Below are positions 1 through 64,000 of a stretch of 64,000 bases of DNA, piece after piece. Source of the stretch: Micromonospora yasonensis (GTDB taxonomy: Bacteria > Actinomycetota > Actinomycetes > Mycobacteriales > Micromonosporaceae); assembly GCF_026013475.1 (NCBI RefSeq), contig NZ_JAPDPH010000008.1:1-64000 (forward strand). Reading direction: 5' to 3'. The position numbers and the translations under genes were made by a program. The notes under the pieces were generated by a model. It saw only the letters and a program-made list of their open reading frames with translations, was not told the origin of the DNA and made no database searches. The number at the start of each line of letters is the position of its first letter. Position 1 is the first letter of the stretch.

Positions 1-860
1 GCCGTGGCGGCCTCCCCGTCGGTACGCAGGGTGTGCCGGGCCGGCAGTTCGTAGAGTCCCCAGCCGGTGCGGGCCGCGACCTCGACGGTCGCGTCGACCT
101 GGTCCCCCGGCCCCGGCTCGGTGAACGCCAGCGCCCGGTCGGCGAGCCCGGTGCCGGCCCGGAACCCGGTGAACGGGTAGAACGCCGCCGCCACCACCGG
201 CGCCGCCGTGGCGGGCAGCCGCCACGACACCGGTAGCCGGTGTACGGGCAGGTCCGGGTTGTGCCGCAGCAGGGTGGCCACCGCTGACTGCATCGGGTCC
301 CAGGTCAGGCCGGTCCAGCGGGCCGTCTCGACGGTGGAGAACGGGTCGAGCTGGCCGGGGTCGCCCACGAACAGCGCCCGCTCGAACCGTCCGGCCACGC
401 GCAGCAACGCGTCCGAGCGCATCTGGTACGCCTCGTCGACGATCGCCCACGGCCAGGTGCCCTCGGCGATGGTGGCCCACTTGGCGGCCGTACCGATGGT
501 GACGGTCGGTCCGCCGAGGTCGGCGACCTTCGCGGCGACCCGGACCGTGGCGTGGTCCTTCACCCGGTCCGACGGCCGGTAGTCGGCCGCGGAGAGCCGG
601 CCGATGCGCAGCTCGGGGGCCTTGCGGACGAGCCGGTCGATGAGGTCGTCAACCTGCTCGTTGGTCTGCGCGACGATGATCAGCGGTTCGCCGGTGGCGG
701 CCAGTTCGGTGGCGGCCCGGACCACGAGCGTGGACTTGCCGGCGCCGGGCGGGGAGTCGACGACCACGCCGCGGTGGTCGCCGGAGCGCAGGTCGGCGAG
801 CACGGCGGTGATGACCCGTTCCGCCTCGACGGCGGGCGGGACCGCCAACCCGGCGCGCAT
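1..860 (-). CDS. SF1-helicase-like P-loop ATPase, 3' part cut off by window edge
   Basis: The protein begins at an ATG at 860 and reads leftward off the window, so only the N-terminal 286 residues or so are visible. It shows a Walker A motif (SPPGAGKST, about residues 36-44), a Walker B/DEAD-like VDEAYQM, and a motif-III-like GDPGQLDPF, the set expected in superfamily 1 helicases and related AAA-type DNA/RNA-dependent ATPases. A cytoplasmic nucleic-acid translocase role is likely, but the substrate cannot be told from this part. It lies downstream of, and in the same direction as, the histidine kinase, but a hairpin at 919-942 separates them, so it is probably transcribed separately. The family call is firm; the specific function is open. 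Confidence 0.8.
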   Translation of the reverse strand, partial: MRAGLAVPPAVEAERVITAVLADLRSGDHRGVVVDSPPGAGKSTLVVRAATELAATGEPLIIVAQTNEQVDDLIDRLVRKAPELRIGRLSAADYRPSDRVKDHATVRVAAKVADLGGPTVTIGTAAKWATIAEGTWPWAIVDEAYQMRSDALLRVAGRFERALFVGDPGQLDPFSTVETARWTGLTWDPMQSAVATLLRHNPDLPVHRLPVSWRLPATAAPVVAAAFYPFTGFRAGTGLADRALAFTEPGPGDQVDATVEVAARTGWGLYELPARHTLRTDGEAAT

Positions 861-918
861 GGACCACCTCCCGACGCTGCCGCCCGGTCGTGGGCGGCGG
901 TCTCGTCACCATACGAGC

Positions 919-942
919 CCGGCCGGCGGGGGCACCGGCCGG
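919..942. terminator. GC-rich hairpin after the two-component system
   Basis: Two copies of the self-complementary octamer CCGGCCGG (919-926 and 935-942) can pair around an 8-nt loop. It sits in the 113-bp gap directly downstream of the histidine kinase stop (974), as expected of a U-tract-less actinobacterial terminator for the kinase operon. Confidence 0.45.
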
Positions 943-973
943 CGTCGCGTCGGCCCCGCTGACCCGGCGTTGG

Positions 974-2215
974 TCAGCCGAGGGGCACGGCGGGCACGGC
1001 CCGCCCCGGCTGTGCGGGAACGGCCACGCCCAGGGGCGGCAGGGTCACCGTGACGACGAGTCCGCCGCCGTTGCGGGGCTGGGCGTGCACGGCGCCGCCG
1101 TGCGCCTGGGCCACCGCCCGCACGATCGACAGGCCGAGCCCGAAGCCGCGCCCGGCGCCGGCCCGGTCGGGGCCACGGCCGGACGGTGGCCCGGCCACCC
1201 GGTCCTGACGCAACCGCCGGAACGGTTGGAAGATCGTTTCGAGGTCGTAGCTGGGCACGACGGGGCCGGTGTTGGCGACCACCAGGATGGCGCGGCCGTC
1301 GGCGGTGCCGGTGCTGACCTCGATGTCGCCACCGGCCGGCAGGTTGTGCCGGACCGCGTTCTCCACCAGGTTCTGCGTAAGGCGTTCCAGCAGCACCGGG
1401 TCGCCGGCCGTGGCGGCGGGCGTGAGGTGCCGGCGTACGGTCAGCTCCTGGGTGCCGGCTGCCTGGTCGAGGACGTGGCCGGCGATCTCGGCGAGGTCGA
1501 CGGGGGTGCGGTCGACGACCTGCTGCTCCGAGTCGGCGAGGGTGAGCAGCCCGTCGATGAGCCGTTCGTGGCGTCCGTTGATCGCCAGCAGGGTCTCGCC
1601 GAGTTGCCGCAGCTCGGCAGAGGCGCCCGGCCGGGACACCGCCACCTCCAGCAGCGACCGGTTGAGCGCCAGCGGGGTGCGCAGCTCGTGCGAGGCGTTC
1701 GCCACGAACCGCCGCTGGCCGTCGAAGGACCGGTCGAGCCGCTCCAGCATCAGGTCGAACGTGTCGGCGAGTTCCTTCACCTCGTCGCGGGGTCCCTGCA
1801 ACGCGATCCGCTCGTGCAGTCCCCGCCCGGCCGTGCCGGCGGCGATCCGTTGGGCGGTGCCGGTGATCTGGTGCAACGGTTGCAGCGCCCGCCCGGCGAT
1901 CAACCAGCCGAAGCCGAGGGCGACCGCCGAGATCAGCAGCAGGGCGAGGCCGCCCTGGGTGAGCAGGGACTCCAGCGCGTTGCGCTTCGCCTCGTCCTGG
2001 GCCTCCTCGACCAGGACCCGCAGCTGTTCGGCCGCGCCCACGCCGGGCAGCTTGCCGAACGGGGTCTGGACGATCTGGGCCTTCACCCCGGTCAGCGGCT
2101 GCCGCATCCGCTGGTCGACCAGCACGTACGTGACGCCGAGCAGGACCACGCCGGCGAGCAGCAGGAGGCCGCCGTGGACCAGGGTCAGGCGGGCCCGGAT
2201 GGTCAGTCGTTTCAC
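974..2215 (-). CDS. Two-component sensor histidine kinase
   Basis: A 413-residue membrane histidine kinase. Two membrane segments (about residues 9-33 and 86-108) flank a short extracytoplasmic loop of about 50 residues, followed by HAMP, then the dimerisation/phosphoacceptor region with the H-box SHELRTP (His about residue 176), an N-box (NLVENAVRHN) and a G-box (GFGLGLSIV). The D-box reads NTGP in place of the usual DxGxG, a variation found in many actinobacterial kinases. The GTG start at 2215 overlaps the regulator's stop by four bases (GTGA), so the two genes are translationally coupled. The efflux operon that begins on the other strand at 3001 is the obvious candidate target. Confidence 0.93.
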   Translation of the reverse strand: MKRLTIRARLTLVHGGLLLLAGVVLLGVTYVLVDQRMRQPLTGVKAQIVQTPFGKLPGVGAAEQLRVLVEEAQDEAKRNALESLLTQGGLALLLISAVALGFGWLIAGRALQPLHQITGTAQRIAAGTAGRGLHERIALQGPRDEVKELADTFDLMLERLDRSFDGQRRFVANASHELRTPLALNRSLLEVAVSRPGASAELRQLGETLLAINGRHERLIDGLLTLADSEQQVVDRTPVDLAEIAGHVLDQAAGTQELTVRRHLTPAATAGDPVLLERLTQNLVENAVRHNLPAGGDIEVSTGTADGRAILVVANTGPVVPSYDLETIFQPFRRLRQDRVAGPPSGRGPDRAGAGRGFGLGLSIVRAVAQAHGGAVHAQPRNGGGLVVTVTLPPLGVAVPAQPGRAVPAVPLG

Positions 2216-2868
2216 TGGATCTGATACCCCACTCCCGGCACGGTCTCGACCACCGGTGGATCGCCGAGCTTGCGGCGCAGCTTCATCACGGTCACCCGGA
2301 CCACGTTGGTGAACGGGTCGATGTGCTCGTCCCAGGCTCGTTCCAGCAGTTCCTCCGCGGAGACCACCGCCCCGCCGGCCCGTACCAGCTCGGCCAGCAC
2401 CGCGAACTCCTTGCGGGACAGCGGGACGTATCGGCCGTCGCGGTAGACCTCCCGCCTTGCGGTGTCGACGACGATGCCGGCCCGGGTCAGTTTCGGCGGG
2501 ACCGCCGGCCGGGCGCGCCGGGCCAGCGCGTGCACCCGGGCGGAGAGTTCGACCAGCGCGAACGGTTTGACCAGGTAGTCGTCGGCGCCGAGGGCCAGCC
2601 CGGCGACCCGCTCCCGGACGGCCGCGGCGGCGGTCAGCATCAGCACCCGCGTCTCGGCGCCGCTGTCCACCACCGCCCGGCAGACGTCGTCGCCGTGCAC
2701 CACCGGCAGGTCCCGGTCGAGCACCACCACGTCGTAGTCGTTGACGCCGAGCCGCTCCAGGGCGGCGTCCCCGTCGTAGGCGACGTCCACCGCGAACGCC
2801 TCCCGGCGCAACCACTCCGCGATGGAGTCGGCCAGCAGCGTCTCGTCCTCGACCACAAGCACTCGCAC
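2212..2868 (-). CDS. OmpR/PhoB-family response regulator
   Basis: A 218-residue regulator with an N-terminal receiver domain (phosphoacceptor Asp about residue 51, the conserved Lys in YLVKPF about residue 102) and a C-terminal winged-helix DNA-binding domain ending VVRVTVMKLRRKLG...VPGVGYQIQ. The start is the GTG at 2868, which begins the canonical VRVLVVEDE strand. Longer forms of the reading frame to the left of that GTG have no receiver-like sequence. It is first in the operon with the kinase. It is divergent from the lipoprotein/MacAB-like operon across a 132-bp gap, which would hold its binding sites. Confidence 0.95.
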   Translation of the reverse strand: MRVLVVEDETLLADSIAEWLRREAFAVDVAYDGDAALERLGVNDYDVVVLDRDLPVVHGDDVCRAVVDSGAETRVLMLTAAAAVRERVAGLALGADDYLVKPFALVELSARVHALARRARPAVPPKLTRAGIVVDTARREVYRDGRYVPLSRKEFAVLAELVRAGGAVVSAEELLERAWDEHIDPFTNVVRVTVMKLRRKLGDPPVVETVPGVGYQIQ

Positions 2869-3000
2869 GGACCCATGGTGCCGCGCCCACGGATAACACC
2901 GGCATAAACCCGGACGGTTACGCCCCGGATACGTCCGCCGCGATCTAGTCGTCCCTGTCGGCCGGCGTTCGGTTGCCGGCCCGGAGAAGGGAGTTGCGCC

Positions 3001-3540
3001 ATGCGCCGACTCAGGTCGGGCACCCTGTTCGTACCGCCGCTGCTGTTCGGTCTGGCGGTCGCGGGCTGCGGTGCGAACCCGGATACGCCCCAGGTCGCCA
3101 CGGCTGGCGGCGTCGCGGCCGGTGCGTCGCCCAGTGCCAGCGCCAGCGTGAGCGACGAGGACCGGCAGCGCGAGTTCGTCAAGTGCATGCGGGAGAACGG
3201 GGTCGACCTGCCGGACCCGGAACCGGGCCAGCGCGGGATGAAGATTCAGATCGGCGCCGGCATCGACAAGGAGAAGGTGCAGCCGGCGATGGAGAAGTGC
3301 CGTTCCCTGCTGCCGAACGGTGGCGAGCGGCCGAAGCTGACCTCGGAGCAGGTGGAGAAGCTGCGGGAGCTCGCCCGGTGCATGCGGGAGAACGGTGTGC
3401 CGGACTTCCCGGACCCGGGCGCGGACGGCAGCCTCCAGCTCAACGGCGTCTTCAAGATGGACGACCCGACGATCAAGGCGGCGATGGAGAAGTGCCGGCC
3501 GGAGGGCGTACCGGTCATGATCAGGGGTGGGGCGGGGTGA
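3001..3540 (+). CDS. Secreted lipoprotein with internal duplication
   Basis: A 179-residue lipoprotein. The signal peptide ends in a lipobox with Cys near residue 21 (LAVAGC), followed by a low-complexity Ala/Ser linker. The mature part holds two copies of a motif: [16 protein letters not shown] with EKCRSLLP, then [15 protein letters not shown] with EKCRPEG. Each copy keeps two cysteines at similar spacing, which suggests disulfides or a repeated ligand-binding unit. The ATG at 3001 has an upstream GAGAAGGGAG ribosome-binding site. Its stop overlaps the adaptor's GTG start (GTGA), so it belongs to the efflux operon. It may be an extracytoplasmic cargo-sensing subunit; this is inference, as the family has no defined function that I know. 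Confidence 0.85.
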
Positions 3541-4685
3541 GCGCGGACACCACGGCACCGATCACCGCGGCGACCGCCACCGCGCCGGCCCCGGCCGGCG
3601 CGGGCCGGGGCCGCCGACGCCGCTCGCGTACCCCGGTCGTGGCCGTCACCGCGGTGGTGGTCGCCGCCGCCGCGGGCGCCGCGGCCGTCGTCGGTCTTGG
3701 CGGCCGCGACGGGGGTACGGCAGCCAGCGGCGGGCTCCCGCCGGCGACCGCCAAGATCACCCGGCAGACGCTGGTCGACTCGCAGACCTTCGACGGGGAA
3801 CTCGGCTACGGCCAGACCCACACCGCCACGCTCCGCGCCCCCGGCACGATCACCTCGCTGGCCGGCACCGGAAGCCAGGTCAGCCGGGGCAAGCCGCTGT
3901 TCGCGGTCGACAACGCCCCGGTGGTGCTGCTGTACGGCGGGCTGCCGGCGTACCGGACGCTGGCGGCCGGGGTGTCCGGCAGCGACGTGAAGCAGTTCGA
4001 GAAGAACCTCGAGGCGCTCGGCTACTCCGGGTTCACCGTCGACGAGGACTACACCTCGGCCACCGCGGACGCGGTCAAGCGGTGGCAGGAGGATCTCGGC
4101 CGGCCCGAGACCGGCCGGGTCGAGCTCGGCCAGGTCGTCTACGCCGACGGCGCGGTCCGGGTGGACACCCACAAGGCGGAGGTCGGCAACCCGGCCCAGC
4201 CCGGCCAGGAGGTGCTGACCTACACCGGCACCGCCCGGGTGGTGTCCGTCTCCCTCGACGTCGACGACGAGCGGCTGGCGAAGCCGAACGCCACGGTGAG
4301 CGTCACCCTGCCCAACGGCAAGGACGTCGCCGGGAAGATCGCCGACACCGAGACGGTGATCGAGAACAACAACGGAGGTGGGAACGGCGGGTCCGACCCG
4401 GTGACCAAGATCGACGTCACCGTGACGGTCGCCGACCCGAAGGCGCTGACCGGCTTCGAGCAGGCCTCGGTCAAGGTGGCGTTCACCGCCGACGCGCGCA
4501 AGGACGTGCTGACCGTGCCGGTCGCCGCGCTCCTGGCGCTCGCCGAGGGCGGCTACGGCGTGGAACTGGTCGAGGGCTCCAGCACGCGGATCGTGGCGGT
4601 CGAGACGGGGCTGTTCGCCGCCGGCCGGGTGGAGATCTCCGGTGCCGGGCTCAGCGAAGGGGCCGTCGTGGGGATGCCGACGTGA
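3537..4685 (+). CDS. MacA-like efflux adaptor with peptidoglycan-binding domain
   Basis: A 382-residue membrane-anchored protein. A basic N-terminus precedes one transmembrane helix (about residues 37-60). The extracytoplasmic part carries a lipoyl/biotinyl-like hairpin region ([19 protein letters not shown]), an inserted PG_binding_1-like domain ([22 protein letters not shown]...VKRWQEDLG), then beta-barrel strands ending in VGMPT. This is the usual layout of the periplasmic-adaptor-like subunits that accompany MacB-type ABC systems in Gram-positive actinomycetes. The GTG at 3537 overlaps the lipoprotein stop, and its own stop overlaps the ATPase start at 4682, so the four genes are tightly coupled. 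Confidence 0.88.
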
Positions 4686-5383
4686 CCGGCGAGGCGGACG
4701 CCGTCATCGAACTCGACGAGGTGACCAGGGTCTACCCGGGGGGCGTACGGGCGGTCGACGGGGTCTCGCTCACCATCCGGTACGGCGAACTCGCCGCCAT
4801 CGTCGGCCCCTCCGGGTCGGGCAAGTCCACCATGCTGCACCTGATCGGCACCCTGGACCGCCCGTCGACGGGCCGGGTACGCATCGCCGGACACGACGTG
4901 GCGACCCTCGGTGACCGGCAGCTCTCCGCGCTCCGCTCGTCCCGGATCGGCTTCGTCTTCCAGCAGTTCCACCTCGCCCCGGGCGTACCGGCGCTGGACA
5001 ACGTGGCCGACGGGCTGCTCTACGCGGGCGTACCGCTGCGGCAGCGGCGCCGGCGCGCGGAGGCCGCGCTGATCCGGGTCGGGTTGGGGCACCGGCTCGA
5101 CCACCGGCCGCACGAGCTCTCCGGCGGTGAGCGGCAGCGGGTGGCGATCGCCCGCGCGGTGGTGGGTGCTCCGCCACTGCTGCTCGCCGACGAGCCGACC
5201 GGCAACCTGGACTCCACGTCCGGTGCCGGAGTGCTGGAGCTGCTGCGCGAGCTGCATGGGGCCGGGACCACGGTCGTGGTGATCACCCACGACCTGGAGA
5301 TCGCCGCCGGCCTGCCCCGTCAGATCCAGATGCGCGACGGCCGGGTCGTGGCCGATCACCGGGCGGCGGGGGTGCTGCGATGA
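4682..5383 (+). CDS. MacB-type ABC transporter ATP-binding protein
   Basis: A 233-residue nucleotide-binding subunit with Walker [11 protein letters not shown]-loop (FVFQQFHL), ABC signature LSGGERQ, Walker [14 protein letters not shown] and the switch His in VITHD. The motif set and the LolD/MacB-like sequence place it with ATPases that energise FtsX-fold permeases. The GTG start at 4682 overlaps the adaptor's stop (GTGA), and its stop overlaps the permease ATG (ATGA, 5380-5383). Together with the adaptor and permease it should form an export or mechanotransmission complex at the membrane. Confidence 0.95.
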
Positions 5384-6588
5384 GCCGGCCGGAGCGGCTG
5401 ACGCCGGCGCGGCTGCGCCCGCGCGACATCGTGCGGGTCGGCAGCGTCGGGTTGCGTACCCGGCCGTTGCGGGCCTTCCTGTCCGCGCTCGGCATCGCGA
5501 TCGGGATCGCCGCCATGGTGTCGGTGGTCGGGATCTCCGCGTCGTCCCGGGCGGAGCTGGACAACACGCTCGCCAAGCTCGGCACCAACCTGCTGACCGT
5601 GGGTCCGGGCCGTACGCTCTTCGGCGACAACGCCCAGCTGCCGACCGAGTCGGTGTCGATGATCAAGCGGATCGGCCCGGTCGAGCGGGTCGCGGCCACC
5701 GCGCTGCTCGCCGACGCGAAGGTGTACCGGTCGGATCTGATTCCCCGTGGGGAGAGCGGAGGGATCGCCACCCGGGCCGCCAACCTGGAGTTGCGGGACA
5801 CCGTCGGGCTGGAACTGGTCAGCGGCAGCTGGCTGAACGCCGCCACCGGGCGCTACCCGGCGGTGGTGCTCGGCGCCACCACGGCGCAGCGGCTCGGGAT
5901 CGGCACGGCCGACCCGGACGTGCGGATCCAGATCGGTGGACGCTGGTTCTCGGTGGTCGGGATCCTGGCGCCCGCGCCGCTGGCCCCGGAGCTGGACCTG
6001 TCCGCGCTGATCGGCTGGGAAGCCGCCACGTCGTACCTCGACTTCGACGGGCACCCGACCACGGTCTACGCCCGGACGCTCGACCCGGCGGTCGAGGCGG
6101 TACGCGGGGTGCTCGGCGCCACGGCGAACCCGGAGGCGCCGAACGAGGTGGAGGTGTCCCGGCCGTCCGACGCGCTCGCCGCGAAGCAGGCCACCGACGC
6201 GGCGTTCAGCGGGCTGCTGCTCGGGCTCGGCGCGGTCGCCCTGCTGGTGGGTGGCGTCGGGGTGGCGAACACGATGGTCATCTCGGTGCTGGAACGGCGC
6301 GCGGAGATCGGCCTGCGCCGTTCGCTCGGCGCGACCCGCGGCCAGGTACGTACCCAGTTCCTGGCCGAGTCGCTGCTGCTGTCCGCCCTCGGCGGCGTCG
6401 GCGGCGTGCTGCTGGGCAGCGGAGTCACCGGCGGCTACGCGTTCTCCCAGGCGTGGCCGGCAGTGGTGCCGGTCTGGGCGGTCGCCGGTGGGATCGGCGC
6501 GACGCTGCTGATCGGGGCGCTGGCCGGGCTCTACCCGGCGATCCGGGCGGCCCGACTCGCGCCGACCGAGGCGCTCGCCACACCCTGA
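5380..6588 (+). CDS. MacB/FtsX-like ABC permease
   Basis: A 402-residue permease with the MacB topology. An N-terminal helix (about residues 30-55, [23 protein letters not shown]) leads into a large extracytoplasmic domain of about 220 residues (residues 56-275). Three C-terminal helices with the FtsX signature [20 protein letters not shown] follow. With the upstream ATPase and PG-binding adaptor it makes a tripartite-like exporter; the substrate is unknown. Membership of the operon controlled by the neighbouring two-component system suggests drug or envelope-stress inducibility, which is inference from position. A strong hairpin follows at 6608-6645. Confidence 0.93.
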
Positions 6589-6607
6589 GCGGCGCCGGGG
6601 AGGGCTC

Positions 6608-6645
6608 TTGGCGGGTTGTGGTCGACCGTGGCCACAACCCGCCAA
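6608..6645. terminator. Bidirectional terminator hairpin
   Basis: A perfect 14-bp inverted repeat (6608-6621 with 6632-6645, arm TTGGCGGGTTGTGG) around a 10-nt loop that can pair further. It lies between the convergent ends of the permease (6588) and the LAL regulator (6718), so it can serve both transcripts. Confidence 0.75.
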
Positions 6646-6717
6646 AGTCGTGCCGTCGCCCATTCGGCGGACCGGCCACGCCTAGCGGGCCGCCGCCGGG
6701 CTGGATCGCCTGGGTCG

Positions 6718-9405
6718 TCAGCCGCGCTCCGATGAGGAGCGGGCGATCGCCGCGAGTTGGGCGCGGGAGGTGACACCCAGCTTGGGGAACGCCTTGTAGA
6801 GGTGGTAGCCGACGGTCCGCGGACTGAGGAAGAGCTGCGCGGCGATGTCACGGTTCGACGCGCCGCCGGCCGCGAGCCGGACGACCTGGCGCTCCTGGGG
6901 TGTGAGCACGCTGAGCGGATCGCCGCCCTGGCGTGGCGCCGCCGGCACGTCGCCGGTCGCCCGCAGCTCCGCGCGGGCACGTTCGGCCCACAGCTGCGAA
7001 CCGAGCCGATCGAAGATCTCCAGTGCGCCACGCAGCTGCAGCCGGGCGTCGGCCCGTCGCCGCGCCCGCCGCAGCCACTCGCCGTAGACGAGCCGCGTCC
7101 TCGCCAGCTCGTACGGCTGGGCGCCGTCCGCATGGAGGTCCACGGCCTGCGTGAAATGCGCTTCGTCCTCGTCGACGAGAGCACGGCAGCGCAGGGCTAT
7201 CGCGTCCGACGACGGCTGGCGGACGTGTCGCGCCCACGCCACGTAGCGGGCGAGCGGCTCCCGCGCCTCCGTCGGCCGACCGCTGCGGACGGCCGCTTCG
7301 ACCTGGTCCGGGGCGGACAGGACGGCGATGCGGGTCAGCGGGACGGCCTGCAACTGTCGCAGGGCGTCGTCCGGCCGACCCAGACCGAGTTCGAGCAGGC
7401 CAAGCGCCCAGCGCCCGGTCGCCGCGGCAAGGACCATCCCCTGCTGGTCAGCTCTCGCCACGCCTTCCTCAGCCTTCGCCCGGCAGCCCTGCACATCCCC
7501 GAGGTGGGCAAGCACCCAGGCGAGAGAGCAACTGAGGTGGATGATGCGGTGTTCGTGACCCAGGTCCGTCGCCAGCCGCAACCCGGCGTTCAGCGTTGCC
7601 GTGGCCTCGCCGTACCGGCAGAGCCACCCCTGCGCGAAACCGTGATCCTGGAGCGCGTTGGCGAGCCAGCCGATCATCCCGCTCCGCTGGCAGTCCGCCA
7701 CGACGCCGCCGGTGATCTCCTCGGCGAGGGCGGCTCGGCCCAGCATGAGAGACAGCGAGGCCGTGAAGGTCAGTCCGGGCACCCCCAGCCCGGCGCGCTC
7801 GTGCCCGTCCACCGCCTCGGCCATGAGGTCGATCCCACTGTCGAGGTCACCGCCCATCAGGCGGGCCAGCCCGAGCGCCCCGACCGCCAGCGGCGAATCG
7901 CCTTCGGGGAGCGTGCGGAGACGGGCGGCGGCCTCCTCCGCCAGCCCCGGGTCCCCGGCGAACCAGGCGCAGCGGATCGCTTCCACCAGCAGCCAGGTGG
8001 CCCGCTCGGCGGACCGGGCCGCCAGGCTCGGGACGCCGTCCATGATGATCCGGCCCGCCGCGAGCGGCGTGCCCAACTCGAATTCGCGGTGGGCGCGTAC
8101 CTGGATCAGCGCGGCGACCATGTCCGGGTCGTCGACGTCGGGCGTGGCGCTGTCGGCGAGCGCGGCGGCCCGAACCATCAGTCCGGCGTCACTCGCCGCG
8201 AGCGCGGCGGCGGCCAGTCGTCCGGATCGTCGTACCGGATCGGCGGTGAGTTCGGCGGCCCGCTCGTAGCCGGCCGCGACAGCGGCGTGGCCGCCGCGGG
8301 TGCGGGCCCGTTCCGCCGCATTTTCCAGCTCTCCGGCGATGTCCTCGTCGGGGCCGAGCGCGGCGGCGGCCAGGTGCCACGCCCGCCGGTCGGCCGCGTC
8401 GGCGGCCGGCGAGTGGGTGAGGGCGTCGGCAAGGGCCCGGTGTACGGCGAGGCGCCGGGTGGCCGGCGCGCTCTGGTAGGCGGCAGCCCGGATCAGGGGA
8501 TGACGGAAGCCGACAACGTTCCCCTTGATCTCGATCAGCCGGTGTCGCTCGGCCGCTCCCAGTCCGTCGAGGGAGGCACCGGCGGCGGTCAGCGTTCCCA
8601 GCTCGCCACGGCCGTCCGCCGCCGTGATCAGCAGCGCGGCTCGGGCGGGCTCGGGAAGGGCGGCGATCTGCGCCTGGAACGCCTCCTGGACCCGATCGGC
8701 GACGGGTATCGCGCCTACCGGTGACAGTCGTCCCGCCCGCTGCTCGGCGCTGAGCGCGGCGGGCAGTTCGACGAGCGCCAGCGGGTTGCCGTCCGATTCG
8801 TCGATGAGGCGCTCTCGCACCTGCGGTGGAAGGTCGCCGGGGAGCAGGGCGGCGGCCGCTGCCCGGTCCAGCCTGCCCAGCCGGCGTTCGGGGAGCCCCA
8901 CGGCAGGGAAACCCGTGCGGGCGGCGAAGATCATGACGACGCCTTCCGCCTCGAGGCGGCGGGCGGCGAACACCAGCGCGTCGAGGGACGCCTGATCGAA
9001 CCAGTGCGCGTCGTCGATGAGGCACAGCAGCGCGCCGTCCCCGGCAAGTTCGGCGAGCAGGCTCAGCGTCGCCAGCCCCACCAGGAACCGGCTCTCCGGA
9101 GCGACGTCGCCCAACCCCAGTGCGGCGTTGAGCGCGGTGGCCTGCGCCGCGGGCAGCGTGTGGATCCGGTCGAGGCCGGCGCGCAGGAGCAGGTGGAGCG
9201 CGGCGAAGGGCAGCATGGCCTCGGACTCGACACCGACGCCGCGCAACACGCGCATGCCCGCTGCCCGCTCGGCGGCGTAGTCCAGGAGCGCGGACTTGCC
9301 GATCCCCGCGGGGCCTCGGATGACCAGGGTTCCGCTCCGGCCGGCCTCGGCCTCCGCCAGGAGCCGCTCGATCTCTGCCTGCTCCCCGGCTCGTCCGTGC
9401 AACAC
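6718..9405 (-). CDS. LAL-type LuxR-family transcriptional regulator
   Basis: A large regulator, 895 residues from the GTG at 9405. It has an N-terminal AAA/STAND-type NTPase with Walker A GPAGIGKS (residues 31-38) and Walker B LLCLIDDAHW. A long helical TPR-like middle follows, then a C-terminal LuxR-type helix-turn-helix (LTPQERQVVRLAAGG...SNRDIAAQLFLSPRTVGYHL). Such regulators bind ATP and an inducer and activate neighbouring genes. I chose 9405 because the conserved sequence begins there (LHGRAGEQ). A GTG at 9477 would add 24 residues unlike the family and run through the divergent promoter region. It faces away from a small membrane-protein gene at 9504, a possible target. Confidence 0.9.
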   Translation of the reverse strand: MLHGRAGEQAEIERLLAEAEAGRSGTLVIRGPAGIGKSALLDYAAERAAGMRVLRGVGVESEAMLPFAALHLLLRAGLDRIHTLPAAQATALNAALGLGDVAPESRFLVGLATLSLLAELAGDGALLCLIDDAHWFDQASLDALVFAARRLEAEGVVMIFAARTGFPAVGLPERRLGRLDRAAAAALLPGDLPPQVRERLIDESDGNPLALVELPAALSAEQRAGRLSPVGAIPVADRVQEAFQAQIAALPEPARAALLITAADGRGELGTLTAAGASLDGLGAAERHRLIEIKGNVVGFRHPLIRAAAYQSAPATRRLAVHRALADALTHSPAADAADRRAWHLAAAALGPDEDIAGELENAAERARTRGGHAAVAAGYERAAELTADPVRRSGRLAAAALAASDAGLMVRAAALADSATPDVDDPDMVAALIQVRAHREFELGTPLAAGRIIMDGVPSLAARSAERATWLLVEAIRCAWFAGDPGLAEEAAARLRTLPEGDSPLAVGALGLARLMGGDLDSGIDLMAEAVDGHERAGLGVPGLTFTASLSLMLGRAALAEEITGGVVADCQRSGMIGWLANALQDHGFAQGWLCRYGEATATLNAGLRLATDLGHEHRIIHLSCSLAWVLAHLGDVQGCRAKAEEGVARADQQGMVLAAATGRWALGLLELGLGRPDDALRQLQAVPLTRIAVLSAPDQVEAAVRSGRPTEAREPLARYVAWARHVRQPSSDAIALRCRALVDEDEAHFTQAVDLHADGAQPYELARTRLVYGEWLRRARRRADARLQLRGALEIFDRLGSQLWAERARAELRATGDVPAAPRQGGDPLSVLTPQERQVVRLAAGGASNRDIAAQLFLSPRTVGYHLYKAFPKLGVTSRAQLAAIARSSSERG

Positions 9406-9411
9406 AGTCAG

Positions 9412-9463
9412 GAAGCTACCGTCACGATGACTGATTCGGCTCCGCGTGGACCTCCGTAGCTTC
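9412..9463. promoter_or_regulatory. Inverted repeat in divergent promoter region
   Basis: GAAGCTAC (9412-9419) is matched by its reverse complement GTAGCTTC (9456-9463) in the 98-bp gap between the LAL regulator and the membrane-protein gene. The 36-bp spacing would fit a looped or dimeric operator, perhaps autoregulatory. The evidence is the repeat and its location only. Confidence 0.3.
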
Positions 9464-9503
9464 GTGATGAACCGCACGTCAGCACTACGAAGGGACCGCC
9501 ACG

Positions 9504-9914
9504 ATGGCCACCGTCGCCAGCACCGTCCAGCCCGCCGCCGACGCCAAGCTGCTCCGCTTCGCTCTGAAGCAGGATGCGATCGGCTCCGGCGCCAACGGGG
9601 TCGTCTACGTCGTCGTCGCGGCGATCTTCGGTGAGCTGTTCGGCCTGCCCGCCGCCTTCCTCTACCCGATCGGTGTCTTCCTGGTCGCCTGGGCCGCCGC
9701 GCTGCTCTTTCTCGCCTCGCGAGCGACCCTGAGCAGGGCCGCGGTGGGCGCCGTGATGGCGGTCAACATCGCCTGGGTGGCCGCGAGCGTCGAACTGCTC
9801 GTCGCCGGTTGGTTCCCGTTGACCGGCCTCGGCACCGCACTGGTGATCGTGCAGGCGGTCGCGGTCGCCGGCTTCACCGTGCTGCAGTTCGCCGGTCTCC
9901 GCAAGAACGGGTAA
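9504..9914 (+). CDS. Small four-helix integral membrane protein
   Basis: A 136-residue protein with four predicted membrane helices (about residues 27-50, 53-71, 78-100 and 105-128) and a short polar N-terminus. There is a GAAGGGA ribosome-binding site before the ATG. I do not recognise a characterised family. The layout resembles small DoxX/SPW-type or DUF-class actinobacterial membrane proteins. It is divergent from the LAL regulator, which may control it, and it is followed by a clear hairpin at 9928-9961. Confidence 0.8.
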   Translation: MATVASTVQPAADAKLLRFALKQDAIGSGANGVVYVVVAAIFGELFGLPAAFLYPIGVFLVAWAAALLFLASRATLSRAAVGAVMAVNIAWVAASVELLVAGWFPLTGLGTALVIVQAVAVAGFTVLQFAGLRKNG

Positions 9915-9927
9915 CCCGCCGCGATCG

Positions 9928-9961
9928 ATCAGCGCCCGTTCCCGTGGGGGTGGGCGCTGAT
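9928..9961. terminator. Hairpin between convergent genes
   Basis: A 10-bp inverted repeat (ATCAGCGCCC at 9928-9937 with GGGCGCTGAT at 9952-9961) closes a 14-nt loop. It lies between the stop of the membrane-protein gene and the convergent gene ending at 9979. Confidence 0.65.
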
Positions 9962-9978
9962 TCACGCCGGTATCTCGC

Positions 9979-10602
9979 TCAGTCAGGGAAACCGGCCCGG
10001 TCACCCGTGCCACGCCCGCGCAGCCTCGCCACGAGGGTGCGAGAGGAGCTGCGAGCAGTGCGGACGACCCGGCCGAGTTGGGGCCGGTTCTGCTGGGCGT
10101 ACACGAAGACCAGCACACCGAGGAAGATCAACCCCGCGAGCCAGGCCAGCCAGTCGCCGAACGAGTCCAGCAGCGGAAGCGTGGCGATCAGGGCGGCGGA
10201 CCCGGAGAGCGGAAAGACCAGCTGCAACCCGAATTCATACAGGAAGGACCGCCCGGCCCGGTGGTTGGCGTAGAACTCCTCCCAGGTGAGGATCCGCTCG
10301 TCGCCGCAGCACTCGACGGCGATCGGCCGGAGGACCTCGACGACGTATCTGTTCGCCGCATCCCGATCCTGCCGACGTCGCAGGATGGTGATCCCGGAGC
10401 TGGCGGCCAGGATGGGAACGGTGACCAGCAGGCGCGGGTCGGCGCGGTTCGCCACCACGAAGCCCAGAATCACGGCCACCATGGTCAGGTACGCGCCGAC
10501 GAGGGCGTGCGACGCTGATGACTTCTGCGCCACGACGGCTCGGATCGAGTTGTACTCGGCAATGAGCAGGTTGCTGCGGTTGTCCGCCCGATCACCCGAC
10601 AC
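9979..10602 (-). CDS. Membrane protein of unknown function
   Basis: A protein of about 207 residues with two pairs of hydrophobic helices: one pair near the N-terminus (SHALVGAYLTMVAVILGFVV and PRLLVTVPILAASSGITIL) and one pair near the C-terminus (LQLVFPLSGSAALIATLPLL and WLAWLAGLIFLGVLVFVYA). They are separated by a polar stretch (RRRQDRDAANRYVVEVLR...EEFYANHRAG). The basic tail is Arg-rich. This arrangement resembles small signalling membrane proteins with paired helices around a cytosolic segment, but no family is recognised. The start is uncertain: GTG 10602 has a weak GGAACAGG upstream, and an in-frame GTG at 10659 would add 19 residues. Confidence 0.6.
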   Translation of the reverse strand: MSGDRADNRSNLLIAEYNSIRAVVAQKSSASHALVGAYLTMVAVILGFVVANRADPRLLVTVPILAASSGITILRRRQDRDAANRYVVEVLRPIAVECCGDERILTWEEFYANHRAGRSFLYEFGLQLVFPLSGSAALIATLPLLDSFGDWLAWLAGLIFLGVLVFVYAQQNRPQLGRVVRTARSSSRTLVARLRGRGTGDRAGFPD

Positions 10603-10702
10603 GACCTGTTCCGGATGGGCTACTCCGCCTCGGTGATCGACCACGTCGTTCCACGCCACGCGGCCAATGATGACAGTGGATGGCAACCGCTCGCCGTCCG
10701 GG

Positions 10703-11557
10703 CTACCCCGGTGTCGTCCCGGCGCCGAAGCGCTCGTGGCCCAGTACGGCGAGCAGCCGCAGCTTCTCGTCGCCCTCGCTGCGCGGTGGTGCGGTGAGCA
10801 CCAGCAGGGCCTGGGACTGGTCCTCGGTGAACAGCGCCTGGCAGTCCAGCTCGATCGGGCCGAGCTCGGGGTGGATGAGCGTCTTGTGATCCGCGAACCG
10901 GGTGGCGACCTCGTGCCGTTCCCACAGCTCGGCGAACTCGGGGCTCGCCTTCTGCAGCGCCCGGACCAGCTCACCGGCCCGCGACTGCGGGCCCATCGAC
11001 CCGTACGCGGCGCGCAGGGTGGCGACCTGGGCGCGGCTCTGCCGGTCCCGGTCGTCCTCCGGGTAGCGCAGCCGCTCGGCGGGATCGGTGAACCACCGGT
11101 AGATCTCGCTGCGGGCCAGGCCCGTGTGGCCCGATTTGTCGCCGAGCAGGGCTTCGGCCATCCGGTTCTGCACGAGCACCTCGCCGAGGTTGGACAGGAT
11201 CAGCGCCGGGGTGTCGTCGAGCCGGTCCAGCACGCGCAGCAGCGCCGGGGCCACGTGCGTGGCCGTGGACACCGAGGTCGGGGCGTTCTGCCCCGCCACC
11301 CGGAACAGGTAGTCGCGCTCCTGGCTGGTCAGCCGCAGTGCCCGGGCGAGCGACGCGAGCATCTGTGAGCTGGGCTGCGGGCCGCGCTGCTGTTCGAGAC
11401 GGGTGTAGTAGTCGGTGGACATGGCGGCGAGCGCGGCGACCTCCTCCCGCCGCAGGCCCGGCGCACGCCGGCGGGCGCCTGCGGCCAGCCCGACGTCCCC
11501 GGGCTGCAGCGCCTCGCGGCGGCGGCGCAGGAAATCGGCCAGAGCTGCACGGTCCAT
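10703..11557 (-). CDS. MmyB-like helix-turn-helix transcriptional regulator
   Basis: A 284-residue cytoplasmic regulator. An N-terminal XRE-type helix-turn-helix (about residues 10-70, GLRREEVAALAAMSTDYYTRLEQ) is followed by the MmyB-like ligand-binding domain (VLDRLDDTPALILSNLGEVL...ALTEDQ-like through LLVLTAPP). Family members often sit divergently next to a single dehydrogenase gene and regulate it, and here a short-chain dehydrogenase starts 99 bp away on the other strand. The ATG at 11557 gives the expected start of the domain. A candidate operator lies at 11598-11617. Confidence 0.92.
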   Translation of the reverse strand: MDRAALADFLRRRREALQPGDVGLAAGARRRAPGLRREEVAALAAMSTDYYTRLEQQRGPQPSSQMLASLARALRLTSQERDYLFRVAGQNAPTSVSTATHVAPALLRVLDRLDDTPALILSNLGEVLVQNRMAEALLGDKSGHTGLARSEIYRWFTDPAERLRYPEDDRDRQSRAQVATLRAAYGSMGPQSRAGELVRALQKASPEFAELWERHEVATRFADHKTLIHPELGPIELDCQALFTEDQSQALLVLTAPPRSEGDEKLRLLAVLGHERFGAGTTPG

Positions 11558-11597
11558 GATCCGAGTATCCGCCCCGAGCGGGAGCGGACCAGGGATT

Positions 11598-11617
11598 GCG
11601 GATCCCCCGATATCCGC
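11598..11617. promoter_or_regulatory. Candidate operator between MmyB-like regulator and dehydrogenase
   Basis: An inverted repeat GCGGAT-(8 nt)-ATCCGC at 11598-11617. TATCCGC recurs at 11566-11572 in the same 99-bp divergent gap. Repeated half-sites in the shared promoter fit a dimeric regulator controlling both genes. Confidence 0.4.
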
Positions 11618-11656
11618 TCTCTTCATCCGCCCCGGCCGACCGGCCAGGCTCGCGGC

Positions 11657-12421
11657 ATGAACATCTCCGGAAACACGATCTTCATCCCCGGCTCCACGAG
11701 CGGCATCGGCCTCGCCCTCGCGCTCGAACTGCAGGCCAAGGGCAACACGGTCATCATCGGCGGCCGGCGTACCGAGCTGCTCGACACCATCGCCGCCGAG
11801 CACCCCGGCCTCGACACCGCGCAGATCGACACGGCGGACGCCGGGAGCATCGCGTCGGCCGCGAAGGAGGTGCTGGCGAAGCACCCCGACCTCAACGTCC
11901 TGGTCACGATGGCCGGCATCATGCGGATCGAGGACTGGCACCAGCCCGAATCGTTCCTCGCCTCGGCCGAGTCGATCATCACGACGAACGTGCTCGGCCC
12001 GATCCGCCTGATCGCCGCGTTCATCGAGCACCTGCGGGCGCAGCCGGACGCCACGATCATGACCGTCTCCTCCGGTCTCGCGTTCGCGCCGCTCAAGGTC
12101 ACGCCGAGCTACAACGCGTCGAAGGCCGCGATCCACCTGCTCAGCGAGTCGATCCGGCTGCAACTCGCCGACACGACCGTGAAGGTCGTGGAGCTGGAAC
12201 CGCCGGCCGTCCGTACCTCGCTGCTGCCCGGGCAGGAGAGCAGCGAGTTCGCCATGCCGCTCGACGAGTTCGTGGCGGAGGTGGTCGCGCTGATCGATTC
12301 GCAGCCGGACGCGACGGAGATCCAGGTCGAGCGGGTGAAGTTCCTCCGGTACGGCGAGGCGCGCGGCGACTACGACCGGGTCGTCGCGACGCTCAACGCG
12401 GCCGACCCGCACGGCAAATAA
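11657..12421 (+). CDS. Short-chain dehydrogenase/reductase (DltE-like)
   Basis: A 254-residue SDR enzyme. The nucleotide-binding loop reads PGSTSGIG (residues 11-18). The catalytic set is complete: Asn 111 in TTNVLG, Ser 138/139 in TVSSG, and Tyr152-x3-Lys156 in SYNASK. The closest recognisable group is DltE-type SDRs, which are NAD(P)-dependent oxidoreductases of broad or unknown substrate and not demonstrated D-alanylation enzymes. It is divergent from the MmyB-like regulator, which likely represses it until an inducer appears. There is a small hairpin downstream at 12481-12497. Confidence 0.93.
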   Translation: MNISGNTIFIPGSTSGIGLALALELQAKGNTVIIGGRRTELLDTIAAEHPGLDTAQIDTADAGSIASAAKEVLAKHPDLNVLVTMAGIMRIEDWHQPESFLASAESIITTNVLGPIRLIAAFIEHLRAQPDATIMTVSSGLAFAPLKVTPSYNASKAAIHLLSESIRLQLADTTVKVVELEPPAVRTSLLPGQESSEFAMPLDEFVAEVVALIDSQPDATEIQVERVKFLRYGEARGDYDRVVATLNAADPHGK

Positions 12422-12480
12422 CCTCGACAATTAGGAACAGCTAAGAATTCGATTAGCGGAACCTTACGTACGCACAATTT

Positions 12481-12497
12481 CGGCACCCAATGTGCCG
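12481..12497. terminator. Small hairpin downstream of dehydrogenase
   Basis: CGGCAC (12481-12486) pairs with GTGCCG (12492-12497) around a 5-nt loop. It is 60 bp past the dehydrogenase stop and upstream of the next promoter. The stem is short, so this is a weak call. The interval 12422-12480 is unusually AT-rich and holds no gene. Confidence 0.35.
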
Positions 12498-12532
12498 GCC
12501 TGACAGCACAGGGAAGCAACTTCACCGGCTCG

Positions 12533-12562
12533 TTGATTTTCTCGGGCTTTCCTCACTAATCT
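12533..12562 (+). promoter_or_regulatory. Sigma-70-type promoter for riboswitch/NlpC transcript
   Basis: A TTGATT -35 box (12533-12538) and a TAATCT -10 box (12557-12562) with an 18-bp spacer. It lies about 50-60 bp ahead of the riboswitch core and on the same strand as the NlpC/P60 gene. Transcription would start near 12569, leaving a leader of over 200 nt that contains the riboswitch. Confidence 0.55.
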
Positions 12563-12614
12563 TGGTCAGCGTCCGTTCCGGATGTCGGTCTCCATCAGGA
12601 GTGCCCCGGGGCGG

Positions 12615-12770
12615 CCACCGTCGAGTCGCTGGACGTCAACTGGCGTCGCCAGGCGAGCCGGGGAACCACCGCAGGTTTCGGGGTGAATCCGCATCAGCGG
12701 TAGGGCGCCTTCCACGCCCGAACCCGTCAGCTAACCCGGTAGGCGGTCGAGGTCGGCACACCGTGGGGTG
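12615..12770 (+). promoter_or_regulatory. c-di-AMP riboswitch (ydaO-yuaA type)
   Basis: The leader contains the conserved blocks of the ydaO/yuaA element: an early CCGGGGAACCA (about 12658-12668), GGGGTGAATCCGC (about 12680-12692), a variable hairpin, and the diagnostic 3' block CGAACCCGTCAGCTAACCCG with TAGGCGG (about 12719-12746). In actinobacteria this riboswitch class sits ahead of cell-wall hydrolase genes and turns expression off when c-di-AMP is high, linking wall turnover to osmotic and turgor state. Here it directly precedes a secreted NlpC/P60 gene. The ends given are approximate because I assigned them from conserved blocks without folding the RNA. Confidence 0.88.
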
Positions 12771-12801
12771 CGTTGGCCTCGAGTGGAAGGAGCCGAACCC
12801 C

Positions 12802-13899
12802 TTGCCACCCGTACGCCCCGGGCCCGCCGGATCGCGTCTGTTCACCAGAATCCTCGCCGTCGTGGCGGCGGTCCTAGTGGCCGTCGGGCCAGCGGCCCAC
12901 GCCCACGCGGCACCGTCGGCCGCCGATGTGCAGCGGCAGATCGACGCGGCCTGGCAAAAGCTCGAACCCGTCATCGAGCAGTACAACAAGGTCCGGACGG
13001 ACCTGGCCGCGAACCAGCGGAGATCGGCCGAACTGAGCCGGCGGATCGAGCCACTCGGCAAGTCGGTGGAGGTCAGCAGGACCCACGTCCAGGAGATTCT
13101 GGCGGGGTACTACAAGCAATCGAGGTCGCTTTCCGCATTCAACGTCCTGCTGTCCCCCGGAACGCCGCCGACAGCGCTGGGGGATCAACTCGCGCTCGTG
13201 AACCAGGTGGCACATTCGGAGCAGCGACAGATCAACCGGCTGTCGACCCAGCAGGCGACCTACGACGCCGACAAACAGAAGATTGACGCGCTCATCGCGG
13301 TACAGCAGCGCCAGCAGGCCCAGTTGGCGGCTCGCAAGACGGCCATCGACGCCGAGATCAAGCGGCTGGATGCGCTGCACAAACAGATCGCCGCCACGGA
13401 GAAGGCCGCAGCGGCCAAGGCGGCCGCGGACGCCGCAGCGGCCAGAGCCGCAGCCGCCGCGCAGACGGCGGCCACCACGAGCAGCACCTCACCCATCACG
13501 TCGACCAGTTCGCTGTTCATCGGTGGGAAGTGCCCCGCCGTCCCCATCACGGGCAGCGGCGGCGTCGCGGCGAAGACCGCGTGCAAGCAGATCGGCAAGC
13601 CGTACGTGTGGGCGGCCAACGGCCCGGACTCGTTCGACTGCTCCGGCCTGACCCAGTACGCGTGGGCATCCGCCGGGGTGCAGCTGGACCACTACACAGG
13701 TGCTCAATGGACCGAAGGTGTGGCGGTGAGCAAAGCGAACCTTCGCACGGGTGACCTCGTCTTCTTCTACGCCGATCACCATCACATGGGCATCTACGTC
13801 GGCAACGGACTGATCGTCCACGCCCCGCACACCGGGGACGTGGTCCGGATGGCCCAGATGTCGAACATGCCGTACAGCGGTGCCCGCCGCCCCGGCTGA
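12802..13899 (+). CDS. Secreted NlpC/P60 peptidoglycan endopeptidase (RipA-like)
   Basis: A 365-residue secreted hydrolase starting at TTG 12802, preceded by GGAAGGAG at 12785-12792. A signal peptide (about residues 1-38, ending AHAHAA) is followed by a long coiled-coil, Ala/Gln-rich region (about 40-220). An Ala/Thr/Ser linker then leads to a C-terminal NlpC/P60 domain. The catalytic Cys is in DCSGL (residue 280) and the His in HMGIYVG (residue 328), with a following VHAPHTGD. It should cleave peptide stems of peptidoglycan outside the cell, with the coiled coil acting as an inhibitory or FtsX-docking segment as in RipC/CwlO-type enzymes. Control by the upstream c-di-AMP riboswitch is likely. 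Confidence 0.93.
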   Translation: MPPVRPGPAGSRLFTRILAVVAAVLVAVGPAAHAHAAPSAADVQRQIDAAWQKLEPVIEQYNKVRTDLAANQRRSAELSRRIEPLGKSVEVSRTHVQEILAGYYKQSRSLSAFNVLLSPGTPPTALGDQLALVNQVAHSEQRQINRLSTQQATYDADKQKIDALIAVQQRQQAQLAARKTAIDAEIKRLDALHKQIAATEKAAAAKAAADAAAARAAAAAQTAATTSSTSPITSTSSLFIGGKCPAVPITGSGGVAAKTACKQIGKPYVWAANGPDSFDCSGLTQYAWASAGVQLDHYTGAQWTEGVAVSKANLRTGDLVFFYADHHHMGIYVGNGLIVHAPHTGDVVRMAQMSNMPYSGARRPG

Positions 13900-13933
13900 C
13901 CCGTTCGCGGACGTGATGTAGCGAACAACCTTC

Positions 13934-13954
13934 GGCCGGCCGATCCTGCCGGCC
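13934..13954 (+). terminator. Hairpin after NlpC/P60 gene
   Basis: GGCCGGC (13934-13940) pairs with GCCGGCC (13948-13954) around a 7-nt loop, 35 bp past the NlpC/P60 stop. It is a plausible terminator ahead of the radical SAM gene. Confidence 0.5.
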
Positions 13955-14057
13955 CGCGCCGGCTGACTAGCTTGGAGGCAGCAGGGAGTCTCTTCGACCC
14001 ACCTCAGGCCTCGCGCACCGCCTCGGGGCCTTCGGGCACAACCGCCAGGGAGGGCGC

Positions 14058-15377
14058 ATGCAGTCGCGCACCGATCTCATCGAGGACCTGATGGGGCGCT
14101 TCCCCCACGTGCCGAGAGAGGCGGTCATCAAGGAGGACCTGCTGCGGGGCGGCCTGGCTTTCGACGACTCGGCGTTGACCGACAACGAGAGCGGGGCCGT
14201 CAAGCCCAAGTCGTACTTCATCTTCTCCTTCGACCACCGGACCTTGCCGGACCTGGGCACCGCCGCGCTGCGCAGGCCGCCGGAGGAGATCGTGCTCACC
14301 GGCGGCCCGTACGGGCTGCGCCGCACGGTCGTCTCGGTCCGCACCAATCCCGACTCGCCGTACCGGGTCAAGGACGACGGCGACGGCCGCCTGCGGTTGT
14401 TCCTGGACGGCCGGCCGATCGCGGACGTCGGGCTGCCCCCGATGCCGGACTACTACCGGCACACGCTGGCCAACGGAAAGTCGGTGATGGAGGTGGCACC
14501 GACGATCCAGTGGGGCTACCTCATCTACCTGACCGTGTTCCGGGTCTGCCAGTACTTTGGGGCCAAGGAGGAATGCCAGTACTGCGACATCAACCACAAC
14601 TGGCGTCAGCACAAGCAGGCGGGCCGCCCGTACACCGGGGTCAAGCCCGTCGACGAGGTGCTGGAGGCGCTGGCGATCATTGACCGGCACGACACCGCCG
14701 GCGCGTCGCAGGCGTACACCCTGACCGGCGGCAGCATCACGTCCAAGGTCGACGGGCTGGCCGAGGCCGACTTCTACGGCCGGTACGCCCAGGCGATCGA
14801 GGAGCGGTTCCCGGGCCGGTGGATCGGCAAGGTGGTCGCCCAGGCGTTGCCCCGGGCCGACGTGCAGCGGTTCCACGACTACGGCATCCGCATTTACCAC
14901 CCCAACTACGAGGTGTGGGACAAGCGGCTGTTCGAGCTCTACTGCCCCGGCAAGGAGCGGTATGTGGGCCGGGAGGAGTGGCACCGGCGGATCCTCGACT
15001 CCGCCGAGGTCTTCGGGCCCCGTAACGTCATCCCGAACTTCGTCGCGGGCGTCGAGATGGCCGCCCCGTACGGCTTCACCAGCGTGGACGAGGCGATCGA
15101 CTCCACCACCGAGGGCCTGCAGTACTTCATGTCCCGGGGCATCACCCCGCGGTTCACCACCTGGTGCCCCGAGCCGACCACCCCGCTCGGCAGAACCAAC
15201 CCACAGGGTGCGCCGCTCGAATACCACATCCGGCTGCTGGAGGCCTACGCCGCGACCATGAAGGCCAACGGCCTGTCCAGCCCGCCCGGGTACGGCCCGG
15301 CCGGCCCCGGCCGAGCGGTCTTCTCGGTCAGCTCGTTCATGGACAGTCTGCCCGCCGAACCGGAACCGGAGTCGTAA
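14058..15377 (+). CDS. Radical SAM protein with CX8CX2C cluster motif
   Basis: A 439-residue protein. The three cysteines expected to bind the SAM [4Fe-4S] cluster are C164, C173 and C176 (CQYFGAKEECQYC). This gives CX8CX2C where most radical SAM enzymes have CX3CX2C. It is followed by the barrel-like segments LTGGSITSK (GGE-like motif), a WIGKVVAQALPRADVQRFHDYG stretch split between strands and helix, and NFVAGVEMA. The fold reading is by motif; the reaction is unknown. The ATG has an AGGGAGGG ribosome-binding site. It stands alone between the NlpC/P60 gene and an epimerase pseudogene. No substrate peptide gene is visible nearby, so it may act on a small molecule or RNA. Confidence 0.8.
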   Translation: MQSRTDLIEDLMGRFPHVPREAVIKEDLLRGGLAFDDSALTDNESGAVKPKSYFIFSFDHRTLPDLGTAALRRPPEEIVLTGGPYGLRRTVVSVRTNPDSPYRVKDDGDGRLRLFLDGRPIADVGLPPMPDYYRHTLANGKSVMEVAPTIQWGYLIYLTVFRVCQYFGAKEECQYCDINHNWRQHKQAGRPYTGVKPVDEVLEALAIIDRHDTAGASQAYTLTGGSITSKVDGLAEADFYGRYAQAIEERFPGRWIGKVVAQALPRADVQRFHDYGIRIYHPNYEVWDKRLFELYCPGKERYVGREEWHRRILDSAEVFGPRNVIPNFVAGVEMAAPYGFTSVDEAIDSTTEGLQYFMSRGITPRFTTWCPEPTTPLGRTNPQGAPLEYHIRLLEAYAATMKANGLSSPPGYGPAGPGRAVFSVSSFMDSLPAEPEPES

Positions 15378-15477
15378 GGGGCGCCGCCGGCTGTGCGGGA
15401 CGACACACCCTCAGGTCATCACATACCCGACCGGCACCCCGTCTACCGGGTGAGACCTGCAGGAAGGGACCGCAGCC

Positions 15478-16009
15478 ATGAGAGTTTTGCTCGCGGGCGC
15501 CTCGGGCGCCGTCGGTACGCCGCTCACCCGCCAACTCATCGCGGCCGGCCACGAGGTGGTCGGCATCAGCCGCAGCCGGACCAACGCCGAGCGGCTGCGC
15601 ACCGCCGGCGCCGAGGCTGTGGTGGCCGATGTGCTGGACCGCGAGAACCTGCTCACCGCCGTACGGGGTGTGCGGGCCGACGCGGTCATCCACGAGTTGA
15701 CCGCTGGAGGACGCCGCCGCGGCGACCGTGGCCGCCATGGAGAAGGGGCGCGCCGGACAGGCGTACAACATCGTCGACGACGAGCCGGTGCGCTGGGGGG
15801 ACTACCTGGACACGCTCGCGGCCGAGTTCGGGGCGCGCCGGCCGTGGCGGGTTCCGAGCTGGATGCTGCGGCCCATCCCGTACGCCCACGCGATGATGAC
15901 CACCTCGATGCGCGTCTCCAACGCCAAGGCCAAGCGCGAGCTGGGCTGGGCTCCGGTGGTGCCGACCTACCGCGAGGGCATCCCGCTGATGGCGAGCGCG
16001 ATGCGCTGA
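15478..16009 (+). pseudogene. NAD-dependent epimerase/dehydratase, internally deleted and frameshifted
   Basis: The first part (15478 to about 15705) encodes a normal epimerase start: the Rossmann loop LAGASGAVGTPLTRQL through RADAVIHELTA. The sequence then jumps to a different frame at about 15706, which encodes the family's C-terminal part (EDAAAATVAAMEKG, then AYNIVDDEPVRWGDYL, to 16009). About 130-150 residues of the middle, including the catalytic YxxxK region, are missing, and the join changes frame. The ribosome-binding site (AGGAAGGGA) is intact. An internal deletion explains all of this, so no functional enzyme should be made. Confidence 0.85.
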
Positions 16010-16103
16010 CGCCTGATGGCGGCTCACCGCGCCCTGCCGAGCGCGGCGAGCTGCCCGGCGAGATTCTTGTCGTTGCGAGGCGGCTGGCCGCCCTCCCGGG
16101 CGA

Positions 16104-16970
16104 TCAGGGCAATCTGGCCTCCAGGACGCCGCTGGTGACCCGCGTGGGTAGCACCTGCTGGTCGGTGCTGGCCGGGCCGTGCACGACCTCTCCGTCCTTC
16201 AATTGGAAGGTGCTGCCGTGCCAAGGGCAGACGACACAGGGCTGCCCGTCGACCTGGATCACCTTGCCCTGCCCGAGCGGTCCGCTCTGGTGGGCGCAGC
16301 GGTCCAGCATGACGGTGATGTCGGTGCCGTCGCGGTAGACCAGCACCGGCACGTTGTCGACCCGCCTGACCAGCAACTGGGCCTCGGGCAGCGAGTCGAC
16401 CTCGGCCACCCGGCGCCACCCGTACTCGACCCGGTGCAAGTCCGGCGCGCCCTGGTTGACCTGCGCGGTCTGCTTGTAGACGAGGTGGCCGCCGAGATAA
16501 CCGCCTGCGCTTACCGTCGCCACACCGAACAATCCCAGCATGCGGCCGAGCCCGTGCCGCCCTCGCAACCGGGCGGCGAGCGAGCCCGCGTAGAGAGCTA
16601 CCGCCAGGGTGTTCGTGGCGGCGTGCACCAGGCCGACCCGCCGTTCCTCCTGCCAGAGCCATGACCAGTCGTTTATGCCGGTCAGCGCGGCGGGCAGCGC
16701 GCTTGCCGTGCCGACGGCGACCAGGGTTGTAGCGGCCTGCTCCTGCCCTCGGGTCCGCCCGGGCATCAGGTCGAGGACGGCGCTGCTCATCCACGCGCCC
16801 ATCGGGATCTGCACCAGCGCCGGGTGCAGCGGATGGCCCAGCCATACCCCATGCAGGGTGTCCTTGAGCCGTTGCGGCCGCAGCAGCGACCACACCTTGG
16901 GCTGCAGCCGGTCGCCCACCCGATCCAGCGCGGATGCCTGCTCCAGCTTGTTCATCAGTGCCGTCCGCAT
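16104..16970 (-). CDS. DUF2231 membrane protein fused to Rieske [2Fe-2S] domain
   Basis: A 288-residue fusion. The N-terminal half (about residues 40-175) is a DUF2231-type four-helix membrane domain (GHPLHPALVQIPMGAWMSSAVLDL). The C-terminal part is a Rieske ferredoxin domain with both ligand pairs: Cys-x-His in DRCAHQSGPL and Cys-x2-His in CVVCPWHGSTF. It is therefore probably a membrane-anchored electron carrier facing the cytoplasm or cell surface. The redox partner is unknown. It is divergent from the PadR operon across 139 bp containing the palindromes at 17063-17089, so PadR may regulate it too. Confidence 0.9.
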   Translation of the reverse strand: MRTALMNKLEQASALDRVGDRLQPKVWSLLRPQRLKDTLHGVWLGHPLHPALVQIPMGAWMSSAVLDLMPGRTRGQEQAATTLVAVGTASALPAALTGINDWSWLWQEERRVGLVHAATNTLAVALYAGSLAARLRGRHGLGRMLGLFGVATVSAGGYLGGHLVYKQTAQVNQGAPDLHRVEYGWRRVAEVDSLPEAQLLVRRVDNVPVLVYRDGTDITVMLDRCAHQSGPLGQGKVIQVDGQPCVVCPWHGSTFQLKDGEVVHGPASTDQQVLPTRVTSGVLEARLP

Positions 16971-17062
16971 GGCCGGCCATACCCCACCCGCCGGCTCTCA
17001 AACCGTTGCCTCTCGGTGCGCTCTAGCGAGCGACCTGATGACCAAAGTGGCTGGACGCCGCG

Positions 17063-17089
17063 ATAATACTGAGTATTATACCCGGTATA
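17063..17089. promoter_or_regulatory. Double palindrome, PadR operator
   Basis: Two overlapping perfect palindromes: ATAATACTGAGTATTAT (17063-17079) and TATACCCGGTATA (17077-17089). They lie 21 bp before the PadR start, in AT-rich sequence that stands out from its surroundings. PadR repressors typically bind such dyads over their own promoter, which would control the PadR-ABC-FtsX operon and perhaps the divergent Rieske gene. Confidence 0.7.
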
Positions 17090-17109
17090 CTCACGCTGGG
17101 TGGTGGACC

Positions 17110-17727
17110 ATGAGCATTCGACATGCACTGCTGGCACTGCTGGCAGAAGGATCCAAGTACGGCCTGCAACTGCGGCAGGAGTTCGAAGCCCGAACGGGCG
17201 AGGTCTGGCCGCTCAACGTCGGGCAGGTCTACACGACGCTGCAGCGCCTCGAACGCGAGGGGCACGTCGAGTCCGACGAGGCCGGGCGCGACGGCGCGCA
17301 GCGACGGTTCCGGATCACCGCCGGCGGCCAGCGCGAACTGGACCGGTGGTTGCGCACCCCGCCCGACGGCGCTCCCCCACCGCGCGACGAACTCGTCATC
17401 AAGGTGCAGGTGGCGGTGCGCATGCCCGGTGTCGACGTACGGGAGATCCTCCAGGTCCACCGCCGGCGCCTGGTCGAGGAGATGCAGCGCTACACGCACC
17501 TCAAGGCCGAGGCGGACCCCGACGACATCGCGCTCGGCCTGGTCGTCGACGCGGAACTGTTCCGGCTCGAGGCGGTGGTCCGCTGGCTCGACGCGGCCGA
17601 CGCCCGGCTCCGCCGCCTACCGGCCACACCCACCACCGACGCGGCGTCGAACGACCGGGCCCGACCGGCCGGCCCCGCCGCCGAACCGGCCGAATCCGCG
17701 CCAGCCCGCGAGGAGGCCCGCCGATGA
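17110..17727 (+). CDS. PadR-family transcriptional regulator
   Basis: A 205-residue regulator. The N-terminal PadR winged helix covers residues 1-85 (IRHALLALLAEGSKYGLQLRQEF, WPLNVGQVYTTLQRLEREG, then the wing). A helical C-terminal dimerisation domain and an unusual Pro/Ala-rich tail follow. Its stop overlaps the ATPase start (ATGA, 17724-17727), the classic arrangement in which PadR represses its own exporter operon until a drug or metabolite binds. The palindromes at 17063-17089 are its likely binding site. Confidence 0.93.
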   Translation: MSIRHALLALLAEGSKYGLQLRQEFEARTGEVWPLNVGQVYTTLQRLEREGHVESDEAGRDGAQRRFRITAGGQRELDRWLRTPPDGAPPPRDELVIKVQVAVRMPGVDVREILQVHRRRLVEEMQRYTHLKAEADPDDIALGLVVDAELFRLEAVVRWLDAADARLRRLPATPTTDAASNDRARPAGPAAEPAESAPAREEARR

Positions 17728-18449
17728 GCGCCGTGCTGAGCATGAGCCAGGTGTCCAAGGTGTACGGCACCGGCAACGCCGCCGTACACGCGCTGCGGCA
17801 GGTGGACCTCACCGTCGGCGCCGGTGAGCTGGTCGCGATCATGGGACCGAGCGGCTCCGGCAAGAGCACCCTGCTGACGATCGCCGGCAGCCTGGAAGAA
17901 CCGACCGACGGTACGGTGCTGGTCTGCGGTGACGACGTGTCGACCATGTCCGCCGACGCGCAGGCCCGGATGCGCCGCCGGTCCATCGGCTTCGTCTTCC
18001 AGGACCTGAACCTGCTCGCCGGGCTGTCCGCCGTGGAGAACGTGGCGCTGCCGCTCGAACTCGACGGCATGGGCGCGCGGGCCGCCCGCGCCGCCGGCCT
18101 GCGCGTACTCGAGGAACTGGGGCTGGCCGAGCGGGCCGCCCACTTCCCCGACGACCTGTCCGGCGGCGAACGCCAGCGGGTCGCGATCGCCCGCGCGGTG
18201 GTCGGCGACCGGCGGCTGCTGCTCGCCGACGAGCCCACCGGCGCGCTGGACTCGACCAACGGCGAAGCGGTCATGCGGATGCTGCGCGCGGCCTGCAAAC
18301 GCGGGATCGCCGGGGTGATGGTGACTCACGACGCGCAGCTCGCCTCCTGGGCCGACCGGGTGGTGTTCCTCCGCGACGGCCGGGTCGTCGACCAGACCGC
18401 GCCGTCGGTCGGCCCGGCCACCCTGCTCGCCGGGGACGTGGCCCCGTGA
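17724..18449 (+). CDS. ABC transporter ATP-binding protein (MacB/LolD type)
   Basis: A 241-residue ATPase with Walker [11 protein letters not shown]-loop FVFQDLNLL, signature LSGGERQ, Walker [14 protein letters not shown] and switch VTHD. It is coupled by 4-bp overlaps to the PadR gene upstream and the large permease downstream. It should energise the FtsX-type permease; by family this resembles BceA-type antimicrobial-peptide or drug-resistance modules. Confidence 0.95.
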   Translation: MSAVLSMSQVSKVYGTGNAAVHALRQVDLTVGAGELVAIMGPSGSGKSTLLTIAGSLEEPTDGTVLVCGDDVSTMSADAQARMRRRSIGFVFQDLNLLAGLSAVENVALPLELDGMGARAARAAGLRVLEELGLAERAAHFPDDLSGGERQRVAIARAVVGDRRLLLADEPTGALDSTNGEAVMRMLRAACKRGIAGVMVTHDAQLASWADRVVFLRDGRVVDQTAPSVGPATLLAGDVAP

Positions 18450-20917
18450 CGGCGACCGCCACCCCGTCGGCCGCGCCCAAGGCGGTGCCCCGCCGCGCCC
18501 CGGGCGGTGGCCTGCCGGCCCGCCGGGCCGTGATCCGCTGGGCGGTACGGCTGTTCCGCCGCGAATGGCGCCAGCAGGTGCTGGCCCTCGCGCTGCTCAC
18601 CGTCGCCGTCATCGGCGCGACCTTCGCCGTCTCCGCGACCTACAACATGGCCTCGACGAGCGATGCGAGGTTCGGACGCGCCGACCACCTTCTGCAGTTC
18701 GAGGGCGGCGACCCGGCCGAGCTCGGCTCCCGGCTCGCCGCCGCACGACAGTGGTTCGGCACGATCGACGCGATCGGCCACCGCTACGTGGAGGTGCCGG
18801 GCCTGTTCGACCCGGTCGACGCGCGGGCGCAGGACCCGCGCGGCGCGTACGGCGCGCCGATGCTGGCGGTGCGGCAGGGCCGGTTGCCGGCCGGCGCCGG
18901 CGAGATCGCGGTCACCGACGGGGTGGCCCGTACGTTGCGGACCGAGCTCGGCCGGCGGCTCCCCTTCGACGGCCACGACCGGCTGGTCGTCGGGGTGGTG
19001 GAGAACCCCAAAGACCTGACCGACGAGTTCGCCCTCGTGGACCCGGCGCACGCCGACCCGCCGCAAACCGTCACCGTCCTCGTCACCGGGACCAAGGACT
19101 CGCTGGAGGCCTTCCGCAACACCATCGACGGTCCCCTCGTGCGCGAGTCGCGGCCCGGCACGACCCGTACCGTGGTCGCCGCCGTCACCCTCGCGCTGGC
19201 CACCGTCGGCCTGCTGCTGGTGTCGCTGGTCGCGGCGGCCGGGTTCATCGTGGTGGCGCAACGCCGGCTGCGGCAGCTCGGCATGCTCGCCGCGATGGGT
19301 GCCACCCGGCGGCACCTGCGGCTGGTGCTGCTGGCCAACGGCACCGTCGTCGGCGCGGTCGCGGCGCTGCTCGGCACCGCCATCGGCGTCGCCGCCTGGC
19401 TGGCCGTCGCCGGGCAGGTGGAGACGGCCGCCGGGCACCACATCGACCGGTTTGACCTGCCCTGGCCGACGATTGGCGCGGAGATGCTGCTGGCCGTCGC
19501 CACCGCCACCGCCGCGGCGTGGTGGCCGGCGCGGGCCATCGCGCGTACGCCGATCATGAGCGCGCTGTCGGCCCGGCCGCCGCGGCCCCGCCCCGCCCGA
19601 CGCACCGCGGTGGCCGCCGTGGTCCTGCTCGCCGCCGGCGTCACCTGCCTGGTGCTGTCCGGCGGAGACAACCCGGCCCTGATCTCCGCGGGCACCGTCG
19701 CCACGGCCGTCGGGGTGCTCTTCGTCGGCCCGGCGGCGATCCGGTTGCTGGCCGCGGCGCGCGGCGGGATGCCGGTGGCCGTCCGGCTGGCGTTGACCGA
19801 CCTGGTCCGCTACCAGGCCCGGGCCGGCGCGGCACTCGCCGCGATCAGTCTCGCCCTGGGGATCTCCGTGGCGGTCGTCGCCGGGTCCGCCGCCGCCGAG
19901 CACCAGGCCAAGCAGGCCGCCGGGCTGGGCAACCTGGCCGACAACCAACTCCTGGTCCGCATCGGCCGACCCACCCCGGTGATCCCGGTACGCACCCCGG
20001 CGGAACTGGCCAGCCTGCAGGCCCAGGTCGACGCGATCGCCGGCAACCTCGACGCGCCCACCGTGACCCCGCTCGACATGGCGGTGGTGGCGGCCGACAC
20101 CGAGCCGGGCCAGAACGGCAGCCAGCCCGGCCATCCGGCCGTCGAGATCGGCACCCCGGTCGCCGACGGCCAGGCGATGACGACGTACCCCCTCTACGTG
20201 GCCACCCTGGAACTGCTCCGGCTCTACCGGCTCGACGCCACGGCCGTCGCGGCCGACACCGACGTGCTCACCGTCCGCACCGGCGCCCTTGAACTGGTGA
20301 ACATCCCCGAACGCCGCGTCTACCCGAAGACCCAGGCGCTCCCGAACCCCCGGTACTCCTCGATGCCGAACTCGCTGGTCACCGCGAGCATGATGGCCCG
20401 CCACGGCTGGCAGCCCGCGCGGGTCGGCTGGCTCCTCGACGCGGACCACCCCCTCACCGAGCAGGAACGGACCACCGCGCAGAACGTCGCCGTGAGCGCC
20501 GGCCTCACCATCGAGTCCCGCCACGAGCGGGCCTCGCTCACCGGGCTGCGGACCGGGGCGGTCGCCGCGGGCGTGCTGCTCGCCCTCGGCATCCTGGCCA
20601 TGACCGTCGGCCTCATCCGCGGCGAGGCGGCCGGCGACCTGCGCACTCTGGCCGCCACCGGCGCACCCCCGGGGGTCCGGCGCACCCTGACCGCCACCAC
20701 CGCCGGCGCGCTCGCGCTGCTCGGCGCCCTCCTCGGCCTGGCCGGCGCATACGCCGGGTTGGTGAGCGTCCTGCACCGCGACCTCGGCGCGCTGAGCGGC
20801 GTACCGGTCGCGCACCTGGCGGCGACGGTCGTCGGGCTGCCGCTGCTCGCCGCGGTCGCCGGCTGGCTGCTCGCCGGCCGTGAACCGCCCTCAATGGGCC
20901 GCCGCAGACTCGACTAG
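18446..20917 (+). CDS. Large FtsX-domain ABC permease
   Basis: An 823-residue permease with two FtsX-type domains. The N-terminal helix (about residues 40-62) precedes an extracytoplasmic domain and a three-helix bundle with LGMLAAMGATRRHLRLV. A second, more divergent half ends in a helix bundle near the C-terminus (LRTLAATGAPPGVRRTL). The duplicated layout is usual for actinobacterial FtsX exporters that work with a single ATPase. The GTG start at 18446 overlaps the ATPase stop. The substrate is unknown; PadR control suggests inducible export or resistance. It ends 54 bp before the convergent gene at 20972. Confidence 0.92.
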   Translation: MTATATPSAAPKAVPRRAPGGGLPARRAVIRWAVRLFRREWRQQVLALALLTVAVIGATFAVSATYNMASTSDARFGRADHLLQFEGGDPAELGSRLAAARQWFGTIDAIGHRYVEVPGLFDPVDARAQDPRGAYGAPMLAVRQGRLPAGAGEIAVTDGVARTLRTELGRRLPFDGHDRLVVGVVENPKDLTDEFALVDPAHADPPQTVTVLVTGTKDSLEAFRNTIDGPLVRESRPGTTRTVVAAVTLALATVGLLLVSLVAAAGFIVVAQRRLRQLGMLAAMGATRRHLRLVLLANGTVVGAVAALLGTAIGVAAWLAVAGQVETAAGHHIDRFDLPWPTIGAEMLLAVATATAAAWWPARAIARTPIMSALSARPPRPRPARRTAVAAVVLLAAGVTCLVLSGGDNPALISAGTVATAVGVLFVGPAAIRLLAAARGGMPVAVRLALTDLVRYQARAGAALAAISLALGISVAVVAGSAAAEHQAKQAAGLGNLADNQLLVRIGRPTPVIPVRTPAELASLQAQVDAIAGNLDAPTVTPLDMAVVAADTEPGQNGSQPGHPAVEIGTPVADGQAMTTYPLYVATLELLRLYRLDATAVAADTDVLTVRTGALELVNIPERRVYPKTQALPNPRYSSMPNSLVTASMMARHGWQPARVGWLLDADHPLTEQERTTAQNVAVSAGLTIESRHERASLTGLRTGAVAAGVLLALGILAMTVGLIRGEAAGDLRTLAATGAPPGVRRTLTATTAGALALLGALLGLAGAYAGLVSVLHRDLGALSGVPVAHLAATVVGLPLLAAVAGWLLAGREPPSMGRRRLD

Positions 20918-20971
20918 CCGAATCGGGGGACCGCCGGCCGACCGCCGGTGGCCACGGCGGCAGTGGGCAGT

Positions 20972-22480
20972 TCAGGCGTAGGCCAGGGCGAGCCGGCGAT
21001 GTTCGGGGTCGTCGGTGCGTTTGGCCAGGGCGCGCAACTCGGCCGAGGCGGTGGCGGAGTGGCGCGCGCACCACCCGTGCATGAGGGCGGCGGCGGTTTC
21101 CGGCGTGCTCCCGTTGGCGGTGGCGACCACCACCTCCGCGGTCTCCTCGAGCATCTGGTCGAGGGTCGGCACGGGCACACCCAGCTCACGCAGGTGCCCG
21201 GCGATCAGCCCGACACCCAGGGGGGTCAGTGCGACAGCACCGGCATCCTTGTCGATCGCCCCGAGCTCGGCCAACTGGTCGAGCAGGCGATCGGTGTCGT
21301 TGTCAGCGGCCTGCCGCCAGCCCCGTTCCTGCTCCTCGCTTCCGGGGTCGAACCCCAGTCCGTCGCATGCCGCCTGGTAGGCGAGCTGCCGCAACTCGTC
21401 GACCGCCACCGGTTCCGGCCCGATGTACAGGGCCATGGTCACGGCGAACACCGCGTCGTCGAACCGCCACCGCAGCACCGACTCGGCCCACCCCGCACCG
21501 CACACCGCCCCGCCGAGCTCGAACAGTGCGGTGAAGGCCCGCCGGGACAGCGCGAGCGGATCCGCCAGCAGCTTCGCCGCGCTCTTGACCGGCAGCAGCC
21601 GCCCCTTCGCCACCCGCACGACGCGGGCCGCCCGGGCCCAGGCGACCAGCACACTGAGCTCGTACAGCTCGTCGCTGCTTCGGGTCTTGAAGACCCGGTC
21701 GCCGATCACGGGATCGATGACATCGCCGGTTTCCAGCAGCGCGACGAGTTCCCGCGCGTCGGCCAGCCGCAGCCTGCCGGTGGTGGTGAGGGTCCGCCCG
21801 TCACCGAGCCACCGCACCAGCTCCCGCAGCCGGCGTACGACGACGGACTCGGCGGCCAGCCCGCGGAGGGTGTCGTCGTCGGGCACGGCCACCAGCGGCA
21901 GCGGCGGATGCCGGTCGGGATCCTCGCCGCGCAGGTGGTTGGCCATCACCTGGTGGAGCAGGTCTTCGTCGACGGCGATGCGACCGGCATGCAGGTCGGT
22001 GATAAACCGCTCGGTGGCCGCCTGATCGGTGAGGTCGATGCCCTCATGCAGCATCCGGGTGGTCCAGAACTTCGCGAGCCCGTAGCGGCTCTGGTCCGCC
22101 ATCGCGTCGACGAACGGGGCGGCGAGCTTGTCCAGGGCAACGTGCAGCAGCTGCCGGTCGGCGCAGCGCCGGTCGGCGAGGTCCTGGTCAAAGAGGAAGT
22201 CGATGAACTCGCCCACGGCCGGCGTGGCGCCGGCCCACTCCTTCGGCGACAACGTCACCTGGCGCGGAAACCAGTCGAGCAGCGCCTCTTCCAGGTCCTC
22301 CGGCTGCCAACGTCCGAGCAGACCGTCACCGTCTGACCAGCGGTGCTCAAGCAGCGACTCAATGACGAACAGGTCGACCGGCCGCTGGTGCTTCCGGGCC
22401 CAGCGGTCGAACCGCCGCACCAGCCGCTCGCGGGCGGGGAAGAAAAGCTCATCCGGTGCCGAGGTGTAGACCATCCGCAT
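20972..22480 (-). CDS. Uncharacterised all-helical cytosolic protein
   Basis: A 502-residue soluble protein that I do not recognise. It has no signal peptide, membrane helix or catalytic motif. It is rich in predicted alpha helices with Leu/Ala heptads and contains winged-helix-like stretches (ELGAIDKDAGAVALTPLGVGLIAGHLRELG) near residue 430. Such 450-550-residue proteins recur in actinomycetes as hypothetical proteins. The ATG at 22480 is chosen because the conserved-looking sequence starts there (MRMVYTSAPDELFFP); an upstream in-frame start at 22564 would add 28 low-quality residues. It is convergent with the FtsX operon. Confidence 0.75.
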   Translation of the reverse strand: MRMVYTSAPDELFFPARERLVRRFDRWARKHQRPVDLFVIESLLEHRWSDGDGLLGRWQPEDLEEALLDWFPRQVTLSPKEWAGATPAVGEFIDFLFDQDLADRRCADRQLLHVALDKLAAPFVDAMADQSRYGLAKFWTTRMLHEGIDLTDQAATERFITDLHAGRIAVDEDLLHQVMANHLRGEDPDRHPPLPLVAVPDDDTLRGLAAESVVVRRLRELVRWLGDGRTLTTTGRLRLADARELVALLETGDVIDPVIGDRVFKTRSSDELYELSVLVAWARAARVVRVAKGRLLPVKSAAKLLADPLALSRRAFTALFELGGAVCGAGWAESVLRWRFDDAVFAVTMALYIGPEPVAVDELRQLAYQAACDGLGFDPGSEEQERGWRQAADNDTDRLLDQLAELGAIDKDAGAVALTPLGVGLIAGHLRELGVPVPTLDQMLEETAEVVVATANGSTPETAAALMHGWCARHSATASAELRALAKRTDDPEHRRLALAYA

Positions 22481-22578
22481 GACGGCCGACAATACCCGCG
22501 GAGCTTCCGACGGGTGCCCGTGTCCTGCCATCCGATTTGGGACCCCGGGTTGGCCCGACGTCACCAGGGTCCGTCGGG

Positions 22579-23235
22579 TCAGGCCTGGCGAATCGCTTCG
22601 CCGGCGAGTTCGATCCGCACATTCTTCCCGACGAGGACACCGCCGCTTTCGAGAAGGACGTTCCAGACCAGGCCGTAGTCCTCACGGTCGATTTCGGCCG
22701 TCGCGCTGAACCCGAAGATGTCCTGCCCATAGGGATCGCGGCGAGCGCCGCCGAACTCCACCTGGAGGTCGACCGGTCGCGTGATCCCCTTGACGGTCAA
22801 CTCCCCGGCGAGCACGAATCGGGTGGACTGCGGTGGGATGTGGCTGGCTTCGCTCCTGCGACCCAGTCGGTAGTTCCGCAAGCGAGCCCAGTAGAAGATC
22901 GGGTCGTTGTCTTCCATCCACGTGATCCCGGTGCTGCGGTACTCGAGCGTGGGGTACCTCTCCACGTCGAGGAAGTCAGGGCTGCTCAGGTGTGCGTCCC
23001 GGTCGGCGTTCCCCGTGTCGATGGTCGCCGCCTGGATGGTTGCGGTCACCGAGGAAGCCAACGGGTCCTCATTCACGTCAATTCGCACGGCCGCCGCGCC
23101 GAACTCACCGCGTACGGGACTTACCATCATGTGCCGGGCCAGGAAGCCGATCCGCTTGTGTGCCTGATCGAGAAGATAGGTGCCGGCAGCCGGGATGGTG
23201 ATGCCTCCCCAGTGCCGTGTGGCAGGACCCGTCAT
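22579..23235 (-). CDS. YceI-family protein
   Basis: A 218-residue lipocalin-like YceI protein: AGTYLLDQAHKRIGFLARHM at the start, SSPDFLDVERYPTLEY in the middle, and GELTVKGITRPVDLQVEF toward the end are the family's hallmark strands. YceI proteins bind isoprenoid-type lipids (polyisoprenoid or quinone). No signal peptide is present, so this one acts in the cytoplasm, as is common for actinobacterial members. The ATG has a GAGGGAAG ribosome-binding site. It stands alone. Confidence 0.93.
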   Translation of the reverse strand: MTGPATRHWGGITIPAAGTYLLDQAHKRIGFLARHMMVSPVRGEFGAAAVRIDVNEDPLASSVTATIQAATIDTGNADRDAHLSSPDFLDVERYPTLEYRSTGITWMEDNDPIFYWARLRNYRLGRRSEASHIPPQSTRFVLAGELTVKGITRPVDLQVEFGGARRDPYGQDIFGFSATAEIDREDYGLVWNVLLESGGVLVGKNVRIELAGEAIRQA

Positions 23236-23357
23236 CGTTGTGCTTCCCTCAACTTGCTCTTGTGCTATCAGCGTTCTGCTGCGGTTCGCATATTCCGCCC
23301 GAATAGCCGGACGTGTACCCCTCGTCGAGGTTAGAACGCGGCGAGCGACCGAGGCAT

Positions 23358-23411
23358 GCGAGCGTGAAGGCCCTCACGGCAGAGGCGAGCGTGAAGATGA
23401 TCACGGCCGAG
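23358..23411. repeat. Tandem pair of 27-bp repeats in intergenic region
   Basis: Two adjacent 27-bp units (23358-23384 and 23385-23411) share GCGAGCGTGAAG and TCACGGC(A/C)GAG. Each unit contains its own small dyad (GTGA...TCAC). The surrounding gap (23236-23562) between YceI and the phosphodiester glycosidase shows no convincing gene, so this looks regulatory or is a remnant. Confidence 0.5.
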
Positions 23412-23562
23412 GGGGCGCAGGGCTGCACCGTGCCGCCGGCGAGATCGCGTGCAGCCCTGGCCATGCCGGCAGGCGAGAGTGCGGCCAGCCGTACGGGGCC
23501 GGCCGCACCCGGTGTTGCTTATGGGCGTGGGCCGCTGCTGCGGCGCTCGCCGCTGGGAGCGG

Positions 23563-24855
23563 TCAGCTCCCGCTGCGGTACGGGCCGTCCACGTAGACGA
23601 GCGCGTCACCGACGGCCCGCTCGGTCGAACCGCTCGGCCGGTTGACCAGGGCGCCCTCGACGGCCATCGCGGTGGAACCGCCGCCGTCGAGGTTGACCGC
23701 GTCGTCCAGGCCGAGCGCCTGGGCGACGGCGGCCGTCTCGTCCATGGTGGTGCCGACGCTGCCGGTCTGGCGGCCGTCGATGGTGGCGAGCACGATCTTG
23801 CCGTCCCGCGTGGTGCCGGCGATGGTCCGCGGGTTGCGGTCGAAGAAGCTGCCGGAGCCGGCCGGTACGACGATCTGGCCGTCGGCGGTCAGCGGGTACC
23901 GCCCGGTCACCCCGAACAGGCCGGGCCGCACGGGAAGTTCCTCGCCGTTCTGGTCGGTCAGGGTCGAGGTGGCGCTCACGCAGCCCTGCGCGGTCAGGTC
24001 CAGCAGGGCCGCGGTGTCCCGCCCGGTGGCCTGCAGCGAGGTCTGGCCGACGGCGAGGGCGGTGCCCCGGGTGGTCGAGGTGTGCACCACGCAGCCGAGC
24101 CGGTCGAGCACGACCTCCACGCCGGCGCCGGACGGGGTGGCGGAGGCGAACTCGGGGGTGAACTCGACGAGGTCGCCGGGGAGGGTGCACTGGGTCTGGT
24201 CGGCGAGGGCCGCGCAGCCGGCGGGCACGACCGGCGGGTGGTTGATGAACTCCAGCGGCAGGGTGGCGTCGGTCTGCCGGTTCCGTACGCTGCCCGACCA
24301 GCCCAGCTTCCCGGTCAGGGCCCGGTTGCTGTTGGCGTCGACCACGAAGTTGACCTCGGCCGGGTCGCTGATGGGCTCGCTGAGCAGCTTGCCGCCGAAC
24401 AGCCCCAGCCCGACCGGGTCACCCGGGTAGAGCTGGCTGGCGGTGAAGGTGAAGAAGGAGGCGTTGACGCCGGCCAGGGCACCGGAGGCGCGGACCAGGT
24501 CCGTGGTCTTCTCGACCTTGGCGAGGTCCGGGCCGTACGTCGCCTTCAGGTGCCCGCGGGCCTGGCTCGGGTCGATGGTGAGCACGTTGACCATCCACGG
24601 ACCCCGCGTGGTGGTGTTGATCTGGTCGGCGGGCGCCGGCTCGCTGCCCCGCTCGATCCGGGTCAGGGTGACGCCATCAGCCAGGGCACGACTGGTGCGT
24701 ACCTCCGTCAGGTCGGCGTCGCCGAGCGGCAGGGTGCCGGCGGTGGCCTCGGCCCGGGCCCCGGGCACGACGCCGAGCGCCGCCGCGGCCAGCGCGGCCG
24801 CCGCGAACGCCCCGGCCCGGCGGAAGCGGGACAGGTCAGGAGTGGAAACAGTCAT
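23563..24855 (-). CDS. Secreted phosphodiester glycosidase (NAGPA-domain) protein
   Basis: A 430-residue secreted protein. A signal peptide (about residues 1-38, RFRRAGAFAAAALAAAALGVVPGARA) precedes a body with the phosphodiester glycosidase/NAGPA domain. Hallmarks are ALAGVNASFFTF, the long mid-region, and near the C-terminus RTIAGTTRDGKIVLATIDGR and AVNLDGGGSTAMAVEG. The family includes mammalian uncovering enzyme; bacterial members are thought to cut sugar-phosphodiester bonds in wall teichoic acids or other glycopolymers. The ATG at 24855 begins the signal peptide; the longer reading frame to 24957 adds no conserved sequence. It is one of three secreted-protein genes in a row. Confidence 0.9.
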   Translation of the reverse strand: MTVSTPDLSRFRRAGAFAAAALAAAALGVVPGARAEATAGTLPLGDADLTEVRTSRALADGVTLTRIERGSEPAPADQINTTTRGPWMVNVLTIDPSQARGHLKATYGPDLAKVEKTTDLVRASGALAGVNASFFTFTASQLYPGDPVGLGLFGGKLLSEPISDPAEVNFVVDANSNRALTGKLGWSGSVRNRQTDATLPLEFINHPPVVPAGCAALADQTQCTLPGDLVEFTPEFASATPSGAGVEVVLDRLGCVVHTSTTRGTALAVGQTSLQATGRDTAALLDLTAQGCVSATSTLTDQNGEELPVRPGLFGVTGRYPLTADGQIVVPAGSGSFFDRNPRTIAGTTRDGKIVLATIDGRQTGSVGTTMDETAAVAQALGLDDAVNLDGGGSTAMAVEGALVNRPSGSTERAVGDALVYVDGPYRSGS

Positions 24856-25102
24856 GCCGTGATCTTGGTGCCGCCACCGAACTACGCGCCCGACTCCACG
24901 TGACACGTCGGCGAATTGTGCGGTAAGGACGACGGGGCCGATCTGCGGGAGCGCCACCGGATGCGGTGCCGATCGTCCCGTCTGCCCCGAAAGGTGACCT
25001 ATTCTCCGATTCGGTCATCGCGCGGAGTCGCCGATTTTACGATCGCCGGAGCGCTGTCGGAGCGTCAGCGTGATCGCGCCGTCTCACACCCATGGAGGGG
25101 AC

Positions 25103-25825
25103 ATGGCACGGACTCGAGGACTTCGGGCAGTGGTCTCGGCGGCTGTCGGCGGCTTGATCGCCATCGCCGCGACCGTACCGGCCATGGCGATCGCCCCATC
25201 GCATCTGGGTACGGCCCTGGTTGACAGCACCACACCCGCACCGCCGGAAGAGCCACGCCCCCCGCTACTCCCGGCAGACTTTCAGGGAACGGGCCGGTAC
25301 ATCGTTCGCGACCTCGGCATCGATGTCCCCTTCACCTGGCAGGGCAGGGACGGCGACAGCCAAATGATCGCCGGGGGCCCGGAATACCCGATCTGGTTCA
25401 CCAACCTGATCTACCACAACACGCTCTACACACTCACCTACAAGTGGCCGGGCATCCCGCCGAATCCGCCGCAGCCTTGCCATGCGGTGGGGTTCTTCAA
25501 CCGCCAGATCCTGAACGACATCCTGAAGACCGCGCGGTTCGTAGGCCCGGAGTTTCTACAAGGGAACAACGACCGGCACGTCGATCATTGGCGGGTTGGT
25601 GTGGTTGCGGGCTCCACCCAGCCGGGAGAACATCCCCGCATCCCGCTCGCGCTCGGTGACGTCTACGTCGACCAGAGGGATCCGAGCCAGTGGTGGCAGG
25701 TGCTGCAGTTCGGCATTCAAAACCTCCTCGATCCAGCGCTGGACGAGTGGTTCACGATGAGCACGTTCAGGCACCAGCCAGGGCAGGTCACGCTGCCCGA
25801 CAGGTGCCCACCGCCAACCGCGTGA
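25103..25825 (+). CDS. Secreted protein of unknown function
   Basis: A 240-residue exported protein. A signal peptide (residues 1-30, ending VPAMA) is followed by a Pro-rich segment (TTPAPPEEPRPPLLP) and a compact domain with many aromatic residues (YPIWFTNLIYHNTLYTLTYKWPG is the most distinctive stretch, cited in pieces). It contains two cysteines that could form a disulfide. The ATG at 25103 has an ideal GGAGGGG ribosome-binding site; a GTG at 25070 would precede it. It is divergent from the phosphodiester glycosidase and convergent with the phospholipase D gene. I cannot assign a family. Confidence 0.8.
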   Translation: MARTRGLRAVVSAAVGGLIAIAATVPAMAIAPSHLGTALVDSTTPAPPEEPRPPLLPADFQGTGRYIVRDLGIDVPFTWQGRDGDSQMIAGGPEYPIWFTNLIYHNTLYTLTYKWPGIPPNPPQPCHAVGFFNRQILNDILKTARFVGPEFLQGNNDRHVDHWRVGVVAGSTQPGEHPRIPLALGDVYVDQRDPSQWWQVLQFGIQNLLDPALDEWFTMSTFRHQPGQVTLPDRCPPPTA

Positions 25826-25877
25826 TCTCGCACCACCTGCTCGACAGGGAACGTGGTCCGGCTGGACCGCCGCTTCG

Positions 25878-27140
25878 TCAGCAGGTCGCGGTGCCGCCGT
25901 TGGCGGCGGACCTGATCCCCGGGGTGTCGCGGACCGTGCGGAAGTTGGTCCGGAAGGCGTTGAACACCGTGGAGTCCTCGAGCTGCAGCAGCGCCTCGTC
26001 CGACTGACGCAGCGAGTTGTAGCTGAAGTTGTGACTGCCGACCCAGGTGATCGTCCGGTCCGCGCCGCCGTAGTAGTTGCCTTCGACCTGGAGGTACTTG
26101 CTGTGGGTCCAGACGCTGTCGCCGATGCAGTAGTACCTGACGACCGGCCCGCCGTAGCCGCTGCTGGTGGCGGCGAGGAGGTTCTTCATCGCGGTGACTT
26201 CGGAGTTGCTGCCCGGGTCGTACCGCTGCACCACCTCGACGTAGCAGCCCGCCTCGTCCAGCTCCCACAGCTTCGAGGCGACGTAGGTGCGGCTGAAGAT
26301 GGCCTGGTTGACCCGGATGATGGTGCGGTGGGTGCCGTCCTGCGTGCCCACGACGGAGTTGCCGAAGCAGGCGACGTTGTTGAGCGCCGTCATGATCGTG
26401 TCTTCGCTCGGGTCGCTGTATGGCTGTCCGTTGCTCTCCTGCCGCGGAAAGAAGTGGACCTTCGCGTTGCCGGAGGTCACCGCGGGCCGCCCGGTGTCGT
26501 AGTAGTTGTTGTTGACCACGCGAGCCTGGAGGTCGTCGAAGTAGCCGCTGTAGGCGTTGTAGATGCCGGTGTTCCCCACCAGCACGAGCGCGGCGTTCCA
26601 CCCGCCGAGTCCGTCCCGGCCGGTGTGCAGGTTGGCCGTCGACTGGACCACCACGTTGGCGGCACCCTGGGTGCTGGAGAACAGGAAGAACTTGTTGTGG
26701 TTGATCGACCCCACGCCGCTCAGCACCCGGTCGCCGATACAACCGCGACCCGGCGGGCAGAACATGATCCACGACGACGCGCCGAGGTCGGTGCCGAGAG
26801 CCGCCACCAGGGGGGCGTACGGCGCCGTGGCGGGGTCGTGGTCGTTGAAGATGACCTGGACGTTCACCCCCCGGTTCTTCGCCGCGATCAGGGCGTTCGG
26901 CACGGTGGCGTCGCTCGCGTAGAACATCGCCATCCGGATCCGGGAGCCGGCCGGCGCGCCGTCGATCAGTTCGACGATGCGCGTCTGGATCGCCGCCTTT
27001 TCCGTGGCCGTACCGAGCGGATTGTTGAAGACCGCGGTGGTGGTGGGTACCGCCACCGCGGGCTCGGCACCGGCGGACAATCCCGCGGCCAGCAGGCACA
27101 CGGAGGCAGCCAGCGACGATACGACGCTGCGTAGGGACAT
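25878..27140 (-). CDS. Secreted phospholipase D-like protein
   Basis: A 420-residue exported protein with a signal peptide (about residues 1-30, ending AVAVP) and two PLD half-sites. HNKFFLFSS is followed by a STANL turn, and HSKYLQVEG is followed by a VGSHNFSYNS loop. Each has the HxK pair; the Asp of the classical HKD is replaced, as in many secreted PLD-like proteins. It should act as a phosphodiesterase (lipid or nucleic acid) outside the cell. Four cysteines are consistent with disulfides. Its 5' region holds a perfect palindrome at 27202-27213. Confidence 0.88.
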   Translation of the reverse strand: MSLRSVVSSLAASVCLLAAGLSAGAEPAVAVPTTTAVFNNPLGTATEKAAIQTRIVELIDGAPAGSRIRMAMFYASDATVPNALIAAKNRGVNVQVIFNDHDPATAPYAPLVAALGTDLGASSWIMFCPPGRGCIGDRVLSGVGSINHNKFFLFSSTQGAANVVVQSTANLHTGRDGLGGWNAALVLVGNTGIYNAYSGYFDDLQARVVNNNYYDTGRPAVTSGNAKVHFFPRQESNGQPYSDPSEDTIMTALNNVACFGNSVVGTQDGTHRTIIRVNQAIFSRTYVASKLWELDEAGCYVEVVQRYDPGSNSEVTAMKNLLAATSSGYGGPVVRYYCIGDSVWTHSKYLQVEGNYYGGADRTITWVGSHNFSYNSLRQSDEALLQLEDSTVFNAFRTNFRTVRDTPGIRSAANGGTATC

Positions 27141-27201
27141 GAGTCCTCCCGGGGCGAGTGGGATTGCGGGGCCTGCCGATCAAGATGGAATTACAAAGAA
27201 G

Positions 27202-27213
27202 TGCATCGATGCA
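27202..27213. promoter_or_regulatory. 12-bp palindrome upstream of phospholipase D gene
   Basis: TGCATCGATGCA is a perfect dyad about 60 bp upstream of the phospholipase D start. The rest of the gap 27141-27399 shows no gene. It may be an operator. Confidence 0.3.
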
Positions 27214-27399
27214 ACACTCCGGCATCAAAGCCGGGCACCAGCCGACCCGCACGTCGTCCTGATGCCTCGTCATGAGTCACGCTGAACTCGAAGCTTCGTA
27301 GCAAACCAGAGGCAGACCTGCGGTGGCAACCTTCCTGACCAGCGGATATGGTGGCCGGGGAGGTTACGACCGCACCGACGCCGCGGTACGCGAGCAGGG

Positions 27400-27648
27400 T
27401 CAGCGAGCGAGTCGGCGTGCCGCCTCGGCCGACTGCCAGCTGCGCAGGGCCCGCTTGATGCGCCGGTTCTCGTCGCGTGCCTCGTCCCGCTCCTCGGTGC
27501 GCCGATGCAGCTCGAAGGCGAGCCGGTGCAGCAGCGCGTCGACGTCCTCGGGGCGGTAGCCGCGCCTGGTCGTCGGGAGCCGCAGCGCGGCGATCCGGTC
27601 CGGGGTGAGCGGGCCGCGCAGGGCGTGCCGGCTGCGATAGACGGTCAT
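27400..27648 (-). CDS. Small DivIVA-domain protein
   Basis: An 82-residue protein. The stretch RLPTTRRGYRPEDVDALLHRL is the DivIVA N-terminal membrane-curvature/dimerisation motif, followed by a short coiled coil (RRTEERDEARDENRRIKRALR). Such mini-DivIVA proteins lack the long C-terminal coiled coil. The ATG at 27648 overlaps the stop of the upstream reductase gene (ATGA), so this is the third gene of a tight three-gene operon. It may tether or organise partners; the function is inferred only. Confidence 0.8.
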   Translation of the reverse strand: MTVYRSRHALRGPLTPDRIAALRLPTTRRGYRPEDVDALLHRLAFELHRRTEERDEARDENRRIKRALRSWQSAEAARRLAR

Positions 27649-28802
27649 CGCCACGGGATCCGTTCCGGCAGGTGGATCCGCTCGGCCGGCACCCCGGCGG
27701 CGAGCAGTCGCAGCCGCGAGCCGGCCAGCATCAGCGGCGGCCCGCACACGTACACCTGCTGCTCACCGCGCAGATGGTCGAGGGCGACGGTCAGCGCGTC
27801 GCCCCGCTCCCCCGGCTCGGCGAGGAGGTCGTGGGAGAACGCCGGCACGACGGTCAGCCAGTCGTGGGCCTGCTGGAGCTTGTCGAGGGTGATCGCGTCG
27901 TACAGGCTCGCCACGTCACGGCTTCCCGTGACCAGCGTCACCCGCCGACCGTCCGGGGCGGCGGCGACCTGCTCGACGATCGCGCGCAGCGGCGCCAGCC
28001 CGGTCCCGCCGGCGATCAGCAACAGGTCCCCGTCGTGCAGGCTCAGCCCGGTGTCGGCCGGTGGGCCGAGGTGGAGCAGCTCTTTGGGGCGTACCTGATG
28101 GACCAGGCTGGTGGAGACGGCGCCGCCGCGGACCGCGCGGACGTGCAGCTCGACGGTGCCGTCCGGGCGCGGCGCGTTCGCCGGGCAGTACCAGCGCCAC
28201 CGGCCGGGCCGACGCGGCGTGCACACCGGCACCGCCTGCCCGGGCTGGTAGGGCAGCCGCCGCCACGGCCGTACCGTGATGACGGCGACCCCGTCGCAGG
28301 CCAGGTCGTGGTCGAGCACCTCGACCGGCCACCAGGCCGGGCCGTCACCTACCCGGGTGGCCGCCCACTCGACCAGTCGCCACGGGACGGTTCGCTTCAG
28401 CGCCTCGTCGATGATCCTTCCGTGCTCCGCGCGCAGGCCAAAGCGCCGGTAGGCGCGGCCCAGGATGCTCAGCAGCGCCAGCCGGTTGGGGCGGCTGTCG
28501 TCGCCGGCGAGCCGGCGCAGGGCGGCCTCGATCAGCGGGGCCTCCTGTTCGGTCAGCAGGCCGGGGTAGCGGTCCTCGATCTGCTCCCAGAACGTGCTCC
28601 TGTTCAGGTAGCTCTCCGCGCGGCGGTGCTCGGCCTCGGACCAACCCAGGCTCGGGACCTCGGTCCCGCTGGTCAGCGCCCGCGCCACATGGGCCGCCAG
28701 CCGGTCCCGGTCCACCCCGATCAGGTACGGGGACAGCTCCGCGTCCGCCGCGACCAGGCTGAGCCAACGGGTGACCGCCTCGGGTATCCCGGCTTCGGTC
28801 AT
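27645..28802 (-). CDS. Flavohaemoglobin-like globin/FAD/NAD reductase
   Basis: A 385-residue protein. The N-terminal portion (about 1-150) is helical with two globin-like stretches (LSPYLIGVDRDRLAAHVARAL and AYRRFGLRAEHGRIIDEAL). The C-terminal part is a ferredoxin-reductase-type module: flavin-binding PYQPGQAVPV, the NAD-binding LLLIAGGTGLAPLRAI, and the terminal YVCGPPLML. It resembles an oxygen- or nitric-oxide-type flavohaemoprotein, but the haem-binding histidine is not certain by eye. The start at 28802 overlaps the stop of the small upstream gene (ATGA). Homologous operons of an 81-residue protein, a reductase and mini-DivIVA are plausible for actinomycetes. Confidence 0.8.
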   Translation of the reverse strand: MTEAGIPEAVTRWLSLVAADAELSPYLIGVDRDRLAAHVARALTSGTEVPSLGWSEAEHRRAESYLNRSTFWEQIEDRYPGLLTEQEAPLIEAALRRLAGDDSRPNRLALLSILGRAYRRFGLRAEHGRIIDEALKRTVPWRLVEWAATRVGDGPAWWPVEVLDHDLACDGVAVITVRPWRRLPYQPGQAVPVCTPRRPGRWRWYCPANAPRPDGTVELHVRAVRGGAVSTSLVHQVRPKELLHLGPPADTGLSLHDGDLLLIAGGTGLAPLRAIVEQVAAAPDGRRVTLVTGSRDVASLYDAITLDKLQQAHDWLTVVPAFSHDLLAEPGERGDALTVALDHLRGEQQVYVCGPPLMLAGSRLRLLAAGVPAERIHLPERIPWR

Positions 28803-29044
28803 GCCTTTCGCTCCCCGCTGCCCTGGTCCGGCACGGTCAACTGCTCGGCGGTGAGGCCGGCGGCGTGGATCGTGGCGTGGGCCCAGCGGGCCAGGCGGCA
28901 CGGGTACGGGACGCGCTCGCTGCGGCAGAGCCGGCCCTGCGGCCAGGACTCCGGGGCGTGGACGCGGACCGCGTGTACGGCGAGCGCCAGGTCCTCGTCA
29001 GTGACCGGGGTGAGCACGGGAAAGTCGGCGAGTACGGCGGACAT
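28799..29044 (-). CDS. Small hypothetical protein, first gene of reductase operon
   Basis: An 81-residue protein starting at ATG 29044 (MSAVLADFPVLTPVTDEDLALAV). It is mostly helical, with two cysteines (RLCRS and PYPCRLA). Its stop overlaps the reductase start by four bases. The reading frame extends upstream to 29083 without added conserved sequence. No known family is recognised. The coupling suggests a partner or regulator of the globin-reductase. Confidence 0.7.
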   Translation of the reverse strand: MSAVLADFPVLTPVTDEDLALAVHAVRVHAPESWPQGRLCRSERVPYPCRLARWAHATIHAAGLTAEQLTVPDQGSGERKA

Positions 29045-29293
29045 CGGTGGGCGCCTCCGGCGTCGTGAAGCGTGGAGTGGCACCGGAGCGGGCGGGGACG
29101 GCCGCCGCCGTACGGGGGAACGACTCGGCCGGAGCCCAGCACCCGCCCCGGGCCATGCGACCAGCGTCGTGTCTGGACTGAGCAGGAACTACAGCGCCGG
29201 AGGGGCCTCAGTGACGCAGAACTGTGGCGTCTGCGTACCCGCGCAATCAACGGAGTGTTACTACAGTGGCGGCAGAACGGAGGGAGATCAGGC

Positions 29294-30541
29294 GTGGCCC
29301 TGAAGCGACACCGGCTCTGCCAGCGGCGTAAGGCCCTCGGGTACAGCCAGGAGCGCCTGGCCGAACTTCTCGGCGTGGAACGGTCGACCGTGGTGCGCTG
29401 GGAGAACGCCGAGACGGACCCTCAGCCGTGGCATCGAACCCGGATCGCCTCCGCGTTGGGGGTTACGCTCGAACAGCTCGACGACATGCTCGTCGACGTG
29501 TCGGTGGCAGCACATCGAGGGCAGGCCATGGGAGATGACGCGCGTAGTCCCGCCTCCGGTGCTGCCCGACCGGAACTGCTGGCCGGCCTCCGGGCGTTCC
29601 TCACCAGCTACCTGGCGGCTCCCAACGGACCGACTCCGTCGATTGTCGAAGTGCGACGGGCAGTAGGCCGGGTGCACAACCTCTACCAGCGGGCGAGCTA
29701 CACCTCGACGGCGCGTCTACTGCCGGACGTCCTCAGCCAGGCAACGGCCCTGGCCGGCGACGCCGCCGGACTTCATCGCAGCAATGCCTTCCGGCTGCTC
29801 GCTGCCGCCTACATTGCCGCTTCGAAGCTGGCTGCCAAGGTGGGTGACGGTGACAGCGCCTTGCTGGCCGCCGATCGGGCCTCCACCGCCGCCCGGCTCG
29901 CCGACGACCAGGCGCTGGCGGCCATGGCCGCCTACCAGGCGGCATGCGGGCTCATGCGGCTGCCCGGGAGAGCGGCCGAGGCCGAACAGATCGTGCTCGC
30001 CAGCATTAGCCGCCTAGCTGGTGCTGGCTCTGCTGGCGATCCGGACCTGCTCTCCGCACAAGGGGCGTTGTTACTTCTGGCTGCCGTGATGGCCGCCGGG
30101 CAAGGCAACCCGAAGGAAGCGGGCCAGCTCTTGGCGCAGGCCGGTGAGCTGGCGACAGTGCTCGGCTCGGACCGCAACCGGCTCTGGACGGGCTTCGGTC
30201 CGACGAATGTCGTCATCCACGCGGTCTCCGCTGCGGTTCGGGCCGGCAACGCCGATCAAGCGCTGGAGATCGGGGCGCGGCTCGACACGTCGCGGTTGCC
30301 GGCGGTGCTGGTCGGCCGGCGCGCGCAGGTGCACGTCGACCTGGCGGCAGCGGCGCTGATGTCGTCTGGCGACAGGTCGGTATCAGTGCTGCACCTGCTT
30401 GAAGCCGAGCGGGTGGGCGCTGAAGTGGTCCACGCCAACGTGCAGGCGCGGGCGCTGTTGCTCGACCTGCTGGCGAAGGAGCGGCGAGCGGCGACGCCGG
30501 GGCTGCGGCCCTTGGCGGAGCGAGCTGGGCTGTTGGCATGA
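29294..30541 (+). CDS. XRE-family regulator with TPR-like C-terminal region
   Basis: A 415-residue regulator. An N-terminal XRE helix-turn-helix (about residues 4-60, RRKALGYSQERLAELLGVERSTVVRWENAE) is followed by a long helical repeat domain resembling the TPR regions of actinobacterial XRE-TPR regulators. The GTG at 29294 has a GGAGGGAGATC ribosome-binding site; the longer frame back to 29072 adds Arg/Pro-rich sequence and is not chosen. It is divergent from the globin-reductase operon across about 250 bp and coupled by ATGA to the flavoprotein gene, a pairing often seen in this phylum. Confidence 0.9.
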   Translation: MALKRHRLCQRRKALGYSQERLAELLGVERSTVVRWENAETDPQPWHRTRIASALGVTLEQLDDMLVDVSVAAHRGQAMGDDARSPASGAARPELLAGLRAFLTSYLAAPNGPTPSIVEVRRAVGRVHNLYQRASYTSTARLLPDVLSQATALAGDAAGLHRSNAFRLLAAAYIAASKLAAKVGDGDSALLAADRASTAARLADDQALAAMAAYQAACGLMRLPGRAAEAEQIVLASISRLAGAGSAGDPDLLSAQGALLLLAAVMAAGQGNPKEAGQLLAQAGELATVLGSDRNRLWTGFGPTNVVIHAVSAAVRAGNADQALEIGARLDTSRLPAVLVGRRAQVHVDLAAAALMSSGDRSVSVLHLLEAERVGAEVVHANVQARALLLDLLAKERRAATPGLRPLAERAGLLA

Positions 30542-31032
30542 CCCAACGAGGTGTGCTGGCTCTGGTGGCCTGCGCCGCCCCTCCAGTGCTGCGGATCGGT
30601 GAGCTGATCGGGCTGCTCCAGGAAGATGGCTGGACCGTCTGTCTGACCGCTACGCCGACGGCGGCGACCTGGATCGATCGGGAGGCGTTGGCGCGGCAGA
30701 CGGGGTATCCGGTGCGGGTGGAGTGGCGACTGCCGGGTGAGCCGGAGCCGCATCCGCCGGCCGACGTCGTTGCCGTGGTGCCGGCGACGTTCAACGTCAT
30801 TAACAAGTGGGCGCTGGGGATCAATGACACACTCGCGCTCGGAATCCTGAACGAGGCGCTCGGCGCAGGCGTTCCGGTATTCGCCTTCCCGAACCTTAAA
30901 GCGCGGCTCGCCGCCCATCCGACTTACCGCGGAAACTTGGCAATACTTCGAGAGACGGGCGTCGTCGTGACGCCAATGTCTGTTGAATCCTCCTGGACGT
31001 CGATTTCAATGCGGCTGAAAAGCAGCGGTTAG
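30538..31032 (+). CDS. Flavoprotein (phosphopantothenoylcysteine decarboxylase-like), possibly truncated
   Basis: A 164-residue flavoprotein of the HFCD type: an N-terminal strand (VLALVACAAPPVLRIGEL) and the loop VVPATFNVINKWALGINDTLALG, which corresponds to the FMN-binding PASANT-type motif. The C-terminal end (VVVTPMSVESSWTSISMRLKSSG) does not look like the family's usual ending and lies where GC content falls. The end may therefore have been replaced when the adjacent low-GC island arrived. The ATG overlaps the regulator's stop. FMN-dependent oxidative decarboxylation is the family role; the substrate is unknown. Confidence 0.8.
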   Translation: MTQRGVLALVACAAPPVLRIGELIGLLQEDGWTVCLTATPTAATWIDREALARQTGYPVRVEWRLPGEPEPHPPADVVAVVPATFNVINKWALGINDTLALGILNEALGAGVPVFAFPNLKARLAAHPTYRGNLAILRETGVVVTPMSVESSWTSISMRLKSSG

Positions 31033-31085
31033 CCATATCAGAAGCCGATTGCGCCTCATGTCCGGCACCTGCGACCAGCACATAG

Positions 31086-31760
31086 TCAAGATTCTTCCAG
31101 ACCCGCAGCTATTCGATGCCGATCTATCAAAGTCCGATCTAGGCGCTCTATACAGTCTACCAAAACCTTAAGTGCGATCGATGCCGATTCGGGCGTTTGA
31201 AACCCCCGAGCGAGATCCCCCCACGCCCGCATTACGGGGGCCCACCAGTCTTCGCTGGACCGAAGCAGGCCGGAGATTCGCCACGCTTCATCTACTTTAG
31301 TTTGATCGATAGCCAGATTCGGATTTTTCTCGATCTGTGAAATCAAGAACAACGCAGGGTCCGAATAGAGGGCCACCTTCAAGGCCCTAAGACGCTCGAC
31401 GCGAGCCTTATCTTCGCGAGCCTCTATAGCCGCTTGGCGGCCAGTAGCAGCTACTTTCACTGCGAAACAGGCAGTTAGCCTCCTATAACATCCGGCCTTG
31501 CACTTCCTGGCCAGACCGAACTCGGCGTTCAAAGCATCCTCGAAATGATGAGCTTCGTCAGCCTGCCATCGCATAGCCTCAGCCGATGCTGCCAGATAGA
31601 TGTCGCGGCGAACCAGAGCGCCAACATCTTTGTGGGGAGTGCCCCCCGCTCGGAAGTTCGCGCTCACTTTTACTTGGAAATGATGCTCATGCGTGCCGGA
31701 GCGCAGCAAAAACGGATCGCGAAAGGCGACGCTCCGGAGCTTGCGAAAATGGAGGTCCAT
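31086..31760 (-). CDS. Unrecognised protein, third gene of Trypco1/trypsin-NTPase operon
   Basis: A 224-residue protein with no signal peptide or membrane helix. The N-terminal half looks beta-rich (HHFQVKVSANFRAGG...DVGALVRRDIYLAAS). The middle is a basic/acidic helix (AAIEAREDKARVERLRALK), and the segment LYSDPALFLISQIEKNPNLA follows. That helix-then-hydrophobic pattern is faintly reminiscent of SPFH/band-7-type proteins, but I do not claim homology. It starts 9 bp after the protease-NTPase stop, in the same low-GC stretch. It is the best candidate for an effector or scaffold of the conflict system. Confidence 0.7.
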   Translation of the reverse strand: MDLHFRKLRSVAFRDPFLLRSGTHEHHFQVKVSANFRAGGTPHKDVGALVRRDIYLAASAEAMRWQADEAHHFEDALNAEFGLARKCKAGCYRRLTACFAVKVAATGRQAAIEAREDKARVERLRALKVALYSDPALFLISQIEKNPNLAIDQTKVDEAWRISGLLRSSEDWWAPVMRAWGDLARGFQTPESASIALKVLVDCIERLDRTLIDRHRIAAGLEES

Positions 31761-31769
31761 AATTTGCAG

Positions 31770-34340
31770 CTAACCCCGATCGACCAAGCTTAGGTGAAGA
31801 CGTGCAGACAGATCAACGATCGGGTTCGCATCCATCGCCACCCCTTCCAGCGCCTTCGGAAGCGCAAGAATGGTGGCCAACCTACCCTCCTTCTGGATGG
31901 CCTCAGCCAAGCAATCCAGTACTTGGTTATAGGTCTCGATCTCCCTACTAGCCGCAGTCAATAGCGCAATCAACGCGGGCTGTCCAAGCGGACTAGAGAA
32001 CAGTTCAACAAGGAGAGGAGAGACCAGCACCCCCGAACTACGCAGGCTCAGCAGCCACTCCAGACCACCCTCACAGCCTAGGAGTGCGGCGAAGCCTATG
32101 AGCGATGACCGCTTCGTTGGTGAACTTCGGATCCATCCGCCAACCACTTCACGGAACGCCTCACGACTTTCGACCCGACGAACAAATTCCGCAAAAGAGG
32201 ACGCCGTAAGCTCAAGAACTTGCGTCGGTGCCTTAGGCGAGTCCGCCACACGCTGAATCCGCCGCAAGGCAATTTCTTGCTGTGTTCTCAGAAAATAGCC
32301 CTTGGCAACCTTCACTACAACCCGCTGAAGGTCCGACTGATCGGCCCAATAATAGAGAAGTCGCTCGCACTGCCTACGCATGTGTTCATCCTCCAAGGCA
32401 GCGAGCAAAACCTCGACCAGTATTCCTTCGCGCTCTTGGTTGGCCAATGTTCTTTTGAGAGTATTTTTGATGAAATCAACGTCCTGGTTGCGTACCACCA
32501 GATCAGCGAGCCACTCTTCGGCAGAATGAGTGCCGTCGCTCAAGTCAGCGAGATCAACCAGCCAATCTACAATTGCTGGCCTCATGTCAGAATAGTTGTC
32601 CCACACATACCGTACAGTCGCACCAGCCATGGTCGGGCGCCTGAACCTGACGATCTCGCCGCTTGTGACCTCAGCTCCAATGTGCGCCAACCGTCCACGA
32701 AGGCCGGGCCTTGCAAATATCTCATCCAGCGATCCCAGCGCTGCGGACTTTCTAGAAGACTCCATGCCTCCGAGGCGTGATAGCAGTCGCCGAGAGTCAG
32801 CTTCAACCTGAGCTAGCCTAGCTGATCCCTTGAACGCAAGCGTCAGGATTAGGCAGCGATCATGCACGGCTAGAGGTTGGCACCAGCTAGCCGGGGTGAC
32901 TGTTGCAGACGTCGAAAGACGGCCAGGGGCCGTTACAGCGTCCCCAAAAAGCACATTAAGTGTGTCAAGATGGTCGTCAAGGCGCGTGGAAATCTTCTCA
33001 ACCAATTCGTGCACACTAGCACCATCGGCAGTTTCGAACTCGATCCAGTGCCTGATGTTCGCTACCGATTGTACGGCCTGAACGGCGTTCATGCCTTCCA
33101 GATGGCGAGCTACTGAGCCCGCACCAACGACATCCACAAGAGCCGGAGAAGTCATCTTGAAGTAATGCTTCACCAGCTCGACCGGATTCGGAGGGCTATT
33201 GAGACGAACTCGACACAAGTTAGGCGCCATTCGAGCACCGACGGAATTCCAAATACCATCGGTGACCGTGATGACTAGCCTCGACTGCAACTCCTTCAGC
33301 TCTTCACCTAAATCCGCCAGGTCCTGAACAAAGCCCTCCTTGGGTTGATCATGTTCAGGATCTCTTAGGTTTAGCACATAAGCACGCCAAGGCTCAGCGG
33401 GTATAGCTGCCACCGACGGCGCTTCCCACTCTTCAGGTTCAAGCCTGATTATCTCGATTCTTCTATCACACGCTAGAGAAAGGAGTCTCTCCGCAAACGT
33501 CGTAACTCCGAAGCCCGGCGGTCCCGACACGATGAGCACATGTCCTTGCCGAAGCGCAGTGACGCCCTTGCTCCAAAACTCTCCCCATTCCGGAACTTCC
33601 ATGAAGTAGGGGCTTTCCGAAACGGCTATGCGGTCCACGTGCTCCTGCACGAGCGCGTTAGAGCGCGCCTGCCTAACGCTTCTGTCGACTCGCTGCACCG
33701 GTAGGGACACATCGGAGGGAAGAAGCGCCAACAGGTTTTCAATACGTGCTATCCATACCCTCCCTCGCGACCACGCCGACGCACTTTCATAACGCTCGCT
33801 AAGCACCCCGATCACTGCACCATCATGAGTCCGCACAACTGGGCAGCCACTCATGCCGTGTTCAGTTGCGGTGGCGGTGCCAGACGCTCGGACCCTTCCG
33901 GCTGGATCTTGAGTTGTTCCATCCCAGTTGCCACGGGCGTTTAGCCGGCCATATAGCTCAGTTGTCACACCCTCAGCCAGATTGCCTACGCCAGTAAGGA
34001 GGAACTCTGTGCCCGGTGCCTGGATATCTGAAAGTGCAAGGTGGCTGATCGATGCCGGAAGAGTATGTTCTGACCTTAAAACGGCAAGATCGTGAACTTC
34101 ATCGACGGCAAGGACGGTCGCAATGTGACGGTCCTCCAGTGGCGCGCCAAGCGCAGCAAACCAAACATGCTCGCCTGTTCCAACGTTTTCGTCTGCTGTT
34201 CGGCTCAACGCATGAGCAACCACATGGTATGCCGTGACGATGTACCCCGCGTCCACCTGAAAGCAGGTACCCGCCGCCTCCCCATTGCTCGCGATAACTT
34301 TGCCAACCCAGGCAGCTTCTCGCAATCCATCAACAGCCAT
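31770..34340 (-). CDS. Trypsin-like protease fused to STAND-like P-loop NTPase
   Basis: An 856-residue cytosolic protein. Residues 10-185 form a trypsin-like domain with a complete triad: His39 (TAYHVV), Asp84 (VHDLAVLR) and Ser164 (HGMSGCPVV). After a linker, residues 250-480 hold a P-loop domain. Its Walker A reads GPPGFGVTT (273-281), with Val279 in the lysine position. Walker B-like strands are AYVLNLRD and LVITVTDG. The remaining 370 residues are helical, repeat-like and probably sensory or oligomerising. The layout matches protease-STAND proteins of bacterial conflict systems, where activation of the NTPase region would switch on the protease. It starts 6 bp after the Trypco1-like gene. 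Base composition is much lower in GC than the neighbours, a sign of transfer. Confidence 0.85.
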   Translation of the reverse strand: MAVDGLREAAWVGKVIASNGEAAGTCFQVDAGYIVTAYHVVAHALSRTADENVGTGEHVWFAALGAPLEDRHIATVLAVDEVHDLAVLRSEHTLPASISHLALSDIQAPGTEFLLTGVGNLAEGVTTELYGRLNARGNWDGTTQDPAGRVRASGTATATEHGMSGCPVVRTHDGAVIGVLSERYESASAWSRGRVWIARIENLLALLPSDVSLPVQRVDRSVRQARSNALVQEHVDRIAVSESPYFMEVPEWGEFWSKGVTALRQGHVLIVSGPPGFGVTTFAERLLSLACDRRIEIIRLEPEEWEAPSVAAIPAEPWRAYVLNLRDPEHDQPKEGFVQDLADLGEELKELQSRLVITVTDGIWNSVGARMAPNLCRVRLNSPPNPVELVKHYFKMTSPALVDVVGAGSVARHLEGMNAVQAVQSVANIRHWIEFETADGASVHELVEKISTRLDDHLDTLNVLFGDAVTAPGRLSTSATVTPASWCQPLAVHDRCLILTLAFKGSARLAQVEADSRRLLSRLGGMESSRKSAALGSLDEIFARPGLRGRLAHIGAEVTSGEIVRFRRPTMAGATVRYVWDNYSDMRPAIVDWLVDLADLSDGTHSAEEWLADLVVRNQDVDFIKNTLKRTLANQEREGILVEVLLAALEDEHMRRQCERLLYYWADQSDLQRVVVKVAKGYFLRTQQEIALRRIQRVADSPKAPTQVLELTASSFAEFVRRVESREAFREVVGGWIRSSPTKRSSLIGFAALLGCEGGLEWLLSLRSSGVLVSPLLVELFSSPLGQPALIALLTAASREIETYNQVLDCLAEAIQKEGRLATILALPKALEGVAMDANPIVDLSARLHLSLVDRG

Positions 34341-34346
34341 CGATAA

Positions 34347-34715
34347 TCACTCTCCGCTCGTCGTTTCAGGAAAGGAATCATCTTCTCCACCGCTTGCAGC
34401 ACTTCCGTACACCACCTTGACTGCGAGAGTGGCCTCGCCTGAGCCTCGCGCAAGAATGATGTTTCCCTGCGCAGAGAACTTGACACCGAACTGCACTTCA
34501 ATCTGCGATGGACGAGCAGCCTGCCGAGCTAGTCCTTGACTGGACCGAATTGCCACCCGCGCAACGTGCTCAATCACCAACTCCGCCTGGTCGAGCAGTC
34601 CTTGAATGCGGGCGCCTTGACTAGTTGCGCTTGTAGGCTTTGAACCAGGAAGTTCTTCAGCCTCAACTAATACAGTCGCCCCATCGATTTCAAGGGGGAC
34701 CAGCTTGTAGAGCAT
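34347..34715 (-). CDS. Trypco1-like (CU044_2847-type) small protein
   Basis: A 122-residue protein. It starts with a beta strand set (LYKLVPLEIDGATVLVEAE), continues with a helix (ARIQGLLDQAELVIEHVARVA), and ends with SQIEVQFGVKFSAQGNIILARG and a valine-rich strand. This is the pattern of trypsin-co-occurring domain 1 (Trypco1), a small domain found next to trypsin-like proteases in conflict systems (Aravind group analyses). I chose ATG 34715, with GGAG 8 bp upstream; ATG 34742 is an alternative adding 9 residues. It is first in the operon and may regulate or deliver substrates to the protease. Confidence 0.8.
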   Translation of the reverse strand: MLYKLVPLEIDGATVLVEAEELPGSKPTSATSQGARIQGLLDQAELVIEHVARVAIRSSQGLARQAARPSQIEVQFGVKFSAQGNIILARGSGEATLAVKVVYGSAASGGEDDSFPETTSGE

Positions 34716-35055
34716 AGTGTTACTCCATTGCAGATAGCGCATGGTGGACGAGGTGGGTGTTCTCAGACCTTACCGCCGGTGTCTCCGGGATGGAGCCCCG
34801 GGAGCCTGCCGGGGTGGCATGGCCGAGCCGCTCGCCTGCGTCGACGGCCGACTCAGCCGCATATGCCTCCAGTGTAGAAGGAGGGACGTTCAGGCAGCTC
34901 AGGCGACATGTTGGGGCCGCCTAGGCCCTGGCCGAACCCGTGGCCAAAACGAAAGGACTGCGTACTTCACCGACATCTGAGCGGAAGTGTCGTAGAGCCG
35001 ACACTGTGGCCGCTGCGGGGCCAAGTTCCAACAAGGGGCGGGGTAGTTTACACAG
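34716..35055. promoter_or_regulatory. Divergent gap between conflict operon and SauUSI-like gene, with inverted repeat
   Basis: This stretch holds no convincing gene and must contain promoters for both divergent units. An inverted repeat AGTGTCG (34986-34992) with CGACACT (34999-35005) around 6 nt lies 50 bp before the helicase GTG. GC content rises again from left to right across it, so it also marks the edge of the low-GC segment. Confidence 0.5.
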
Positions 35056-38000
35056 GTGACAAGTATTGGGCCGGGCCTCTACGAGCACCTCATCACTCAA
35101 CGACTGGATAACGAGCTGAGGCACCTCGATCCGTCGGTGGTGCAGCAGGGCATACTTGACCCTGCCGATGCGCCGTACATGCTGGCTCGCCATGTTGCCG
35201 CGCTCGTCCGCCGGGTGCTGCTATCCGTTCCTGAAGGCAAATACCGGATTGCCCGGCAAATCGAACTAACTAATCAGATTGCGGAAGCGCTTGCTGAGGC
35301 GGATCCACAGGCGGTTGACGGCGAAGATCGGATTGCGGACAAGCAACGGATACTGCAGGCCGTCGCGGCTCAGCCGCGATCGCCTGCGTCGCCAACGTTC
35401 CCTCAGCGCCCCAGCACATCAATCTCTGCAAGTGCACTGCTGGTTAATGGCCGCCATCAGCCGCGCATCGGCCACGAGATCACCTACGAGATGGCCTCGG
35501 CGGAGTCCGTCGACCTACTGTGTGCCTTCATCAAGTGGCACGGCCTGCGCCTCATCGAGTCCGCCATCCGCGAGCTAACCGCCCGTGGTGGCCGCCTCCG
35601 CGTCATCACCACCACCTACATGGGCGCCACCGACCAGCGCGCCCTGGACCGGCTCGCCGAGCTGGGCGCCGACATCAAGGTCTCGTACGAGACCAGAACC
35701 ACCCGCCTCCACGCCAAGGCGTGGCTCTTCCGTCGCAATAACGGCATGACCACCGCCTACGTCGGCTCCTCCAACCTGTCGAAGTCCGCACTGGTCGACG
35801 GCTTGGAGTGGAACGTCCGCATCTCGAATGTCGAGCAGCCGCACGTCATCGACACCTTCACCGCCACCTTCGAGGACTACTGGAACGACCCGGCGTTCGA
35901 GACGTACGACCCGGCGAAGGATGGCGAGCGACTGGGGCACGCGTTGCGGGGCGAACGCACCGACGACGACGGCCCCATGGAGATCGCGAACCTTGAGGTC
36001 CGGCCGTACGGGTATCAGCGGGAGATCCTGGACGACCTGACCGCCGAGCGGGAGGTGCACGGACGCTGGCGGAACCTGGTGGTGATGGCAACTGGCACCG
36101 GCAAGACGGTGGTCGCGGCCCTGGACTACCGCCGGCTGCACAAGGCCGGCAAGGTCGACTCGCTGCTGTTCGTCGCGCACCAGGAGCAGATCCTGCGGCA
36201 GAGCCGCTCGACGTTCCGGCAGGTAATGGGCGACGGCAGCTTCGGCGAGAGGCTGGTTGCCGGGGAACGGCCAACGGAATGGCGGCACGTGTTCGCCTCT
36301 ATCCAGTCGCTGCATCGGCAGGAGATCGACCCCGAAGCCTTCGACATGGTGATCGTGGACGAGTTCCACCACGCCGAGGCGAAGACGTATGCGCAACTTC
36401 TGGAGCGGCTGCGACCGCGCGTACTCCTGGGGCTGACAGCGACCCCCGACCGCGCCGACGGGCGGGACGTGCGGCGGTGGTTCGACGGGCATGCGGCCGT
36501 GGAGCTGCATCTACGGGAAGCCCTGGACCGGCAGCTGTTGGCGCCCTTCCACTACTTCGGGCTGCACGACGACGTGGACCTGTCGCACCTCACATGGAAG
36601 CGCGGGCAGGGCTACGACAAGGGCGAGTTGGAGAACGTCTACACCGGCAACGAGGCGCGGGCGCGGCTGGTGCTGCGCGCCGCCCAGGATCTCGTTGACG
36701 TGAGGCGCATGCGAGCGCTGGGCTTCTGCGTGAGCATCGGGCACGCCGAGTTCATGGCGGAGTGGTTCAACCGCCACGGTGTCTCCTCGGCGGCGGTGAC
36801 TTCGGATGTCGACCGGCCGGCGCAACACGGGCTGCTTCGTGACTTCAAGGCCGGCAAGCTGCGTGTGCTCTTCACCGTTGACCTGTTCAACGAGGGCGTC
36901 GACCTGCCGATGGTCGACACGATCTTCCTGCTGCGACCGACCGAGAGCGCCACGATCTTCCTTCAGCAACTTGGCCGTGGGCTGCGCCTGGACGACGACA
37001 AGCCCTGTCTGACAGTGCTCGACTTCATCGGCGGGCAGCACGCCAACTTCCGTTTCGATCTGCGCTGGCGGGCGCTGACCGGGGTCAGCCGCCGAGAGGT
37101 GTACGACGCGGTCGAGCAGGACTTCCCGATGCTGCCCAGCGGCTGCCACATCGAGCTGGACCGGGTCGCCAAGGCGGTGGTGCTCCGCAACCTGGAGCGT
37201 GCGGTTCCGTCATCGAAGAACAGCATGGTGGCAGAGCTGCGGCAGCTCGGGGACGTGTCCTTGGCGGAGTTCCTGCGAGACACCGGCCTGGAGATCGAGG
37301 ACGTGTACCGGTCGGCCACGTTGGGCGGCTGGGCCGGGCTGCGGCGGCTGGCCGGGGTGGAGGCCTCCACGCCAGGCCCGGCTGATCGGGAGCTGGCGCG
37401 GGCGATCGGGCGGATGCTGCACACGGACGACCTGGACCGACTGACTTTGTGGGAGCAGGTGGCGGCTGGCGGGCCGGTACCCGAGGGGCGGCTGCTGGAC
37501 ATGCTGCACTTCAGCCTGTGGGGACCAAACGTGCCGTTATCGCAGCGGGACGAGCGGTTGGCACGGCTCTGGGCGGAGCCGGCGCGTTGTGCCGAGCTGC
37601 GCCAGGTTGCGGAGGTGCTGCGGGAGCGAATCCACCGGGTCACCGAGCCGGTTGGGTTGGGCCGGGTGCCGCTGCGGGTGCACGCCCGGTACAGCCGCAA
37701 CGAGGCGTGTGCGGCGTTCGGGATGCCGAACCCGGGGTCGCTGCGGGAAGGCGTGAAGTGGTTGGCCGAGGAGCAGGCCGACATCTTCTTCGTGACGCTG
37801 GTGAAGTCCGAGCAGCACTACTCCCCCACCACCATGTACGCCGACCGGGCCATCACCGAAACGCTGTTCCAGTGGGAGTCGCAGAGCACCACGACCTCGG
37901 CATCGGCGACCGGGCAGCGATACATCCACCACGAGAAGCAGGGGTCGACGGTGCACCTGTTCGTGCGGGAGACCAAGGTCGCCGAAGGGAACATGGGCGT

Positions 38001-38133
38001 GCCGGCCTACCTGTATGCCGGCCCGATGACGTACCGGGAGCACAGCGGGGAGCGGCCCATGCGGATCATCTGGGAGCTGGCGCATCCGCTACCAGCCGAC
38101 ATGTATACGGCTGCCCGAGCGATTGCCGCATAA
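35056..38133 (+). CDS. SauUSI-like PLD nuclease/helicase/DUF3427 protein (type IV restriction)
   Basis: A 1025-residue protein. An N-terminal region is followed by a phospholipase D-type nuclease site (RLHAKAWLFRR with His219/Lys221 and the VGSSNLS turn). An SF2 helicase core comes next (Walker A ATGTGKT with Lys350, DEFHH at 435-439, GLTATPDR, and the motif VI QQLGRGLR). A C-terminal DUF3427-type region ends in QRYIHHEKQGSTVHLFVRE and YAGPMTYREH. That order is the architecture of SauUSI, a Staphylococcus type IV enzyme that cuts 5-methyl- or hydroxymethylcytosine DNA. The likely role is ATP-dependent restriction of modified foreign DNA. The GTG start follows AC-rich sequence without a clear ribosome-binding site. 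A GIY-YIG gene follows 43 bp later. Confidence 0.88.
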   Translation: MTSIGPGLYEHLITQRLDNELRHLDPSVVQQGILDPADAPYMLARHVAALVRRVLLSVPEGKYRIARQIELTNQIAEALAEADPQAVDGEDRIADKQRILQAVAAQPRSPASPTFPQRPSTSISASALLVNGRHQPRIGHEITYEMASAESVDLLCAFIKWHGLRLIESAIRELTARGGRLRVITTTYMGATDQRALDRLAELGADIKVSYETRTTRLHAKAWLFRRNNGMTTAYVGSSNLSKSALVDGLEWNVRISNVEQPHVIDTFTATFEDYWNDPAFETYDPAKDGERLGHALRGERTDDDGPMEIANLEVRPYGYQREILDDLTAEREVHGRWRNLVVMATGTGKTVVAALDYRRLHKAGKVDSLLFVAHQEQILRQSRSTFRQVMGDGSFGERLVAGERPTEWRHVFASIQSLHRQEIDPEAFDMVIVDEFHHAEAKTYAQLLERLRPRVLLGLTATPDRADGRDVRRWFDGHAAVELHLREALDRQLLAPFHYFGLHDDVDLSHLTWKRGQGYDKGELENVYTGNEARARLVLRAAQDLVDVRRMRALGFCVSIGHAEFMAEWFNRHGVSSAAVTSDVDRPAQHGLLRDFKAGKLRVLFTVDLFNEGVDLPMVDTIFLLRPTESATIFLQQLGRGLRLDDDKPCLTVLDFIGGQHANFRFDLRWRALTGVSRREVYDAVEQDFPMLPSGCHIELDRVAKAVVLRNLERAVPSSKNSMVAELRQLGDVSLAEFLRDTGLEIEDVYRSATLGGWAGLRRLAGVEASTPGPADRELARAIGRMLHTDDLDRLTLWEQVAAGGPVPEGRLLDMLHFSLWGPNVPLSQRDERLARLWAEPARCAELRQVAEVLRERIHRVTEPVGLGRVPLRVHARYSRNEACAAFGMPNPGSLREGVKWLAEEQADIFFVTLVKSEQHYSPTTMYADRAITETLFQWESQSTTTSASATGQRYIHHEKQGSTVHLFVRETKVAEGNMGVPAYLYAGPMTYREHSGERPMRIIWELAHPLPADMYTAARAIAA

Positions 38134-38176
38134 GGTCACCACGGACGACATTTCAGGTAGGCGAGGAGGAGCACTC

Positions 38177-38767
38177 GTGGCCCCCGAGGACGCGTTGCTG
38201 AGTCCCGCACGGCTGTACCGGGCTGAGGAGATACGCGGGCGGGACTGCCCAATACCTGCAGCTCCTGGTGTCTACGCGTGGTACTTCACCTCGCCGCCGC
38301 CCCTCGTGCCAGTCAGTGGATGCCACAAGCAGCACGGGGCAGTGCTGCTCTACGTGGGCATCTCACCGAAGGCACCACCGAGCAACGGGCGACCTCCGAG
38401 CCGACAGACGATCCGCAGCCGAATCCGTAGTCACTACCGAGGCAACGCCTCCGTGTCGACCCTCCGTCTGACCCTTGGCTCGCTCCTCGCCAACGAGCTC
38501 GCGATTGGGCTACGACGCGTCGGCAGCAGCATGCGACTGACATTCGGCCGAGAGGGCGAGAAGCGGCTCACGGACTGGATGGCCGAACACGCCCAGGTCG
38601 TCTGGACCCCAGCGGATCACCCCTGGAAGCTTGAGGAAGAACTGATTCGGACGTGCGTTCTGCCGCTCAACCTCGACCAGAACCGCCATTCCTCCTTCCA
38701 CAGCCAGCTCTCCGCACTGCGCGCCGCGCAGCGGGCGCAAGCTCGGTTGCTGCCAGTAGAGCGGTAA
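38177..38767 (+). CDS. GIY-YIG nuclease-like protein
   Basis: A 196-residue protein. GVYAWYF (about residues 31-37) and LLYVGIS (about 57-63) correspond to the GIY and YIG strands. A basic helix (TIRSRIRSHYRG), an acidic KLEEELI and a late LPLNLDQN complete the fold in order. The catalytic Tyr, Arg, Glu and Asn candidates are all present. The GTG at 38177 follows GAGGAGGA, which decides the start. The 43-bp gap and shared direction imply co-transcription with the SauUSI-like gene, so it is probably an accessory nuclease or recognition subunit of that system. Confidence 0.82.
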   Translation: MAPEDALLSPARLYRAEEIRGRDCPIPAAPGVYAWYFTSPPPLVPVSGCHKQHGAVLLYVGISPKAPPSNGRPPSRQTIRSRIRSHYRGNASVSTLRLTLGSLLANELAIGLRRVGSSMRLTFGREGEKRLTDWMAEHAQVVWTPADHPWKLEEELIRTCVLPLNLDQNRHSSFHSQLSALRAAQRAQARLLPVER

Positions 38768-38895
38768 CCGGCTACGCCGCTGCCAGGCTCGCCGGCCCGG
38801 CGGGGTGCCGCTCACTGCCCTAAGGGCCGGCGTTCCACAGGCTGGTGGCCGCCGACCCGTGGTCGACGGCCACCAGTGTTCAAGCGGTCAATCGG

Positions 38896-41331
38896 CTACT
38901 GAACGCCCACCCGCTGCTTGTTGTAGTTGCTGCCTTCGCCGTCCGGCTTGTAGTTGCTCTCGACGTTGCCGGCGATGTCGATCGAGAACCAGTTGACGGT
39001 GGTGCTGCTGTTCACCGTGATGTTCTGGACCCCCTCGCGCATGCCGGCCAGGGCCAGCTTGGGCGAGTTGAACGTCGGCCGGCTGCCATCGAGCGTGTAG
39101 TACACGTTCGCCGGCTCACTCGTACTGAAGGTAAACGCCGTAGCCCCCGCCTCCTGCTCGACGACCTTCAGCGACGTCCGAGGCTGGATCTTGTCCGTCG
39201 CGTACGCCCGGGCCACCTCGAGGATGGCGATGTTGCCGTTGGCGAACTCCATCGCCTCCTCGTGCCCCTCGGCGAACGGCGGCTGGAAGCCGACTGCGGT
39301 GAACCGCTTGGTGGTCGGGTTGTAGACGTCCGCGCCGACCTCGAAGTCCCAGCCGATGATGCCCCGGTTGTACCAGTGTTCGTCGGCGCTGTTGCCGGCC
39401 GCCGAGTACAGCACGTCGGTCACCGGTCCGGTGCGGCCCGGCCAGATCGCCGTGCCACGGTATTCCTGCACCCGGGAGAGGATGTAGTCCGAGGAGGTCC
39501 AGAAGTACGCCTCGGTGCCCTGGTCGACCCGCGGCAGCACCTCCCGCCCGGCGGACTTGTACGCCCCCGGCGGCCACATGAAGTACCCGCCGTAGGAGTG
39601 GGTGTTCATGGAGAGCTTGATGTTCGGGAAGTTGTCGACCAGCCAGACCTCGTTGCGCGCCTCCGGCTCGGACAGCTCGCTCGGCCCGGCGAACGTGTCG
39701 CTGGTGCAGCTGGTCGCCGACGCGCCGACGTAGCCGTCGAAGACGGAACCGACCGAGAAGTTCCGGTTGACGTCCACACCCCAGGAGTTGCGGCGGCCCG
39801 GGTCCGCGTTGGACGCCGGGCAGTAGTTGGTCATGTTCCGCCGCTGCATGTTGAAGTCGTACATGCTGTAGTGCGCGCCGTCCGGGTTGACGACCGGCAG
39901 GATGAAGATGTCCAGGTCGTCGACGATCTTGCGGGTGTTCGGGTCCTGCGCGTAGTTGCGCAGCAGCCGCTCGGCCGACTCCACGCAGACCAGCGGGGTC
40001 ACCCACTCCCGGGCGTGCTCCTGGCAGTAGAGGAAGACGCCGACCTTCGAGCCGTCGCGGTGCTTGCCGATCCGCAGCACCTTCATCTGGAACGGCTCGC
40101 GGGACACGCTCGCCGGTGCCTTCAGGTTGTCGGTCAGCTGGGTCACCGGAGCGGCGGCCACCACGCCCGCGCCGGCGTCACCCCGGTAGGTGCTGGCCGT
40201 GAGCAGCTTCGCCGCGTCGGCGTTGCCGTTGACCGCGGCGACGACCTGCGCCGCCGTGCTGGTGATCGCGCCGGAGCCGTTGGTGGCCAGGTTCACCGTG
40301 ACGGCCTTGCCGGACACGCTCACCGTCAGCGGGGCGTTCGCCGCCCCCGGGTTGACCAGCGACATGGTGACGTCGTTGCCGCCCTCGGAGCCGTACGCCT
40401 TCGAGGTGACGTAGATGGTGCTCGCCGCGGCGGTGCCGAACTGCGCCTGCGCGTTGCGCCGGTAGCCGTTCGTCTTGTAGGGCAGGTCGATCAGCTGGGT
40501 CAGCTTCGGGAACTCCGCGGCCAGGCCGGTGAACCGCGCGGTGACCTCGGTCGGATCCATGTAGTGGTCGACGAAGTCCGACACGTACGGGTGGTCGCCG
40601 GTGGCCTTGCGCGGGCTGCCCAGCCACTTGGCGACGTCGACGGTGACCGAGCCGCCCTTGTTGCTGGTGATGGTGGCCCTGGCCGGTGCGGCGGTGATGG
40701 GGACCGGGTTGCTGAACCGGTGATACATGTACTGGCCGGCGTCGGTGAACCGGGACATGGTGGCGGTGCCGCCGGAGCCGATCTCCGTGCCGGGCCCGCT
40801 GTCCCAGCTCGTCGTCAGCACCGTCGTCGCGTCGGTGCCGGCGCTCGACTTCACCTCGATGTTGAGAAAGAGCTGGTTGTCGAGGCTGGAGAACCATTCG
40901 GCGCGCAGCACGGTCAGGGTGTCGGTGCTGGCCGTCGCGGCTGCCGCGGCCCGGATCGAGGCGGACCGTTCGGCCATGGTCTCGGCGTAGTCGCTCTGGT
41001 CGGAGATGGCGTCCTGCACGTCGAAGCCCTTGTCCCGCAGCGCCTGGCTCTCCTCGGGGCTGAGGATCGCGTGCACCTCGATGCCGTTATCGACCGGCTT
41101 GACGTACTCGGCGAGGTCGACGCCGAGTTCGTTGAGGCGGTCGATGCCCGACTTGTCGGCGACGACGATGCGCATCAGGCCGACGCCGTTCTGTTGTCCG
41201 GTCGACGACCGGTCGGGGACCGCCGCGCTGTCCGGGCTGGCAAGGCCGGGTGCGCTGACGGCGAGCGCCAGCGGTAGCGCGAGCAGGGCCAAGAACCGGC
41301 GCGGTCCGCTGGATCTTCTTGTACTCCTCAT
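38896..41331 (-). CDS. Secreted M14-family zinc carboxypeptidase
   Basis: An 811-residue exported metallopeptidase. A signal peptide (about residues 1-36) and a long propeptide-like region precede an inserted beta domain. The M14 catalytic domain contains QEHAREW (the HxxE zinc ligands), NTHSYGG (third ligand) and WDFEVGADVYNP (catalytic Glu). An extra domain at the C-terminus with a YYTLDGSRPTF motif resembles a chitobiase-like/FN3-type beta sandwich (CHB_HEX_C). It should trim peptides outside the cell. The ATG at 41331 begins the signal peptide; no operon partners are visible. Confidence 0.93.
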   Translation of the reverse strand: MRSTRRSSGPRRFLALLALPLALAVSAPGLASPDSAAVPDRSSTGQQNGVGLMRIVVADKSGIDRLNELGVDLAEYVKPVDNGIEVHAILSPEESQALRDKGFDVQDAISDQSDYAETMAERSASIRAAAAATASTDTLTVLRAEWFSSLDNQLFLNIEVKSSAGTDATTVLTTSWDSGPGTEIGSGGTATMSRFTDAGQYMYHRFSNPVPITAAPARATITSNKGGSVTVDVAKWLGSPRKATGDHPYVSDFVDHYMDPTEVTARFTGLAAEFPKLTQLIDLPYKTNGYRRNAQAQFGTAAASTIYVTSKAYGSEGGNDVTMSLVNPGAANAPLTVSVSGKAVTVNLATNGSGAITSTAAQVVAAVNGNADAAKLLTASTYRGDAGAGVVAAAPVTQLTDNLKAPASVSREPFQMKVLRIGKHRDGSKVGVFLYCQEHAREWVTPLVCVESAERLLRNYAQDPNTRKIVDDLDIFILPVVNPDGAHYSMYDFNMQRRNMTNYCPASNADPGRRNSWGVDVNRNFSVGSVFDGYVGASATSCTSDTFAGPSELSEPEARNEVWLVDNFPNIKLSMNTHSYGGYFMWPPGAYKSAGREVLPRVDQGTEAYFWTSSDYILSRVQEYRGTAIWPGRTGPVTDVLYSAAGNSADEHWYNRGIIGWDFEVGADVYNPTTKRFTAVGFQPPFAEGHEEAMEFANGNIAILEVARAYATDKIQPRTSLKVVEQEAGATAFTFSTSEPANVYYTLDGSRPTFNSPKLALAGMREGVQNITVNSSTTVNWFSIDIAGNVESNYKPDGEGSNYNKQRVGVQ

Positions 41332-41473
41332 GAGAGTCCTTCCGCGAGGCGATCCTGACGGCCGCGCAGTCGAGGCGGACGGACCTCGGCTGCCGCAGCT
41401 GGGCAAAGTGTGATCGCCGTCTCATCAGTCAGTCAAGATCGATGGGCGCGGAACGGAGCACGTGACCGGTTGA

Positions 41474-41713
41474 TCAAGGGGCCGGCTGGTCCGCGTACAC
41501 CGGGTTCTTCCGGCCGGCGCGCTCGGGGCACCTGCCGGTGGGGCCGCCCACCATGCCGATCCGGCCGTCGTCGCACACGATCAGGTAGCCCTTGCCGCCC
41601 CAGAAGCCGTCCACACAGGTGAAGTAGCCGCACACGCCGGGGGCCGGCTCATGGACGAGTCGTCTCGCCCACCGGGCCCGCCAGCCCGGACCGGTCCCGG
41701 CCGGGGCATGCCG
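41474..41713 (-). pseudogene. Fragment of the six-cysteine membrane-protein family
   Basis: The frame ends at 41474-41476 and encodes PAPGVCGYFTCVDGFWGGKGY, LIVCDDGRIGMVGGPTGRCP and a final RKNPVYADQPAP. This closely matches the C-terminal halves of the proteins at 60195 and 61936 (PAPDVCDWFACV..., GKGYLVQC). Upstream of it, GWRARW recalls those proteins' N-terminal GWRARWVG, but everything between, including the membrane helix, is missing. There is no start codon between the preceding in-frame stop (about 41714) and the domain. It is therefore a deleted remnant, third of its kind in the window. Confidence 0.65.
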
Positions 41714-41795
41714 TCACCTCCTCAGTGGATCGGATCGGTCACTGTTCGCGTACCCACGGAGGCGGTTCGTCATTCCCGGGTGGCTGCGCCGCCCG

Positions 41796-43949
41796 CTACC
41801 CCTGGGCCACGGTGGCCGGCTCCGGCGGCGCGTGCGGCCCGCTGACCGGCCGCACGTCGCCGTGCCCCGGCCACCACGCTGTGTGTCCGATCAGGGCGGT
41901 CAGCGCCGGTACGAAGAACATGGACATGACGAACGCCGACAGCACGATGCCGATCGCCACCGCGAAGCCCATCTGCTGCAGGAACGAGATCGGCGCGAGC
42001 ATCAGCACCCCGAACGTGCCGGCCAGGATCAGCCCGGCCGCCGCGACCGTCGGGCCGGCGTGTTCGACGCCGATGGCGGCGGCCTGGTGCGGCTCGTTGC
42101 CCTCGCGTGCCTCCTCACGTAGTCGGGCGATCATCAGGATGTTGTAGTCGGTGCCGATCGCCACGACGAAGAGGTAGAGGATGATCGGCAGCTGGAAGGT
42201 GACGCCGGGCTTGTCCTGCAGCCCCTGGAAGAGATAGACGGTGGCGCCCAGGGTGGCGGCGAAGTTGAGCAGCACCGCGATCACCAGGTAGATCGGCGCG
42301 ACCAGGCTGCGCAGCAGCAGCGCGAGGATCAGCGCGATGAGGCCGGCCGCGACCGGGAGGATCACCGACAGGTCGCGGTTGTTCGCCGAGTTGATGTCGG
42401 CGAAGATCGCGGTGGGTCCGCCGACCAGTGCCCGGGTGCCGGCCGGGGCGGCCTTGTGCAGCGCGTCGCGCAGGACCTCGCGGACGAGGGTGATGGCCTC
42501 GTTGGAGACCGGGTTCTCGTTGAGCAGCAGGTTGACCCGGGCCACGCTGGGGTCGGTGCTGCGCTCCGGGGGCTGCGCCCGGCCCACTCCGGGGGCCTTC
42601 GTCGCGGCCGCCGCGAAGTCGCTGACCTGTTGCTCGGTCAGCGGCGACCCGTTGCCGGTGGTCAGGTAGACCTCGGTGGGGGCCAGCGCGCCGGCGGCGA
42701 ATCCGCGTTGCAGGTCCTTGGCGGCCTTCGCCGATTCGGTGTCCTGGGGGAAGCCGGCGCTGAAGTCGTAGTCGGCCTGGTAGCCGAGCACGCCGGCGGC
42801 GAGGGCGACCAGCAGGGCGCCGGATGCCGCGGCGACGAGCGCCGGGCGGCGGCCGACGGCGGTGCCGAGCCGGTGGGACATGGTGGCCTTCGGGGCGCGC
42901 TGCCAGGCCTTGGACGGCCAGAAGACGTACCGGCCGAGCAGCGAGACGACCGCCGGGATGAGGGTGAGCGAGGTGACCAGCATGACGCCGACGGCGATGG
43001 CGAGCGCCGGGCCGAGCGAGCCGAAGAATCCGAGGGAGGCCAGCAGCAGGACGAGGAACGCGACGATGACCGCCCCGGCGGCCGAGGTGATGACCTCGCC
43101 GACCCGCTCGACGGAGGTGATCATGGCGGTGCGCTTGTCGTCGCCGGCGCGCAGCCGTTCGCGGTAGCGGAAGAGCAGGAACAGGATGTAGTCGGTGCCG
43201 ATGCCGAACAGCACGATCAGCAGCACCGTCTGCAGGTCCTGGCTGACGTTGAGGTCGAACGCCTTGCCCGCGGCGGCGACGAGCCCGCTGGTGACGGTCA
43301 TGACGACGCCGATGACGACGACGGGCAGCAGCGCGGCGATGGGGCTGCGGAAGATGATCAGGATCAGCCCGATGATCAGGATGATCGTCGCGATGCCGAC
43401 CACGGAGAAGGCCTTGTTGAAGGTGTCCTCGTTGTCGACGAAGCTGGCCACGTCGCCGGCCACGCCGGCGCTCAGCCCGCTGCCGGACAGTTCCGGGCCG
43501 ATGGCCGCCCGCAGATCGCGTACGGCGTCGAGCAGCGCCGGGTCGTCCGGGGCCGGCGCGTCGAGCCCGACGTTGACCACCTGGACCGACTTGTCCGGCG
43601 CCACGGCCGGCGGGCCGGTGAGGTAGCCGGAGGTGTGCGCGATGTTCCTGGCCTTGAGCGACTGGGCGAGCTGGCCGACCTTCGCCTCGTCCGCCGGCGT
43701 CAGCTTCTGCCCGTCGGCGCGCTTGACCACGATGGTCGCGGTCGCGGTGGCTTGCTGCGGGAACGCCTTTTTGCCGAGTTCGGTGGCCTGCACCGACTCG
43801 TAGGAGTGGGGCAGGAAGCTCTCCTGGTCGGCAGAGGTGATGTCGGCGAGCGATGGTGTGGTGACGACGATGGCGATCGCCGCGAGCACCCAGCCGCCGA
43901 TCACCCACCACGCTTTACCGACGACGAATCTGCCCAGCCGCTCGAACAT
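41796..43949 (-). CDS. MMPL-family RND transporter
   Basis: A 717-residue inner-membrane protein with the MMPL layout: one N-terminal helix (FVVGKAWWVIGGWVLAAIAI), a large extracytoplasmic loop, five helices, a second loop, and a final helix bundle. Typical motifs are GIGTDYILFLLFRYRERL (first half) and AIGTDYNILMIARLREEA (second half), the Asp/Tyr pairs that relay protons. The ATG at 43949 has a GGGGGAA ribosome-binding site; the longer frame to 44018 is not conserved. The cargo is unknown (lipids, siderophores and drugs are exported by relatives). Confidence 0.93.
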   Translation of the reverse strand: MFERLGRFVVGKAWWVIGGWVLAAIAIVVTTPSLADITSADQESFLPHSYESVQATELGKKAFPQQATATATIVVKRADGQKLTPADEAKVGQLAQSLKARNIAHTSGYLTGPPAVAPDKSVQVVNVGLDAPAPDDPALLDAVRDLRAAIGPELSGSGLSAGVAGDVASFVDNEDTFNKAFSVVGIATIILIIGLILIIFRSPIAALLPVVVIGVVMTVTSGLVAAAGKAFDLNVSQDLQTVLLIVLFGIGTDYILFLLFRYRERLRAGDDKRTAMITSVERVGEVITSAAGAVIVAFLVLLLASLGFFGSLGPALAIAVGVMLVTSLTLIPAVVSLLGRYVFWPSKAWQRAPKATMSHRLGTAVGRRPALVAAASGALLVALAAGVLGYQADYDFSAGFPQDTESAKAAKDLQRGFAAGALAPTEVYLTTGNGSPLTEQQVSDFAAAATKAPGVGRAQPPERSTDPSVARVNLLLNENPVSNEAITLVREVLRDALHKAAPAGTRALVGGPTAIFADINSANNRDLSVILPVAAGLIALILALLLRSLVAPIYLVIAVLLNFAATLGATVYLFQGLQDKPGVTFQLPIILYLFVVAIGTDYNILMIARLREEAREGNEPHQAAAIGVEHAGPTVAAAGLILAGTFGVLMLAPISFLQQMGFAVAIGIVLSAFVMSMFFVPALTALIGHTAWWPGHGDVRPVSGPHAPPEPATVAQG

Positions 43950-44122
43950 GGTTTCCCCCGTGTGTTCGGCCTTGTTGACGTCTGGGGCCGGAAGCGCCCT
44001 CGAACATCCGCCGATCACTGTGGCGGCAGACGTCGCTACCCGCTGTGCATGCTACCGGCCGCCGGCAATCCTTTTCGGACGTGGTACGGAGCGGCGGCAG
44101 ATACTTGTCGCCTTCGGCGGCA

Positions 44123-44773
44123 TTAACGCCGGGTGACGCCGGCCGGGGCGAGCGCAGGCATGGCGAGCAGAGCTTCGAGTTGCTCCTGCATGCGTTCCAG
44201 TGGCCCGTCGGCGCTGTGCAGCCCCTGGTAGAGGTCCCGGAGCACGTCGTCGGATCCGTTGGTGAAGGCGAGGATCTCGGCGAGGGAGAGTTGGTGGTTG
44301 AAGATCTCCGCCTCGTTGCGCCAGTCGTGGAGCATGCCGGCGAGCGTCTCGTCGCGCCCTGGGGCCAGCACGGCCGACGACAGCGCGGCGTTCACCGCGG
44401 ACAGGCTCATCCGGGGGTAGACCTGCCGGCGAGTGGGCTGCGTGGTGCCGACGGCAAAGGGCGGGGAGGTCAGGATCCTGCGGTTGTCCTGCAACTCCTC
44501 GCCGATGGCCTGCAGCGCCTCCGCGCGCCGCTCGCGGCTGGCCGCCCATCGCTCCGCGACGATGCCGGTGATGCCCGCGAGCAGGCCCAGGACCTGCACC
44601 GCCGGTTCGAAGCTGGACATGCCGGATGACCGGCTCCACCAGACGGCGCTGACGACGAACGAGACCGCCAGGCTTCCGCCGGTGACCACCATGATCCAGG
44701 TACGGGGCGCCGTCACCCAGGACGGCAGAGGCACCTGGCGCGGTCGCGCCTGCCGCACCGGCCTGGTCATCAT
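44123..44773 (-). CDS. Membrane protein partner of EgtD-like methyltransferase
   Basis: A 216-residue protein with two hydrophobic helices near the N-terminus (TWIMVVTGGSLAVSFVVSAV and AVQVLGLLAGITGIVAERWA). A cytosolic alpha-helical domain of about 130 residues follows, with LQDNRRIL and a Leu/Glu-rich end. No family is recognised. Its ATG overlaps the stop of the methyltransferase gene (ATGA, 44770-44773), so the two form a tight pair. The membrane-anchor-plus-soluble-domain form suggests that it localises or senses for the methyltransferase. Confidence 0.78.
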   Translation of the reverse strand: MMTRPVRQARPRQVPLPSWVTAPRTWIMVVTGGSLAVSFVVSAVWWSRSSGMSSFEPAVQVLGLLAGITGIVAERWAASRERRAEALQAIGEELQDNRRILTSPPFAVGTTQPTRRQVYPRMSLSAVNAALSSAVLAPGRDETLAGMLHDWRNEAEIFNHQLSLAEILAFTNGSDDVLRDLYQGLHSADGPLERMQEQLEALLAMPALAPAGVTRR

Positions 44774-45951
44774 TTCCCGACGCGGCGGAACACGTCTCGG
44801 GCGGCGGTGTCGGAGCCGTTGCCGGCCTCGCTGTTCGACAGGAGCATGAGGTCCATGCCGAACCGGCGGACTCTCTCGTAGGCCTGGAACTGGGTGAAGG
44901 CCTCACTCTCCACGAAGAGACCCGCCTTGGCCAATGCCGCCGCCAGGGCCTTCAGCTGGTATTTGCGGGAGATGTAGAGACGGATGGTGTCTCCGACCGG
45001 GAAATGCACCTCGCTGCGGTTCGGCAGGACGATCTTCAGGTCTTCCGCCGACTGGTTGCAGTAGATCATCTTGATGACCAGTGACCGGCCCTCTTCGACG
45101 ACCCCTTCAAACCGGACGTAGTTCATGTTCACCGAAAGGTCGGTGTTCTGGCGCAGGGCGCTGATGACGAATTCGCGGAACACCCAGCTGGTCTCGTATT
45201 CCCGGGCCGCCTGCTGTGCCATCCGCTCGTCGAGATGGGACGCGGTGGCGACCTCCACCAGCAGCCGGTCCTGTGGGCGTAGCAGTTGCTTGCTCAGCCG
45301 CTCGACCAGGTAGACGTCCTCGTCGAAATTGGCCATCGTGTTGCCGAGCAGCGAGAACAGCACCGGCTCGTCGCCGATGAGCCGGTCACGCAGCTCGTTC
45401 AACTCGGCTACGTTCTCTTCGACGGAGAAGTCGAGTTGCACCGGCAGCAGTTGGTTGCGGAAGTGCCGGAAGAACGGCAGGGACTTGATCGGCTTCAGGC
45501 CGAGGCGCAGCATCTCCGCGCTCATGTCGACCGGCACGTAGTACATCTCGGGGTTCGACCGCTGCAGGTCGGCCAGGACCACCGCGTCCTTCTCGCCCGT
45601 GCCGGGGCCCAGGCTGATGTAGTGATAGGCCTGGCCATTGTGCCGGGAATGCAGATTCCGCCAGCGCCGGCTGAAGGTCTCGATCCCGTCCCTCATGACC
45701 GGATAATTAGGATCGGTGCAGGCTCGCTGCCAGTTGACCGCCGGTTCGATTCCCCAGTACGAGTAGCCGGACACGATCCGCTTCTCGTCACCGGTTGACG
45801 AGAAGGGACGCTGCAACTCGGCGGCCAGTTCGTTGAGCTTCCGGGACTGGTCTTCACCCACCAGGCACAGCGACCAGGAGAACTCGGTTTCCGAAATTAC
45901 TTTCTCGAGTCTGCGCAGCAGCTTTATCTGCTCCCTGGCCTGCTGATCCAT
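44770..45951 (-). CDS. EgtD-like (histidine N-alpha-methyltransferase fold) SAM enzyme
   Basis: A 393-residue enzyme. The SAM-binding region shows SLGPGTGEKDAVVLADL followed by VPVDMSAEMLRLGL, then LFSLLGNTMANF. This is the order seen in EgtD-type methyltransferases (DUF2260/Methyltransf_33). A C-terminal strand pair (MNYVRFEGVVEEGR) fits the family's substrate lobe. EgtD makes hercynine for ergothioneine, but no egtB/egtC-type partners are nearby. Instead a membrane protein is coupled to it, so the substrate may be a different amino acid, peptide or protein. The start at 45951 gives a full-length domain. Confidence 0.8.
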   Translation of the reverse strand: MDQQAREQIKLLRRLEKVISETEFSWSLCLVGEDQSRKLNELAAELQRPFSSTGDEKRIVSGYSYWGIEPAVNWQRACTDPNYPVMRDGIETFSRRWRNLHSRHNGQAYHYISLGPGTGEKDAVVLADLQRSNPEMYYVPVDMSAEMLRLGLKPIKSLPFFRHFRNQLLPVQLDFSVEENVAELNELRDRLIGDEPVLFSLLGNTMANFDEDVYLVERLSKQLLRPQDRLLVEVATASHLDERMAQQAAREYETSWVFREFVISALRQNTDLSVNMNYVRFEGVVEEGRSLVIKMIYCNQSAEDLKIVLPNRSEVHFPVGDTIRLYISRKYQLKALAAALAKAGLFVESEAFTQFQAYERVRRFGMDLMLLSNSEAGNGSDTAARDVFRRVGK

Positions 45952-46167
45952 GTTGTGCCATCCCCCGGGCGAGGTCGGACCATGTTCCGCCCGCCAACCT
46001 TAACAGCGTCAAAGTCTTGGCAGGTAGCCGCTTTGATCTGGTTTCCGACCACGCTGGAGGCGGGGGCCAGGGACCTTTTGCTGGCAATTGCGCCTGTCCA
46101 GGAGCACGAGCAGGCAACACAGCCGAGCGGCGATGCCGCGCGTCGACATCGAGGCCCGGCGCCGGCT

Positions 46168-46209
46168 CGGGTGCGTTTGCTGCCACTTGGCTGACAACAA
46201 ACGCACCCG
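46168..46209. terminator. 12-bp inverted repeat hairpin
   Basis: CGGGTGCGTTTG (46168-46179) pairs perfectly with CAAACGCACCCG (46198-46209) around an 18-nt loop. It is in the gap 45952-46303, which otherwise shows no gene. It would end leftward transcription coming from the 46304 remnant, or lie in the methyltransferase's promoter region. Confidence 0.55.
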
Positions 46210-46303
46210 GACGCAGCGACGGTCAAACCGTCGGGTCGGCTCCCGCTCGACGGAACTCAGCGCCCGACGGCTCGCGACAGGCCCGGGACGACGGCGACGC
46301 CCG

Positions 46304-46830
46304 TCACCGTCGCGGCTTCGAGCAGATCAACTTGTCCTCCCAGGCGAGGCCGAAGACGACCACCCCGCCATCGGACTCGACCAATTCGATGACCACCATC
46401 GATCCGGGCTTCATCGCCGCCGGGTTGATCACAACGACGGTGCCGTCGGGCTGGTGCTTCGTCGAGGGGAAGACCGCTTCCATGTTGCCTGGGGCCGGGA
46501 TCGAATTGCACATCGTGCCATCGGTCGTGATCTTCGCCCGCACCCCGGCGTCGGCGAGCGCCTTGCGCAGCGCGTCCGGGTCGGCGAGTTGCTTCCTCGA
46601 CAGCGTCAGGGCCAGGGTGCCGTTGGGGTTGCTGACCAACGAGAACGCGGCCGGGTGCCCGGGGGGATCCCTGCGGGGCCGGGTGCCGGCTGACCTTCCG
46701 CCAGGACATCCAGGCCCTGGTGAAGGCCTCCGCCACCAGGTCCTCGGCGCCCTGGCGATCACCGGTCGCCGCCACCACCGACCCGAAGTCCTGCCGCCGC
46801 TCGTCTTCAGACTGCTCCGGCCGGGCCGCC
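46304..46830 (-). pseudogene. Chimeric remnant of ECF sigma factor and partner gene
   Basis: Reading leftward, a frame at about 46800-46680 encodes DFGSVVAATGDRQGAEDLVA and AFTRAWMSWRKVSRHPAP, the region-2 core of a SigE-type ECF sigma factor. Past HPAP the sequence continues in another frame with PAAFSLVSNPNGTLALTLSR to LICSKPRR, stop at 46304-46306. That looks like the C-terminus of the membrane protein often encoded just after such sigma factors. The sigma C-terminal region 4 and the partner's N-terminus are absent. One deletion joining the two genes explains it. Confidence 0.65.
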
Positions 46831-46964
46831 GGCGGGCAGGGGGAGGATCGCACGCGGTGCCGGGGCCTTGGTCCTGTGCCGGTGACGTGTGCCGGAACGG
46901 ACGGCGAGCGGGCAACCGGGTGCTTAGCCTGGCGGGTGGGGACACATCGGGAACGGAGGGCATC

Positions 46965-47318
46965 GTGGCGAACGCGGTCTGGGAGGCGCTGGATGGCGTC
47001 GGCGAGGTCGAACTCACCGTGACCGGCCGGAAGACCGGGCGGCAGATCTCGCACCCGGTGTGGTTCGTGCTGGAGGACGACAGCGTGTTCCTGGTTCCGG
47101 TGACCGGCTCGGACAGCCAGTGGTACAAGAACGTCCGGCAGACCCCGATGGTCGAGCTGTCGGCGAACGGCACGGCGCTGAGTTCGAGCGCCACCCCGAT
47201 CACCGAGGCCGACCGGGTCAACCACGTCGTGGAGATGTTCAAGGCCAAGTACGGCGCCGACCAGTTCGCGGCGCACTACCCGAAGCACGACGTCGCGGTC
47301 CAGGTCCCCCTCGGCTGA
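46965..47318 (+). CDS. Deazaflavin (F420)-dependent nitroreductase-family protein
   Basis: A 117-residue protein of the Ddn/DUF385 type. The compact beta barrel (VELTVTGRKTGRQISHPVWF, VFLVPVTGSDSQWYKNVRQT, PMVELSANG) matches the family pattern of F420H2-dependent reductases. Members reduce quinones or nitro compounds, or bind F420 without a known substrate. GTG 46965 with a CGGAGGG ribosome-binding site decides the start. It is followed by the strong terminator at 47325-47356. Confidence 0.88.
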   Translation: MANAVWEALDGVGEVELTVTGRKTGRQISHPVWFVLEDDSVFLVPVTGSDSQWYKNVRQTPMVELSANGTALSSSATPITEADRVNHVVEMFKAKYGADQFAAHYPKHDVAVQVPLG

Positions 47319-47324
47319 CCAGGC

Positions 47325-47356
47325 GGGAGGGCCGGGCGACATCGCCCGGCCCTCCC
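47325..47356. terminator. Strong bidirectional terminator
   Basis: A perfect 15-bp inverted repeat (47325-47339 with 47342-47356, arm GGGAGGGCCGGGCGA) with a very short loop, so the top pairs probably open. It sits exactly between the convergent ends of the nitroreductase (47318) and the FtsX permease (47362). Confidence 0.85.
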
Positions 47357-47361
47357 CCTGC

Positions 47362-49614
47362 TCACTCGTTCCGGGCGGTCTCCGGGCCGGTGATCCGTCG
47401 CAACAACGGCAGCGTCGAGGCGACGATGCCCAGCGACACCGCCAGCCCGCCGGCGACCATGAGGTAGAACGACCCGTGCGGCGGGAGCAGGGTGTAGTCC
47501 AGCTGCGACCGCAGGAACAGGTGCGCGGCCAGGAATCCCATCCCGATCGCGACCGCCGCGACGACCAGCAGCGGCACGACGGTTTCCAGCGCCACCACCC
47601 GGCGCAGGGTACGCAGTTGCACGCCGGTGAGCCGCAGCATGCTGAACGGCCGCTTGCGGTCGCTCAGCCCGCCGGCCACGCTCACCGCCAGGCTGCAGCC
47701 GGCGATCGGCAGGCTGGCCAGCATGACCACGTTGGCCAACTGCTGGAACTGCCGCAGCAGCCGCGCGGAGTCCGCCTCCCACTCGGCGGTGCTGTTCGGG
47801 AACCGCCCCGTCGGGAACGCGTTGATCAGCATGGTCCGGGCCTGCTCGAAGGCGGCGCGGCTGGTGGTGTTGACGACCACCGACCGGATCGGCTGCCGGT
47901 CGACCTCCGCAGGGGAGGCGTCGGCGGCGGGCCAGACGTAGCTGTCACGGGTCAGGTCCCACGCACGCTCGCCGATCAGGTCGTCGGCCACGGCCGCGAC
48001 CTGCGCGCCGGCGGGGCAGGTGCCGAACACCGCCAGGCGGTCCAGCTCGGCGCACGTGACGATGCCGGGCCACCACCACCGATCGGGGGCGGAATCCGTC
48101 GGACTCTGCCGAACCTCGAGCGGGGGTGGTTGGTCGACCGGATTGGCGCGGACCAGGGCCACGCTGCGTACCCCGGGGATCGCCGCGAGCCCGGCCGGAA
48201 TCTGGTCCGCGGTCGGCGCGGGGCCCTCCTGGGGCGGGAACCACTTCGACAGTGACGTGGCGGCCACCGAGTCGGTGCGCGGCTCGCCCCGGTTGGCCAC
48301 GTAGGTGGTGATGGTGCCGGTGGCGACGCTGGTCACGAAGAGCGCCACGATCAGGCCGCTGACCGACCGGAAGGCCGCCTTGGGGTTGTCCGCGAGGCGT
48401 CGCCCGGCGATGAGGGTGGCGGGCCGGCTGGCCCGCCCGGCCAGCAGTCGGGCGCCGAGCATGGTCAGCCACGGCCCGGCCAGCAGCAGCCCGGCCAGGA
48501 TCAGGAGGAACCCCGAGAGGTACGCGGTGAGCTGACCGTTGGTGGTGGGCGGACGCCGGCCGACGAAGTACGTCAACTCGGCGAGCCCGGCGACCAGCGG
48601 GATGAGCCGCCAGGCGCGCGGCGGTTTCGGAGTGACCCGCCGGGTCACGCCCAGCGGGGAGATCTGCACCCGGCGCAGCGCCAGCCAGGAGGCCACGACG
48701 GCGCCGAGCGGGATGCCGAGCGCGACCGCCAGGACGTCGACGAGGGTGAGCGACAGGTCGGCGGTGAAGAACGGCTCGCCGGTGAACGGGATGGCGGCGA
48801 CTCCGGGGCGGAACGCGAGGAACAGCCCGAACCCGACGACGGTGCCGGCGACGGCCGCGACGACCGACTCCACGGCGGAGATGACGGAGATCTGCCGTGG
48901 CGTGGCCCCGACCAGCCGCATCGCGGCGAAGCGTTGCTCCCTGCGGGTCGCGGCCAGCCGGGTGGCCGTACCGATGAAGATGAGCACCGGGAAGAGCAGC
49001 GCGGTCGCGACGACGGACAGCACGAGGGTCATGCCGTCGTGCCTGATCCCGACGTAGCAGCCGCGGCTGCAGTCGCTCGGGGAGGTGGCCATGATCTGGG
49101 TGACCTGCCGGGCGCCGAGGGGTTCCAGGTCGGTCGGGGTCCGGCCGATGACGATCAGCAGCGAGTCGGGGGACGGCAGCGCCGCCCGGCCGATGGTGCC
49201 GACCTGATGGCCGGGGAACCGGTCGGCGAGTTGCGCGGGCGGGGTGGTCCGCAGCAGTTCGCCGAGGGCGGGCGAGACGTAGTACTCGCCGGGGCCGGGC
49301 AGGCGCGGGATGCCCGGTGGGACGGGCGCGTCCGGGCCGGTCGCCGCGACCTCGATCCGGCCGATCGACTCGCCGTGGTAGTAGTCCTGCCGGATCAGCC
49401 ACCACAGCGGGTCGACTGACGGGTCGGCGGCGGCCGGGGCGACCGTGGTGTTCAGCCAGGCGTACCGCTGGTTCTGCGCGTTCACCGCGTTCATGCCGGC
49501 GAGTGTGGTCAGCAGCATGCCGACGCCGAGCGCCACGGCGGCGGCGATGATGACGAGCCGGGTGGCGGCTTCCCGGCCGCCGGCCAGGGTCAGCCGTGCC
49601 GCGAACCGGATCAT
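47362..49614 (-). CDS. FtsX-domain ABC permease
   Basis: A 750-residue permease with two FtsX-like domains. An N-terminal helix (TRLVIIAAAVALGVGMLLTT) is followed by an extracytoplasmic domain and a first helix bundle (REQRFAAMRLVGATPRQISV). A second bundle is at the C-terminus (KRPFSMLRLTGVQLRTLRR). It is coupled to its ATPase by a 4-bp overlap. It is a second PadR-linked exporter in the window and is built like the one at 18446, but the sequences are not close duplicates. Confidence 0.92.
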   Translation of the reverse strand: MIRFAARLTLAGGREAATRLVIIAAAVALGVGMLLTTLAGMNAVNAQNQRYAWLNTTVAPAAADPSVDPLWWLIRQDYYHGESIGRIEVAATGPDAPVPPGIPRLPGPGEYYVSPALGELLRTTPPAQLADRFPGHQVGTIGRAALPSPDSLLIVIGRTPTDLEPLGARQVTQIMATSPSDCSRGCYVGIRHDGMTLVLSVVATALLFPVLIFIGTATRLAATRREQRFAAMRLVGATPRQISVISAVESVVAAVAGTVVGFGLFLAFRPGVAAIPFTGEPFFTADLSLTLVDVLAVALGIPLGAVVASWLALRRVQISPLGVTRRVTPKPPRAWRLIPLVAGLAELTYFVGRRPPTTNGQLTAYLSGFLLILAGLLLAGPWLTMLGARLLAGRASRPATLIAGRRLADNPKAAFRSVSGLIVALFVTSVATGTITTYVANRGEPRTDSVAATSLSKWFPPQEGPAPTADQIPAGLAAIPGVRSVALVRANPVDQPPPLEVRQSPTDSAPDRWWWPGIVTCAELDRLAVFGTCPAGAQVAAVADDLIGERAWDLTRDSYVWPAADASPAEVDRQPIRSVVVNTTSRAAFEQARTMLINAFPTGRFPNSTAEWEADSARLLRQFQQLANVVMLASLPIAGCSLAVSVAGGLSDRKRPFSMLRLTGVQLRTLRRVVALETVVPLLVVAAVAIGMGFLAAHLFLRSQLDYTLLPPHGSFYLMVAGGLAVSLGIVASTLPLLRRITGPETARNE

Positions 49615-50282
49615 GCGGACACCAGCGCGTTCACCTTGCCGTCGCGCACGATGACCTGCCGGTCGGCGTACGCGGCGACGCGGGCCTCGTGGGTGACCAG
49701 CACGACCGTGGTGCCCTGCTCGCGGGCCGAGGAGACCAGCAGGTCCATGACCTGCTCGCCGGTCAGCGTGTCCAGCGCCCCGGTGGGCTCGTCGGCGAAC
49801 AGTGCCCCGGGCCGGGCGACCAGGCCGCGGGCCAGCGCGACCCGTTGCGCTTGCCCGCCGGACAGCTCACCGGATCGTCGGTGTTCCAGCCCGGCCAGGC
49901 CGAGCCGCTCGAACCAGGGCCGCGCCTGCTTGAGCGCGGCGGCCCGCTTCACGCCGCTCAGCAGCAGCGGCAGGGCGACGTTCTCCTCGGCGGTCAGCTC
50001 CGGCACCAGTTGCCCGAACTGGAACACGAACCCGAACTGGTCGCGGCGCAGGATGCTGCGCTCGGTCTCGCTCAGGGTGTCGATGCGGCGGCCGTCGAAG
50101 TGGATCTCGCCGGCGTCGGGCACCAGGATCCCGGCCAGGCAGTGCAGCAGGGTGGACTTCCCGGAGCCGCTCGGGCCCATGATGGCGACGATCTCGCCCG
50201 GGGCCACCGCGACGCTGGCGCCGCGCAGCGCCGGGGTCTCGCCGAAGGACAGCACGACCTCGCGGGCCTCGATCGCCTTCAT
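49611..50282 (-). CDS. ABC transporter ATP-binding protein
   Basis: A 223-residue ATPase with Walker [11 protein letters not shown]-loop FVFQFGQL, signature LSGGQAQ (Gln-Ala instead of Glu-Arg), Walker B LFADEPTGALD and the switch VTHE. The ATG at 50282 overlaps the PadR stop, and the stop overlaps the permease start, so PadR, ATPase and permease are one operon. The last switch residue region ends in VTHEARVAAYADR, normal for this group. Confidence 0.94.
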   Translation of the reverse strand: MKAIEAREVVLSFGETPALRGASVAVAPGEIVAIMGPSGSGKSTLLHCLAGILVPDAGEIHFDGRRIDTLSETERSILRRDQFGFVFQFGQLVPELTAEENVALPLLLSGVKRAAALKQARPWFERLGLAGLEHRRSGELSGGQAQRVALARGLVARPGALFADEPTGALDTLTGEQVMDLLVSSAREQGTTVVLVTHEARVAAYADRQVIVRDGKVNALVSA

Positions 50283-50803
50283 CCCTTCACCACCTTGCGC
50301 AGGGCGTCCAGCCGGGCGATCGTGGTGTCGATCCAGTGCAGGTCGGCTTCCAGGTGGAACAGGCCGTGGTCGGCCAGCATGGTGTCGACCAGGTTGTCGC
50401 CGCGCCGGATGTCGGTGAGTTCCTTCATCCGCCGCAGGTGCTTGGCGCGCTGCGTGTCGAGGTATTCCTCGGCGGGGCGGTCGAGCATGAGCGCCAGCAC
50501 GACCTTGGTGAACAGCACCGTCTGCAGGTTGGGCTCGGCCTCCACCGGCTCGGTCAGCCACGACTCGAACTCGGTCGCGCCCCGGTCGGTGATGACGTAG
50601 CGCTTGCGTTCGGGGCCCTCGCCCGGCGCGACCTCGCCGATCACGATCTTGCCGTCGCGGACGAGCCGGCCCAGGGTCGCGTAGACCTGGCCGAACGGCA
50701 GCGGCTTGCCCCGGCTGAAGAAGGAGTCGTAGTCGCGCTTCAGGTCGTAGCCGTGGCTGGGCTCGCGTTCGAGCAGACCAAGCAGGGTCATGGGAACACT
50801 CAT
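50279..50803 (-). CDS. PadR-family transcriptional regulator
   Basis: A 174-residue repressor: an N-terminal PadR winged helix (MTLLGLLEREPSHGYDLKRDY, FGQVYATLGRLVRDG) and a C-terminal helical domain of the Vir_act_alpha_C type. It is first in the exporter operon, with the operator-like repeats at 50813-50852 directly upstream. Drug-inducible derepression is the typical mechanism. Confidence 0.94.
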   Translation of the reverse strand: MSVPMTLLGLLEREPSHGYDLKRDYDSFFSRGKPLPFGQVYATLGRLVRDGKIVIGEVAPGEGPERKRYVITDRGATEFESWLTEPVEAEPNLQTVLFTKVVLALMLDRPAEEYLDTQRAKHLRRMKELTDIRRGDNLVDTMLADHGLFHLEADLHWIDTTIARLDALRKVVKG

Positions 50804-50812
50804 GGAGGCACC

Positions 50813-50852
50813 ATACCCCGCGCGTATACTCCGCGTATATACCCCGCGCGTA
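50813..50852. promoter_or_regulatory. PadR operator/promoter repeats
   Basis: A 14-bp direct repeat ATACCCCGCGCGTA occurs at 50813-50826 and 50839-50852. Between and across them lies the dyad TATAC-(5 nt)-GTATA (50825-50839). The cluster sits 10-50 bp before the PadR start and shares the TATAC/GTATA element with the other PadR operator at 17063-17089. It also abuts the end of the oxidoreductase gene at 50855. Confidence 0.6.
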
Positions 50853-50854
50853 GG

Positions 50855-51682
50855 TCAGCTCATGCTGCCGCTCCGGACGCCTTCTGCGGCGGTCCGCTGG
50901 TCGGTCGCCGCCGCCGGGGCCAGCTCGAAATGGACGGTACGGCCGGTCCTGGCGCGCCCGAGGCGGTGCGTCAACGGCACCAGCACCCCGTGCAGCAGCG
51001 GGTGCTTACGAACCAGCGCGCGGCTGGCCGCCCGGTACTCGGCACCGCTCAACGGCCGGGCCACCGCCTCGATCGCCGCCCCGGTCGGCTTCCCGAGACC
51101 CGTCGAGGGGGCCAGGGTCACCTGCGAGTTGTTGCGGATCCGCCGGGTCTTCCAGGCCTTCTCGAAGCTGCGCACGTACGCCCGCTCCCCCGCCACCGCG
51201 ACGCTCACCGCCGTCGGCACGGCCGTCCCGTCCCGCCTGAACGTGGTCAGCACCACCGTCTTCTGCCGGACCAGCGGTGCCCATGCCGGCGCCGGGGCGG
51301 GATCGACGTACCCGACCACCCAACCGAGCTGCCGCAACCGCGCCACCAGCGCGACCAGGGCCAGCCCGGCCGACACCCCGACCACCCAGGTCTGGGCCGC
51401 GCTGCCGCCCAGGTCGGCGTCGACCAGGTGCGAGACGGTGTGCGCGACCCCGCCGACGAAATATCCGGCCAGCGCGACCGCCATGCCGTCCGCCCAGATC
51501 AGCGCCAGCAGCAGGGTCGCCCCGATGCCGAGCTGGAACGCCCCCACGTCGTGCACGAAGTGCTCATGCGGCGGGAACGCCACCATCGAACTGAACGAAT
51601 CCGGCCGGGTCAGCGCCCACACCCCGGCCACCAGCGCCGCCACGCCGAGCAGGGCGGCCGCGCCGCGTACGAGTCCTCTCAT
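50855..51682 (-). CDS. Membrane-anchored pyridoxamine-phosphate-oxidase-fold (F420-type) protein
   Basis: A 275-residue fusion. Residues 1-125 hold four membrane helices (LLGVAALVAGVWAL; GAFQLGIGATLLLALIW; VALAGYFVGGVAHTV; WVVGVSAGLALVALVARL). Residues 140-260 form a split-barrel PPOX domain (KTVVLTTFRRDGTAVPTAV, YVRSFEKAWKTRRIRNN) of the type that uses F420 or FMN. The soluble half matches F420-dependent reductases of actinomycetes. The substrate is unknown. The ATG at 51682 is decided by the first helix. Confidence 0.85.
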   Translation of the reverse strand: MRGLVRGAAALLGVAALVAGVWALTRPDSFSSMVAFPPHEHFVHDVGAFQLGIGATLLLALIWADGMAVALAGYFVGGVAHTVSHLVDADLGGSAAQTWVVGVSAGLALVALVARLRQLGWVVGYVDPAPAPAWAPLVRQKTVVLTTFRRDGTAVPTAVSVAVAGERAYVRSFEKAWKTRRIRNNSQVTLAPSTGLGKPTGAAIEAVARPLSGAEYRAASRALVRKHPLLHGVLVPLTHRLGRARTGRTVHFELAPAAATDQRTAAEGVRSGSMS

Positions 51683-51831
51683 GCTGGTGGGACGGGCCGG
51701 CGGCCGGCGATGTGACCAGCGGCGAGCGCGGTGACCGGGCGTGCTCGTACCGACGCGACGCGACGACGGGTGGTCCCGGTGGGCCACCGGTACCACCCGC
51801 TCCGCCTTCCGGCGCCGTCGCTTCGGGCTGC

Positions 51832-52203
51832 TCAGCCCTCGTGCGGGCCCTCACTGACCCGGCGCACGTCGACCTCGACGTCGATGCCGCTCTGGGTGAA
51901 GACGTCGACGAAGCGCTTGGCCCATTCGACCGCCTCCTCCTTCGACCGCACCTCGATCAGCCCGAACCCGGCGATCAGCTCCTTGGTCTCGGTGAACGGC
52001 CCGTCGGTGATGGTGGTCTTGCCCGTGGTGGCGGTGATCCGGGCCGACTCCTCGCTGCTCTTGCACAGCCCTTCGGCGGCGAGCAGGATGCCGGCCTTGG
52101 CGACCTCCTCGAAGTAGGCGCCCATCCGCTTCATGAACTCCGGCGACGGCTCGAAGGTGCCGGGCACGGCCTCGTCCAGCTTGTGCATCAGCATGTAGCG
52201 CAT
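51832..52203 (-). CDS. YCII/DGPF-domain protein
   Basis: A 123-residue dimeric alpha-beta-barrel protein of the YCII family with the signature TDGPFTETKE. Proteins with this DGPF motif are encoded next to ECF42 sigma factors, and one is present here (52937-54190), consistent with that association. The function in the stress response is unknown. Start ATG 52203 lies one base after the stop of the membrane gene, so it is part of the same operon. Confidence 0.9.
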   Translation of the reverse strand: MRYMLMHKLDEAVPGTFEPSPEFMKRMGAYFEEVAKAGILLAAEGLCKSSEESARITATTGKTTITDGPFTETKELIAGFGLIEVRSKEEAVEWAKRFVDVFTQSGIDVEVDVRRVSEGPHEG

Positions 52204-52204
52204 T

Positions 52205-52867
52205 TCAGTGGTTCCTCTCATTGATGGTGTACAGGGAAACAGCGGTGAGCCAGGCGAAGACGAACAGTGAGCCGACGACCAGCCGGACGCTGATGCTGTC
52301 CTGGTCGGGCCAGGCCATGACGACGACCATCGCCAGCGCGCTGAGCACCGAGAACAGTGCCCAGCCGCGGGCGCCGAGGCGTAGCTGGCGGCGGGCGAAC
52401 ACCAGGCAGGCGATGGTGAGCGACCCGAAGGACAGCATCGCCCCGACTCCGTGCCCGTAGGAGTGCCAGCTCATCGTGGCCGGGTTGCCTTCCGGGGCAC
52501 CGGCCGGCCAACCCATGCTCGGATCGGGGCGCAGCACCCCGGCGATGATCAGGCCGACGCCGAGGACGGCCACCAGCGCCGGCCCCCACGTCCCGGCCGG
52601 GCTGCCCCGCAGCGCCCGCCGCAGGCCGGCGGCGCCGGCGAGGGCCAGCAGCCCGGAGAGGACGAAGTTGCCGATCTGGAGCCAGCCGTACTCGCCGAGG
52701 GTGAGCAGGCTGAGCGGCTGCCGGCTGAGGTCGAAGCCGTCCCGGGTGAACGCCTGGGCCAGGCCCAGCCCGAGAAACAGCGGCCCGGCGGCCGCACCCG
52801 CGGTGAGCAGGGCGGACGTCGAGACACCCCGGGTCGTCCCGGCCCTGGTGAGCGTCGTACTGGTCAT
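52205..52867 (-). CDS. DUF998 membrane protein
   Basis: A 220-residue integral membrane protein with six helices. It has the DUF998 hallmarks RQPLSLLTLGEYGWLQIGNF near residue 55 and HSYGHGVGAMLSFGSL near residue 145. It is between the ECF42 sigma factor and the DGPF protein and almost abuts the latter, so it probably belongs to the same regulon. DUF998 function is not known. Confidence 0.9.
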   Translation of the reverse strand: MTSTTLTRAGTTRGVSTSALLTAGAAAGPLFLGLGLAQAFTRDGFDLSRQPLSLLTLGEYGWLQIGNFVLSGLLALAGAAGLRRALRGSPAGTWGPALVAVLGVGLIIAGVLRPDPSMGWPAGAPEGNPATMSWHSYGHGVGAMLSFGSLTIACLVFARRQLRLGARGWALFSVLSALAMVVVMAWPDQDSISVRLVVGSLFVFAWLTAVSLYTINERNH

Positions 52868-52936
52868 CCCGATCTCCTCGTCATCGTTGTTCTCGCTGAC
52901 GCGTCGATCGGGCCGACCCGGATCCGACATGAGTTC

Positions 52937-54190
52937 TCAAGATTTTTTAGCGCCGCATTCGGCAGCCCGGGCCAGCAGCAGAGCACGCTCCCGGGCGTTG
53001 CCGGTGAGCGACGCCGCCCGCTCGAACTCGGCGCGCGCCTCGTCGTACCGGCCGAGCTTGAACAGCAGGTCCCCGAGCACGCTGGGCAGCAGGTGGTAGT
53101 GCTCCAACGCCGGCTCGTACTCCAACTGCTTGGCGAGTTCGAGGCCGGCGGCGGGCCCGTGCGCCTGGGCGACGGCGACGGCCCGGTTCAGCTCGACCAC
53201 CGGTGAGGGCACGAGCCGCGCGAGCTCCGCGTAGAGGGTCGCGATCCGCGCCCAGTCGGTCTCCTCCGGGGTACGCGCCCGCGCGTGGCAGGCGGCGATC
53301 TCGGCCTGGAGCGTGTAGGGGCCGGGGTGGTCGGTGCGGGCCCGGTCGAGCGCGGCCAGACCGCGGCGGATGAGCAGCTGATCCCAGCGGCTGCGGTCCT
53401 GGTCGTTGAGGAGGATGGGCTCGCCGTCGGGGCCGGTGCGGGCGCGGGTGCGGGACGCCTGGATCTCCAGCAGGCCGGCCAGGCCGTGCACCTCGGGTTC
53501 GTCGGGCATCAGCCCCTGCAGCAGCCGGGCCAGGCGCAGCGCCTCCTGGCTGAGGGCCGGGCGCATCCAGTCGTCGCCGGCGGTGGCGGAGTAGCCCTCG
53601 TTGAAAATCAGGTAGACGACTTCGAGGACCGAGTCGAGCCGTTCGGCGCGTTCGGCCGGGCCGGGCACCTCGAACGGGATCTTGGCGGTGGCGAGGGTCT
53701 GTTTCGCGCGGGTGATCCGCTGCCCGACGGTCGGCTCGGAGGTGAGGAACGCGCGGGCGATCTCGCCGGTGGTGAGACCGCCGAGCAGCCGCAGGGTGAG
53801 CGCGGCCCGGGAGATCGGCGACAGGATCGGGTGGCAGGCGGTGAAGATCAGCCGCAGCAGGTCGTCCTCGATGTGGTCCTCGACAGCGGCGTCGAAGTCG
53901 GGGGTGTGCTGTTCGTCGAGGTCCCGGCCGAGTTCGGCGAGCGTACGCTGCTGGGTCTGCTTGCGGCGCAGCAGGTCGACGGCCCGGCGCTTGCCGACGG
54001 TCATCAACCACGCCCCGGGGTTGGCCGGTACGCCGTCGCGCGGCCACTGTTCGAGGGCGGCGACGAGGGCGTCCTGGGCAAGTTCCTCGGCCTGGCCGAC
54101 GTCGCGGACGATCCCCGCGATGCCGGCGACGACCCGCCCGGCCTCCATCCGCCACACCGCCTCGACGGTGCGCCGCGCCTCGGTCTCCAT
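52937..54190 (-). CDS. ECF42-type sigma factor with C-terminal TPR-like extension
   Basis: A 417-residue protein. Residues 5-85 are sigma region 2 (VAGIAGIVRDVGQAEELAQD, then AWLMTVGKRRAVDLLRR), and residues 115-180 are region 4 (SRAALTLRLLGGLTTGEIARAF). The remaining 230 residues are a SnoaL-free, TPR-like extension (DUF6596 type) ending in YDEARAEFERAASLTGNARE. This extension and the DGPF neighbour define the ECF42 group, which has no classical anti-sigma factor. The sigma factor is first in a three-gene operon with the DUF998 and DGPF genes. Confidence 0.92.
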   Translation of the reverse strand: METEARRTVEAVWRMEAGRVVAGIAGIVRDVGQAEELAQDALVAALEQWPRDGVPANPGAWLMTVGKRRAVDLLRRKQTQQRTLAELGRDLDEQHTPDFDAAVEDHIEDDLLRLIFTACHPILSPISRAALTLRLLGGLTTGEIARAFLTSEPTVGQRITRAKQTLATAKIPFEVPGPAERAERLDSVLEVVYLIFNEGYSATAGDDWMRPALSQEALRLARLLQGLMPDEPEVHGLAGLLEIQASRTRARTGPDGEPILLNDQDRSRWDQLLIRRGLAALDRARTDHPGPYTLQAEIAACHARARTPEETDWARIATLYAELARLVPSPVVELNRAVAVAQAHGPAAGLELAKQLEYEPALEHYHLLPSVLGDLLFKLGRYDEARAEFERAASLTGNARERALLLARAAECGAKKS

Positions 54191-54289
54191 GCGCCCATCA
54201 GAGCAGCCGGGTGGGACGTACTCAAGCAGGTCGGTGGCGGCGAGGCGGCGTTCCGGTCGTTGAACCGGACGAGCGACCCGACACGGGCG

Positions 54290-54475
54290 GCGCCGGTATT
54301 CACCGCCCCCGACCGGGCCGCGGTGCGGGCGTTCCGCGACGCCGCGGTCGCCGTCGGGGCGGAGGTGCTGCACGAGCCCCGGGTCTGGCCGGAATACCAC
54401 CCGACCTACTATGGCGCGTTCGTCCGCGACCCCGACGGCAACAACGTCGAGGCGGTCTGCCACAAGCCGGAGTGA
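54290..54475 (+). pseudogene. C-terminal fragment of a VOC/glyoxalase protein
   Basis: A frame of about 60 residues (VFTAPDRAAVRAFRDAAVAV, GAEVLHEPRVWPEYHPTYYG, AFVRDPDGNNVEAVCHKPE) matches the second half of a glyoxalase-type VOC protein, including the metal-ligand-type Glu in NNVEAV. The first half (the usual start with one more beta-alpha-beta-beta unit) is missing. The upstream sequence overlaps the sigma factor's promoter, and no sensible start exists. It is a truncated remnant. Confidence 0.75.
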
Positions 54476-54557
54476 CCGCAGGCGGCCGGCCTGCACTGGT
54501 GGCAGTAGGCCGGCTTCCGCTCGGGTCAGCACCGCCTGTCCCGGGCAGGATGGAGGA

Positions 54558-55292
54558 GTGGACATCGAGCCGGTCGACGCCGCGCCCGCGCAGGCGTTCT
54601 CGTGGGCGTCGCTGCGACAACGCTGGCAGGACCTGACCTTCCTGCACTGGGCGGTCACCCCGGAACTCGTCGCACCGCTGCTGCCCGCCGGCACCCGCCC
54701 GGACACCCTCGATGGAGTCACCTACGTCGGCCTGATCGGGTTCCGGATGGTCGGGCTGGGCCTCAGGCGGGGGCCGGGGGTGCCGTACTTCGGCACCTTC
54801 TGGGAGACCAACGTCCGGCTCTACTCGATCGACGACACCGGCCGGCGCGCGGTCGTGTTCCGCTCGCTCGACGCGTCGCGGCTGGTGCCGGTGCTGGTGG
54901 CGCAGTTGAGCCTGCGGCTGCCGTACAAGTGGTCGGCGATGCGGCTGGACCGGGACGGCGACCGCCTCACCTACCGCTGCCGGCGCCGCTGGCCCGGCCC
55001 GGCCGGTGCGACCAGCCGGATCGAGGTGCGGGTCGGCGAACCAATCGGCGCCCCCACCTCGCTGGACCACTTCCTCACCGCCCGCTGGGGGCTGCACACC
55101 CGGGCGTACGGGCGCACCCTGCACCTGCCGAACTGGCATCCACAGTGGCCCCTGCACCGGGCCGAGCTGCTGCACCTGGACGACGAACTGGTCACCGCCG
55201 CCGGGCTGCCGCCGATGCCCGGGCCACCGGTGAGCGTGCTCTACTCCCCCGGCGTCCCGGTCGTGTTCGGCACCCCGGTCCCCCTACGTTGA
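54558..55292 (+). CDS. DUF2071 protein
   Basis: A 244-residue protein of the YqjF/DUF2071 family. LRQRWQDLTFLHWAVTPELV and LLPAGTRPDTLDGVTYVGLI at the start, YFGTFWETNVRLYSIDDTG in the middle, and PNWHPQWPLHRAELLHLDD at the end are the family's conserved blocks. The fold resembles acetoacetate decarboxylase-type barrels, and the function is unknown. The GTG at 54558 is preceded by a GGATGGAGGA stretch that is the only ribosome-binding site available. The start is moderately certain. Confidence 0.88.
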   Translation: MDIEPVDAAPAQAFSWASLRQRWQDLTFLHWAVTPELVAPLLPAGTRPDTLDGVTYVGLIGFRMVGLGLRRGPGVPYFGTFWETNVRLYSIDDTGRRAVVFRSLDASRLVPVLVAQLSLRLPYKWSAMRLDRDGDRLTYRCRRRWPGPAGATSRIEVRVGEPIGAPTSLDHFLTARWGLHTRAYGRTLHLPNWHPQWPLHRAELLHLDDELVTAAGLPPMPGPPVSVLYSPGVPVVFGTPVPLR

Positions 55293-55299
55293 CTCGCTG

Positions 55300-55467
55300 T
55301 CAGCGGCGGGCTGGCCGGCGACGCGCGAGCGGGCCGGAGCGCCGCCGCAACTCCCGGATGGTCTGCCTGAGCTCGAACTCGATTCGCGCGGCCTCGTACA
55401 CCGCGTCCGCGTCCGGCTCCGCCGAACGGCGCTCGCACGGGTCCCCACATCCGGTGTGCTCAGTCAC
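55300..55467 (-). CDS. Small acidic-basic hypothetical protein
   Basis: A 55-residue protein (VTEHTGCGDPCERRSAEPDA through an Arg-rich tail). It has two cysteines in GCGDPC and a helix (DAVYEAARIEFELRQTIREL). The GTG at 55467 has a GGAGG ribosome-binding site with good spacing. It is convergent with DUF2071 and upstream of nothing. It may be a real small protein; no family is recognised. Confidence 0.5.
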   Translation of the reverse strand: MTEHTGCGDPCERRSAEPDADAVYEAARIEFELRQTIRELRRRSGPLARRRPARR

Positions 55468-55600
55468 GGCACTCGCCTCCCCCGTCGCGCCGGGCCGTCC
55501 ATCGCCCGATCGCTTACCGGCCCAACGAGGTGCCACGCATGGGGTCACTGTGATGGTCGTCACAATCCGACCGCCGGGTTTGCTGCGCCCGTCCGGCGGC

Positions 55601-55993
55601 TCAGCGGAGCGGGTCATGGGTGCCGCGCGGCACGTGGGGCTTGCAGCGGCGGACCCGGTCGGCGGCCAGCCGCCCGCCCACGGCGAGGCCGTACTTCTCG
55701 ACGGCCGCCAGGCCGTACGCGCTGCAGGTGGGGGTGTAGCGGCACTGGCCGGGCCAGCGGTGCGACAGCCAGCGGCGGTAGCCGACGATGGCGGCCCGAC
55801 CGGCCCGGTCCAGGCCGGGTGCGCGCACCGCGCCGGCGGCCAGCGAGCCGAGGGTGAGCAGGAACGAGAAGAGGCCGAAGTCGCAGCAGTCCGGGCCGTC
55901 GCAGTCACAGCCGTCGCAGTCGCACCAATCCTTTTGCTTCTTCTTGTGGTGCCGCTTCCGCTTGAGATTGAACACGACGCCATGGTGCGACAC
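55601..55993 (-). CDS. yidD: YidD-family membrane insertion factor with Cys-rich N-terminus
   Basis: A 130-residue protein. Residues 60-125 are a YidD domain (IVGYRRWLSHRWPGQCRYTP, TCSAYGLAAVEKYGL, then RRCKPHVPRGTHDPL), with its three conserved cysteines. In front is an unusual tail with a Lys/His-rich segment and WCDCDGCDCDGPDCCDF, about seven cysteines in 17 residues, which may bind a metal. Canonical yidD lies in the rpmH-rnpA-yidC cluster near the origin; none of those is here, so this is an extra, diverged copy. It starts at GTG 55993. Confidence 0.88.
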   Translation of the reverse strand: MSHHGVVFNLKRKRHHKKKQKDWCDCDGCDCDGPDCCDFGLFSFLLTLGSLAAGAVRAPGLDRAGRAAIVGYRRWLSHRWPGQCRYTPTCSAYGLAAVEKYGLAVGGRLAADRVRRCKPHVPRGTHDPLR

Positions 55994-56022
55994 CCGCGCC
56001 AGCGGTTCGCTGGCGCATCACG

Positions 56023-56549
56023 TCAGGCCGCCTCGGCGAGCGGCGAGAAGCGCACGTCGAGCCGCATGTCCAGCGCACGCGCCAGCCGCTCAAGAACGAC
56101 GAGCGTCGGCACGGTGCCACCGGCCTCGAAGATGCTATAGAACTGGCACCCCGTCGTCTGCCTGGTACGCCATACGGGCGGAGAGGAGCTGGCGAGGAGC
56201 TTCAGCGGACCGTGGTTGTCGTGATGGTGGCGGACAAACCGGTTGGCCGCATCCACGGGCCGGTAGCCCCATTCGGCCAGGGCCTGCGGGAGCCGGGGAT
56301 CAGCGATGACAGCGGGCAGTGCGGCGAAGTCGGCATCGAGGGTCTCCCGCATCGGTACCTGGCCGACGACGCCGTGCGCTGCGGTGAGCAGGGTGACCAT
56401 GTGGCCACCGACGATTCGGTAGTCCAACTCCAGGTGCACGGCGATTGATGACAGGTCCGCCAGTGTCAGGAATCCCGCGTCGGCGGCGCGGCTTGTCGAC
56501 GTCAGAGCAACGACATCGGAGTCGAACCACGTGATGTCGGCTCGGTCAT
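56023..56549 (-). pseudogene. Nucleotidyltransferase (AbiEii-like) fused to XRE fragment, frameshifted
   Basis: Reading leftward, the coupled ATG at 56549 (overlapping the upstream stop) is in a frame that ends after 15 residues. The conserved sequence, DITWFDSDVVALTSTSRAAD and ELDYRIVGGHMVTLLTAAHG, lies in a neighbouring frame and matches the N-terminal part of a nucleotidyltransferase-type toxin. After PLKLLA the protein ends with FEAGGTVPTLVVLERLARAL and DMRLDVRFSPLAEAA, the C-terminus of a small XRE antitoxin. So there is one frameshift near the start and one deletion join. The gene is dead or severely altered. Confidence 0.65.
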
Positions 56550-57133
56550 GCTGCCCGCTTTCCAGTCGATCGTTGGCGATGATCGTGCAGCACCCACTGC
56601 AGGTGATGCGCCGCCTCATCAGGGTCCGGTCCTGGGGCGCGAGCGACGTCCCAGAGGATCTGCAGTGGGTCCGCAAGTGGCAGGCTCCCCGATGGATTCT
56701 CGGTGCTCGGGCCCGGCCAGACTCCAGGATCCTTGGGCACGATGAGCTCCACTGTCGCATCGGCTTCGTTCGCCGGCGTGAGGCCCGCAGCCGTCAGGTC
56801 GACGCCGGTCTGGGCGTAGATGACCGCACGGTGCGGGCTTCGCCATGGGGCGATCATGTCGGCAGCCACGTCACCGGAGACCGCGGTCCTTCCGTGGCCG
56901 CTCTGCGCGAGCAGGCCGACGGCTACGTGTGCCTGCTGCACCGGCGAGTCGAGGCCGTACCAGAGAGTTCTCAAACCGCGCGGTCCTGGGTATGAGCGCA
57001 ACCACCATTCGAAAACAGCGTCGAGATCAGTGACGTCCCAGCCGGCTGGGGTGCGGTGCACGAGGCCTTGTTCGGCCAACGCGGCGAGGGCCTGTGATAC
57101 CCGAGGCTGGGAAAGGCTCGTAACCTGCGCCAA
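56546..57133 (-). pseudogene. AbiEi-like antitoxin/winged-helix protein, 5' truncated
   Basis: About 195 residues from TTG 57133, starting mid-motif: LAQVTSLSQPRVSQALAALA is the winged helix, followed by WWLRSYPGPRGLRTLWYGLD and a mixed domain of AbiEi type. The frame continues upstream to a stop at about 57176 (PDNRPWAGQQQ precedes the start) without any ATG or GTG, so the true N-terminus is missing. Its stop overlaps the next coding start. With the nucleotidyltransferase remnant this is a decayed AbiE-like toxin-antitoxin pair. Confidence 0.6.
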
Positions 57134-57329
57134 CTGCTGTTGCCCGGCCCATGGTCGATTATCCGGCCTCCTCTCTTAATACTTATAACACGAGTTCCGG
57201 GCAGGTTCTTGGCGCCCGGATCTGACGGCAGCTGAATCGGTCGGAACCGACCGGATCAGGTCCGACGGGATCGGGTTGCGGCATGCGCGGACGCCTAGCG
57301 TCGATGGCGGAAACCGGAAGGAGCATCGG

Positions 57330-58190
57330 GTGCTGGAGCGGCTCAATCAGGCCATGGACCACCTCGAACGCCACCTCGACCAGCCCCTGGAGGTGGCCGA
57401 GCTGGCGCGGATCGCGTGCGCGTCGGAGCACTATTTCCGGCGGCTGTTCTCGGCCCTGGCCGGGATGCCGCTGTCGGAGTACGTGCGCCGCCGCCGGCTC
57501 ACCGTGGCGGGCGCCGACGTGCTGTCCGGGGAGGCGTCGCTGCTGGAGGTGGCGGTCCGCTGGGGGTACGGCTCGAACGAGGCGTTCGCCCGGGCGTTCC
57601 GCGCCGTGCACGGCGTCGGCCCGCAGGAGGCCCGGCGTACGGGGGCGACGCTGCGCGCCCAGCCCCGGATGTCCTTCCGACTCGTCGTCGAAGGGAGCGC
57701 CAGCATGGAGTATCGGATCGTGGCGAAGGAGGCGTTCCGCCTGGCCGGGCGGAAGGCGCGGGTGCCGCTGGTCCACGAGGGGATGAACCCGCACATCGTG
57801 GCGTTCCTCCAGGGTCTCGACCCGGGGGTCGTACGCCGGATCGAGGCGTTGTCGGACCAGGAGCCGCGCGGGCTGGTCAACGTCAGTGACGACCTGGCGG
57901 GGTCGCGGGCGGAGGGCACCGAGCTGGACTACTGGCACGGGGTGGTGACCGGCGGGGACGTGCCGGCGGACCTGGACAGCCTGCCGGTGGAGGCGGGTGA
58001 CTGGGCGGTCTTCCGCAGCTCGGGCGCGTTCCCGCAGGCGTTGCAGTATCTGTGGCGGGACGTGTTCACCCAGTGGTTCCCGTCCAACCCGTACGAGAGC
58101 CGGCCCGGGCCGGAGATCTCGCAGGTGCGGGTGGCGGCGGACGGGCGGACCGCCGACGCGGAGCTGTGGATCCCGGTGCGGAAGGTGTGA
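57330..58190 (+). CDS. AraC-family regulator with GyrI-like effector domain
   Basis: A 286-residue regulator: an N-terminal AraC DNA-binding domain with two helix-turn-helix motifs (LEVAELARIACASEHYFRRLF and SLLEVAVRWGYGSNEAFARAF), then from about residue 128 an effector-binding GyrI-like domain (MEYRIVAKEAFRLAGRKARV to the end). That pairing senses small hydrophobic or cationic molecules, as in Rob/BmrR-like proteins. The GTG at 57330 follows GGAAGGAGCATCGG. It may control a nearby exporter; no coupled gene is evident. Confidence 0.93.
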   Translation: MLERLNQAMDHLERHLDQPLEVAELARIACASEHYFRRLFSALAGMPLSEYVRRRRLTVAGADVLSGEASLLEVAVRWGYGSNEAFARAFRAVHGVGPQEARRTGATLRAQPRMSFRLVVEGSASMEYRIVAKEAFRLAGRKARVPLVHEGMNPHIVAFLQGLDPGVVRRIEALSDQEPRGLVNVSDDLAGSRAEGTELDYWHGVVTGGDVPADLDSLPVEAGDWAVFRSSGAFPQALQYLWRDVFTQWFPSNPYESRPGPEISQVRVAADGRTADAELWIPVRKV

Positions 58191-58193
58191 CGG

Positions 58194-59363
58194 TCAGGCC
58201 AGGGCGGCGGCCCGCTTGAGGCAGGCGGGCACGTCGCCCAGGTGGTACGGGTGCTCGCTGGGCTCGATGCCGGCGAGGAACATCGCGTACACGGCGGCCA
58301 TCCGCAGGGGTGCGACCGGGCGGAGCAGGTCGACGGCCCGGCGGGGGTCGCTGCCGGGGGCGTCGGCCTGCCAGCGGGTGACCCAGGCGTCGAGCAGCAG
58401 CCCGGCGGTGGCGTCGTCGAGGGTCTCGGTGAGGCGCAGGATGTCGAAGGCGGGGTGCCCGACGAACGCGTCGCCCCAGTCGATGAAGGTTGCCCGGTGG
58501 CCGTCGCCGCAGACGTTGCCGGGGTGCAGGTCGCCGTGGACGAGCGTGTCGGGCAGCCCGCAGTCGCGTACCTGGGCGAGCCGGTCGTCGAGGCCGGCGA
58601 GCAGGTCGGCCACCACCGCGGTGTCGTGCGGGGTGAGCTGGTCGCGGATCCACCGTGCGAGGGCCGGTCCTCGCCAGTCGGGTACGCCGGCCGCGACCAG
58701 CGCGGCGGCGTCGCCGGCGGCGTGCAGCTGGACGGTGTGGTGGGCGGCAGCGATGGCGGCCCGTTCGGCCGGGTCGGCGGCGTAGCGGTCCGCGCCGGGG
58801 ATGTGGTCGAGCAGGACCCGGCCGGTGTCGTCGGCGGCGAGCAGCATCGGCACGAGGTCGGGTGCGGCGGTGGTGAGCCAGCGCAGCACGGCGGCCTCGT
58901 GCCGGAAGAAGGCGGGCACCTGCTTGAGCCAGGCGGTGCCGGCCGGGCCGTCGAGCCGCCAGATGGCGGACAGGTTCCAGGTGCGGTGCTGGGCGACGGC
59001 GGTCACCGGGCGGCCGATCCGGTCCAGCTGGGCGGTGGCCCAGGCGAGGCTGCGGGCCGGGCCGCCGGGCTCGGCCCACGGGGCGCGCAGCGGGTGCGGC
59101 GCGAGATCCGCGCTGACCGGTGCCAGGGGTACGGCGGGGGGCGCGGCCACCTCAGCCAGGTAGGTGAGGTGCCCGCCGGGCGGTTCGGGGCGGTCGGCGG
59201 TGAGCAGCCGCAGCACGGCCGCGTCGATGCGGTACCGGTGGCGGGCCTGGTCGAGGATCGCGCCGACCTGCTGCCACCAGGGCTCGGGCACGTCGAAGGC
59301 GGGGAGGGCGCCGAGCGGCCGGCCGGTGGGGTCGACCAGGACGAGGGTCACGGTGCGGGACAC
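58194..59363 (-). CDS. Aminoglycoside phosphotransferase-fold kinase
   Basis: A 389-residue protein. The kinase domain shows the catalytic loop LVHGDLHPGNVCGD (Asp in HGD) and the metal-binding IDWGDAFVGHP, as in APH/ChoK-type kinases. Before it, residues 1-120 form an extra N-terminal segment (VTLVLVDPTGRPLGALPAFD is its start) rich in beta strands and unlike the catalytic domain. The substrate may be an antibiotic or a small amine or alcohol; this is not determinable. GTG 59363 gives VSRTVTLVLVD at the start. It is convergent with the AraC gene. Confidence 0.88.
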   Translation of the reverse strand: MSRTVTLVLVDPTGRPLGALPAFDVPEPWWQQVGAILDQARHRYRIDAAVLRLLTADRPEPPGGHLTYLAEVAAPPAVPLAPVSADLAPHPLRAPWAEPGGPARSLAWATAQLDRIGRPVTAVAQHRTWNLSAIWRLDGPAGTAWLKQVPAFFRHEAAVLRWLTTAAPDLVPMLLAADDTGRVLLDHIPGADRYAADPAERAAIAAAHHTVQLHAAGDAAALVAAGVPDWRGPALARWIRDQLTPHDTAVVADLLAGLDDRLAQVRDCGLPDTLVHGDLHPGNVCGDGHRATFIDWGDAFVGHPAFDILRLTETLDDATAGLLLDAWVTRWQADAPGSDPRRAVDLLRPVAPLRMAAVYAMFLAGIEPSEHPYHLGDVPACLKRAAALA

Positions 59364-59615
59364 GCGCGGGACCCTAGCGGGGTGGTTCCCCGGCGTGCAC
59401 CGGATTTCTGGTGGGGATCCTCGCCGGGTGGGCACGCCATGCGGGACCTCCGGTCACACGGTTGCTGGCGGCAGCGCCCCGTCGACGGCCACAGGCGACC
59501 GGTCCGCCAAACCGCCGTGGCCTCCGGCCCCGAGACGGACCAGGGTGCACGGTCCGGGACGGCTACGGGTTGACCCCGGATGTCTCCGACCGGCCTCGGC
59601 GGCCAGGCTGAGGCA

Positions 59616-60188
59616 ATGACGATCATGGACATGTCGAGGCGTATCTCGTACCCCTGGTTGCGGCCGGCGGCCGTGACCGCCGCGCTGCTGCTGCTCGGCT
59701 ACGGCACCCTGCGCCTGCTCGACCGGTTGGACGGGCACATCAGCAAGGGTGCGTGGGGATGGAACACCGGGCACACCCTGTTCCTGCTCGGCATCGTCGC
59801 GTTCGGGGCGGTGATCGTCGGGCTGCGCGGGCTGCTGCGTACCCGATCGCCCCGGCTGCGGGCGGTGGACGAGATGGCCGCGGTGGCCGGCCTGGTCGGC
59901 GCGGCCGCCTTCGTGTGGGTGATCCTCGGCGACCTGTTCCCGCGCTTCGCCGACGCGGTGCCGCCACCGGACGCGGTGCTGCTGGGCGGGCCGGCGCTGT
60001 TCGAACTGGGTCTGCTGGTGCTGCTGGTCCGGGCCGCCGTGGCACGGCTGCTGCCGGCGTGGGGGCCGGTGCTGGTGCTGGTCGGGTTCGCGGCGATCGC
60101 GGTGAACCTGGACCTGCTGCCGGTCGGCGCCGCCCTGGTGCTCGCCGGTCTGCTGCCGCTGCGGATCACGGCTGGGCGTGAAGCGTGA
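59616..60188 (+). CDS. Five- to six-helix membrane protein
   Basis: A 190-residue integral membrane protein: helices near 14-32, 50-70, 88-108, 120-137 and 148-185 (VLVLVGFAAIAVNLDLLPVGAALVLAG at the end, cited in part). The start codon is the ATG at 59616 behind GAGG; a second ATG at 59625 is possible. The family is unknown. It is convergent with the six-cysteine protein gene ending at 60195. The gap 59364-59615 shows no gene. Confidence 0.78.
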   Translation: MTIMDMSRRISYPWLRPAAVTAALLLLGYGTLRLLDRLDGHISKGAWGWNTGHTLFLLGIVAFGAVIVGLRGLLRTRSPRLRAVDEMAAVAGLVGAAAFVWVILGDLFPRFADAVPPPDAVLLGGPALFELGLLVLLVRAAVARLLPAWGPVLVLVGFAAIAVNLDLLPVGAALVLAGLLPLRITAGREA

Positions 60189-60194
60189 CGGCGG

Positions 60195-61478
60195 TCAGAC
60201 GTAGAGCGGGCGGCGGGTGCCGTCGTGGTCGGCGCACGGCCCGCCCTGCATTCCGGTCCGGCTGAGCAGGCCGTCCTCGCACTGGACCAGGTAGCCCTTG
60301 CCGTCCCACAGGTTCGAGACGCAGGCGAACCAGTCGCAGACGTCCGGGGCGGGGTCGTAGATGTAGGAGCCGCCGCAGTAGGTGTAGCCGTACGGGTTGG
60401 GTGGCGCGCCGCAGCGGTCCGTCGCCGGGGGACTCGACGAGGTGGACAGGGTCGGCGAGGGGCTGGCGGTCGCCCCGGGCGACGAGGAGGGTGGGGCTGG
60501 AGGCTGGTCGGCGGTCGAGGCCGGGGTCCCGGTGGTGGGCGCGGTGGTCGCGGGCCGTCCACCCGATGTCTGGCCGGGTGCGGTGCGGGTGGGGTGGGGC
60601 GCGGTGGAGTTGGCCGGTGCGCCGAGGCCGGTGGACGGGGGCGGGAGCGCCGGGTCGATCGGCGCGACGCTGCGATCCACGTTCATCCCGACCACGGGAC
60701 GGTCCGGCACGGATCCGTGGAACACGCTCGCGACCCCGGCGAGCGCGAGGGCGACCGCGACGGCGGTGATCAGCGCCGGCCGGACGAGCCGGGCGGTCAG
60801 CGGGGCGTCGGCGGGGGTGGCCGGCACCGGGATCGGCGGGCGGTCGTGCCAGTGCGCGACGATCTCGTCGTCGAGCCGGTCCAGCAGCGCCGGGTACGTT
60901 CCGGTCGCCCGGGCGTACGCCAGGGTGAGCCGGAGCCGGAACGCCGACACCTCGGCCCGGGGCACCCGGACTCCCCGGATCCGGCCCGGGCCCTGCGGGT
61001 GGAGCAGGGTGACCGGCTCGCCGGGATGGTGGGCCACCCCGCCCAACCGGTCGTACGGCCATTCCTGGTGCTCGTGGCGTCCCACGAGGATCAGCCGCCG
61101 GTCGGTGACCACCGCCGTGCCGGCGTCGACCACGCTGATGCCGTTCGGCTGCCGGCGTGACCGCCGGGTGTCCTCGACGGGCACGACGGTCAGCTCCACG
61201 GTGGGCAGATCGGCGGTGTGCCGTGCCGTCACCTCGACCAGTTCCGCCGCGGGCTGCACGGCCAGCACGACCTCGTCGTCGTCGAGGTCCACGGGCAGTC
61301 CCGCCGCCGTTTCCGCCGGCGGGACGGGCTCTTCGGCCTCGCAGTAGAGCCGGCGCAGTTCCTCGTCGCGCCGGCGCCACGCCTGCAGCGCGACGTCGTA
61401 CGCCGTGCGTCGCCGCTCGTTCTCCCGCCCGACCCACCGGGCCCGCCAGCCGAGGGTGTCACCGTCCGTCGCCGTCAC
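60195..61478 (-). CDS. Membrane protein with extracellular six-cysteine domain (copy A)
   Basis: A 427-residue protein. The cytosolic N-terminal part (residues 1-210) starts GWRARWVGRENERRR and contains a beta-rich domain (VVTDRRLILVGRHEHQEWPY, PH-like). One membrane helix follows (ALITAVAVALALAGVASVF), then a long Pro/Thr/Ser linker (about 90 residues) and a C-terminal domain with six cysteines (RCGAPPNPYGYTYCGG, VCDWFACV, YLVQCEDG, GPCADHDG). Copy B at 61936 has the same order. I chose GTG 61478 (GAGGCGG before it), since ATG 61496 would overlap the start of the divergent VOC gene. Confidence 0.82.
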   Translation of the reverse strand: MTATDGDTLGWRARWVGRENERRRTAYDVALQAWRRRDEELRRLYCEAEEPVPPAETAAGLPVDLDDDEVVLAVQPAAELVEVTARHTADLPTVELTVVPVEDTRRSRRQPNGISVVDAGTAVVTDRRLILVGRHEHQEWPYDRLGGVAHHPGEPVTLLHPQGPGRIRGVRVPRAEVSAFRLRLTLAYARATGTYPALLDRLDDEIVAHWHDRPPIPVPATPADAPLTARLVRPALITAVAVALALAGVASVFHGSVPDRPVVGMNVDRSVAPIDPALPPPSTGLGAPANSTAPHPTRTAPGQTSGGRPATTAPTTGTPASTADQPPAPPSSSPGATASPSPTLSTSSSPPATDRCGAPPNPYGYTYCGGSYIYDPAPDVCDWFACVSNLWDGKGYLVQCEDGLLSRTGMQGGPCADHDGTRRPLYV

Positions 61479-61494
61479 CGGGCCGCCTCGCATC

Positions 61495-61932
61495 ATGAAG
61501 GGCTTCCGCGTCCACCCGGTACAACCCGGCGTGTCCGGGAAGGACACGATCCGCATCGACGGGTTTCGGCTCGTTCCGGCTGGCCGATCGGTGGAGGCGA
61601 CGTCGAACCACGCGTTCCCGGGCGGCCTGGCGCTGGTGCTGTGGGGCAGGGACAAGCTCGCCGACGACGCCGGCCTGGCCGACCGGGGTGAGGACGGTTT
61701 CGGCGGGGTGGGCCTGGCGCAGAACGTACGCAGCCGCGAGCAGGTCGACGAGATTCTGGGCCGGGCGGCCGAGGCCGGGGCGACGGTCACCCGGCCGGCC
61801 CGGGACACCTTCTACGGCGGGTACGCGGGCTGCTTCACCGACCCGGACGGGCACCTGTGGGAGATCGCCTGGAACCCGGGCTTCCCGCTGGCCGAGGACG
61901 GCACGCTGACCGTCCCCGACTTCACCGCCTGA
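61495..61932 (+). pseudogene. VOC/glyoxalase protein with atypical or lost N-terminal half
   Basis: 145 residues from ATG 61495. The C-terminal half is a normal VOC unit (LALVLWGRDKLADDAGLADR, NVRSREQVDEILGRAAEAG, YGGYAGCFTDPDGHLWEIAW). The N-terminal half (MKGFRVHPVQPGVSGKDTIR and so on) lacks the usual VADLxRSRAFY-type first unit and looks like read-through from foreign sequence. It is wedged between the two six-cysteine genes and shares its 5' end with the promoter of copy A. It is probably non-functional, though a divergent functional protein is possible. Confidence 0.5.
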
Positions 61933-61935
61933 GCG

Positions 61936-63105
61936 TCAGGTCCACACCGTACGGCGGAAGCCCCGGTTGTCGGCGCAGGCGTCCCGCTGCCCGCCGGTCA
62001 GGCTGACCGTGCCGTCCCGGCACTGCACCAGCCAGCCGCGGCCGGACCAGAACCCGGGTACGCAGTCGAACCAGTCGCAGACGCCCCGGGCCGGTGTGCG
62101 GATGCGGGAGCCGCCGCAGAAGTCGTACCCGAAGGGGTTGACCGGGGCGCCGCAGCGCCGCTCGGCGCCCGGAGGCGGCGCGGCGTCGCGCGACGGCGAG
62201 GCCGTCGGCGTGGTCCGGCTGCGGTGCGGCTTGGGCGCGGTGGTCTGGTCGACCCGAACCACCGGGCCGAGCTGCGGGGCCCCGGGCGTGGTGGTCGCCC
62301 CCGGCGTGGCGGCGGAGGCGACCTCCGAGCCGGGCCGCACCGGCGGGTCGGACTCGAAGAGCATCGCCGGCACGACCAGCGCGAGGACCACACCGGCGAG
62401 GACGGTCCGCCGGCCGCCCGGGACCAGCGCCGACAGGTGGGCCTGGGCCGGGGTGATGATCGCCGGGCGGACCGGACGGACCGCGTCGTGTTCCTCGATC
62501 AGCTCGTCGAGCTGGGCGACGACCGCCGCCCGCTGTTCGATCGCGTCGGCGAAGGCCAGGGTCAGCCTGAACCGGAAGTCGGCGACCGCGCCGGTGGGCA
62601 GCAGCAGCCCGGAGGTACGCCGCCGGTCCAGGACCTGGATCAGCGTCACCGGCGCGCCCGGGTCGTGGGACAGCCCGGTCATCCTCCCGTACGCCCAGTC
62701 GCGGCGGCCGCGCCCGCCGAGCAGGACCAGCCGGCGGTTGGTGAGCACGGCCAGCCCGGCGTCGGTCACCCGGACGCCGTCGGGGCGGCGCGGGCGCACC
62801 ACCGGCGGTTCGGGGTCGACGAGCAGTTCGGGGGCGGGCAGCACGGCGGTGTGCCGCACCTCGACCAGTTGCGCGGCGGGCAGGGTCCAGAAGACCACCT
62901 CGCCGGGGGACAGCTCCATCGGTAGGCCGAGGCCCGCGTCGGTGGAGCCGTGGAAGGACTCGGCGAGCGTACGCAGCCGGCGCAGTTCCTCGTCGCGTCG
63001 TCGCCACGCCTCGTCGGCGGCGTGGAACGACCGCTGCCGCCGCTCGTTCTGCCGGTGCGCCCACCGGTAACGCCATGTGGAACCCGTCGAATCAGTCTTC
63101 GCCAC
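61936..63105 (-). CDS. Membrane protein with extracellular six-cysteine domain (copy B)
   Basis: A 389-residue paralogue of copy A with the same order: a cytosolic part beginning TWRYRWAHRQNERRQ and RRRDEELRRLRTL, a beta-rich domain with LAVLTNRRLVLLGGRGRRDW, one helix (VLAGVVLALVVPAMLF), a Pro/Thr linker, and the six-Cys domain (RCGAPVNPFGYDFCGG, VCDWFDCV, WLVQCRDG, DACADNRG). All six cysteines are conserved in place. The GTG at 63105 has GGCGGAGGAG upstream. Function unknown: a cytosolic PH-like domain plus an extracellular disulfide domain suggests a sensor or adhesive surface protein. Confidence 0.82.
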   Translation of the reverse strand: MAKTDSTGSTWRYRWAHRQNERRQRSFHAADEAWRRRDEELRRLRTLAESFHGSTDAGLGLPMELSPGEVVFWTLPAAQLVEVRHTAVLPAPELLVDPEPPVVRPRRPDGVRVTDAGLAVLTNRRLVLLGGRGRRDWAYGRMTGLSHDPGAPVTLIQVLDRRRTSGLLLPTGAVADFRFRLTLAFADAIEQRAAVVAQLDELIEEHDAVRPVRPAIITPAQAHLSALVPGGRRTVLAGVVLALVVPAMLFESDPPVRPGSEVASAATPGATTTPGAPQLGPVVRVDQTTAPKPHRSRTTPTASPSRDAAPPPGAERRCGAPVNPFGYDFCGGSRIRTPARGVCDWFDCVPGFWSGRGWLVQCRDGTVSLTGGQRDACADNRGFRRTVWT

Positions 63106-63227
63106 GCCGACTCCTCCGCCGCGCGAGTCCACCAATCGGGGTGTCATTCACATCAACTGGCAGGTAAGGGCGGCAAGACACGCGAAAGTCGCCAATCTGA
63201 CCGATCGGCTGATTGACCCGCACGTTA

Positions 63228-63240
63228 GGCGGAATCCGCC
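63228..63240. promoter_or_regulatory. 13-bp palindrome upstream of FGGY kinase
   Basis: GGCGGAATCCGCC is a perfect dyad with one central base, about 145 bp before the FGGY kinase start and in the gap shared with copy B. It could be an operator for a sugar-acid regulator such as GntR, which is not in view. The gap 63106-63381 shows no gene. Confidence 0.3.
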
Positions 63241-63381
63241 GCGTCGATTTCCGCGCTCCCGGCCGCTGCCGCTTCACCATGCGAGGGCATCCGAGCGTCG
63301 GTAACGTCAGCCGCAAGGGCGATCGTGCCCTGGTCCTCACGCCGTCGCGGGGCACCGCGGCCCTCACGAGGAGGTGAACCG

Positions 63382-64000
63382 GTGGGCGGGACGGCCGTCG
63401 TGGTGGGCGTGGACATCGGCACCACCAGCACCAAGGCGGTCGCGTACGACACCGGCGGCCGGCAACTCGCCGTCCACTCGATCGGCTACCCCCTCGACGA
63501 GCCGCACCCCGGATACGCCGAGCAGGACCCGAAACTGATCTTCGACGCGGTGGTGGGAACCATCCGCGCGGTGGTGGAACAGCTCCCGGACCCGGTCGCC
63601 GGGCTGTCCTTCAGCACCGCCATGCACAGCCTGATCGGGCTGGACGCCGGCGGCAATCCGCTCACCCCGTCGGTCACCTGGGCCGACTCCCGGGCCAGCG
63701 CCCAGGCCGAACGGCTGCGCGCCGCGCCGTCCGGGCTCGCCCTGCACCGGCGCACCGGCACCCCGGTCCACCCGATGGCCCCGCTGGCCAAGCTGGTCTG
63801 GTACGCCGAACAGGAACCCAAGCTGCACGAACGGGTCGCGCACTGGGTGAGCATCAAGGACTACGTGCTGCTGCGGCTGGCCGAAGCCCTGGTCACCGAC
63901 CACTCGGTCGCCTCGGCCACCGGCCTGATGAACATCCACCACCTCGCCTGGGACGGCGAGGCGCTGGCCATCGCCGGCATCACCGAGGAGCAGTTGCCGC
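63382..64000 (+). CDS. FGGY carbohydrate kinase (gluconokinase-like), runs off window
   Basis: The first 206 residues are visible: GVDIGTTSTKAVAYD is the phosphate-1/ATP-binding start, followed by GYAEQDPKLIFDAVVGTI, SFSTAMHSLIGLDAGG and TWADSRASAQAERL. The last two motifs fit gluconokinases of the FGGY family (GntK-type), which convert gluconate to 6-phosphogluconate. The GTG at 63382 follows GAGGAGGTG and is in frame with VVVGVDIG. The C-terminal half is beyond the window. It is divergent from six-cysteine copy B. Confidence 0.88.
   Translation, partial: MGGTAVVVGVDIGTTSTKAVAYDTGGRQLAVHSIGYPLDEPHPGYAEQDPKLIFDAVVGTIRAVVEQLPDPVAGLSFSTAMHSLIGLDAGGNPLTPSVTWADSRASAQAERLRAAPSGLALHRRTGTPVHPMAPLAKLVWYAEQEPKLHERVAHWVSIKDYVLLRLAEALVTDHSVASATGLMNIHHLAWDGEALAIAGITEEQLP

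Follow-up and report, generated by a model that had tools for sequence, protein, structure and literature searches.

Two old paralogues of Micromonospora yasonensis that join a predicted PH/GRAM-like domain to a six-cysteine domain related to DUF3761

Two related genes, here named A and B, lie on the minus strand near the end of a 64,000-nucleotide stretch of the Micromonospora yasonensis genome (the window), and they raise the question of what a protein could do that carries a PH-like domain on one side of the membrane and a compact cysteine-rich domain on the other. A sequence-only reading had proposed this arrangement, and computation supported its interpretation in part: for the PH-like fold, the cytosolic side of that domain and the outer position of the six-cysteine (six-Cys) domain. 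The features of the locus, together with a relic located elsewhere in the window, are as follows.

60195..61496, minus strand: gene A, whole coding sequence including the stop, 433 aa (stop at 60195, start ATG 61496)
60777..61496, minus strand: gene A cytosolic region, residues 1-240, basic N-terminal helix and PH-like domain (alignment A2 and profile matches)
60720..60776, minus strand: gene A predicted transmembrane helix, residues 241-259 (hydropathy)
60414..60719, minus strand: gene A Pro/Thr/Ser/Ala-rich linker, 102 aa
60198..60413, minus strand: gene A six-Cys domain, residues 362-433
61495..61932, plus strand: glyoxalase-family gene between A and B (Pfam PF00903, profile positions 66-121 only)
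61936..63105, minus strand: gene B, whole coding sequence including the stop, 389 aa (stop at 61936, start GTG 63105)
62959..63090, minus strand: gene B long basic N-terminal helix, residues 6-49 (AlphaFold2 model, A2, charge)
62542..62895, minus strand: gene B PH-like domain, residues 71-188, seven strands and capping helix (AlphaFold2, Foldseek, VIA-align)
62350..62406, minus strand: gene B predicted transmembrane helix, residues 234-252 (hydropathy)
62155..62349, minus strand: gene B Pro/Thr/Ser/Ala-rich linker, 65 aa
61939..62154, minus strand: gene B six-Cys domain, residues 318-389, with a DUF3761-like core in columns 38-68
41455..41709, minus strand: relic of a third paralogue (C type), with an uninterrupted relative in L030

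Both proteins follow one order: basic helix, PH-like domain, one transmembrane (TM) helix, a linker rich in Pro, Thr, Ser and Ala, and the six-Cys domain at the C-terminus. BLASTP aligned them over nearly their whole length, starting close to the N-terminus and ending just short of the last residue (175 identities in 426 columns, 41%, E 2e-80), which bears out the complete domain order claimed for the two copies; identity was 43% in the cytosolic region and 57% in the six-Cys domain. The pattern VCDWFxCVxxxWxGxG...VQCxDG was found in both, as had been stated, whereas the TNRRLVLLG motif is present as such in B and reads TDRRLILVG in A. The single helix of the earlier description corresponds to the TM segment; two more helices follow the beta domain in the B model. 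For gene A, starts at ATG 61493 or GTG 61478 are also possible. Calling the genes tandem paralogues was right, but a plus-strand gene stands between them and the pair is old. The tree, built from 102 of 114 rows after removal of 12 incomplete ones and rooted at the midpoint, placed A and B in separate, well-supported clades, each with several species, and thus ruled out a recent duplication of A from B. A grouped with its orthologues L031, L032, L034 and L035 (100/99) and with the C type (100/98), and B grouped with 65 other B-type rows (100/100). The window's gene A is represented by row L010_m1844, labelled 'none' because that locus ended before the six-Cys domain, and was read as a six-Cys member.

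The AlphaFold2 model of B showed a PH/GRAM-like fold in the cytosolic part, with strands in residues 71-168 and a helix at 171-188. Seven strands capped by a C-terminal helix are what defines a bacterial PH/GRAM-like domain, here in a predicted model only, and the fold of the gene A region is inferred from it. Comparison with known structures gave Lam6 (Z 10.8, 102 residues, 2.2 A), Vps36 (Z 10.6, 107 residues, 2.7 A), the EAP45 GLUE domain (Z 10.2, 105 residues, 2.6 A) and MTMR2 (Z 10.1, 105 residues, 2.8 A), matches that are tied within Z 1. No Foldseek match to a PH domain had an E-value <0.001, five of the 50 matches listed were SsgB and were not counted as PH-like, and model confidence drops to 59-72 over residues 81-110. 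Among 39 members, no Pfam PH family was matched at E 1. The bPH_3 profile showed local similarity near the T-[ND]-R-R strand (30 columns, probability 70, score 35.4 versus <=16.9 in 100 shuffles), and comparison with bPH_2 gave nothing above shuffles. Collectively, prediction with AlphaFold2, Foldseek and VIA-align supports the proposed PH-like inner fold, and the likeness to bacterial PH domains (PHb: PF08000, bPH_2, bPH_3) and to eukaryotic GRAM/GLUE domains lies in the predicted seven-stranded fold with its capping helix. To our knowledge, the N-terminal basic helix, the TM helix, the linker and the six-Cys domain are not part of the bacterial PH, GRAM or GLUE families. The charge of the PH-like region was inconsistent (mean +0.6, range -8 to +6 in 39 members), so no lipid-binding surface was evident. 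Matches of Pfam NHL in three of 39 A2 members (E 0.014) and of 'Pizza' proteins in the PDB (E 0.17 and above) were set aside as chance.

The cytosolic position of the PH-type domain, also part of the sequence-only reading, gained support from apparently soluble homologues with no visible signal or TM segment: the profile of the cytosolic region matched these, and L156, over 206 columns (E 2e-22). The whole region is alike in L156 and in L159 and L133, actinobacterial proteins made of helix and PH-type domain, all of which differ from A and B in lacking the six-Cys domain. In L156, Ig-like Big_13 repeats, a TM segment and a coiled coil precede the PH-type domain, with the repeats on the N-terminal side of the TM segment. 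D-type paralogues also lack the six-Cys domain and have a two-cysteine tail, CLDPLxLPLLDPLLC, instead, indicating that the inner part can do without the six-Cys domain. The outer parts observed are thus the six-Cys domain in the A, B and C types, this tail in the D types and, on the opposite side, the Ig-like repeats of L156. The N-terminal helix of B has a net charge of +5, and its W11, W15 and W34 are invariant in the A2 alignment; a membrane-surfing amphipathic helix was unsupported, with a hydrophobic moment <=0.48 and a mean hydrophobicity of -0.68 to -0.89 in seven 18-residue windows.

The TM segment of B had a moderate hydropathy of 2.07 and corresponds to a helix at 233-249 of the AlphaFold2 model, at low pLDDT. 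Lys and Arg were commoner before than after the TM segment in 60 of the 64 members with a scored one, and a single-pass, N-in/C-out topology is supported for A and B as a prediction from sequence. By eye and hydropathy, relatives carry the six-Cys domain behind lipobox-like cysteines (L077, L100, L104), a signal-like peptide (L027) or TM helices (L026, L038, L107, L109), suggesting that the domain is probably extracytoplasmic; these eight relatives agree with the earlier claim. The linker ahead of it spans 42 to 129 aa across members.

All six cysteines were kept in 48 of 48 aligned six-Cys domains, and 47 had exactly six. Since 46 of the 48 came from loci picked among 79 found with the pattern CGAPxNPxGY, the first cysteine and this motif were selected; however, all 26 loci taken from protein or profile searches that did not use the pattern also have six cysteines with the same spacing. 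The AlphaFold2 model of the B domain was confident (best pLDDT 95.3), and in the PDB it gave one fold match at E 9.5 and nothing at Z 2. The domain search led to DUF3761 (PF12587), a Pfam family of unknown function, and to no domain of settled function. The C-terminal part is homologous to it, as shown by hhalign (31 columns, probability 95.5, E 1.5e-8), with a score of 43.2 versus <=22.3 in 200 column shuffles that kept the cysteines. With a limit of E 10, 32 of the 48 members matched PF12587, the best of them at 8.9e-6; A and B themselves had no match to it at E 1, and four relatives, with 24.1, 22.7, 22.4 and 16.9 bits, did not reach the Pfam cut-off of 29 bits. Foldseek against BFVD ranked DUF3761 proteins first and third (28 columns, 1.3 and 0.9 A), but at E 1.7 and 2.4. 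Neither the PH-like nor the six-Cys part of A or B lies above any Pfam cut-off, NCBIfam had no match for A, B or the D type, and the open-licence literature searched did not mention PF12587.

Common to the six-Cys domain and DUF3761 are the location at the C-terminus, preceded by a Pro/Thr linker and, before that, by a start resembling a signal peptide or lipobox, and the core C-x-D-G-x2-S...G-x-C-x2-H-x-G, with two cysteines, DG and S, in which the His varies between A and B. The A/B domain differs in a stretch of about 40 residues ahead of the core, which has four cysteines, CxxxxC among them, and which hhalign left unaligned. Because one or two cysteines stand ahead of the core in five of ten DUF3761 rows, this part may, judging from sequence, be a diverged N-terminal half of DUF3761 rather than an addition. 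The His of CxxH after the last cysteine, invariant in the ten rows, is present in A (CADH) and replaced by Asn in B (CADN). DUF3761 is found at the end of lipoprotein-like proteins and once behind a GmrSD_C nuclease domain, and from this position we favour an accessory rather than a catalytic role.

Homology, domain order, the predicted PH fold, topology signals and conservation, all computational, lead us to give an even chance to the reading that A and B are a surface-to-cytosol link, a tether or receptor of the envelope and not an enzyme. Inside, the basic helix and PH/GRAM-like domain would be a platform for a cytosolic partner or for the protein itself; one TM helix and the flexible linker would carry the small six-Cys domain outwards; and outside, the DUF3761-type core with its four-cysteine N-terminal part would bind something in the envelope or beyond. 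The cysteines may form disulfides, and signalling across the membrane is conceivable. The family extends DUF3761, which is known from secreted and phage proteins, and it places DUF3761 as well as bacterial PH domains in a membrane setting where roles become testable. In the open-licence literature we found nothing on Micromonospora GRAM-domain transmembrane proteins or on an actinobacterial PH-like domain with a cysteine-rich extracellular domain, and papers on pleckstrin homology in Micromonospora were unrelated by title. A wider generalisation is possible, if doubtful: one cytosolic module of basic helix and GRAM-like domain might serve, through one TM helix, a class of actinobacterial inside-outside proteins with exchangeable outer parts, a PH-like-based class of receptors or tethers in which DUF3761-type domains would be the ligand-binding part.

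The inner part could instead merely anchor and oligomerise, with the outer domain a passive decoration or spacer cap and no transmembrane signal. PMC2817789 describes rings formed by solved bacterial PH domains, with protein rather than lipid binding expected, and suggests oligomerisation for such domains in membrane proteins. The persistence of D-type paralogues with no six-Cys domain is also in its favour. However, a passive cap fits poorly with 19 invariant columns over 48 six-Cys sequences (8 of which belong to the motif by which most of the sequences were found) beside a linker of such variable length, and we regard this explanation as rather unlikely. Less likely still is a carbohydrate-binding module, for instance like chitin-binding CBM14, that would keep chitin or a glycan of the wall or of a host bound at the surface. 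A small six-cysteine domain with conserved aromatics at the end of a linker occupies the usual place of a binding module, and its cysteine spacing presumably resembles CBM14; yet the single member of 48 that matched CBM_14 (PF01607) did so at E 0.047, which is chance level, and PDB searches by sequence or fold returned no CBM14 chain, though such a likeness is still conceivable.

Returning to the envelope link, the family sample lists 63 same-genus genomes, every one of which has both domains, in a protein that joins a PH-like domain predicted inside to a compact cysteine-rich one predicted outside; one match in each genome reached B strength (E 1.2e-115 or better). Of 79 loci, 36 have a divergent FGGY kinase next to B, while glyoxalase, APH-type and membrane-protein genes are each neighbours in 19 to 21; no functional partner was evident among them. 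This constancy, with often the same FGGY neighbour, makes it very improbable that these are selfish or defence-related proteins of the surface, for example decoys for phage adsorption or contact-dependent factors, despite copy gain, loss and a relic at the loci and despite DUF3761 proteins in phages (BFVD), one of which, according to PMC11131426, has a signal sequence and lies between endolysin and holin. PADLOC's only match, PD-T4-6 over A's TM segment and linker (E 0.018), was taken as chance. Viral contigs contained no relative of B's six-Cys domain (close relatives only), plasmids none at E 0.01, and PHROGs gave a best E of 0.032, which speaks against a viral or plasmid origin of the domain; Streptomyces phage ZL12 matched in a 22-residue piece only (E 0.1).

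Gene A was found in few species, which loss or transfer could explain. The intervening glyoxalase-family gene lacks an N-terminal part that is present in five relatives (L031, L032, L035, L039, L061). In the C-type relic, deletions have joined the start and first residues to the six-Cys domain from position 17, leaving four cysteines.

The genes considered here lie at the end of the window as follows:

60195-61496, minus strand, gene A (433 aa)
61495-61932, plus strand, glyoxalase-family gene, between A and B
61936-63105, minus strand, gene B (389 aa)

The products of A and B aligned over nearly their full length, with 41% identity in 426 columns (E 2e-80). Both begin with a long basic helix and continue with a beta domain and a single hydrophobic helix, after which a linker leads to the six-cysteine domain at the C-terminus. 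The sequence-only reading had described tandem paralogues with this order at 60195-63105, and both the genes and the layout were confirmed, its coordinates and description being correct in all main points. The glyoxalase-family gene lacks the N-terminal part found in five relatives, suggesting that it is probably not functional. An FGGY-type sugar kinase (63382-63999) is divergent from B; an FGGY match was found upstream of B in 36 of the 79 relative loci (L-numbers), and a 37th in L107, which has no B.

Lysine and arginine were counted in the 15 residues flanking the transmembrane helix, and these were more abundant before than after it in 60 of the 64 members with a scored helix; two of the others were equal and two reversed (L047 and L081). 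This bias, together with relatives that have no such helix, places the PH-like part on the predicted cytosolic side. To represent this region, 39 members were picked from a pool of A, B and 65 loci. No Pfam PH family matched these 39 members, and a PDB sequence search with the region returned nothing meaningful. The AlphaFold2 model of the B cytosolic region with the transmembrane helix, built on the 39-member set, had a mean pLDDT of 80.6, with values of at least 90 in 147 of 260 residues and weak spots in blocks 81-110 (59-72) and at the transmembrane end (below 50); it showed a helix at 6-49, seven strands within 71-168, and helices at 171-188 and 192-208. Foldseek gave 456 matches up to E 10 and none at 0.001, and the best 50 of these rows were mostly PH, PTB, FERM, GLUE, EVH1 or Ran-binding domains, five being SsgB. 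With VIA-align, the top positions were tied among Lam6 (Z 10.8), Vps36 (10.6), EAP45 GLUE (10.2) and MTMR2 PH-GRAM (10.1). The predicted fold is PH-like, and the earlier proposal of an intracellular PH-like domain joined to a surface six-cysteine domain was largely right on location and fold, with sensing as a putative role.

The cytosolic profile also matched 13 genomes of a class sample (n=345): three from the same genus, eight from one small-genome family, and the sampled genomes G472 and G546. Proteins of the small-genome family have, by eye, a helix and a PH-type domain with neither signal nor transmembrane helix. In L157 and L158 there is a stop inside the matched region. The L156 protein of G472 (1-1839) carries Ig-like Big_13 repeats (E 1.4e-14), a transmembrane helix, a coiled coil and then a C-terminal PH-type domain, i.e., the same inner module as A/B in the opposite order. 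Five of these PH-type relatives, L156 included, were aligned and matched the A/B family over 206 columns (E 2e-22). The cytosolic region of A/B resembled bPH_3 locally over 30 columns, above 100 shuffles, whereas no likeness was detected between bPH_2 and the cytosolic profile.

The six-cysteine alignment comprised 48 sequences, 46 of the 79 loci together with A and B. Invariant in all of them were the six cysteines and another 13 positions; since the 79 loci were found via CGAPxNPxGY, its eight fixed positions, including the first cysteine, are selected for. The cysteine spacing was the same in all 26 loci from searches that did not use this motif. AlphaFold2 models of the domain reached a pLDDT of 95.3, the other four giving 93.7, 90.0, 71.4 and 56.7, and neither sequence nor fold searches matched a solved structure. 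The domain stands without the PH part in six of the 79 loci (L038, L077, L100, L104, L107 and L109), and L026 and L027 share this arrangement; upstream of the domain, these eight show a lipobox-like cysteine, a signal-like peptide or transmembrane helices, as judged by eye and hydropathy. The PH match is also absent from L071, L078 and L087, but there the contig end cuts the locus, and in L089 the two parts are in different frames.

DUF3761 proteins (PF12587) surfaced as weak matches in the six-cysteine profile search, and 32 of the 48 members matched PF12587 within an E of 10, the strongest at 8.9e-6; B was not among them. In four relatives, the match lies around cysteines 5 and 6. Profile-profile comparison with DUF3761 gave a probability of 95.5, E 1.5e-8 and a score of 43.2 over columns 38-68 of 72, against a maximum of 22.3 in 200 shuffles that kept the cysteine columns and 9.4 for the reversed profile. 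In a Foldseek search of viral models, ranks 1 and 3 were DUF3761 proteins, over 28 columns at 1.3 and 0.9 Å, with weak E values of 1.7 and 2.4. The C-terminal part of the domain is accordingly a DUF3761 core; the four-cysteine remainder either was added or represents an N-terminal half that has diverged. A/B joins a PH-like part to one of DUF3761 type. Proteins scoring above the DUF3761 cut-off came from 10 of 101 order genomes; the 10 listed genomes of the same genus had none. By eye, most of those ten proteins look like lipoproteins, and Pfam assigns a GmrSD_C nuclease domain to one of them. Putative secreted proteins with DUF3761 at the end are encoded in L154 (442-1605, minus strand), L152 and L155; L154 has the Pfam GmrSD_C domain and L152 is similar by eye.

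Among named genomes, the six-cysteine alignment found 120 relatives, of which 79 loci were kept, 70 titled Micromonospora. In the family sample (n=250), the six-cysteine domain was present in 71 genomes and the cytosolic domain in 69, and the set of 63 same-genus genomes was identical for both. Both lists run in order of kinship, and a genome of another genus is the first without a match; on this ground, both domains appear to be present in all 63 same-genus genomes; by the same ordering, other genera would account for 187 genomes, eight with the six-cysteine domain and six of these with the cytosolic one. The order sample (n=150) gave 17 genomes with the six-cysteine domain, two from other families; at E 1e-8, the cytosolic domain was seen in 16, including one from another family. 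Five six-cysteine matches were found in the phylum sample (n=396): the own genome, one congener, two DUF3761 proteins and L112.

For A/B, the computations support the homology, the domain arrangement, the fold as predicted, the topology signals and broad conservation. The six cysteines would be paired, the outer domain may bind an envelope or external ligand, and the PH-like platform inside could bind a partner or itself. According to PMC2817789, bacterial PH domains probably have proteins, not lipids, as binding partners and form rings, and those of several families would sit within membrane proteins; other papers describe PH-domain proteins involved in bacteriocin transport in Enterococcus (PMC8657885) and a phage lysis cassette in which a DUF3761 protein bears a signal sequence (PMC11131426). 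On these grounds, we favor a tether or receptor, to which we give roughly an even chance.

A tree of 102 cytosolic regions separated clades B (66 rows), A (5), C (3), an L013/L037 type (5) and D (20), with C, a third six-cysteine type, as sister of A. Besides A and B, the genome carries one further PH-type gene, which is of D type and lies on another contig. None of the 20 D rows has a six-cysteine domain in frame, and 13 have a two-cysteine tail (11 by pattern, two near-pattern). D types run from the PH-like part through a hydrophobic stretch into a linker, and in those 13 rows a conserved tail, CLDPLxLPLLDPLLC, stands at the end in place of the six-cysteine domain. Other paralogues are:

L002 828-2051; L048, L057, L058, L085, L136, L137 and others, D-type examples
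41455-41709 of the window, minus strand, C-type relic, compared with the L030 gene, which is uninterrupted (a 473 aa frame in G139)

Close to its start the relic lacks about 57 bases, and a larger deletion of about 1.1 kb extends from the N-terminal helix to within the six-cysteine domain; its flanks match L030 at about 91% of bases. A usually adjoins B: the order B, glyoxalase gene, A or A-like is kept in L031, L032, L035 and L039, and G139 has A and B with the window's order and strand; in L034, the flank covered does not include B. A reduced A lies beside B in L033 of Micromonospora solifontis (1790-3216), where an A-type six-cysteine match begins 44 bases after B without A's cytosolic part; it is probably another deletion relic.
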